From assembly GCA_016185625.1 (NCBI GenBank), contig JACPND010000011.1, forward strand, positions 1 to 37,113: 37,113 nt of DNA, in the 5' to 3' direction. The notes under the pieces were generated by a model. The model was given only the letters and a program-made list of their open reading frames with translations. It was not told the origin of the DNA and searched no databases. Position 1 is the first letter of the stretch; every line of letters starts with the position of its first letter. Origin of the DNA: Candidatus Woesearchaeota archaeon (GTDB lineage Archaea; Nanobdellota; Nanobdellia; Woesearchaeales; GW2011-AR9). This document shows positions 1 through 37,113 of this stretch, one piece after another. Made by a program: the position numbers and the translations under genes.

Positions 1-1
1 G

Positions 2-184
2 GAGAGGACAGAGATTGTCAAAAAGACTAGGGCTGTGGGCAAATCGCAGATGTACAAGTTAAACGAAGAAAACCCGGTTGTAAGAAAGATAATTGAACTG
101 GACGCCCAAATAACAGAAATGTATGCCGATAAGGCTGCTGAGGAAGAATTGAAGATTCCATTGCAAATTAAGCATAAAAAATGA
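2..184 (+). CDS. C-terminal fragment (5' truncated by window) of a probable winged-helix DNA-binding protein
   Basis: Open frame from the window edge: ERTEIVKKTRAVGKSQMYKLNEENPVVRKIIELDAQITEMYADKAAEEELKIPLQIKHKK*. The VGKSQMYKLNEENPVVRKI stretch resembles the wing and C-terminus of archaeal wHTH proteins. Confidence 0.45.
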   Translation, partial: ERTEIVKKTRAVGKSQMYKLNEENPVVRKIIELDAQITEMYADKAAEEELKIPLQIKHKK

Positions 185-339
185 GAACTTATAAGTTTCT
201 GAAAGTAAATGATATTATGGCAAAGAAATTTGAAGTAGAGCATCTAAAACCTATCACACTTTTAAAGGAAGTGGAAAGTATGAAAAAGAAACTTTCGAAG
301 ATAGAAGCAAATCTAAAATATTATTTACCACCCTCGTAA
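181..339 (+). CDS. Small 52-aa hypothetical protein, ATGA-overlapped with the upstream ORF
   Basis: ATG at 181 overlaps the upstream TGA: MRTYKFLKVNDIMAKKFEVEHLKPITLLKEVESMKKKLSKIEANLKYYLPPS*. Below the length cutoff of the supplied ORF track. Confidence 0.4.
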   Translation: MRTYKFLKVNDIMAKKFEVEHLKPITLLKEVESMKKKLSKIEANLKYYLPPS

Positions 340-752
340 TCTAAAATTCTCTTGTATAAACTCTGATATCTCTCAGAAACTGGTTCATCGTAGTATCCCG
401 CTGCACCACATACAGGAAGCCAAGTGGCAACTCTATCTAATGTTCCATCGTTTCCATCGTCTACAAATAACTTGTGGCTTATTAAAAAATCATTGCCAAC
501 ATATACTCTTGTTCTATCGTCCTCACGTTCAAGACGGTATCGTACAGGCTCCGGACGGAAGTATGCTGGTATGACAAATGGCATAAGTTGCTCATTGCTA
601 TTTGGTAATACTTTGGTTGGTTTAGCAGTTAATCCGCAAGTTCCGGCAGCTAGTGCTCCACATAACCCAAGAGCGAGAGCAGGACCATCGATATATTGGT
701 GTAGTCTTTGTTTCAACCGTTGAACCAGGTTAGGTGTCATTTTTGTCTCCAT
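321..752 (-). CDS. Hypothetical protein with hydrophobic N-terminal segment
   Basis: 143-aa ORF; hydrophobic segment PALALGLCGALAAGTCGL; TATA-like ATTTAAATATAAG upstream on the minus strand. Confidence 0.45.
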   Translation of the reverse strand: METKMTPNLVQRLKQRLHQYIDGPALALGLCGALAAGTCGLTAKPTKVLPNSNEQLMPFVIPAYFRPEPVRYRLEREDDRTRVYVGNDFLISHKLFVDDGNDGTLDRVATWLPVCGAAGYYDEPVSERYQSLYKRILDYEGGK

Positions 753-783
753 TGTTTTATTTATTAGCTTGTTGATGGTATCT

Positions 784-840
784 TATATTTAAATTTCATT
801 TCCCCCTTAAGGGGGTTGAATAATAAGATTTATAAAGAAA
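784..840. promoter_or_regulatory. Divergent promoter region with central palindrome CCCCCTTAAGGGGG (802-815)
   Basis: Minus-strand TATA-like element at about 784-797, plus-strand ATTTATAAAG at about 828-837 roughly 28 nt before the TrmB ATG (859), perfect 14-bp palindrome between them. Confidence 0.55.
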
Positions 841-858
841 TGTGTATTCCTTAGCAGG

Positions 859-1605
859 ATGGAGGAAAAAGTACTTGAGGAGATTGGACTAACCAGGGGA
901 GAAATTGCAGTATATACTTCTCTCATCGAGATAGGTGCATCAACTGCTGGTCCAATAATAAAAAAAGCGAAAATATCCCCCTCTAAAATTTACAATATCT
1001 TGGAACGCCTCATAGACAAAGGTCTGGTTAGCTTCATTGTTAAGAATAACAGAAAATACTTTGAAGCTGCACCACCATCCAGAATTTTAGATTATCTCTC
1101 CGAAAAAGAAGAAGGGATAAGAAAACAAATGGAAAGGGCAAAGGAAGTTGTTCGCACATTTGAGATTAGGCAGCAATTGGCAGCCCAACAGAATAATGTA
1201 ACAGTCTATTTAGGAATTAAAGGGATTAAGACAGCATTTCTTCGAGCAATGCAGGAGGCAAAGAAAGGTGATCATTATGTTGGTTTGTTCATTCCTCGCG
1301 TTGATGATAGATTGGTCCCATTTTTTGATGATTTTACGAGAGAATTCTGCGCCAAAGTCGGAAAAACTCAGATGTTATTTAATGAGCCTTCCCCAGAACT
1401 TGATGCAATTAAGAGAATAAAAGGGATAGAAGTGAGGTTGCTTTCCAAACAATTTCGAGTTCCCACAGAGATTTGTATTATAGGAAATAACGTGTTGATT
1501 TCTACTACTGCCGGTGCTAACTTCATGAGCATTTTAATCAGAAATGGAGAGATGGCGGATTCGTTCAGAAAACATTTTGAGTTACTTTGGAAGATCTCAA
1601 AGTAG
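859..1605 (+). CDS. TrmB-family transcriptional regulator
   Basis: N-terminal wHTH (LTRGEIAVYTSLIEIGASTAGPIIKKAKISPSKIYNILERLIDKGLVSFIVKNNRKYFEAAPPSRIL) typical of TrmB, followed by a TrmB C-terminal effector-like domain. Confidence 0.85.
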   Translation: MEEKVLEEIGLTRGEIAVYTSLIEIGASTAGPIIKKAKISPSKIYNILERLIDKGLVSFIVKNNRKYFEAAPPSRILDYLSEKEEGIRKQMERAKEVVRTFEIRQQLAAQQNNVTVYLGIKGIKTAFLRAMQEAKKGDHYVGLFIPRVDDRLVPFFDDFTREFCAKVGKTQMLFNEPSPELDAIKRIKGIEVRLLSKQFRVPTEICIIGNNVLISTTAGANFMSILIRNGEMADSFRKHFELLWKISK

Positions 1606-1709
1606 AAACGCCTCCCCCCTCCCTGTTTTTAAGAGGAAAACCCCTATGTCTAGTTTTACAGTTCTGTGTTTCTTCCATGCTGGTTCCGAGTAATATGTCG
1701 TATAACGTC

Positions 1710-1859
1710 GCAACTTTACGAAGTTTTCTGGAGCGCCGGTTTCCCTCGTGGAGCAAAAATTTTGAGGCAACCCACAAAATTTTTGCGGAACAGAGCTGGA
1801 AACCAAGCGGAAGAAAATTTGGGAAATGTCCCGAGCTGAGGGACTTTCCGTAAAGTTGC
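1710..1859. repeat. Nested foldback element E1 (about 150 nt)
   Basis: GCAACTTTACG (1710-1720)/CGTAAAGTTGC (1849-1859), GGTTTCC (1738-1744)/GGAAACC (1798-1804), GCAAAAATTTT (1753-1763)/AAAATTTTTGC (1776-1786), properly nested. Confidence 0.6.
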
Positions 1860-2062
1860 TGTTAGGCGAGGTCGAGCGTAGCGAGAAGCGCAGCGTCCCC
1901 GAACGTAGTGAGGAGTTTGAAAACCTGCCGAGAATCTAGTTGTTGCCGGAGTTTTTGCCACCGTACGTCGAAATTGGCACCGTAGCAGTTTGTTGAATTA
2001 AGTAATTTGTAGGTCAAGCGAGGAGGGGCGTAAAAGTGGTAGTAATCTTTTTAAGGTAGAGT

Positions 2063-3376
2063 ATGCTTTTCTATGAAAAGAGGTTGATTATGAGAGAGTC
2101 TGAATTACTTGAACTGAAAACATCGACATCTGAACTAAAAGAAGCGGTAATTTCAATAGTCGCAATTCTCAATAAGCATCAAAAGGGAGAAGTCTATTTT
2201 GGCATTAAGAACAGCGGCGAAGTTGTCGGTCAGATGGTCACGGAGAACACAATCAGAGAAATATCCAAAACCATCTCTGACAATATTGAGCCAAAAATAT
2301 TTCCCAAGATCAATGAAGTAACTTTTGAAGGAAAGAAATGTGTTCATGTGGAATTTGCTGGTGAGCATGTACCCTATTATGCTCTTGGTCGTGCTTATAT
2401 CCGTGTCGGAGATGAAGACAAAAAGATTAGCTCGCAAGAGTTAGAGAAGCTGATTTTGAAGAAAAACAGAATCCTATGGGAAGAAGAAATATCTGAGAAA
2501 AATCTGAAAGACGTAAATGAAGGAACATTGAGAGATTTTGTTGAGAGAGCAAATGCAGCAAAACGAATAGATTTCAAGTTTACCAATGCAAAAGCAGTCT
2601 TGAACAAGTTGGGCTTGTTGAAAGATGGAAAATTACTGAAAGCTGCTGAAATCTTATTCTGCGATGACAATAAACAGGAAGTACAGGCAGCGGTATTTGC
2701 GGGAACTGATAAATTGACGTTTCTGGATATTCGGCAGTTTAAAGGAAATATCTTTCAATTGCTACAACAGTCCGAATCGTACATTAAAGAACATATCAAT
2801 TGGCGAGCTGAACTGAAAGAGCGTGTTCGGAAAGAAATTCCTGAAATTCCCATTAGAGCGATTACAGAAGCATTAGTAAACTCTCTTTGCCATAGGGATT
2901 ATGAAAACAGGAAAGGCAATGATCCCGGATTATTTCCTGAAGGCTATGACCCCAAAGATTTCTTTACCGGGACTGAAAGATCAATTTTGAGAAATCCGCT
3001 CATAGCCAATACACTTTATTTGAGCAAAGACATCGAACGCTGGGGTTCTGGAATTAAAAGGATTCATGACGCTTGTACAGAGGAAAAGGTTAAAGTTGAG
3101 TTTAAGAAGCTCAAAAGCGGGTTTTTGGTGGTGTTTGGTCGGAAGTTCGGAGGTATGGGCGGTGAACGGTTCGGAGATGGTTCGGTGAAAAGTTCGGAGA
3201 AAATTCTGGCTTTGATTAAAGAGAATAAAGCTATTTCTGCACGAGAGATGGCTGTCATTATTGGAATTTCGCAGAGGGCAGTAGAGAAGCAGTTGGCGAC
3301 TCTAAAAAAAGAGAAACACATTAAGAGAGTTGGTGGAACGAAAGGCGGACATTGGGAGATTATGGGCACTACTTGA
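2063..3376 (+). CDS. AlbA_2 (Schlafen-like) domain ATP-dependent transcriptional regulator / RecG-like C-terminal family protein
   Basis: ESELLELKTS...EVYFGIKNSGEVVGQ...GRAYIRVGDEDKKIS (AlbA_2) plus AITEALVNSLCHRDY...FPEGYDPKDFFTGTE..RNPLIAN (HATPase_c_4-like) and a C-terminal wHTH. Confidence 0.75.
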   Translation: MLFYEKRLIMRESELLELKTSTSELKEAVISIVAILNKHQKGEVYFGIKNSGEVVGQMVTENTIREISKTISDNIEPKIFPKINEVTFEGKKCVHVEFAGEHVPYYALGRAYIRVGDEDKKISSQELEKLILKKNRILWEEEISEKNLKDVNEGTLRDFVERANAAKRIDFKFTNAKAVLNKLGLLKDGKLLKAAEILFCDDNKQEVQAAVFAGTDKLTFLDIRQFKGNIFQLLQQSESYIKEHINWRAELKERVRKEIPEIPIRAITEALVNSLCHRDYENRKGNDPGLFPEGYDPKDFFTGTERSILRNPLIANTLYLSKDIERWGSGIKRIHDACTEEKVKVEFKKLKSGFLVVFGRKFGGMGGERFGDGSVKSSEKILALIKENKAISAREMAVIIGISQRAVEKQLATLKKEKHIKRVGGTKGGHWEIMGTT

Positions 3377-3433
3377 GAAAGACGAAAGATTTATAAATAA
3401 GGGCGTTTTTATGGTTTTATCGGAGAATTAAAA

Positions 3434-3478
3434 ATGAAGACATTTTCAGAGTTTACCAAGAGGCGGAAAATAAAATGA
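3434..3478 (+). CDS. Possible 14-aa leader peptide MKTFSEFTKRRKIK*
   Basis: ATG at 3434 follows TATA TTTATAAATAAGGG by about 40 nt; its TGA overlaps the ATG of the 3475 ORF (ATGA). Confidence 0.25.
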   Translation: MKTFSEFTKRRKIK

Positions 3479-3792
3479 CAAGAGACCTCCGTCAATTAAT
3501 ATTTGATAATGGACACTTATGTGATGCTACAAGTAAAGCATCGGTACGTGGTGAAGCAGTTCCGTGTAATCCAATGACTATAAAAGTAAATATGGGAGAA
3601 GTTAGTAATGTCGATCTGTTTTACGAGAGAAAATACCGAGAGAGAATCCATCAAGCTGTTCTCGAACAATTACCGGCAGGTCTTGTTACAACTGGTCAAT
3701 TTACCGCCTACGCTTATGGGTTATCTTATGGGGTATCACCTGATGCCGAAGGATGTTATTACGTTCCAATCCAATTCTATAAGGTGAAATAA
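3475..3792 (+). CDS. Hypothetical protein
   Basis: 105-aa ORF downstream of a TATA box, first of three closely packed small ORFs. Confidence 0.5.
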   Translation: MTRDLRQLIFDNGHLCDATSKASVRGEAVPCNPMTIKVNMGEVSNVDLFYERKYRERIHQAVLEQLPAGLVTTGQFTAYAYGLSYGVSPDAEGCYYVPIQFYKVK

Positions 3793-4077
3793 TTGAGCAA
3801 AATGGCAAGACAATTAACGAGAAAAGAACATACTCGGGGACTTTTGGATAGGACAATAATTGATACTTCTGATATTGGTAGCCTACTAACGAAAGCTGCG
3901 AAAGATCTTCAGAATGGAGAACTTGAAGAAGCGAGAACAAAGTTGGGAATACTCAGAAGTATTTATGATAATGTGCCTGGATGTGCTTTTTTTCGCAGTA
4001 CAGCATGCAATTATTATCATTATCGAGGATTAAGACAAGCGTATGAAGAACAAGTAAAAGTTCAATCGGGAAAATAA
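3793..4077 (+). CDS. Hypothetical protein (TTG start or internal ATG)
   Basis: 94-aa ORF directly abutting the previous stop. Confidence 0.45.
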   Translation: MSKMARQLTRKEHTRGLLDRTIIDTSDIGSLLTKAAKDLQNGELEEARTKLGILRSIYDNVPGCAFFRSTACNYYHYRGLRQAYEEQVKVQSGK

Positions 4078-4078
4078 G

Positions 4079-4312
4079 ATGGGAATTGAAACACTTCTCA
4101 GAAAAGTTGACAAATTTATTATGGGCAAAAATCTGAAGCCATTCGTAGTCGGAGTTCCATTAGTTTTTAGTGGTCTGGGGATGTATTACACTATTGATTA
4201 TGCCTCAAAAGGCGAATACGGAAAAGCTACTATTGCCGGACTTTGCGGAATCATAAATTCGTATTATGCTGGTTATCAGTCTAGGAATCTTAACGCCCAT
4301 CTTCGTCCATAA
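4079..4312 (+). CDS. Small hydrophobic/membrane protein
   Basis: 77-aa ORF 1 nt after the previous stop; hydrophobic FVVGVPLVFSGLGMYYTI and ATIAGLCGIINSYYAGY. Confidence 0.5.
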   Translation: MGIETLLRKVDKFIMGKNLKPFVVGVPLVFSGLGMYYTIDYASKGEYGKATIAGLCGIINSYYAGYQSRNLNAHLRP

Positions 4313-4513
4313 CTCTACAATTATTACGTTGTTTGGCGTAGGTGCCAATTTCGAATTGTTCAGTTTTTTCAATAGATTAATAGGTGGCAAAAATTTTGTT
4401 TATTCCACATTAGATGAAGTTTTCAATTTCAGAGCAGTTTCTTTTTACGAATAAACGAAGGCAACAACGTTAAGGATTATCGGTTACTGTATCATCGAGA
4501 AAGGCGGGTTTTC

Positions 4514-4587
4514 AAATTTCGCCTAACACCTATTAAACGCAGTTTCAATTGCGTTTAATAGGACGTATCGTATAAAAAGCGAAATTT
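4514..4587. repeat. Nested foldback E6 overlapping the recombinase promoter
   Basis: AAATTTCGC (4514-4522)/GCGAAATTT (4579-4587) enclosing a 13-bp hairpin CCTATTAAACGCA (4529-4541)/TGCGTTTAATAGG (4550-4562); TATA-like GTATAAAAAG at about 4570. Confidence 0.6.
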
Positions 4588-4615
4588 TATTAAACTCCCA
4601 GTTATTTCCCAATAT

Positions 4616-5398
4616 ATGCCTGATTCGGAACCCTATCTTACCGCAGTAACCGAAGAACTGCGGCTACGTAAGTACTCGAAACAAACTGAAAAAGCCTATC
4701 TCTCCATCATTCAAAATTACCTTTCTTCCCAAAAAACACCGCGAGAGTTCCTGCTGCAATACACCGAACACAGCAACTCTACCATGCGAACAACCTATTT
4801 CGCCCTTAAATTCTTCCATGAGAAGATACTCAAGCAGAATTTTGAAGAACAATTGCCGCTCGCCAAGCGCTCCGGAAAACTCCCCATCGTCCTCAGCAGA
4901 GATGAAATCAATCAGATCTTTCACGTCACCATTAACCTCAAACACCGCCTGGTTCTTATGCTTTTATACTACAGCGGCATCCGGCTCCATGAAATAATCA
5001 ACCTCTCTTGGGAAGATTTTGACTTCACACGGAACACCATCCATCTTAAAGTCGCCAAAGGAAATAAAGAAAGGGTGGTATTTCTTCATGAAAAATTAAA
5101 GAATGTCATTCTCAGTTTTAATCTGGCTGATCATGGCTTGGTCTTTCGCTCCAATCGGAATACAAAATACAACCAGCGAACAATCCAGATGATCGTCCGC
5201 CACGCTGCACGGAAAGCGGGAATAACAAAAAGAGTGACGCCGCACATCTTTCGCCATTCTTTCGCTACGCACTTGCTGGAAGCCGGAGCAGATATTCGTC
5301 TGATTCAGACCTTGCTAGGCCACAAGAACCTGCAAACGACACAAATATATACTCATATCGCCAACCGGGATTTATCCAAAGTGGCCAACTTACTGTAA
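4616..5398 (+). CDS. Tyrosine recombinase, XerA/XerC/D-type
   Basis: Catalytic pattern R (YYSGIRLHEI), HxxR (HIFRHSFATHLLEAG), H (LLGHKNLQTTQIYTHI) with terminal Tyr; N-terminal SAM-like core-binding domain. Confidence 0.87.
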   Translation: MPDSEPYLTAVTEELRLRKYSKQTEKAYLSIIQNYLSSQKTPREFLLQYTEHSNSTMRTTYFALKFFHEKILKQNFEEQLPLAKRSGKLPIVLSRDEINQIFHVTINLKHRLVLMLLYYSGIRLHEIINLSWEDFDFTRNTIHLKVAKGNKERVVFLHEKLKNVILSFNLADHGLVFRSNRNTKYNQRTIQMIVRHAARKAGITKRVTPHIFRHSFATHLLEAGADIRLIQTLLGHKNLQTTQIYTHIANRDLSKVANLL

Positions 5399-5471
5399 TG
5401 CCAGCAAAACTGGTTGACGCAAAAATTGACGCCAATGAACCAGCAGACAATCCCCCAACTCAGGAAAAGCT

Positions 5472-6554
5472 TTGAAGACTATGGTATCATACCTACTCGA
5501 AAAGCGGAAGCCGCTTAAAATGACCAAAGATCTAGCCATCAGAAACAGCACTGCCGAATTCTTAATATTTACTACGCAATCAGGAGAGGAATCTATTGAA
5601 GTAAAGTATGCAGAGGGAACGGTTTGGCTTTCTCAAAAGCTGATTGCAAAATTATTTGATAAAGGCAGAAGTACCATTACAGAGCATTTAAATGCTATTT
5701 ACTCAGAGGGAGAATTAGATAAAAATGCAACCTGTCGGGATTTCCGACAAGTTCAAACAGAAGGTGATAGAAATATAGAAAGAGATGTAGAATTTTATAA
5801 TTTAGACGCAATAATTTCTGTTGGATACCGGGTAAATTCCCAGAGAGCCACACAGTTTAGGATCTGGGCAACAAAAGTTTTAAAGCAATTTGCAATTAAA
5901 GTATACGTTTTAGACAAAAAAAGATTAGAGAATGGAAATTTCCTCAATCAGAATTATTTTGATGATCTTTTAGCTGAAATCAGGGAAATACGCTTAAGTG
6001 AACGAAATTTCTATCAAAAAATAACGGATATTTATGCCACTAGTTTAGATTACGATAAAAATGCAGAAACAACCAGGGAATTCTTTGCAAAAGTCCAAAA
6101 CAAGCTCCATTATGCCATACACAAACATACTGCGTCGGAATTAATTGTGAAAAGAGCTGATAGCAAGAAAGATCATATGGGTTTAACATCTTGGAAAAAT
6201 TCTCCAGTGGGTAAGATACTCAAAACCGATGTATCCATCGCAAAGAATTACTTGACAAAAGAAGAATTAGAGTCCTTAGGGAGGATAGCCAGCGCATACC
6301 TTGATTTAGCAGAAGAAAGGGCCAAAAGGAGAATACCAATGACCATGGAAGACTGGTCAAAAAGGCTGGATTTGTTCTTGGAATTCGATGAGCGGGAAAT
6401 ATTAGAAAACGCCGGTAAAATAACCGCAGAGATTTCAAAAGAATTTGCAGAAACAGAATTTGAAAAATATAGAATAGTGCAAGATAGATTATTCGAATCT
6501 GATTTTGATCGAGTCACTAAAAAATTATTAAAACAACGCGGTAAAACCGGTTGA
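5472..6554 (+). CDS. rhuM: RhuM-family protein (TTG start as given; ATG at 5481 or 5520 also possible)
   Basis: EVKYAEGTVWLSQKLIAKLFDKGRSTITEHLNAIYSEGELDKNATCRDFRQVQTEGDRNIERDVEFYNLDAIISVGYRVNSQRATQFRIWATKVLKQF is the diagnostic RhuM core. Confidence 0.85.
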   Translation: MKTMVSYLLEKRKPLKMTKDLAIRNSTAEFLIFTTQSGEESIEVKYAEGTVWLSQKLIAKLFDKGRSTITEHLNAIYSEGELDKNATCRDFRQVQTEGDRNIERDVEFYNLDAIISVGYRVNSQRATQFRIWATKVLKQFAIKVYVLDKKRLENGNFLNQNYFDDLLAEIREIRLSERNFYQKITDIYATSLDYDKNAETTREFFAKVQNKLHYAIHKHTASELIVKRADSKKDHMGLTSWKNSPVGKILKTDVSIAKNYLTKEELESLGRIASAYLDLAEERAKRRIPMTMEDWSKRLDLFLEFDEREILENAGKITAEISKEFAETEFEKYRIVQDRLFESDFDRVTKKLLKQRGKTG

Positions 6555-6558
6555 CGCA

Positions 6559-7251
6559 ATGGTTGACGCAAGAGTTGACGCAAAAATGACCTACAAATTC
6601 AGCCCATCCAGTTTAAGTTTACTGAAAGATTGCCCTAGATGTTTCTGGCTCAATTTCAATAAAAACATTAAACGCCCAGATTCCATTTTCCCCTCTTTAC
6701 CTAATGGAATGGATAAAGTACTCAAAGAACATTTTGACCGATTTATGAAGAGAGGAGAACTTCCGCAGGAACTTCAGCAATTAAATGGTGAAGTTAAGCT
6801 CTTCGATGATGAGGAATTGCTCAAAATATGGCAGAATAACCGCAAAGGGATCCAGTGGACAGATGAAAGCGGAAACCTCCTGAAAGGAGCCATTGACATT
6901 TTGCTTCAAAAAGGAAAGAAGTTGATTGTACTTGATTTCAAGACACGCGGCTTTCCCGTAAAAGAAGATACACATCTGCATTACAAGGATCAGCTTGACA
7001 TTTATAATTTCCTACTGCGGAAAAATGACTATGCAACTGAAGATTATTCTTACTTGTTGTTCTACCATCCGCAGAAAGTACACCCTGATGGAAACGTTGA
7101 TTTCCATAAGCACTTGGTAAAAATGGATGTTTCCATACAGAATGCGGAGAGGATTTTCCAGGAAGCCATCACCGTTCTTGAGAAGGCTATCCCTAAGCCT
7201 TCCGCCGAATGCCAGTTCTGCGCGTGGGCAGTGGCAGTTAATAAGACATAG
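6559..7251 (+). CDS. PD-(D/E)XK superfamily nuclease with four-cysteine Cas4-like layout
   Basis: GAIDILLQKGKKLIVLDFKTRG...YKDQLDIYNFLL (nuclease core), CPRC near the N-terminus and CQFC near the C-terminus. Confidence 0.75.
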   Translation: MVDARVDAKMTYKFSPSSLSLLKDCPRCFWLNFNKNIKRPDSIFPSLPNGMDKVLKEHFDRFMKRGELPQELQQLNGEVKLFDDEELLKIWQNNRKGIQWTDESGNLLKGAIDILLQKGKKLIVLDFKTRGFPVKEDTHLHYKDQLDIYNFLLRKNDYATEDYSYLLFYHPQKVHPDGNVDFHKHLVKMDVSIQNAERIFQEAITVLEKAIPKPSAECQFCAWAVAVNKT

Positions 7252-7287
7252 GAAGCTTTTTTATAATCCACCATTTTTCCTACTGTC

Positions 7288-7842
7288 ATGCCAGCTACAC
7301 TTTTCACCCTCGCCGAAGGCATCCGCGCCTGCACCGCCTGTCCTCTGCATAAATCCAGAACCTTGGCCGTTCCTGGCGACGGGCCAGCCAACGCCAAACT
7401 CTTTTTCGTAGGAGAAGCGCCCGGCAACGAAGAAGACCGTCAGGGAAAGCCGTTTGTCGGAAGATCAGGAAAATTTCTCGATCAGCTCCTGCAGAAAGCC
7501 GGAATCAAACGCTCAGACGTCTTTATCACCGGAGCCGTAAAATGCCACCCCGCTAAAAATCGTACGCCATCAGCATCCGAATTAAACACCTGCAGACATC
7601 TCTGGTTGGAGAATCAAATTTTTCTCATCCAGCCAGCATTAGTCGTCATCCTGGGAACTGCTGCCCTGCGTTCGCTGCTGCAAAAAGAGAAACTTCAGCC
7701 GCTCCATGGAAAAATCATCGAGAAAAACGGTCAAAAATATTTTATTACCTATCATCCGGCTGCGGGAATGAGATTTCCAAAGATAAGGAAAATGATGGAG
7801 GATGATTTTGGTAAGTTGAAAAAGACACTAGAGAAGTTATAA
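7288..7842 (+). CDS. udg: Family 4 uracil-DNA glycosylase
   Basis: ACTACPLHKSRTLAVPGDGPANAKLFFVGEAPGNEEDRQGKPFVGRSGKFLDQLL, GAVKCHPAKNRTP, TYHPAA; four Fe-S-type cysteines. Confidence 0.92.
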   Translation: MPATLFTLAEGIRACTACPLHKSRTLAVPGDGPANAKLFFVGEAPGNEEDRQGKPFVGRSGKFLDQLLQKAGIKRSDVFITGAVKCHPAKNRTPSASELNTCRHLWLENQIFLIQPALVVILGTAALRSLLQKEKLQPLHGKIIEKNGQKYFITYHPAAGMRFPKIRKMMEDDFGKLKKTLEKL

Positions 7843-7849
7843 GATATCA

Positions 7850-8302
7850 TTATTCTACAATCACCTGCAATCTATTTTTATCGAGGGGTTCCAGGATAAC
7901 TTCCTGTCCTTGTTTCAATGAGAGAAATTCTGCCAGTGATTTAGGAATGCGGACATCTAAAGCATTTCCTACTTTTGCGACATTCGTGCGTGCACGCAAC
8001 CCCCACAATCCGCGCCTCTTTACTTCTGCCTCAATCTGGTCAGATACTGCTGATTCGAACAGTGTCTCCTGGCAGTGTGTGCAAACAAGAGCGTCAAATA
8101 CTCCTATCTCTTCTCCTAAAAAATTGTACGGAGATTTTTTCTTCTTATAGGTTCCTTTTCCACAATTTGTGCATCGGTAAAATGCCGATACACCGTTATG
8201 AAATGATTCCTTTCGAGCACTTGTGGTCCTCTCGCAATAGCTTCTGCAATCTCTGTGCGGGAAATACCATTTAAATGTTTCGGAGCGGAACTGATTTTTC
8301 AC
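7850..8302 (-). CDS. Zinc-ribbon plus AbrB/SpoVT-type DNA-binding protein (true start may be downstream of 8302)
   Basis: CTNC...CTHC zinc knuckles and C-terminal VAKVGNALDVRIPKSLAEFLSLKQGQEVILEPLDKNRLQVIVE. Minus-strand TATA (CATTTAAATG, about 8268-8277) lies inside the called 5' end, suggesting a shorter leaderless start. Confidence 0.6.
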   Translation of the reverse strand: MKNQFRSETFKWYFPHRDCRSYCERTTSARKESFHNGVSAFYRCTNCGKGTYKKKKSPYNFLGEEIGVFDALVCTHCQETLFESAVSDQIEAEVKRRGLWGLRARTNVAKVGNALDVRIPKSLAEFLSLKQGQEVILEPLDKNRLQVIVE

Positions 8303-8342
8303 AAGTATTTTTATATAGTCTTCAGATAATTATGAACGCAGT

Positions 8343-9476
8343 ATGACCAAACCCATCTACCTCGACTACGCCGCCAGCACTCCTCTTGATCCAGAAGTAC
8401 TCCGAGCCATGCAGCCGTATTTCTCAGACATATACGCCAATCCCGGCAGTCTGCATGACGCAGGAGAGAGAGCGAAACAAGCTGTAGAACGATCCCGGGA
8501 AACCGTAGCCAGGATTCTTCACGTTAATCCGGAAGAAATCATCTTCACCTCCGGCGGAACCGAATCAAATAATCTGGCCATCAAAGGAATTGCATTCAAG
8601 GCAGGCAAAGGCCACCTCATCACCAGCTGCATCGAACATCATTCTGTACTGGACGTCTGCAAATATCTGGAAACAAAAGGCTTGGCCGTTACCTATCTTC
8701 CGGTCGACAGGGAAGGTTTCGTTACTCCTGAAAACGTGGAAAAGGCTATCCGTAAAGACACCATCCTCATTACTATCATGCATTCAAATAACGAAATAGG
8801 AACTATTCAGCCGGTAGAACGTATTCATGCTCTTGCCCGAAAGTATAAAATGCCGTTTCATGCTGATGCCTGCCAGTCTGCCGGGCAGGTAGAATTGCCA
8901 TCCAAATACGCAGATGCCATGACACTCAACGGCTCCAAAATCTACGGTCCAAAGGGAATTGGCATTCTCTATAAGAAATCAGCTATTCTTTTGGAACCAT
9001 TATTTCACGGAGGAGGTCAGGAATTTGGCGTGAGAAGCGGAACGGAAAATGTGCCGTCGATTGTCGGATTTGCCAAAGCCTTGGAAATTGCGGAGAGAAG
9101 GAGAATCGCTGAGGCCAAAAGAGTGGCTATCTTGCGTGATTATTTCATCAAAAAACTTCTGGAAATCCCTGGCTCAGGATTAAATGGCCATCCTACGCAG
9201 CGTTTGCCCAACAATGTCAACATCTCCTTTAAGGATATTGATGCAGAAACCATGCTTAAGCATCTCCATGCTGCCGGAATATATGCCTCTTCCGGCAGCG
9301 CCTGCACGGCGCATCAGATTGAAGTGAGTCACGTCCTCAGAGCCATCCGACTTCCCGCGGAATATGTCCGAGGCACGATTCGCTTTTCATTGGGGCGGGA
9401 TTCCACAAAAGAAAAGCTGGACATTGTTGTAGCGAAAGTTTCAGAGATTATCTGCAGCTTACGGACTGTTGCTTAA
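8343..9476 (+). CDS. iscS: Cysteine desulfurase (IscS/NifS class)
   Basis: YLDYAASTPLDPEV, FTSGGTESNNLAIKG, EHHSVLD, NNEIGTIQP, HADACQSAGQ, NGSKIYGPKGIG, GSACTAHQIEVSHVL. Confidence 0.93.
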   Translation: MTKPIYLDYAASTPLDPEVLRAMQPYFSDIYANPGSLHDAGERAKQAVERSRETVARILHVNPEEIIFTSGGTESNNLAIKGIAFKAGKGHLITSCIEHHSVLDVCKYLETKGLAVTYLPVDREGFVTPENVEKAIRKDTILITIMHSNNEIGTIQPVERIHALARKYKMPFHADACQSAGQVELPSKYADAMTLNGSKIYGPKGIGILYKKSAILLEPLFHGGGQEFGVRSGTENVPSIVGFAKALEIAERRRIAEAKRVAILRDYFIKKLLEIPGSGLNGHPTQRLPNNVNISFKDIDAETMLKHLHAAGIYASSGSACTAHQIEVSHVLRAIRLPAEYVRGTIRFSLGRDSTKEKLDIVVAKVSEIICSLRTVA

Positions 9477-9689
9477 CTTTTTAGGGATATAGTTGTCGTA
9501 TTGTTGTTTGTCGCCGGCAAAGAGAAGAATATATTTCTCTGCGCCCACAAAACAGACACGCTCCAGTTCTCCAACAGATGATGGAAGTAAAATGCGTCCG
9601 GTGTTGTCCAATTCTCGTTTATAAAAATTCCGCCCCGTAGGCACTGTCCGTTTTGTGAGTGATATAGGTGCAGGGTAATACTTCAGCAA
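9459..9689 (-). CDS. Small MraZ/AbrB-like DNA-binding domain protein
   Basis: LDNTGRILLPSSVGELERVCFVGAEKYILLF resembles the MraZ/SpoVT swapped-hairpin motif; 3' end overlaps the convergent desulfurase gene. Confidence 0.4.
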   Translation of the reverse strand: MLKYYPAPISLTKRTVPTGRNFYKRELDNTGRILLPSSVGELERVCFVGAEKYILLFAGDKQQYDNYIPKKLSNSP

Positions 9690-9691
9690 TA

Positions 9692-9815
9692 TGAAGCACT
9701 GCCATCCTAAGTCGAGCTTTTTCGAGAGAATATCGAACCGACAAGAGGGTAGTCTCTTACGGAGAACGTCGGTTCTCTATTTGCACTTCGAAAGCGAGAA
9801 GATGGCAGTGCTTCA
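9692..9815. repeat. Nested foldback element E2 (124 nt)
   Basis: TGAAGCACTGCCATC (9692-9706)/GATGGCAGTGCTTCA (9801-9815), GAACCGAC (9735-9742)/GTCGGTTC (9768-9775), AAGAG (9743-9747)/CTCTT (9754-9758). Confidence 0.65.
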
Positions 9816-9923
9816 AAGAAATAGTTCTATCCGCCGCTTACGCCAAGGGAAATATCACTTCTCAGTTGTACATTAACTTTATAAAGAAATTCGTTTTACT
9901 GGTATCCATCAAAAAGAGAAGGC

Positions 9924-10773
9924 ATGAAAAAAACAAATTCCAAGATATATTCTGGGAGCGGTTATCCTTCTTGGTATTTCTTTGTTGGCAGTAGCCAGCT
10001 TTGCGCGTGGAAGCGGCGCAACCGGCGCTAACGTGGTAACGGGCGCGGTGGAGACGGCACCAGGAACGGTTGCGAGTTGTGATGCGATTGATGTAGGTGC
10101 AGAGAAGACTGCACAGATTTACATCTCCGACCCAGACCATAATGAACTTTCTATTAAAGCAGATAATGTCCAAGTTGAGAATCAGAATGGATTAAATCTT
10201 TATAATCCTGTTACGAAGGAAATAGCTACTTTACGTATAAAGGAGGGAGGTTTGTTAGTTGAGGCTCCACTAAAAAAAGACAAGTCCGGTAAGTATGTAC
10301 GTGGAATTATTGGAGCAGATAAAATTGCCACAGGATATAATGGTATTATTGTTCAAGGAAAAGCAACGAGACCTCTGTATGGTACATATGTTGTTACTAA
10401 TATAAAACCATTTAATGATGAAGGAGAAGTATTTTGCGAAGATAAAGATGACATTGCAATAGCCGGTGGTTGTCAATGCGGCTCAGATTCTTGGGTTGAA
10501 GCTTCTGGTCCATCTCCTGCAATCACTAAGAAAAAGTGGGATGTTCAAACAAAAACGTGGGATCAATGTGAGACGTACGAAGATTGGACTTCATTACCTG
10601 GTTTATATGGTCTAATAATAGATGAAAAGCAGCTAACTTGTGCTACAAAAAGCTCAACAACTATAACAGCACAAGGCAAATTCAATGAAGTAAGTGGGTG
10701 GTATTGCAACTGTAAAAAAACAGAAAATCCGAAGTCCGCATATGTCGTTTGTATAGATAGTACGCCTTGGTAA
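9924..10773 (+). CDS. Secreted/surface protein whose start is off frame (A7 tract at 9927-9933)
   Basis: The coding frame reads KKQIPRYILGAVILLGISLLAVASFARGSGATGANVVTGAVE..., a clear signal/TM segment, but the only ATG (9924) is one base out of frame. The ORF caller fell back to TTG 9982 inside the hydrophobic core. Confidence 0.6.
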
Positions 10774-10871
10774 GTCGTATGTTTATCCGTCAGAAAAGTT
10801 GATTTATTCTTAAAATATTAAATAATCAAACATTTCTTACTTTAATCTAACACAAGAAGGGGATAATGTTC

Positions 10872-11372
10872 TTAAAAGTTATATCCCACTCCAATGTTGA
10901 CGCTGGGTATCACCAGCACATCTGTTTTCTTTCTGCCTGACAGGAAGTAGTTATCTCTCGTTTCCAAGATCGCCATTACGCCACCTGTGGCACGGAATAC
11001 TATTCCATTTCTATATTCATATCCTTCCGAGATGGTAGACGTAGGAAGATTATTCCCAGAAGGATCTGGCATCACTCCCACGGCTGCTTCCAAAGTAAAG
11101 CGGTGTTTTGAACCTAGATATCCCCGCACTCCGGCAGTCGCAGCAAATTGGGTCATATCCTTGTAAATTCCACTGATTCCCGCGCCTATGAAAGCGGCTC
11201 CGCTGGGATTACCGCTGATAACTTCGTACGATGCGGAAGCTCCAAGACCTCCGTACATTATGCCAAAGCCAGCTTCAACGGTTACTTTTTTGTCTTTGGT
11301 AAAACCTGATTCGGGAATACCGGCAATGCAAAGCCCGACAAGGGCTGAGAATAATTTTGTTTTTTTATTCAT
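10872..11372 (-). CDS. Secreted protein with outer-membrane beta-barrel-like strand pattern
   Basis: Signal peptide MNKKTKLFSALVGLCIAGIPESGF; repeated amphipathic Gly/aromatic strands (KVTVEAGFGIMYGGLGASASYEV, FAATAGVRGYLG, HRFTLEAAVGV, VNIGVGYNF) and C-terminal Phe. Confidence 0.5.
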   Translation of the reverse strand: MNKKTKLFSALVGLCIAGIPESGFTKDKKVTVEAGFGIMYGGLGASASYEVISGNPSGAAFIGAGISGIYKDMTQFAATAGVRGYLGSKHRFTLEAAVGVMPDPSGNNLPTSTISEGYEYRNGIVFRATGGVMAILETRDNYFLSGRKKTDVLVIPSVNIGVGYNF

Positions 11373-11487
11373 GTTAATTCCCTCCATATATTTTTACTAC
11401 TCAAAAAGGGCGCCTACATATAAACCTTGCGCTGGAAAATGACAACCGATAGGTATTTAAAGGCAAAAGTTTTTCCTCAGGCTACGT

Positions 11488-13752
11488 ATGAAAAAGAAGG
11501 TGCAGAAGAGTTCTGGTACCAGAAGTAATAGTACGCAACGGTCTTGGATTGTCACGGGTGTTACTATTGTTCTTTTGCTGGCGTTAGGCCTGATGTTGTA
11601 TTCGCCGGCCCGCACGGCGCTCTTTGGAAAGGCAGTAGGTGCACCTCTTCAACTCTATACGACAGAGTATGCTGGGAATGTCCAAATGAAAGAAGGTGTG
11701 CCTCTTTTTTATTATTATGGCGAAGATAAGCCCCTATTTTTAGGCCAAAGTTCTTTTCAAGTGTTTAAAATTACGCTTGATTCTGGTTTTAAGCCAACAG
11801 TGGAGTATGTGTGGCGGTCGGGAAAGCAAATCCCCCAGAGTTTTGATGCCACGGCACCCTACTTTTGTACTTTTCCAAATGAGCCAAATCAGTACACTGG
11901 CGCTCAAATGCAGTTCGATTGTTCAGTGAATGACTGTGTTGGCGATGTAACTAAAGATAAAAGCTGTTTAAAATTTTCTGTTGTACCTGGACTTAAAAAT
12001 AGATTACGTGCGGAGGCCAGGTACTGGGATGCTGAAAAAGCAAATTTGCTGACTCCTTACCAAATCGCTCAGAAACCTGATTCCGTGCATTCTTTTGTTG
12101 AATTAAAGAGCAGTGAAAAACCCGAGGAGGTTCTAAAAAAGGGATTCCAAGATGCTCCCAATGCATACATCTGTAATCAGGGGCCATTTGCTGGAGGAGT
12201 CCTTAGAGATGTTTACAGCCTCGTTGAGAAAGGTAAAACTATTACTTTTGATTTGCTTTTCATTCCTCTCTTCAGGATTTATAAAGAACATGAATCCTCT
12301 AAAAGTGAACTAAAAGATTACGAATCAACTATCTGTACGGGAGCATCTAATAAAGCAGAGCAGGAAAAATGGTGTGGAGCCGAAACGAAGTATGCTATAA
12401 TCAGCATAGGAAATCCTTTTTTCGGACGAGTGGGCTCTGCCTTGTGTTTTCCGTTGTTTGCGGAAGTTGAAGAATATAAAACAGAGGAGAATCCCCCAGG
12501 TGGCGTCATCTCTTCTAAAACAGTGATTACTAAACAATTAGAAAAGAATATATGGGTTGAGTGTGATGCAAAAAATGATGGCACTCTGGCTAGCGGTGGG
12601 AATATGCCTCCTGTTCTACCCGTTGGAACAATAAGAGAGAATTGGGATAGTGCAATCATTTCCAAAGACTCTTCCCTAAAAGAACTAGATGAAGAGATGA
12701 ATAAAAAATTCGGAATTTCAGATGTCCTCCCTCAATCTAAAATTATCAATCATCTGCTCTGTGCCGTGCAACCGGCTGTCACCATCGCGTTCACAAAAGT
12801 TTCCATTCCTGAACACGAAGCTTGGTTTGTTTGTAATCCAAACAAGGGAAAACCTTTACTGGATCAGGGTTACCAGAGGACATCTGGTGAAAAGGTTACG
12901 GCAGGTGGAAAGACGTATATTTGTAACGAAAACGGCTGGGCTGTGGAGAAGGCAGTCCCTGCTGAAAAAGTATGTCCTGCTGGTCAGGTAGAAGTGACCA
13001 GTTTTATTTTACCTGAAGAAAAGATTGGCGGTGTGACTGATCGAGTAGGATGCTGTAAACCAGATCAATGCATTCGTGCGAATCTCCAGTGTGTGGATAA
13101 GGAGACAGCATTTGATGGAGTGCATCTATGTGGAAAAGACAATAATTTTGTCAAATGCGTGACGGAAACGAAAGAACAAGTAAGCGATGGAAAGAAGTTT
13201 ACCTGTGACGGGACAAAGTGGGTGCCAATCCCTTCTGAAACAGATTGTACGAATATGCAGGACGATGATGGTGACGGCTGGATAGATTGCGAAGATTCCG
13301 ACTGTTCAAATAAAGATTGTAAATCCGGCGCTGCGTGCACATATAATCCGGAACTGTTAAACAAAGGCACCCCGGAGAAGCAGAAAGAGCTGATGGAAAA
13401 TATAAAAAAGGGGATGGTTTTGTTTTCCTGTTCTTGTAAGGAGGGATATTCTGAGCAGCAGGGTACATGCCTTACTTCAAAAACAGCCGTTGATACTGAC
13501 GGTGACGGCATCGCCGATAAGGATGAGCCGACAGGATGCCAAGGGAAAGGCAAAAAAGATGCCGTGCAAAAAACAGGAGCGCAGGCAGGCTGTCCATTTG
13601 GCGATAAGAATGGGGATGGTTGCCTCTCTGCCGCCGAATACAATGATTTCAAGCAGGAATATAAAAAAGGCCTATTAAATGATGTTGTACCTACTAAGTA
13701 TAATGACATAAAGCAGGAATATAAAAATAACATTAATAATATAGCCTGTTGA
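11488..13752 (+). CDS. A1: N-terminally anchored Cys-rich surface protein with EF-hand/dockerin-like C-terminus
   Basis: Basic tail, TM, LFGKAVG motif; CTNMQDDDGDGWIDCEDSDC repeat; C-terminal GDKNGDGCLSAAEYNDFKQEYKK...PTKYNDIKQEYKNN. Confidence 0.65.
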   Translation: MKKKVQKSSGTRSNSTQRSWIVTGVTIVLLLALGLMLYSPARTALFGKAVGAPLQLYTTEYAGNVQMKEGVPLFYYYGEDKPLFLGQSSFQVFKITLDSGFKPTVEYVWRSGKQIPQSFDATAPYFCTFPNEPNQYTGAQMQFDCSVNDCVGDVTKDKSCLKFSVVPGLKNRLRAEARYWDAEKANLLTPYQIAQKPDSVHSFVELKSSEKPEEVLKKGFQDAPNAYICNQGPFAGGVLRDVYSLVEKGKTITFDLLFIPLFRIYKEHESSKSELKDYESTICTGASNKAEQEKWCGAETKYAIISIGNPFFGRVGSALCFPLFAEVEEYKTEENPPGGVISSKTVITKQLEKNIWVECDAKNDGTLASGGNMPPVLPVGTIRENWDSAIISKDSSLKELDEEMNKKFGISDVLPQSKIINHLLCAVQPAVTIAFTKVSIPEHEAWFVCNPNKGKPLLDQGYQRTSGEKVTAGGKTYICNENGWAVEKAVPAEKVCPAGQVEVTSFILPEEKIGGVTDRVGCCKPDQCIRANLQCVDKETAFDGVHLCGKDNNFVKCVTETKEQVSDGKKFTCDGTKWVPIPSETDCTNMQDDDGDGWIDCEDSDCSNKDCKSGAACTYNPELLNKGTPEKQKELMENIKKGMVLFSCSCKEGYSEQQGTCLTSKTAVDTDGDGIADKDEPTGCQGKGKKDAVQKTGAQAGCPFGDKNGDGCLSAAEYNDFKQEYKKGLLNDVVPTKYNDIKQEYKNNINNIAC

Positions 13753-13764
13753 AGGTGTGCAAAA

Positions 13765-16002
13765 ATGAAAAAAATAATAATCTCTGTGGCGATGGTCTTG
13801 TTGCTGACTCAGTTAGTTTTAGGCTGGGAAGCAAAAAGGGATATCTCTGGTAATGACATCACTATCACGATAGACCCTTCAGGGGGAACAGGTTACTTTC
13901 TTATTATTGAAACCGTGTCTGGAGCTACTGTCGATATATCTATTCCCCAAAACTGCGGGTTAGCAAACAATGTTTTGACGTGTGATTATGATTTATCTAC
14001 AACAGGGACAATTAAATATAAGACAACTGGTTCGGGAAGTGTTTCTGGAACTATCACTGGGGACTATCCCTCTCAAACTAAACAAATTAGTGGTGGTACT
14101 CAGATACCGTCAGCAGCGTCCATACCTGAAAATTGTGCCAAAACCGGCGATGAAGATGGCGACGGTAAAGCAGACGCCAAAGATTCCGACTGCAGAGGAA
14201 AAGAATGTGCATCAGGTAAAATAGGAGTGTGGACGTATTATCTCCCCGCCGACAAGTCTCTGTATGAGGCTAAGGCTCAGCCCAGTCGAACTGGCTGCTG
14301 CGTCGCGACTGAGTGTGTTCGTGCAGATGGAACATGCGTTGCGTATAAAAACATCTTTCAGACTTCTGTGACCTCACCTAATGACGTTTACTGTGACAAA
14401 GAGAATATTTTAAGAAGATGCGAAGAATCAACGCTCAATCAAATATCAGGGGACGGGCTGCTGACTTGTATGAAGGAAGGGACAAAGTTCGTATGGAAAA
14501 CAGCTGTTGAAGATTGTACCAACGCCAAGGATGATGATGGTGATACGTATGTTGATTGTTTGGATGGCGATTGTTCAGATAAAACCTGTAAAACAAATGC
14601 TGCCTGCAAGCTAAATCCAGAAGCTACTAAACTTGCAGATTTGCAAACTTGTCAATGTAATGAAGGATATGTTGACGACAAGGGGGTATGCAAAACTCCT
14701 GTTAGTATTTGTACGACCACCGATGCTGAAGCAACTACTAAAGTGGAAACCACCAGTACCACTAGTATTTGTGCACAACGATTACAAGAAAAAGGAGTTG
14801 ATTCTTCACTGATAAAAGGCAATCTTTGTATTTCAGTCTATAAAGGTGTAACCATTCTCCAGCCAACAGCCGATCACACTTTCCGATATGTTAATTCAAA
14901 AGCCGGTGGTATTACAGGTGCGTTTAAATCAAACTGTCTGGAGATCCTTACGGGAGAGACGAAGGATCTTCCAAAAGTGAAGCAGTGTATTGATTCTGGC
15001 CAGAACAAATTTTGGGGGTATGATTTAAGTTATTGCCCTCTGCTCCCGCCCGCAGACTTAAAAATTTCTGCCCCCTCAAGCGTACAAAAGGATGTTCCTT
15101 TTACCATTGATGTTACATTGAATTCAAGGGGGGAAAAAGTTCAGCAGATAGTCATATACCTCACGAGCGAACAAGGGAACATCCAATTCCAGAGTGCATC
15201 CCGGGAAGGTGAGGTCTGGTTCTCCAGTGTAACCATTCCCAGTAATAAAGCAACTACGTACAACGGTAAATCAGCTTGGTTTTTCAATACCGCTCTTCTG
15301 GCGGATGAAACGGTTTTTGAAAACAGCGCCACGGACAAGAAGATTCTTTCGGTAACAGCAGTAGCAACCGCAAATGACAATATCATCTTTGGAAAACAGA
15401 GTACGGATACGAGAGTAGTCAAAGGAGCAGGAGGTCAGCTCAAATTCACAGCTGCTCCATCTGCCGTGAGCGTAACAGAGCCACCCCCTGCCTTCCCTTC
15501 GTGCGTCGATTCGGATGCGCAAGATTATGATGTCAAGGGAACTACCGTCGTAACTGATACTGCGGGAAAATCTACTTCCTACTCTGATTATTGTTTTGGA
15601 GAACAGGTACATGAGTATATTTGTAGTGATAACAAACTATCAGAAGGGACTAGTCCTTGCTCAACCGGAAAAATTTGTAAAGATGGTGCCTGTGTCGTTA
15701 AAGAAGAGGCGCCTGGCTTAATTGTTGCCGTAACCACTGCTGCCCAGAAAGCCCTGCTGGAAACCATCCGCGACGAAGTAAAGAAGGATACTCCTAAATC
15801 GGTGAAGATAGTGGCCATTGCTCTCGCACTGAAAACCTATCTCGCTGCGCCCCCAGTGGTGTCCGGACAAGAATTCACCATAAGTGTATCAACAGATGAT
15901 GAAAAGGCTTTCCTAGACAATATCAAATCCGCGCTGGAGAAACCGAATCCACTTCAGCAAGTCTCAGGCCTAGCTAAAGTCCTGAAGGGGAAATTACAAT
16001 GA
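13765..16002 (+). CDS. A2: secreted Cys-rich protein with metal-binding repeats and a cohesin-like beta-sandwich
   Basis: Signal peptide MKKIIISVAMVLLLTQLVLGWEAKRDISGNDITITI; DDDGDTYVDCLDGDC motif; segment SAPSSVQKDVPFTIDVTLNSRGEKVQQIVIYLTSEQGNIQFQSASREG. Confidence 0.6.
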   Translation: MKKIIISVAMVLLLTQLVLGWEAKRDISGNDITITIDPSGGTGYFLIIETVSGATVDISIPQNCGLANNVLTCDYDLSTTGTIKYKTTGSGSVSGTITGDYPSQTKQISGGTQIPSAASIPENCAKTGDEDGDGKADAKDSDCRGKECASGKIGVWTYYLPADKSLYEAKAQPSRTGCCVATECVRADGTCVAYKNIFQTSVTSPNDVYCDKENILRRCEESTLNQISGDGLLTCMKEGTKFVWKTAVEDCTNAKDDDGDTYVDCLDGDCSDKTCKTNAACKLNPEATKLADLQTCQCNEGYVDDKGVCKTPVSICTTTDAEATTKVETTSTTSICAQRLQEKGVDSSLIKGNLCISVYKGVTILQPTADHTFRYVNSKAGGITGAFKSNCLEILTGETKDLPKVKQCIDSGQNKFWGYDLSYCPLLPPADLKISAPSSVQKDVPFTIDVTLNSRGEKVQQIVIYLTSEQGNIQFQSASREGEVWFSSVTIPSNKATTYNGKSAWFFNTALLADETVFENSATDKKILSVTAVATANDNIIFGKQSTDTRVVKGAGGQLKFTAAPSAVSVTEPPPAFPSCVDSDAQDYDVKGTTVVTDTAGKSTSYSDYCFGEQVHEYICSDNKLSEGTSPCSTGKICKDGACVVKEEAPGLIVAVTTAAQKALLETIRDEVKKDTPKSVKIVAIALALKTYLAAPPVVSGQEFTISVSTDDEKAFLDNIKSALEKPNPLQQVSGLAKVLKGKLQ

Positions 16003-17573
16003 AAAAGAAACAAAAGAAAGTTTCTGTAGCGGCAAAAAAATCGCACGCGAGTGCAGCTCGCAAGCCATTTGTCGTCGCAGTGGTTTCGATTATTGCCGTG
16101 GTTCTTTTAGTCGTCATTTTATTCCGGGTACAGCAATTGGCCGGAAAAGCGTTTTTTGTGGGTGAAGAAGGGACAGGCGGGTTTGAAGAACCGGCTCCCG
16201 CGACAGAAAATACGCCTTTCACTGCAGTCGTGAAGGCCAATATAGGGACAAAACAAAGCGTCGGAATTAAATTTGAGGTTGCGCTTCCGGAAGGATTGAC
16301 GTGCCAGAAGGTGGAAAGTTCGCTGCCCTGGACGGAGGAGAATGGAGTTGTTCTTACTACTGCTGCCTGTTCGACGGGAACTTGCACTGATCCCGGGGGT
16401 GTTTGTGAGCCGGATAAAGTTATTTTTGAATATGCAACATTGAATTATGAGCAGGCAAAAACGGGAACGTTTGAAGTCGCGAAAATTACGATGGTGTCTT
16501 CCAAAGCCGCGAGTTATAAGTTGAAGTTTACGTCTTTCGATAGTATTGATCTGGACTCGCAGACCGATGTTATTGGTGAAGGTATTGAAGCGGATATTGT
16601 GGTGCAGCTTCCGCTGCCGAAATGCGGTGATGGCAAGGTTGATGCCGGAGAGAACTGTCAGCTCTGTCCAGAGGATGTGAAATGTGCTGCTGGTCAAAGT
16701 TGTGTGAATGGCGCCTGTATAGCTACGGCGGCGTGTGGTAATGGTGTGAAAGATGTGGGAGAAGATTGTTCCACTTGTCTGAAAGATTTTTGTACTGCTG
16801 ATCAAACCTGCCTCAATAAGGAATGTGTGAAAGATGTGCCCTGTGCAAAGATAGGGCAAGTTGGCTGTACTAAAGATGGTACGAATCTCGTGTGCTATAA
16901 TACTCTTTGCCTAACCTCGACCTGTGCTACCGAATTTGGGAAATATGCAGCGGCCACGGGCGGCGCTGCGTGCACGGCAAATGCTCAGTGCAACGCGGGC
17001 GAAATTTGCTATGCTGGTAAAAAATGCATACCTAAACCGCTTTTAGATGCGACTCTCGCTGCTTGTAGTGGGATTGACGGATATTGCGACATTAAAAAGG
17101 GAACTTCTGGAAATCAGTGCGTTGAGAATGATGGCGGTTGTAATAGTGAAGACGACTGCGCCCCTGGCCTTTCCTGCTCCGGCACGAATCCGGCATACGA
17201 CCCCTCCGTCAAAGTCTGCAGCAAGATCAAGCCCGTCAAGATTGAACTCATGAAGCAAGGTGCAGCTGTTTCAACGGTTTCGGCCAGCAATACGTATAAT
17301 ATTAAAATCACCGTTACTCCGTCTGTGGATTTACCGGCTCACTTAATCATTTCCACAGTGAGTTATGGTGCTGAACAACGCTCACAATTATTCGAACGTA
17401 AACCGGTGCTGAAAGCCGGAACATCGGAAACCATTGAATTTGCGCACGCGCTGCCCGGGGATCTGAAACAAGACGTCGCCGTCAAAGCCTTCGTCTGGAA
17501 TAGCTGGCCGTCGGAATTTGTGACCTGGAGCAGCTTATTAGATGCCGCCGAGGTTAAATATGAAATTAAATAA
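15999..17573 (+). CDS. A3: N-terminally anchored cohesin-like and Cys-rich surface protein
   Basis: TM plus QLAGKAF; FTAVVKANIGTKQSVGIKFEVALPEGLTCQKV...GTFEVAKITMVSSKAASYKLKFTS; ATGA overlap with A2. Confidence 0.6.
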   Translation: MKKKQKKVSVAAKKSHASAARKPFVVAVVSIIAVVLLVVILFRVQQLAGKAFFVGEEGTGGFEEPAPATENTPFTAVVKANIGTKQSVGIKFEVALPEGLTCQKVESSLPWTEENGVVLTTAACSTGTCTDPGGVCEPDKVIFEYATLNYEQAKTGTFEVAKITMVSSKAASYKLKFTSFDSIDLDSQTDVIGEGIEADIVVQLPLPKCGDGKVDAGENCQLCPEDVKCAAGQSCVNGACIATAACGNGVKDVGEDCSTCLKDFCTADQTCLNKECVKDVPCAKIGQVGCTKDGTNLVCYNTLCLTSTCATEFGKYAAATGGAACTANAQCNAGEICYAGKKCIPKPLLDATLAACSGIDGYCDIKKGTSGNQCVENDGGCNSEDDCAPGLSCSGTNPAYDPSVKVCSKIKPVKIELMKQGAAVSTVSASNTYNIKITVTPSVDLPAHLIISTVSYGAEQRSQLFERKPVLKAGTSETIEFAHALPGDLKQDVAVKAFVWNSWPSEFVTWSSLLDAAEVKYEIK

Positions 17574-18367
17574 ATTATTGTTGGTATTAGTACTATCTCT
17601 GCCATTGGTACTTGGTGCTACCACTGTGGATACTGATAAAGATATTTATGCTCCCGGAGAAACAGCAATAATAAGCGGAGTGTGCAGCACCGCTAATCTC
17701 AACGTAGGATTACAAGTATTATTGGGAGCCAATGCCGTCTGGGTGGATGAAGCTAAATCAGATGCTACGAAAAAATATTCAAAGTCATTTTTACCTTCGC
17801 AAAAGGGGAAATATACGGCTTATGCAGCGTGTACAGGAGATGCAGCAGCCAATGCTGCTTTTTGCGTCGGAACGCAGGATGAATGTGCGCCTAAAATAGC
17901 GGAGAAAGAAGAGCCAAAACCTTCTTCGGGCAGCGGCGGCGGTAGTGGTGGCGGTTGTACGCCAGTTTATGTCTGTGGCGATTGGGGATTCTGCAATGCC
18001 AGCCTCCAGCAAAAACGCATCTGCACCGATCAAATAGCCTGTAAATCCAATAAAATAGAAGTTCAGTCCTGCCCGAAATGTCAGGAATCCTGGGTGTGTT
18101 CATTATGGTCAGATTGTACTGGTTCGCAGTCAAGAACCACCGAGCTATCAGCCTCCTTCGTATCAGCCACCGACATTTAAGCCGGAACTACAGCAGCCAG
18201 CTCCCGCGGAAGAAACCTTCTGGGATAAATATCAATGGCTGATCATCAGTGGAATTGTTCTGCTTCTGGCTATCGGCGGCGGAGTAGGATATTATTTGTG
18301 GAAAAAGAGGCAGGGCGGTGCGGGAGAAGCAGAAGCGCCTGTAGAAGAACAGCCGGCGGCTCCGTGA
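17560..18367 (+). pseudogene. A4: surface protein with Gly-rich linker, CxW modules and C-terminal TM, broken by a frameshift near 18134-18137
   Basis: Frame 1 MKLNKLLLVLVLSLPLVLG...SGSGGGSGGGCTPVYVCGDWGFCNASLQQKRIC...CSLWSDCTGSQSRT; then frame 2 EPPSYQPPSYQPPTFKPELQQPAPAEETFWDKYQWLIISGIVLLLAIGGGVGYYLWKKRQGG...AAP*. Intact paralog at 27325. Confidence 0.7.
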
Positions 18368-18388
18368 AAATAATAGTGGAAGAGCTTT

Positions 18389-19465
18389 CTAATTTCTTAC
18401 TGCTTTTAACATTATCGGGTCGCTGATAAGATAGCGTTCTGCCTGCTTTTCAATAAAACTGTAATCAGATAATTCTTTGAGGTATAAGCCAAGCTGGCTG
18501 TCAGCAACTTTAATCTTTTCTTTGAGAAAAGCATATTTTATCAAATCCCATTCGTTTTCTCCCCTGGCCAGAAACTTTAATAATTTAAGATATTTGCCCT
18601 TGGCCTGCCGGGGACTCAGAAACACATCTAATTCTCTTTTAACTAAAACTTTCCCTTCTTCTTTTACTCGCTCTAAAGATTTTTCGTGTGATTGGCCTTT
18701 CTGTCTCAGCCACCCATAATAGGTAGTCCAGCCAATAATTCCATCCAGCTGGCTAACTACTTCTTTAATTTCCTCAAACGAGATCTGTTTTCCTAGTTGT
18801 TTGAAACCTTCTTCCAGAAATCTTTTGGTTTCTTCCTCTTTTAGCCGGTTTAATTCTACCTCCAGGCAAGCCCGGCCATACAAAGGAGAATCATAATCTC
18901 TCCTGCCCATGAATTTGTCCAGCAGTCCTATCTCTGACCCGGTCAGCAGGAATTTGAGCTGCCCGTAATTGTCAAAAGCACTGGCAACAAAATAATCAAA
19001 TTTAATCGCTTTGAGCAGTTGTATTTCATCAAAAGCTAATACTAAGGTCTGGTTCTTCTTTTTAAGCTGTTGGTTAAGATTCTGAAAGAATAGATGGACG
19101 TTTTCTTCTTTTGAAAAGAAAAAGTCCAAGGTGAGTTCTTTATAAGATATTCCCCCTCCGGAAATTTTTGAGATAACCTTCTCCCAGAAGGAGGGTTCTA
19201 CTTTCTGTTTGATTTGTTCAATGAGGAAAGGGAAGAATTCTTTTCGCTCAAAGTAAGGGCTTTCGCGAACATCTATCTTTACCGAATCTGCTTTCAATTC
19301 ATTTAAGGCTACATTTAAAAGGGAGGTTTTGCCGGTTCTCCGCAAACCTTTGATTATTATAAGGCGAGTGGAATCGTCCAGTAAATATTCACTTAAATTG
19401 TTAAGGGCATATTCTCCTCCAAAGAGGTTCTTCCGATCAGACTTTGGTTTAATGTCAAAGTACAT
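18389..19465 (-). CDS. Archaeal AAA ATPase (PF01637-type)
   Basis: IIKGLRRTGKTSLLNVALNEL (Walker A), TLVLAFDEIQLL (Walker B), FLLTGSEIGLL sensor, C-terminal winged-helix-like region. Confidence 0.85.
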   Translation of the reverse strand: MYFDIKPKSDRKNLFGGEYALNNLSEYLLDDSTRLIIIKGLRRTGKTSLLNVALNELKADSVKIDVRESPYFERKEFFPFLIEQIKQKVEPSFWEKVISKISGGGISYKELTLDFFFSKEENVHLFFQNLNQQLKKKNQTLVLAFDEIQLLKAIKFDYFVASAFDNYGQLKFLLTGSEIGLLDKFMGRRDYDSPLYGRACLEVELNRLKEEETKRFLEEGFKQLGKQISFEEIKEVVSQLDGIIGWTTYYGWLRQKGQSHEKSLERVKEEGKVLVKRELDVFLSPRQAKGKYLKLLKFLARGENEWDLIKYAFLKEKIKVADSQLGLYLKELSDYSFIEKQAERYLISDPIMLKAVRN

Positions 19466-19504
19466 GGCAACAGAGCGTAAATGGCTGTTCTTTATAAATT
19501 TTAC

Positions 19505-19567
19505 TATTAGTAGCTACTATCTTGGTATTAGTAGCTATTACCTTGATATTAGTAGTTACAACCTACC
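19505..19567. repeat. Three tandem 21-bp repeats upstream of the ATPase TATA box
   Basis: TATTAGTAGCTACTATCTTGG / TATTAGTAGCTATTACCTTGA / TATTAGTAGTTACAACCTACC; first unit contains palindrome TAGTAGCTACTA (19508-19519). Confidence 0.75.
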
Positions 19568-19723
19568 TATAGTTACTCCTACTAGAGATGCCAGGTATAC
19601 TGAAATATTACCGTCTATTCGCCTGTGCGGGTTGACTGGGAATTGCAGCAGAATGAAGCGTTCTTATCCCCCATCATTACAAAAGTGCGGAACAGGATCG
19701 TCTGACCGGCACTATCCATTTTC

Positions 19724-19860
19724 TGAGTGATGTGCCCATGAGTGCAGTGAGGGAGAAGTCATAATGCTGTCCGGAGGTTGGATTAGCACTATAAACGCAG
19801 CAAGATGCTGTGAAATCACTACGATTAATCCACCCGAACTGCGGCACGGCACATCACTCA
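19724..19860. repeat. Nested foldback element E3 (137 nt) followed by T6
   Basis: TGAGTGATGTGCC (19724-19736)/GGCACATCACTCA (19848-19860); TGGATTA (19779-19785)/TAATCCA (19826-19832); GCAGCA(AGA)TGCTGT at about 19797-19811. Confidence 0.65.
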
Positions 19861-19889
19861 TTTTTTGGATCGTGCCGTCTGACCGGCAA

Positions 19890-19915
19890 CTATATAAATG
19901 ATAAGTAATTACTTA
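19890..19915 (+). promoter_or_regulatory. TATA box CTATATAAATG with adjacent palindrome TAAGTAATTACTTA
   Basis: TATA at 19890-19900; perfect 14-bp palindrome at 19902-19915 between TATA and the expected TSS; ATG at 19938. Confidence 0.5.
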
Positions 19916-19937
19916 GCTTAAAAAAGGTGTCTGTTAG

Positions 19938-22145
19938 ATGGCGAAAAATAAGATGAAGAAGGCTGTTTCTAAGCCAAAGGGCTCTTCGGATAAGAGAATC
20001 TCTTCTCCTGAGAAGGCTGCTTCCCTGTCTTCTCAAAGTAAAAAAATCCTGTTTATTGCCGGCATTTCTGTCGCCATCATTGTTGTGGCGATACTTTTGC
20101 TTAAAGTGCAGAAAGGAGTGACGGCTGGGAAAGCCGTAGCGGTTACTTCTACGTTTAAAGTTGGCCTACAAGGTGGTTTTTTCCAAGTCACTGCAATTCA
20201 GGATGATCCACGTCTTCCTTCCGGAACGTATACCCTGTCTACGAATGTCCAGCTTGAGAATGGAATACCAAAAGCCGGCGACACTATTTTTCTGAAAGAT
20301 CAGAATGGAAATACGCTTTCTCAAATTCCCTTTGTCTTCAGTGAAAAAATTAAAGCAAAGTCTGAAAAGACCTATGTTTTTCCGCATCCGGAAGGAGGAG
20401 AATATTTGCGGATAACCGTACAGGATTTTCAAGCCTATGATGCAGCTCAATATCAACTAGGGGGGGATTATGGTGTTTTCAGCGGGAAAAAGGTATTGGT
20501 TATAGAACAGGCTCCACCACCTGCCGGTCCTTCTTGTCTTGACCTTACATTAATGACTGCTTATTCTTCTGCCCCTGTAACTGTCGTCCAACAGGAAAGG
20601 AAAGGCGTCTGTGAGAGTGTGGGGTGTACCTTTTCCGTGGGAGCTGAGGCTGACTTTGGTGATGATGGCTGTTTAGGTGCTGCTCCTTCTCTCTGTCCGG
20701 ATTTATCCAAGTACTTAACTGGTGGCAGTGCGGAACGGAAAGCGTTATGTGAAAGCGTACCCGAATGTGCGTTCCAGTCGCCCAATTGCGTACAGAAAGT
20801 GGCCGCTCTATCTTCGCCTGTTGTTCCGTCTTCACCACAAAGCTTAGGTTCTTGTTCTACGCAGCTGGAAGAAGTTACTATAAACATACCGGACTTAAAA
20901 CCCATACCCCATCGCTGTGAAAATCGCGGCCAAGGCCTACAATGGCTGAGAAAAAGATACCAGCCTTGTAAGACTGATGAGCAATGTGTTCCTGATGCGG
21001 TTTGTTCGTCAAATCCTGTTTTCATAGATGCTTGTCTTCCTTCTGAGGGCAGTTCTTGTGAGGGCGGACCATGTGCTGGCGGATTATTATGCGATCAAAC
21101 ATCTAGTATCTGTAAGAATCCACTTACTCCAGAAGCAGTGAAACCTACTGGTCCGACCTGTCTGGCTGTAAATCTGCTGCCCTACCAGACGACAAATAAA
21201 CTCGCCCAGTATCTCTCGCAAAAAGCACGGAAAGAAACCTGTGAAAGTGTGGGCTGTACGTTTCAGGGAATGCAGGCAGAGGGAATTTCATTGACAGGTT
21301 TGACGTCAACACAAATACTGGAGGCGCTGGCTAACGTGGAATTTGATGTTAATGATGATGCCTGTATTGGTCAGGCTCCCACAGTTTGCCCGGATGTTTC
21401 CAAGTATTACTTCAAAACCACGGAAGCAGAAGTAGCCCGCCAAAATCTTTGTAAAACTGTTTCCGGCTGTACCTATCTCAACGGCAAATGCGGAAAGTCT
21501 GAAATCTGCACGAATCTCGCTGATGACGATGGTGATGGTCTTACCGATTGTAAAGATTCGGATTGTAAAGGCAGTTTTGGGCCGAATGAGGAGACATGTG
21601 GACCGGAGATAGACTTTTACTGCAGGGACCTGGGGGACAACGATGGTGATGGCCTGACAGATTGTAAGGATCCGGATTGTAATACGAAACCTGGTCAACT
21701 CGGTCCTCTTAACTCTAAAGGGATTAGTAGTGTTTGCCTAGCAATAGAATCTTCTTACTGTGCAGATTCGTATGACAACGATGCGGACGGCAGTATGGAC
21801 TGTGCAGATAGCGATTGCGCAGCAGCCTGTACGGAAGTTTGCGATGGCAAGGACAACAATGCAAATGGCCAAGTGGATGATGGTGCTTTATGTTCCCTCT
21901 GCCCTAATTTTGGTGAAAAAACAAATACAATGAACAATGGCTGCCGGGTCGGCGATTTAGGCGGAACAGGTTGTGTGAGAGAGGCAGATTTGAATACACT
22001 CAACAATGTTTTTCTCATGAATTTTGGCAAATGCGGTCTGGGGCTGAAAGAAGGGGACGTCACGGGAGATGGCTGCGTCAATGATATAGATTTAAATAGT
22101 CTTAATAATTTATTCCTTAAGAACTATCAGGAATGTAATCCTTAA
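19938..22145 (+). CDS. N-terminally anchored surface protein with C-terminal type I dockerin-like pair
   Basis: TM plus VTAGKAVAV; DNDGDGLTDCKDPDC repeats; C-terminal GDLGGTGCVREADLNTLNNVFLMNFGKC and GDVTGDGCVNDIDLNSLNNLFLKNYQEC. Confidence 0.72.
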   Translation: MAKNKMKKAVSKPKGSSDKRISSPEKAASLSSQSKKILFIAGISVAIIVVAILLLKVQKGVTAGKAVAVTSTFKVGLQGGFFQVTAIQDDPRLPSGTYTLSTNVQLENGIPKAGDTIFLKDQNGNTLSQIPFVFSEKIKAKSEKTYVFPHPEGGEYLRITVQDFQAYDAAQYQLGGDYGVFSGKKVLVIEQAPPPAGPSCLDLTLMTAYSSAPVTVVQQERKGVCESVGCTFSVGAEADFGDDGCLGAAPSLCPDLSKYLTGGSAERKALCESVPECAFQSPNCVQKVAALSSPVVPSSPQSLGSCSTQLEEVTINIPDLKPIPHRCENRGQGLQWLRKRYQPCKTDEQCVPDAVCSSNPVFIDACLPSEGSSCEGGPCAGGLLCDQTSSICKNPLTPEAVKPTGPTCLAVNLLPYQTTNKLAQYLSQKARKETCESVGCTFQGMQAEGISLTGLTSTQILEALANVEFDVNDDACIGQAPTVCPDVSKYYFKTTEAEVARQNLCKTVSGCTYLNGKCGKSEICTNLADDDGDGLTDCKDSDCKGSFGPNEETCGPEIDFYCRDLGDNDGDGLTDCKDPDCNTKPGQLGPLNSKGISSVCLAIESSYCADSYDNDADGSMDCADSDCAAACTEVCDGKDNNANGQVDDGALCSLCPNFGEKTNTMNNGCRVGDLGGTGCVREADLNTLNNVFLMNFGKCGLGLKEGDVTGDGCVNDIDLNSLNNLFLKNYQECNP
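21693..21895 (+). repeat. Near-identical 203-bp direct repeat, copy 1 (partner 23031-23233)
   Basis: By-eye alignment shows one mismatch (GGCAGT/GGAAGT) over the 203 bp at constant 1338-bp offset. Confidence 0.85.
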
Positions 22146-22169
22146 CTACAAAGGAGAAAAGAGGTAAGA

Positions 22170-24965
22170 ATGAATAATAAGCTTACTAAGGTTCGTACAG
22201 AAGGGAAATCATTATCTTCAGGCCAGCGCTCTTCCACTTCCGGGCGCAGGCCACTGATTATCGGTTTTATTACCTTTGGGCTGGTGTTGCTTCTGGTGTT
22301 ATTTTTATTCGTGGGCAAGGGCAAGTTCGTGGGAAAAGCAATTGAGATAACGGCTCCCACGCCAATTCTTACGGAAGGTGGGGTCGGTTTTGATATTCTG
22401 ACAGCGACAATCGCTCCTACAGATACGCAAATTATATTAACACTAAAAGCTAATTTAGGGAGCCAGGCTTCTGGAAATATTGATGTCTATGTCGTATATG
22501 ATCCTACACTCACTGTCAGCGAAGGGGCAGTCGTTGATGTATTTGGTAAAAACTGGGATTCGGGAAAACAACTCTGGAAAACAGAAATTAGTCCAGGCCA
22601 GCTTCACTATACCCGTAAGTATTTTATTTCTGGCGAGCCAATTACGGGAAATGTCGATGTGGCGAAAATTACGTTTACCAGAGCGGACACCACGACGAAA
22701 CAGTTTAAGGTGTATGTGAAAGATAACTCTGTGATTTACAACGCCGGATCTAACAATATTATCACTAACATTGTAACGAGCGTGAATAATCCGACAACGA
22801 TTACGGTCGTGGAAAAAGCACCGGCTGCTCCGGCAGAGATATGCACTGATGTTCAAGATAACGATGGCGATGGTAAAATAGATTGTGCTGACAGTGATTG
22901 TAAAGGCAGTTTTGGGCCGAACGACGAGACGTGCGGACCTGAAACCGACGACTATTCGTGTAGGGACCTAGGGGACAACGATGGCGATGGCCTTACCGAT
23001 TGTAAGGATCCGGATTGTAATACGAAACTTGGTCAACTCGGTCCTCTTAACTCTAAAGGGATTAGTAGTGTTTGCCTAGCAATAGAATCTTCTTACTGTG
23101 CAGATTCGTATGACAACGATGCGGACGGAAGTATGGACTGTGCAGATAGCGATTGCGCAGCAGCCTGTACGGAAGTTTGCGATGGCAAGGACAACAATGC
23201 AAATGGCCAAGTGGATGATGGTGCTTTATGTTCGGCAGGTGAGAATTGTGTAAGTGGTGCTTGTGCGAAGGGCTGGGCGAAAGATTGTAATGACCAGGAT
23301 GCTAAAATCCATGTAGCTGCGCCCGATGGGCCTTGCGACGGAAAGGATAATAACTGTGATGGCCAGATTGATGAAAACCCTCTCTGCAGCACTGGCTACA
23401 ATTGTGTGGGGGGGAAGTGTACTCCTGCTCCCAAAACTTGTATTGAAACCGATGACAGCGGGAAGGACTATTACACCAAAGGAATCGTGGACATAACGAC
23501 CGATACCTATCCTGCCAATGGCGACCAGTGCAAGGCGGAGAATACTGGATACTACTCTAAATCGGGAGATCCCGGACCATACTTGTTGGAATATTCCTGT
23601 TCCACAGAGTATGCTTCACAGTACAGCTGGGAAATTAAGAAATGTGCCGACTTGGGAGCTGGCTTGGAATGCCAAAAGGGAGCGTGTGTACTGAAAACCT
23701 GTCCGACAGGATTAGCCGATTGTGATAAAGTCGCGAGTAACGGCTGTGAGATAGATATTAATTCAAATGTAAACTATTGTGGTGGCTGTACAAAGCTTCC
23801 TTGTTCCACTTCTCAGGAGTGTGTTCAGGGTGTCTGTAAACTGAAGATTCAGCCGGAAATATGCACAGATTCATACGATAACGATGGTGATGGTTTGGCC
23901 GATTGTAAGGATTCCGACTGTACTACGAAAACTGGCCCTCCTAATCCTTCAGGAGTTAGCGGTTCTTGCCAATTAAAAGAAACTTCCTGTGCAGATTTGT
24001 ATGATAACAATGCTGACGGTTTAGCTGATTGCAAGGATACTGATTGTGTGGGCAAAGCCGGACCTGCTGGAGCGACGTGCCAACCGCCTCAGGAGACGGA
24101 GTGTGCTAATAAAATAGATGACAACAAAGACGGAAAGATTGACTGTGCCGATGAAGATTGCCAGGGGAAACTTGGCCCAGCCGGTAAAAAATGTGAAGCC
24201 ACAGAAACACTATGTGCGGATGGCGCTGATAATGACGGCGATACTCTCACCGATTGCGTTGACGCCAATTGTAAAGTGCAGGCGGTTTGCGGCGGAAAAG
24301 AGAGTGCTTGTGCAGATAAGATAGATAACGATAAAGATCAACAAATAGATTGTGCTGATGCTGACTGCAGTTATTACCATGTTTGCGGCGGTACGGAAAC
24401 TCTCTGTAACGACGTAATTGATAATGATAATGATGGGAAAAAAGATTGCTTTGACAGCGATTGTGTTTCTTCCCCAGCTTGCCTCAAAGAAGACTGTACG
24501 GATGCTAAAGATAACGATGCTGATGGCTTAATAGATTGTTTCGATAACGTTGATTGTGCCGGAAAACCCGGTCCTCAAGGGAAATATACTTGTGAAAACA
24601 CTGAGACAACCTGTGCAGATTCATATGACAACGATGGCGATGGAAATGCAGACTGTGCTGACTCAGATTGCAATAATAAGCCCGGTAAACCCGGTTCTTC
24701 CAGTGTGCTTTGCAATTATCCCAAGGAATTGGTTTGTAATGATGAATTTGATAATGATGCTGGCGAGGGTGTAGATTGCGCGGATACTCTTGATTGTGCC
24801 AGTGCAGTGAATTGTAAGGTGGTGACGGTACAGGGCGATAGTGATGGTAATAGTTGCTTGAGTTCTGCAGAATATACACTCTTCAAAGCAAAATACAAGA
24901 AGAATAATGATAACATACAGAATACAATGTCATCAAGCGATTATACTGTTTATAAAGGCGAGTAG
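22170..24965 (+). CDS. B1: N-terminally anchored protein with cohesin-like region, about 14 CxDxxDNDxDG repeats and truncated dockerin-like C-terminus
   Basis: TM plus KFVGKAIE; TLKANLGSQASGNIDVYVVYDPTLTVSEGAVV...NVDVAKITFTRADTTTKQFKVYV; repeated CADSYDNDGDGxxDCxDSDC; GDSDGNSCLSSAEYTLFKAKYKKN. Confidence 0.72.
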   Translation: MNNKLTKVRTEGKSLSSGQRSSTSGRRPLIIGFITFGLVLLLVLFLFVGKGKFVGKAIEITAPTPILTEGGVGFDILTATIAPTDTQIILTLKANLGSQASGNIDVYVVYDPTLTVSEGAVVDVFGKNWDSGKQLWKTEISPGQLHYTRKYFISGEPITGNVDVAKITFTRADTTTKQFKVYVKDNSVIYNAGSNNIITNIVTSVNNPTTITVVEKAPAAPAEICTDVQDNDGDGKIDCADSDCKGSFGPNDETCGPETDDYSCRDLGDNDGDGLTDCKDPDCNTKLGQLGPLNSKGISSVCLAIESSYCADSYDNDADGSMDCADSDCAAACTEVCDGKDNNANGQVDDGALCSAGENCVSGACAKGWAKDCNDQDAKIHVAAPDGPCDGKDNNCDGQIDENPLCSTGYNCVGGKCTPAPKTCIETDDSGKDYYTKGIVDITTDTYPANGDQCKAENTGYYSKSGDPGPYLLEYSCSTEYASQYSWEIKKCADLGAGLECQKGACVLKTCPTGLADCDKVASNGCEIDINSNVNYCGGCTKLPCSTSQECVQGVCKLKIQPEICTDSYDNDGDGLADCKDSDCTTKTGPPNPSGVSGSCQLKETSCADLYDNNADGLADCKDTDCVGKAGPAGATCQPPQETECANKIDDNKDGKIDCADEDCQGKLGPAGKKCEATETLCADGADNDGDTLTDCVDANCKVQAVCGGKESACADKIDNDKDQQIDCADADCSYYHVCGGTETLCNDVIDNDNDGKKDCFDSDCVSSPACLKEDCTDAKDNDADGLIDCFDNVDCAGKPGPQGKYTCENTETTCADSYDNDGDGNADCADSDCNNKPGKPGSSSVLCNYPKELVCNDEFDNDAGEGVDCADTLDCASAVNCKVVTVQGDSDGNSCLSSAEYTLFKAKYKKNNDNIQNTMSSSDYTVYKGE
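23031..23233 (+). repeat. Near-identical 203-bp direct repeat, copy 2 (partner 21693-21895)
   Basis: See copy 1. Confidence 0.85.
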
Positions 24966-25950
24966 AAAAATAACCGGAAACGATGTTACGCTAACGGTCA
25001 CACCAGGTGATGGTTTTGATGTGTTTACCATAACTGAAACCATTTCGGGAGTATCAATACCAGACAAATCTTGGGGAACTGCTCAGTGTGGTCTTTCTGG
25101 AAGCAAGCTCACTTGTGATTATGAAGGCACAGTTCAAACTACTATTTCATATAAAACTGCAGGAGCAGGTTCTCTCAACGGGAAAATAGATGGTGTAAAT
25201 TCCAATACTTATGCGGCGCAAACAAAAGATATAACCGGTGATCAAGCAGTAGCCGCCGCCCAGCCCTGCACCGAAGCAGATTATGTCCTTGGTGCTTTTG
25301 GCTCCTGTAGCGTAGAATGCGGAACCGGAACACAAACCAGAACCGTAACCAAAAAAGTTGGTTCAACTTGTACGGGAGGAGTAACTCCTCCAACGAGTCA
25401 ATCTTGCACAACGCCAACCTGTCCAGCAGATAAACCAGACTGTGTTGCCAACCAATGTCAGGCGGAAGCTCCGGTGGAGTGTAACAATGCTGCAATTAAC
25501 CCTCCTGACTGTAATGAGTGTCCAACGGATAAGCCTAACTTTATCAATAATAAATGCCGCCCAGATCCAGAATGTACGATAGGTCAGCTCACTGCTTCGT
25601 GTGCCTGTAAAGCGCCATTGGTAGATGTGGCAGGGATATGTAAAGAGACGCAATCCTGCACCCCGGGCACCCTCATCTGTGCTGATGAAAAAGCTTACCA
25701 AGAATGCAATGCTGAAGGAACAGGTTATGGCGCATTTAACTCTTGCTCATCAGGTCAGAAGTGTGAAGGAGCAGGTCAATGCGTGCCGATTCCTCCCGAC
25801 CCCAAAGCCGAATTACTCCAGAAAATTACGGAAATTGTTAATGATAATACCAACTATAATACTGAAGGCAAATTAACTATCCAGAAAAAAATAAACTTTT
25901 TGGGGAAGCTCGCGAAGGCATTAAAAGAGTTCTTTGCTCAAGTAAAGTAG
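24907..25950 (+). CDS. B2: paralog of A2 lacking a signal peptide; contains a TSP1-like repeat
   Basis: SRKITGNDVTLTVTPGDGFDVFTITETISGVSI aligns with A2 KRDISGNDITITIDPSGGTGYFLIIETVSGATVDISI; GAFGSCSVECGTGTQTRTVTKK...SQSCTTPTC. First real homology begins at about 24958. Confidence 0.55.
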   Translation: MITYRIQCHQAIILFIKASRKITGNDVTLTVTPGDGFDVFTITETISGVSIPDKSWGTAQCGLSGSKLTCDYEGTVQTTISYKTAGAGSLNGKIDGVNSNTYAAQTKDITGDQAVAAAQPCTEADYVLGAFGSCSVECGTGTQTRTVTKKVGSTCTGGVTPPTSQSCTTPTCPADKPDCVANQCQAEAPVECNNAAINPPDCNECPTDKPNFINNKCRPDPECTIGQLTASCACKAPLVDVAGICKETQSCTPGTLICADEKAYQECNAEGTGYGAFNSCSSGQKCEGAGQCVPIPPDPKAELLQKITEIVNDNTNYNTEGKLTIQKKINFLGKLAKALKEFFAQVK

Positions 25951-25960
25951 TAGAGGCCAC

Positions 25961-27325
25961 ATGAGAAAAAAACATCTTCCTCCGCCGCAAAAACATCTGA
26001 CCCGGGGACAACTGGAACCAGCACCCGCTCCTAAGAAACAAAAGACAGTTATTATTGCGGCCATCAGTATTGCCGTTTTGGTTATTCTCGTGCTGTTCCT
26101 TTTCGTAGGAAAGCAATTCGTAGGGAAAGCGTACACTGTTCCGGGCGGAGATAGTGTTGATATGCAGTATAATGAGCAGGCCGGTACCGTTGATTTGAGA
26201 GTAGCGCTTATAGATAAGACCATGAATGCCGTCTATCTTGAGCTTTCGGCAAAGGATTTTGATGTGTGTACCCTATATGCCAGTCAAAAGTTTGCAGTTT
26301 GGGATCAATTCTATGAAACCAGTTGTGAAAATGAAAAATTAATATTAGGTGATGCCACGTTAAACGACGACCAATACAAACCTGAATTCACGCTGAAATT
26401 TCCTGCCGCCGGACTGTCGGACACCACAGAATTTACCGTAATTCTCAATGTCTATGATGGAGCAACAAATGAGGATATTTTTCCCGAGACGGCGACATTT
26501 ACCATTGAAAAAGTGAAAGCGCCGACAGTCGTGGAATCCTGCTCTGACGATCCCGACGACGCAAAGAATTATGGTGTTAAAGGAATAGTTGAATATACAC
26601 CGGATGGAGTTAAGGCTGTCGAGGATTTTGAAGATAGTTGTACTGAGAACATGCTCACTGAAAATTATTGTGAGGGCACAGCGAAAAAATCAGAGGAGAT
26701 AGATTGTCTTACTTTCTTCAAGAATTGTGCAGACGGTGCCTGTAAATCCATCCCCTGTACTATCACTACAGATTGTCCGTCAGGAGCAGTGTGTGAAAAT
26801 AGCGTCTGCGTCAAAGAAGCGGTGAAGGAAAAAATTTGTAATGACAATCTGGATGACGACGGTGATGGCTTTGCCGACTGTTTGGATTTAGCAGACTGTG
26901 CTGAGCATCTGGACTGTCTGACTCCTACTGAACTTGCCTGTGACGACGGATACGACAATGATGGTGATACAGTGAAAGATTGTGAGGATACCGACTGTGC
27001 GACCAATATTGCCTGTAAAAAACCACTTGCGGAATTTGTTGTCAAAGCAGAAGAAGCAGATAAGCTCCACACCAAGATCACTGCCGGGGAGGATATAAAC
27101 AAGGTCTTCTGGATTTTCACGACGGTCAAAGATAAAGACGGCACTATCCTTATTTTCAACAAGGAATTAGTTTCGTCCATGAAAAAAGATGAAATCTACA
27201 CGTCCACCATCACCTACAAGAATCCGGAAAAGATCGCCAAGAAAGCGGTTGTGGTTTATGATACGCCTGATCCGAGCAAATGGACAGTCTATCTAGACCA
27301 GAAATTTGAACAAACATATGGATAA
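25961..27325 (+). CDS. B3: N-terminally anchored cohesin-like/metal-repeat surface protein
   Basis: TM plus QFVGKAYTVPGG; beta-sandwich region; CNDNLDDDGDGFADCLDLADC and CDDGYDNDGDTVKDCEDTDC. Confidence 0.62.
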   Translation: MRKKHLPPPQKHLTRGQLEPAPAPKKQKTVIIAAISIAVLVILVLFLFVGKQFVGKAYTVPGGDSVDMQYNEQAGTVDLRVALIDKTMNAVYLELSAKDFDVCTLYASQKFAVWDQFYETSCENEKLILGDATLNDDQYKPEFTLKFPAAGLSDTTEFTVILNVYDGATNEDIFPETATFTIEKVKAPTVVESCSDDPDDAKNYGVKGIVEYTPDGVKAVEDFEDSCTENMLTENYCEGTAKKSEEIDCLTFFKNCADGACKSIPCTITTDCPSGAVCENSVCVKEAVKEKICNDNLDDDGDGFADCLDLADCAEHLDCLTPTELACDDGYDNDGDTVKDCEDTDCATNIACKKPLAEFVVKAEEADKLHTKITAGEDINKVFWIFTTVKDKDGTILIFNKELVSSMKKDEIYTSTITYKNPEKIAKKAVVVYDTPDPSKWTVYLDQKFEQTYG

Positions 27326-28392
27326 TGATGAAACGTATTTGGCTGATGATTGCAGTACTCTCCCTGTCCTTGGTGGCAGCGGTGGATGTGACTATTCCCC
27401 AGACCGAGTATAGTGCTGCCGAAAAAGTTTCTATTTCTATCAGTTCTTGTTTCGGCTCTTCTGTGCTGCAGATTCAGAATGCCGAGAATACGCTTATCGG
27501 CGTGGAGCAAGGAGCAAATTCATGGAGCACAGTGTATAATACTCTTTCCGACCCTACCAAAGGAAAATACTCATTGATCGTTTCCTGCGCTGACGGAACC
27601 AGTAAAACCACGGGATTCTGCGTTGATGCGCCCGGTTGCCTGGGAGCAGCTCCTGCAGCCACTCAATGTGGGAATGGAGAATGTGATTTAGGGGAAGATT
27701 ATGGCAGTTGCGCTGCGGATTGTCCTGCTTCTGGAGGAGCGCCATCTGGAGGTGGAACCTCCGGCGGTGGAGGTGGTGGCGGTGGGTACTGCACCCCCCA
27801 GTGGACGTGCGAGGAATGGGGGTATTGTAATGCCGACTTGCAGCAGTTGCGCGTTTGCCGCGATATCGATAAATGCTTTGCAGATAAACCTGAGAGCCGT
27901 CCCTGTGCCGCCTGTGAAGAATCATGGGTCTGCTCTCTGTGGTCAACCTGTTATGCTGGTGAGCAGTATCGCACTTGCGTGGATGAGCATTATTGCGGAT
28001 CAACTGCCTTGCGTCCCGTAACCACCGTCGCCTGTGAAGCAGCCGCATCGCTGCCTCCTGTCTATGAGTCGCCGTCTCTTCCTCCGCCCGGCCCACCCTA
28101 TCAGCCAGAAGTGCAGGAGCCGTCGGTAACTTCTTTCTGGGGTAAGTACAAATTCTATGTTTTAAGTATAGGCCTGCTGGTGGCGATACTTGGTTTTGTG
28201 CTGGTGTTAGTCTTCCATGTCAAGAAAACATCTCCTCTGATGTACAATTATGATGATCTCAAAGAGTGGGCTGTTAAAGAACGCCAGATGGGCACTTCTG
28301 ATGCCGATATAAGAACTATCCTCGCGAAGCATACCCGATGGACGGAGCAGGATATTGGCCGGATTTTTGAAGAGCTGGGGCCAAAAAGTTAG
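27325..28392 (+). CDS. B4: surface protein with signal peptide, Gly-rich linker, CxW modules, C-terminal TM and cytoplasmic helical domain
   Basis: MMKRIWLMIAVLSLSLVAAVDV; CTPQWTCEEWGYCNADLQQLRVCRD; TM FYVLSIGLLVAILGFVLVLVF; LKEWAVKERQMGTSDADIRTILAKHTRWTEQDIGRIFEEL. Confidence 0.68.
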   Translation: MMKRIWLMIAVLSLSLVAAVDVTIPQTEYSAAEKVSISISSCFGSSVLQIQNAENTLIGVEQGANSWSTVYNTLSDPTKGKYSLIVSCADGTSKTTGFCVDAPGCLGAAPAATQCGNGECDLGEDYGSCAADCPASGGAPSGGGTSGGGGGGGGYCTPQWTCEEWGYCNADLQQLRVCRDIDKCFADKPESRPCAACEESWVCSLWSTCYAGEQYRTCVDEHYCGSTALRPVTTVACEAAASLPPVYESPSLPPPGPPYQPEVQEPSVTSFWGKYKFYVLSIGLLVAILGFVLVLVFHVKKTSPLMYNYDDLKEWAVKERQMGTSDADIRTILAKHTRWTEQDIGRIFEELGPKS

Positions 28393-28401
28393 GCTTTAAT
28401 A

Positions 28402-28746
28402 TCACTTTATCACAATCTTATGTGCTATAATCTCCTTTTTTCCTTTATACTCCTCTACCTTCCCTGTTATCTCCACATCATTGCCTTCTCGTAAAAAGAT
28501 ATCTTCTTCCGGAAAAAGGACTACTGCCGTTTTTTCCACGCGTTCTGCTTCCAGTTCAAGAAATAGGACTTTGTCCAGTCTTGTTATCTTTTCTACTGTC
28601 CCGCGTAGTTTAACCACCTGCTGTTCTGGTAAGCCTTCGAGCTGGTTAACAGTTGGGAGCTCTTGTTCTTCCGTAAAAATATAGAGGAAAACTAAACCCA
28701 AGAGAATCACCAGCAGAGAAATCCGATAGAGCGTTTTTTCGTTCAC
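28402..28746 (-). CDS. Membrane-anchored OB-fold (nucleic-acid-binding type) protein
   Basis: TM LLVILLGLVFLYIF followed by VVKLRGTVEKITRLDKVLFLELEAERVEKTAVVLFPEE...GNDVEITGKVEEYKGKKEIIAHKI. Confidence 0.65.
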   Translation of the reverse strand: MNEKTLYRISLLVILLGLVFLYIFTEEQELPTVNQLEGLPEQQVVKLRGTVEKITRLDKVLFLELEAERVEKTAVVLFPEEDIFLREGNDVEITGKVEEYKGKKEIIAHKIVIK

Positions 28747-28797
28747 TTCACTGAGTAGGAAGGGAGTTATTAAAAAGATTTCCTAAAATTGTAGGTA

Positions 28798-28915
28798 TTA
28801 AGTCTGCCTGCTGACCGTTAGCTTCGTGCTTTTTTTGTCTCCAAGAAAGCACTCTCTAATTCTCATTAACGAATGTAATTCTTAGCTAACTTCTTGGCCT
28901 CGCAGGCAGACTTAA
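28798..28915. repeat. Nested foldback/structured RNA candidate E4
   Basis: TTAAGTCTGCCTGC (28798-28811)/GCAGGCAGACTTAA (28902-28915); GTTAGCT (28817-28823)/AGCTAAC (28884-28890); GTGCTTT (28826-28832)/AAAGCAC (28846-28852). Confidence 0.7.
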
Positions 28916-28964
28916 CTTAATACGCACCTAAAGTTTTATATAAAGCAGCCTTTTTCAGGAAACC

Positions 28965-29153
28965 ATGTCAGAGCAACGCACTCAGGAGATTAAAGATAGG
29001 CTGTTCCAGTTAGACCGCAAGATTCGGCCGTTGGAATGGGACGCCACGCGCAATCAGATCAATGACTTCAAGCGGCAGGACTTACAGCGATTAAAAGATG
29101 AGCATAAAATACTGACAGATGAATTACTGGGATTGCAGCAACAACCTTTATAA
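28965..29153 (+). CDS. Small helical/coiled-coil protein
   Basis: 62-aa ORF MSEQRTQEIKDRLFQLDRKIRPLEWD... following TATA TTTTATATAAAG. Confidence 0.5.
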   Translation: MSEQRTQEIKDRLFQLDRKIRPLEWDATRNQINDFKRQDLQRLKDEHKILTDELLGLQQQPL

Positions 29154-29168
29154 ATAAATCCGTGAAAC
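29144..29168 (+). promoter_or_regulatory. rpS6e promoter ACCTTTATAAATAAATCCGTGAAAC
   Basis: BRE/TATA-like; 23 of 25 bp identical to the 16S rRNA upstream promoter at 36444-36468. Confidence 0.6.
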
Positions 29169-29315
29169 TATACTAAAAATCCCTGATTCTCGAACAGAAA
29201 TCATGGATTTTGGTATATACTAAATTGCGTAGAATGTTCGAGACTTCTATGGCAATTTACTATACATTGTAGCTGAGACCGCTTCGGCGTGTACCGACAG
29301 GTTCTTAAGTCTCGG
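29169..29315 (+). promoter_or_regulatory. Structured 5' leader of rpS6e with potential kissing loops
   Basis: Hairpin 1 (29169-29217), hairpin 2 (29221-29259), 3' domain (29273-29315) with CGC-UUCG-GCG; loops CUCGAACA (29189-29196) and UGUUCGAG (29235-29242) are fully complementary. Confidence 0.65.
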
Positions 29316-29334
29316 AATCAAAGGGAGGGAAACT

Positions 29335-29730
29335 ATGGTTGAAATGAAATTAGTGCTTTCCACATCAGATGGAAAGAGTCATCAACGGGAAATCAAAAGC
29401 CCGGAAGCAGATAATCTGCTGAAACAGAAAATCGGCGATAAGATTGCCGGGGACGAATTGGGCTATGCCGGATACGAGTTTCTTATCACTGGCGGATCGG
29501 ATAAATCAGGATTTCCCATGCGGAAAGGCATTCAGGCACCACGCAAGCGAATTCTGATTGGCAAGAGTGTGGGCTTTAATGGCTTGGACAGAAAGGGTAA
29601 AAAGCAGCCCGGATTAGTGAAGCGGCGTACTGTTTGCGGTGAACACATCACCAAGATTATTCATCAGGTGAATCTAAAAGTCCTTAAAGAAGGATCGGAA
29701 AAGCTCGTCAGTGAAGCGAAGAAAGAGTAA
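29335..29730 (+). CDS. rps6e: 30S ribosomal protein S6e
   Basis: KLVLSTSDGKSHQREIKSPEADNLLKQKIGDKIAGDELGYAGYEFLITGGSDKSGFPMRKGIQAPRKRILIGKSVGF...RRTVCGEHI. Confidence 0.95.
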   Translation: MVEMKLVLSTSDGKSHQREIKSPEADNLLKQKIGDKIAGDELGYAGYEFLITGGSDKSGFPMRKGIQAPRKRILIGKSVGFNGLDRKGKKQPGLVKRRTVCGEHITKIIHQVNLKVLKEGSEKLVSEAKKE

Positions 29731-29763
29731 ACCTTTTATAGTTGTTCTTTTTTCCTAAAACAT

Positions 29764-29961
29764 ATGGCTCTGGCAGAAGTAACCCATAACGTCAATACGC
29801 AGTTGGCTATACTCACTAAAAATATTACTGATTTCTTCTCTTTTCTCGGAAATAAGCTGAAAAATTTCAAAAGCCTCACTCCGGGAGAGCAGATTGCGTT
29901 TAGTTCGATAGGGGTAGGATTGATCTTGACCATCATCGCGCTGGTCATGTTGGTGGTGTAA
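29764..29961 (+). CDS. Small C-terminally membrane-anchored protein
   Basis: 65-aa ORF ending IGVGLILTIIALVMLVV. Confidence 0.5.
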   Translation: MALAEVTHNVNTQLAILTKNITDFFSFLGNKLKNFKSLTPGEQIAFSSIGVGLILTIIALVMLVV

Positions 29962-29978
29962 ATGGCATTGGTGATTTA

Positions 29979-30875
29979 ATGGCATTATTCCATTCTAAAA
30001 GATCAGAGGAGCCTAAAAGCATCTTTAAGAATAAGGAAGAACGGTCAGTTCCTTCTCCGTTGGATAAAGAGATTACCATTCGGCTCAATCCGCGAAAAGT
30101 CTTGAAATGGCTGATTGTTCTTTTGGTTCTGGTTCTGGTGTTTTACGCCGGACGGCTGAGCGCAGAACCATCCTGCCCCAGTAAAACAGCTTCAACCTCA
30201 GTCAAGTCGTCATGGGGTTCCTGGAATATTACCGGATTTATTCAAGACCTCTGGCCGGATAGTGAACCGGTGAAGAAAACCACCAAGAAAGTGGTGAAGA
30301 AAGTCGCTGGCAACAAAACGAATACAACGGGAAGTTCTACTGTTCCGTCTGTCACCACATCTGCGGCAACATCCAGCTCCTCCAGCGTGGCAGCGTCAGG
30401 AAGTACCACTACCGCGACTACCGCTACAACTGCTAATACATCTGCTACTCCGATGTCTACGACAGAGGAAACAGCAGAATCAACAGAGCCGATTATCACG
30501 AAATATAGCAAAGTAGCCCTATCCTTGAGCTGTGTCCAGACGGAGTGGTTAGAAACCTGGGGGAAGATAACGCAAATCCAATTGGTCATTAAAAATAATG
30601 AAGAGGGCACGGTTAAGCCCAATTACATCAAGATGATGATGGAAGGGTACAATGATCGTGAGGAAAAGGTCGAACTCCCGGAGAAGATGAAAACAATCAA
30701 AGCCACGCAATCGGTCATTTCCCATGTCCTCGTTCCTGGCGGGTTTTCGTATAATAGTGCGAATGTGGGAAACCTGCAGAGCGTGAAAATCCAATTATAC
30801 TTGTTCAATGCTGAGGGGACGCCCATGGCTTCCTATTCCCGGGATGTGGACTTAAACGGAAAGAAGATGTGCTGA
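29979..30875 (+). CDS. N-terminally anchored protein with Ser/Thr-rich linker and beta-sandwich-like domain
   Basis: TM VLKWLIVLLVLVLVFYAG; long S/T/A-rich linker; C-terminal ALSLSCVQTEWLETWGKITQIQLVIKNNEEG... Confidence 0.55.
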   Translation: MALFHSKRSEEPKSIFKNKEERSVPSPLDKEITIRLNPRKVLKWLIVLLVLVLVFYAGRLSAEPSCPSKTASTSVKSSWGSWNITGFIQDLWPDSEPVKKTTKKVVKKVAGNKTNTTGSSTVPSVTTSAATSSSSSVAASGSTTTATTATTANTSATPMSTTEETAESTEPIITKYSKVALSLSCVQTEWLETWGKITQIQLVIKNNEEGTVKPNYIKMMMEGYNDREEKVELPEKMKTIKATQSVISHVLVPGGFSYNSANVGNLQSVKIQLYLFNAEGTPMASYSRDVDLNGKKMC

Positions 30876-30951
30876 TACAGAAGGATGTGTTGATACAGAA
30901 CTAGAATTGGGAGAGTCCCTCCTTTTGCCCTATTAACATTGAAAAGTTAAC

Positions 30952-31476
30952 TTATCCTTTAAGCACCTTCTTCTCTCCTGAATACAACCCCATCTGGACC
31001 ATCTGCTCATATTGTTCTTTAGTCAGGGTCAGGTAGCTAAGCTCAAAGCTTTTCTCTTTCAGTTTTGCCTTGGCATCTTCTACCTGTACGGCATTCACGC
31101 CTTCGCCAATGATTAAAATATTTGCTTTTCCTTTCTTCTTGCTACCATGGAGAATGATCTGCTGGATGCCGGGTACTGTCTCCACCAGACGAACGAATTC
31201 ATCCACACCGTCAAAGTCTTCTTCAAAGAGGGATTTCAGAAATTCTACTTTCTCATTCTGGCAGGAGGTGTAGACCTTGCTGTTTTTCCAAATGCGCTTT
31301 TGGAGAAGCCCTACGGAAACGAGCTCCCGGAGGATGCGGAAGGTGGACGCAATGGAAACATTGCTTTTTTCGGAAATTTCCTTTAAGTAGAGTTCTTCTT
31401 TGCTGTTGAGAATAATCTTGAGTACTGCTGCTTTTTTTTCATCCATCAACGCCATGAGAACCTCTTTTCTAATCAT
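30952..31476 (-). CDS. Winged-helix transcriptional regulator with nucleotidyltransferase-like C-terminal region
   Basis: KKAAVLKIILNSKEELYLKEISEKSNVSIASTFRILRELVSVGLLQKR; GIQQIILHGSKKKGKANILIIGEGVN. Start placed at MIRKEVLMALMDEKK because of TATA AGTTATAAATCC just upstream (ORF track starts at 31575). Confidence 0.65.
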   Translation of the reverse strand: MIRKEVLMALMDEKKAAVLKIILNSKEELYLKEISEKSNVSIASTFRILRELVSVGLLQKRIWKNSKVYTSCQNEKVEFLKSLFEEDFDGVDEFVRLVETVPGIQQIILHGSKKKGKANILIIGEGVNAVQVEDAKAKLKEKSFELSYLTLTKEQYEQMVQMGLYSGEKKVLKG

Positions 31477-31629
31477 GGAAGTAGATAAGAGGTCCGGATT
31501 TATAACTATTTCGATTCTGAAAAGTCTTTCCAAAAATGAAAAATACTTTTCAAAGACAAAATACCATTTCAACACTGAATCGTTAAATATAAATACTCCT
31601 AAATAATTTGTCTTCTTGGTGAAAGATGG

Positions 31630-32334
31630 ATGAGTGATATTTTAGAGATAATTAAATCCCGAAGGACAGTGAAGCATTTTGTTCCTAAATTTATCAGCTG
31701 GGACAAGATTTCCCGGGTCATTGATGCCGCGCGCCATGCTCCCAGTTCCGGAAATCTGCAGAATTGGAAATTTGTCGTCTGCTGGGAGCCAGCTCAGAAA
31801 GAAGCGTTAGCGAAGGCTGCATATGAGGAACACGAGATTTCTATGGCAGGTGTGTTGATTGTCGTGTGTGCGGAGCCAGAGAAGGTGGAGCGTTATTATG
31901 GTTTACGGGGAGAACGGTTGTATACGGTGCAAAATTGTGCTGCTGCGATTCAGAATATGCTCTTAGAAGCGCATTCTTTGGGCTTAGGATCGTGTTGGAT
32001 TGGGGCCTTTGATGAGGATGAGGTGAAAACGCTTCTTTCTATTCCTGCAGAGGCGCGGCCGCAGGCAATTATCGCCATTGGTTATAGTGATGAAGTAGCT
32101 GAGAAACCGCCGCGCTATCCACTCGAAACGCTAGTCTATTTTAGCAAATGGCGAAGTAAGTCCAGAGATCCGGCAAAGTATATGAATGATGTGGCTACGA
32201 TTCTCGCCAGAAAAGCGGAGTCGACGCAGGAAATGATGAAAGAAGCGGCTGGGTTTGTCGTCGATAAGGCGAAGGAAAAAGCGGCGGAGACGAGAGGTAA
32301 AAAAGAAGCGGAAAAGCCATCGGAAAATTTGTAA
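31630..32334 (+). CDS. Nitroreductase family protein
   Basis: DILEIIKSRRTVKHFVPKFISWDKISRVIDAARHAPSSGNLQNWKFVV, LGLGSCWIGAF, PQAIIAIGYSDE. Confidence 0.9.
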   Translation: MSDILEIIKSRRTVKHFVPKFISWDKISRVIDAARHAPSSGNLQNWKFVVCWEPAQKEALAKAAYEEHEISMAGVLIVVCAEPEKVERYYGLRGERLYTVQNCAAAIQNMLLEAHSLGLGSCWIGAFDEDEVKTLLSIPAEARPQAIIAIGYSDEVAEKPPRYPLETLVYFSKWRSKSRDPAKYMNDVATILARKAESTQEMMKEAAGFVVDKAKEKAAETRGKKEAEKPSENL

Positions 32335-32662
32335 AAGTCACTTGCGATTTGCTTTTTTGGGGGTTACAATGGTTTATTATATTCTGTAAAACATAGTTTA
32401 GAGAAAAGAAATATTTAAATAGTTCTTATACTTTCCTAAACAACTAGGTGGTTGGTTTTCACAAACGTCTGGTAAACGTTTGATAAAAATTGGTTGGGTT
32501 TTTGGTTACATTCTGACGTTGGTATGTCAGTGGGTTTTGGTAGGTTAATTCTGAGAGTAGAAAAGCTCTACTCCTATATAATCTTTTGTGTGGTGGGAAA
32601 TATGTTTTCCAACATATATCTCGACATACATAAAAGGTGGAAAACAATGAGGTGGTGTAAAC

Positions 32663-33733
32663 ATGGATTTTATCATTGAGAAGGCGCTGGCGAACACGTC
32701 AGCAGATGAAGAAGAATTTGCCAATATGAATCAGGCAAACATTAAAGTGATTGGAGTAGGAGGAGCAGGCAACAACATGGTTGGCTGGCTCTATAAGAAA
32801 GGAATAAAAGGAGCAGAGATCATTGCCACGAACACAGATCATCAGCATCTGACCATTACGCCGGCGGATCATAAGTTCCTTATCGGGAAAGATTGTACCC
32901 GTGGTTTGGGATGTGGCGGATTTCCCAACAAGGGTGCGGAAGCAGCTCAGGAATCCTTAACGAAAATTAAGGAATGCCTGAAGACCTCAGACATGGTATT
33001 TGTCTGCGCAGGCATGGGGGGCGGTACCGGAACAGGTGCAGCTCCTGTTGTCGCGCAAGTGGCGAAAGATGCCGGTGCAATCGTGATTGGGACAGTTACC
33101 ATGCCGTTTAACATTGAACGGGCGCGATGTGACAAGGCTGAGTTTGGCTTGCAGCAGCTGCGACAAGTGTCAGATACGGTTATTGTGATTGATAACAACA
33201 GGCTGGTGCAGATTGCAGGTAACTTGCCCATACAGCAAGCGTTTGCAGTAGCGAACGAGTTAATCGCGACCATGATCAAAGGTATTGTGGAAACGATTGC
33301 CGTACCTTCGCTGGTCAACTTAGACTATGCGGATGTCAAAGCCATCATGTCCAATGGCGGAGTGGCTGCCATCGGCGTTGGGTCGAGCGATACCAATAAC
33401 CGGGTAGAAGAGGCCGTGAAAGGCGCTTTGAGCAATCCTCTGCTGGACATCAGCTATGAGGGGGCGACGGGCGCTTTGATTCATGTCTCTGGCGGACCGG
33501 ACATGACGTTGGAAGAAGTCAGCCGCATCGGTGAGCTGGTGACAGAAAGCCTGGATGATGATGCCAATGTCATCTGGGGCGCACGTGTTGCTGATGACAT
33601 GAAAGGCAAGTTGACGGTGATGACGATCATTACCGGTGTGAACTCGCCTTGGATCTTAGGTAAGGTGGATGGTAAGAAATCAGAGCAGCGTGCCAGATCA
33701 CTGAGCCGGGAATTGGGCATCGAACTGGTGTAA
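32663..33733 (+). CDS. ftsZ: Cell division GTPase FtsZ
   Basis: IKVIGVGGAGNNMVGW, GGGTGTGAAPVVAQVAKDAGAIVIGTVTMPF, NLDYADVKAIMSNGGVAAIGVG. Confidence 0.97.
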   Translation: MDFIIEKALANTSADEEEFANMNQANIKVIGVGGAGNNMVGWLYKKGIKGAEIIATNTDHQHLTITPADHKFLIGKDCTRGLGCGGFPNKGAEAAQESLTKIKECLKTSDMVFVCAGMGGGTGTGAAPVVAQVAKDAGAIVIGTVTMPFNIERARCDKAEFGLQQLRQVSDTVIVIDNNRLVQIAGNLPIQQAFAVANELIATMIKGIVETIAVPSLVNLDYADVKAIMSNGGVAAIGVGSSDTNNRVEEAVKGALSNPLLDISYEGATGALIHVSGGPDMTLEEVSRIGELVTESLDDDANVIWGARVADDMKGKLTVMTIITGVNSPWILGKVDGKKSEQRARSLSRELGIELV

Positions 33734-33734
33734 G

Positions 33735-33754
33735 GAGCCTTTGGGCTCTTTTTC
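33735..33754 (+). terminator. Hairpin plus T-tract after ftsZ
   Basis: GAGCC-TTTG-GGCTC-TTTTT directly after the stop codon. Confidence 0.5.
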
Positions 33755-33774
33755 CTATTTTTTTCTATTTATGG

Positions 33775-33825
33775 TCTTGCCCAAGCCTTTTTTCTTACAC
33801 CACCCCCGTAAGATTTTGGGCAAGA
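33775..33825. repeat. Foldback E7 followed by T-tract
   Basis: TCTTGCCCA (33775-33783)/TGGGCAAGA (33817-33825) enclosing TCTTAC (33793-33798)/GTAAGA (33808-33813). Confidence 0.55.
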
Positions 33826-33867
33826 TTTTTTATTTTTAAATTTGTTCATGATTTTCTCTGCGTATCT

Positions 33868-34121
33868 ATTAAGTCTGCTTGGTACAAGAGGGGGATAGTT
33901 TTCCCCTCTGTACAGAAAATCAGTCATCTCTGATTTTCTTGTACCTGAGCGAGCAAGAGCATTGCGAGCTCTTGCATGCACCCGCCAAGAGGTTAGCTGA
34001 GAACATCTTTCGTTAATGGAATTGATTACTGCTTTCTTTACGATAAAAAGCCTTTTTAGAGGAATGTCAACCCATGAAAGCACGAAGCTAACGGCCAGCA
34101 GGCAGACTTAAACTTAATACG
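33868..34121. repeat. Structured RNA/foldback candidate E5, inverted homolog of E4 with an extra hairpin domain
   Basis: Reverse complement shares TTAAGTCTGCCTGCTGrCCGTTAGCTTCGTGCTTT and ATTAACGAA...TTCTyAGCTAACyTCTTGGC with 28798-28915; extra GGTACAAG...CTTGTACC, GAAAATCAG/CTGATTTTC and GCAAGAGC/GCTCTTGC stems. Confidence 0.7.
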
Positions 34122-34147
34122 TACTTCTTTGCGGATATTGGTTAGTA

Positions 34148-34281
34148 ATCGTCATCTCCAAAAGATGGAGTCAAAAAGCCGAAGGAAGACTTGTCTACTA
34201 AGAGACAAAATGAGCTTACAGGAGGTCAAAACAAGTTAGCCACAGAAGAGATTAAACGACTTAAATGAAGGAGATGACGAT
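34148..34281. repeat. Foldback/structured RNA candidate E8
   Basis: ATCGTCATCTCC (34148-34159)/GGAGATGACGAT (34270-34281); internal TTGTCT-ACTAAG-AGACAA. Confidence 0.55.
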
Positions 34282-34347
34282 AATCGACCATTGTCCAAGA
34301 TTAACAAGTTTTAAATACTCCTTCTGAAACGAATGGGGTAACAGGGG

Positions 34348-34851
34348 GTGTTACCTATTTTAGAAGAAAAACTTCAAGACGTGAGTAACCGCTCGTTAAT
34401 TTCGGCTGCGGTAAACCGGGCTGCAGCACTAGACTATGATTCTTTGAAGACGATCTCTAATGATTCAGGGAATGATTCAGGAAGTAAAATAGAATATACT
34501 CCGCCGGGCATTAATTATGAGGAAAAATTTCTGGCGGAACAGTTTTATTCCTCAACTTCAATCTCCCCCTTAGCTGAGTATGAAACGGTAACGACGATGA
34601 AAAAGGCAGGAGAGGAATATGATTCCGGCGCTGCGTTTTCAGACAGCCAATCAGAAACGCTGACTACGGAAGAAGCCAGAGAGATGATAAAGGAAGTCCA
34701 ATATGCGACGGTAACGGGCTCCAGCCTAGATATCGACTGGAATAAGCGGGAGAGGTTTACGAACTGGGCCATGTTTGAGCCGGCGCTGCGGAACGCCTTT
34801 GAAAAAAGTGATGCGGTCACGAGAGACGTGAATTATTCCAGGACGTTTTAA
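34348..34851 (+). CDS. Hypothetical protein (GTG start)
   Basis: 167-aa ORF with TATA-like TTTAAATACTCC upstream and plausible RBS GGGG. Confidence 0.5.
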   Translation: MLPILEEKLQDVSNRSLISAAVNRAAALDYDSLKTISNDSGNDSGSKIEYTPPGINYEEKFLAEQFYSSTSISPLAEYETVTTMKKAGEEYDSGAAFSDSQSETLTTEEAREMIKEVQYATVTGSSLDIDWNKRERFTNWAMFEPALRNAFEKSDAVTRDVNYSRTF

Positions 34852-35600
34852 CTCCACATTTCCAGCATCTCCTCTTCTGCAAAATGCAGTTTCCCCGGAA
34901 TGATCAGGCAATACGGCGGTTTTCCGAAATCAAATTTCTTTAATTCTTCCATTGTTCCGTATCTCACCACAGAGTTATCACTTCCCACACGGGCGCAGCC
35001 AACAGCGTGAAGATTTTTGCGAAAGATGTTCTCTTTTCTTTTTTCTTCAATCCTCTCCAAAATCTCGATTGCTTCTCTTATCGTCATGAATTTTTGTTGC
35101 TCTGGTCTTAAATCCAACAGGAAGAGCGTATGCAATCCCAGAGAAAGATTATCTTTCAATACCAGATACGGCGTTTCCACATGAGGATTGTCAAAAGGGA
35201 GGGAGGTCACTTTTCCGAATTTATATAATTGTAATCCCGTTATGCCGACGGCCGTCAAAATGGAGGCGTTGTGGATTACTGTTACGGCGATATTTTTCTT
35301 TTTCGCCGTCTTGAACAGTTCGATATGGGTGGTGGCAGAGAAGGGATCGCCGACAATTAAAAAAGCAACATCTTTTGTTTTTGCTTCCTCTACAATCTTC
35401 TCCACATCTTTTTCGGTGAATTCTCTGTCTGCAAGAATTATTTTTTTCTTGTAGAATTTTTCCAAAGCTTCAACACGGCATTGTAATGTGGAAGTATAAT
35501 TCTCCAGGTACACCGCCGCGCATTTTTTGACGATTTCTAATCCTTTCACGGAGATATCTTTTTCGTCATGCAGTCCAAGGCCGATGAGGTAGAGGGTCAT
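34848..35600 (-). CDS. dph5: Diphthine synthase
   Basis: MTLYLIGLGLHDEKDISVKGLEIVKKCAAVYLENYTSTL...VAFLIVGDPFSATTHIEL...VIHNASILTAVGITGLQLYKFG. Confidence 0.95.
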   Translation of the reverse strand: MTLYLIGLGLHDEKDISVKGLEIVKKCAAVYLENYTSTLQCRVEALEKFYKKKIILADREFTEKDVEKIVEEAKTKDVAFLIVGDPFSATTHIELFKTAKKKNIAVTVIHNASILTAVGITGLQLYKFGKVTSLPFDNPHVETPYLVLKDNLSLGLHTLFLLDLRPEQQKFMTIREAIEILERIEEKRKENIFRKNLHAVGCARVGSDNSVVRYGTMEELKKFDFGKPPYCLIIPGKLHFAEEEMLEMWS

Positions 35601-35630
35601 AGCCGTTTTTTCAGCCAGTACTATAAAAAT

Positions 35631-36380
35631 TTATTCTTTAGATTCCTCTACTTTATTTTCAGAAGCAGATGATTTCAAAATAAGAATATTCCCCCGTCCT
35701 TTTTTAATCTTCTCCAGCAGCCCTTTATGCTCCAGTTCGGCGACGATTAAACTGACTTTGGCTTCCGAGAGGTACAACATTTCCTTCCGTAATTCTTTCT
35801 GGTGAATTCGTCCATCGTGCTTTTTGAGAATTTCTATAGCCTTGTCGATGTAGGCAGGCTCTTTCGCCAACTCCTCTTTCACTTGTTCCAGCGGCTTCTG
35901 CGCTTCTTCTTTGATTTTTTTGCGGAATAGTTTCAATGGCCCGTATTTTTTCCGTGCACGATAAACTCGATAGACAGCGAAGAGAAACAACAATCCGGCA
36001 ACGACATACGCCCAAGTGCTGGTTTCTTCGGAGAAAAGATCATTGACTTCTACGTCCTGAGTATCTTTCCATAATTCTTCTTCATCGGCAAGGTCAGGAA
36101 TGAGAAAGACATCCAGCACATATTCTCCTTCAGCGGAAATTTCCATCTCTTCTTGGACCTTGATGTCTCCTTTCTGTGCGGTGAGCGCATATTTTCCCAG
36201 AGGAACCTGAAAGCGATAGGCTCCTTCTTTGGCCAGCATTTTCTGTTCGGGGGTGGTATTGATCCCGACGAGAACATTCTGTTCTACCTTGAGCTGTTCG
36301 CCATAGATTGTTCCTTGAAGCAAGGCGGCGTGGGCCGTCGCAGCGAGAAGCAGCGCGATAAGGAGGATTTTTTTTATCAT
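35631..36380 (-). CDS. Secreted/membrane protein with carboxypeptidase-regulatory-like N-domain, TM and cytoplasmic winged-helix C-domain
   Basis: Signal peptide, TM WAYVVAGLLFLFAVYRVYRA, C-terminal DKAIEILKKHDGRIHQKELRKEMLYLSEAKVSLIVAELEHKGLLEKIKKGRGNILIL. Confidence 0.7.
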   Translation of the reverse strand: MIKKILLIALLLAATAHAALLQGTIYGEQLKVEQNVLVGINTTPEQKMLAKEGAYRFQVPLGKYALTAQKGDIKVQEEMEISAEGEYVLDVFLIPDLADEEELWKDTQDVEVNDLFSEETSTWAYVVAGLLFLFAVYRVYRARKKYGPLKLFRKKIKEEAQKPLEQVKEELAKEPAYIDKAIEILKKHDGRIHQKELRKEMLYLSEAKVSLIVAELEHKGLLEKIKKGRGNILILKSSASENKVEESKE

Positions 36381-36443
36381 GAGATTGATAATCTACGGTG
36401 AATTTAAAAATCTGCCGTTGAATTTATCGTCAATAAGATAGAA

Positions 36444-36468
36444 ACCTTTATAAATAAGTCCTTGAAAC
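36444..36468 (+). promoter_or_regulatory. rRNA promoter ACCTTTATAAATAAGTCCTTGAAAC
   Basis: TATA box about 120 bp upstream of the 16S 5' end; near copy at 29144-29168. Confidence 0.6.
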
Positions 36469-36566
36469 GTAAGAGAACACAAAATGTATACTCAATTAAT
36501 CTTGAGTATGAAGGAGATAGATCCATAATCCTTTTAGACGATAGCGATCGTACAGGATTGGTACAA

Positions 36567-37113
36567 AGTTCCAGTTGATCCTGCTGGAGATTGCTGCTAT
36601 GGGAGTTCGATTAAGCCATGCAAGTCAGAGGGCTCGCAAGAGCACAGGCTGAAGGCTCAGTAACACGTCAATAATCTGCCCTTAGGTTCGGGATACCCTT
36701 GGGAAACTGAGGACAAAACCGGATTGGCAAGGGACACTGGAATGTTCCTTTGCTTAAACGTAAGGCCTAAGGATGAGTTGGCGGCTGATTAGGTCGTTGG
36801 TAGTGTAACGGACCACCAAGCCTTTGATCAGTACGGGCCGTGAGAGCGGTAGCCCGGAGAAGGGTACTGAGACACTGACCCTAGCCCTACGGGGTGCAGC
36901 AGGCGCGAAAACTTTCCAATGCGCGCAAGCGCGAGAAGGGAACTCCCAGTGCTCATGTTTTACATGGGCTTTTGCCAACTGTAAACAGGTTGGCGAATAA
37001 GTGGTGGGTAAGACGGGTGCCAGCCGCCGCGGTAACACCTGCGCCACGAGTGGGACTCACTATTATTGGGCCTAAAGCGTTCGTAGCCGGACAAGCCAGT
37101 CTCGAGTGAAATC
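36567..37113 (+). rRNA. 16S rRNA: 16S ribosomal RNA, 5' part (runs off window)
   Basis: TTCCAGTTGATCCTGCTGGAG...AAGCCATGCAAGTC...GTGCCAGCCGCCGCGGTAACACC. Confidence 0.96.

Follow-up and report, generated by a model that had tools for sequence, protein, structure and literature searches.

A candidate autoregulatory leader RNA of rps6e in Woesearchaeales-type archaea and a dispersed double palindrome inserted beside it

The window analyzed here, a 37,113-nucleotide stretch of DNA from a Candidatus Woesearchaeota archaeon, carries the gene for ribosomal protein eS6 together with its promoter and a structured leader (Table 1). A preliminary description had named the gene rps6e, placed a TATA box ahead of the leader, and taken the whole leader for a candidate RNA switch. 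The gene and the TATA box (about 29147-29154) are as described, as are the coordinates of loop 1 (CTCGAACAGA, 29189-29198), loop 2 (TGTTCGAGAC, 29235-29244), and the segments CGAGACTT (29239-29246) and AAGTCTCG (29307-29314). The flagged stretch also folds better than its shuffles (-50.6 versus -37.2 +/- 3.8 kcal/mol, z -3.5), with hairpins 1 and 2 both present in the minimum free energy and centroid folds. The stretch is nevertheless two different things, a mobile palindrome insert and a conserved leader RNA: the part of the description that recognized a structured, r-leader-like RNA applies to 29272-29315, whereas the two hairpins at its center belong to the insert. Elsewhere in the window, positions 28790-28935 hold a second, unrelated dispersed repeat with 14-bp inverted ends (TTAAGTCTGCCTGC/GCAGGCAGACTTAA) around about 95 nt (fold z -5.55), of which more copies or parts lie in the same genome (including 34077-34124 of the window) and in some relatives. 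Read by eye, the long ORFs clustered in 11488-27325 have recurring motifs that resemble DNDGDGLTDCxDSDC as well as N-terminal membrane-like segments, and they probably encode surface proteins; the ORF at 4616-5398 resembles a tyrosine recombinase/integrase.

Table 1. Features of the rps6e locus, in coordinates of the window
Feature	Position	Strand	Evidence
rps6e promoter TATA box, TTTATAAA	29147-29154	+	Sequence; overlaps the upstream ORF's stop codon
Inserted, dispersed double palindrome, bounded by TA/TATA	29169-29264	.	Second copy in the genome, order-wide relatives, R2 matches
Palindromic unit 1 (hairpin 1), loop CUCGAACAGA	29169-29217	+	R2, 67.0 bits
Palindromic unit 2 (hairpin 2), opposite orientation, + strand loop UGUUCGAGAC	29216-29264	-	R2, 49.9 bits, minus strand
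Conserved rps6e leader RNA, three-way junction, ~44 nt	29272-29315	+	R1, 51.0 bits; covariation; rps6e-adjacent matches
P1 5' strand CUGAGAC, partner 29309-29315	29273-29279	+	Cells paired: 99.4% in 25 leaders, 100% in 25 more outside the family
P2 hairpin CGC-UUCG-GCG	29280-29289	+	Double-sided changes at all four P2 pairs
P3 hairpin, loop GACA in the window (relatives often UGAUAA-like)	29291-29304	+	Double-sided changes at all five P3 pairs
P1 3' strand GUCUCGG, adjoining the ribosome-binding region	29309-29315	+	SD-like purine block directly after it in 43 of 50 leaders
Shine-Dalgarno-like GGGAGGG	29323-29329	+	Sequence; ATG 5 nt further on
rps6e, ribosomal protein eS6 (131 aa)	29335-29730	+	PF01092, E 2.7e-27; eS6 chains of archaeal ribosomes

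Most of the leader motifs, when folded singly, form the same three-way junction. In an alignment of 25 leaders that was not fitted to the structure, 91.5% of cells are paired (76.1 +/- 1.3 in shuffled alignments), 69 cells carry double changes (21 +/- 4 shuffled), and the covariation score is 0.512 compared with 0.218 (0/500); pairing falls sharply if partners are slid by one column, and RNAalifold independently recovers 15 of the 16 pairs. A further 25 leaders, from outside the window's family and unused in the model, have 94.1% of cells paired (72.8% shuffled) and 79 double changes (20 shuffled; 0/500), in an alignment that was fitted to the R1 model and is thus biased towards it. P2 is paired in only about 81% of cells. 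Covariation in the rps6e upstream regions of relatives was the check that the preliminary description had proposed, and the covarying, rps6e-specific RNA that it identifies is 29272-29315; the UUCG-containing domain that had been treated as a mere competing strand exists and is in fact the conserved part. The SD-like block usually begins directly after the P1 3' strand (Table 1), with the AUG usually 9-20 nt past P1; in the window, the GGGAGGG starts 7 nt after that strand.

On DNA alone, the R1 covariance model matches 68 of 356 genomes at one place per genome, a figure for which the best candidates per genome were scored and which weak extra copies may escape. rps6e lies directly downstream of every one of the 50 matches examined by tblastn, half of which (25) come from families other than the window's. 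The leader was not found by R1 in most other families of the order (356 genomes), and a search of 335 genomes of the phylum gave, outside the order, no clear match and one marginal one (G373, E 0.009, the E-values being rough because of a short calibration). Across the genomes compared, the rps6e leader appears lineage-specific. Neither the leader nor the insert has an acceptable match in Rfam 15 at gathering or relaxed thresholds, the best score being that of TEG147 (22.7, cut-off 56.1). Archaeal cis-regulatory RNAs are few, 'a handful' according to Eckert & Weinberg 2020 (PMC7247131), where archaeal r-leaders are given for S15, eL15, and L4 and neither S6e nor Woesearchaeota is mentioned among the 20 motifs; an S6e leader was likewise not found in the literature searched, which leaves most subscription papers outside its coverage. 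Like those r-leaders, the window's leader is a compact, covarying RNA that is associated with a single r-protein gene, probably within its 5' UTR, and is restricted to a lineage, and it has both the covarying structure and the consistent position upstream of an r-protein gene by which r-leaders are judged; unlike them, it is equaled by no Rfam 15 family and is not among the motifs of that study. The best reading is that it is a new archaeal r-leader. A sequence in the window's 16S, CUGAGACA, is a possible target of mimicry by the leader; R1 has no match in the part of the 16S that bears it, and no rRNA mimicry by the leader was established.

The double palindrome has a different distribution. 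It consists of two inverted units, about 94 bp in all, with the architecture TATAC-arm-loop YCGAAC-arm-GTATA. The CTGAG...CTYGG motif of the leader occurs in 32 rps6e upstream regions of relatives, and the window's hairpins were seen in none of these 32. The TATA box lies 30-38 nt ahead of the leader motif in 28 of the 30 relatives in which both features were recognized. The palindrome has been inserted into the rps6e promoter and separates the TATA box from the conserved leader: the spacing of 125 nt in the window falls to about 31, as in relatives, once 94 bp (29171-29264, leaving one TA) are removed. The net insertion would be these ~94 bp if one TA is the target, a boundary that is drawn from the spacing and the paralogues, the exact empty site not being among the genomes compared. 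Other insert-like hairpin sequences lie within or just past the rps6e leader of two relatives (L014 in G021 and L026 in G020).

Copies of the element also occur far from rps6e. A second copy in the window's own genome (G000:C12:4786-4879) is 92% identical over both hairpins, with no identity downstream, and sits between genes for topoisomerase VI A and an ion-channel-like protein, both on the opposite strand (gene names from reading the sequences). A search of 362 genomes of the order with the insert core gave strong matches in many relatives, to unit 1, unit 2, or both. Aligned units have common TATAC(T)AAA/TTTGGTATA ends and the YCGAAC loop, and their stems differ yet covary (score 0.353 versus 0.125 shuffled, 0/500). 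An R2 covariance model of the unit matches 20 of the 39 genomes of the window's family, with 6 matches in the window's genome, 24 in G030, and 78 in G013. Each of the 21 elements read in G013 joins two units in opposite orientation, and nearly all of these elements are identical to one another over 93 bp; their flanks are unrelated, the common sequence stops at TATA on both sides, and 19 of the 21 lie outside ORFs of at least 80 codons (25 bp overlap allowed). Such near-identical elements in unrelated flanks are a signature of recent mobility. Bulged units escaped a strict, ungapped search for palindromes. A fold-based scan succeeded, although its reversed-sequence control was uninformative because palindromes survive reversal. 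Some G013 copies lie, like the window copy, shortly 3' of TATA-like boxes (L181, L183); elsewhere in that genome, several different TATA-bounded hairpins are joined end to end in arrays (L200, L197, L198, L028), and one composite appears to lie within a unit, a stretch of about 20 bp of that unit being present on both sides.

This distribution bears on the model of the preliminary description, in which rps6e is regulated by a switch built from the kissing loops of the two hairpins, in competition with AAGUCUCG. The hairpins are stable, their loops in the window have a 9-nt complement to each other, and 8 nt of the insert are complementary to the P1 3' strand. Insert and leader have a complement of that length in 4.2% of shuffles, however, and the competing pairing CGAGACUU/AAGUCUCG, complementary on paper, has an ensemble probability of only about 0.001. 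The loop match is lost in the paralogue of the same genome, where it is down to 5 nt, and across elements a permutation test (p 0.09) shows no significant advantage in complementarity for loops of one pair over loops of different pairs; the complementarity in the window arises because two inverted units have a common conserved loop motif. The absence of conserved loops in relatives, which the preliminary description itself had named as evidence against its model, is what we find in the rps6e leaders of relatives, which are without the hairpins, and the element recurs in its own genome beside unrelated genes. The kissing-loop switch is very improbable and already largely refuted; by sequence comparison, the kissing hairpins are interpreted as one copy of a dispersed mobile DNA repeat and not as an S6e switch.

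The anatomy of the repeat is similar to that of known systems. REP/BIME dimers (PMC3733652) are also short imperfect palindromes, clustered and often arranged as opposite-orientation heterodimers with different stems, but they carry a GTAG/CGTC tag where the window element has TATAC/GTATA ends and a YCGAAC loop, and Y1_Tnp (PF01797, RAYT-type) was not found in G013, the genome richest in the repeat, despite its 78 matches; PF01797 is present in 10 of 24 genomes with no clear correlation with the repeat. Miniature elements such as the Correia element (MITEs; PMC10969869) are likewise small, non-coding, and multicopy, with terminal inverted repeats and often a position near the upstream ends of genes, but the window element is only about 94 bp, consists of two hairpins, and has a TA duplication that is putative. 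An IS630/Tc1-type MITE is also at odds with G013, in which no IS630 DDE_3 transposase (PF13358) was found; the window's genome has one PF13358 match, at a contig end. With the transposase tests failed, we file the palindromes as neither REP/BIME nor MITE. What might have been a transposon flanked by two single units in G013 proved to be ordinary chromosomal genes.

We consider it probable (roughly 0.7) that the leader is an autoregulatory r-protein leader for S6e and that a mobile double palindrome has been inserted 5' of it in this genome. S6e is most likely the ligand, as in autogenous r-leaders, because the motif accompanies rps6e in every case examined, and control is probably translational. 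Surplus S6e would bind the junction, stabilizing P1 next to the ribosome-binding site; the stabilized P1 would hinder ribosome access, so that less S6e would be made. The structure and position of the leader would suit any cis-regulatory RNA, be it a riboswitch or a site bound by some factor besides S6e (a small ligand, another r-protein, or an RNA-binding regulator), but the strict association with rps6e in 50 examined matches is what autogenous control would lead one to expect, and we regard a different factor as unlikely. More doubtful still is a constitutive 5' structure that acts without a ligand as an mRNA stabilizer or translation enhancer: the motif does lie near the expected 5' end in relatives, given the TATA spacing, and adjoins the SD, but the GCUGAG and CU-GG strands are invariant and the junction is conserved across leaders, which suggests specific recognition. 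The transcript from the promoter TATA box probably starts inside the inserted element, which would leave two extra hairpins at the 5' end of the rps6e mRNA; these look incidental and not part of a switch. P1 is predicted to form still, with a pairing probability in thermodynamic folding of about 0.57 with the insert and about 0.66 without.

The wider proposal, on which we are evenly divided, is that an r-leader with eS6 as its ligand operates across Woesearchaeales-type archaea, which would be RNA-level autoregulation in DPANN, alongside a mobile double-hairpin family that keeps its ends and loop while its stems vary and that is most abundant in a genome with no match to the two transposase families tested. 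Because the leader is small, has good support, and goes with one gene only, purified protein would allow S6e autoregulation to be tested directly. As a problem in mobile DNA, the palindrome family is tractable and puzzling in view of that lack of a match to either transposase family, and its insertion here is a natural experiment in how a mobile hairpin is tolerated beside an r-protein leader.
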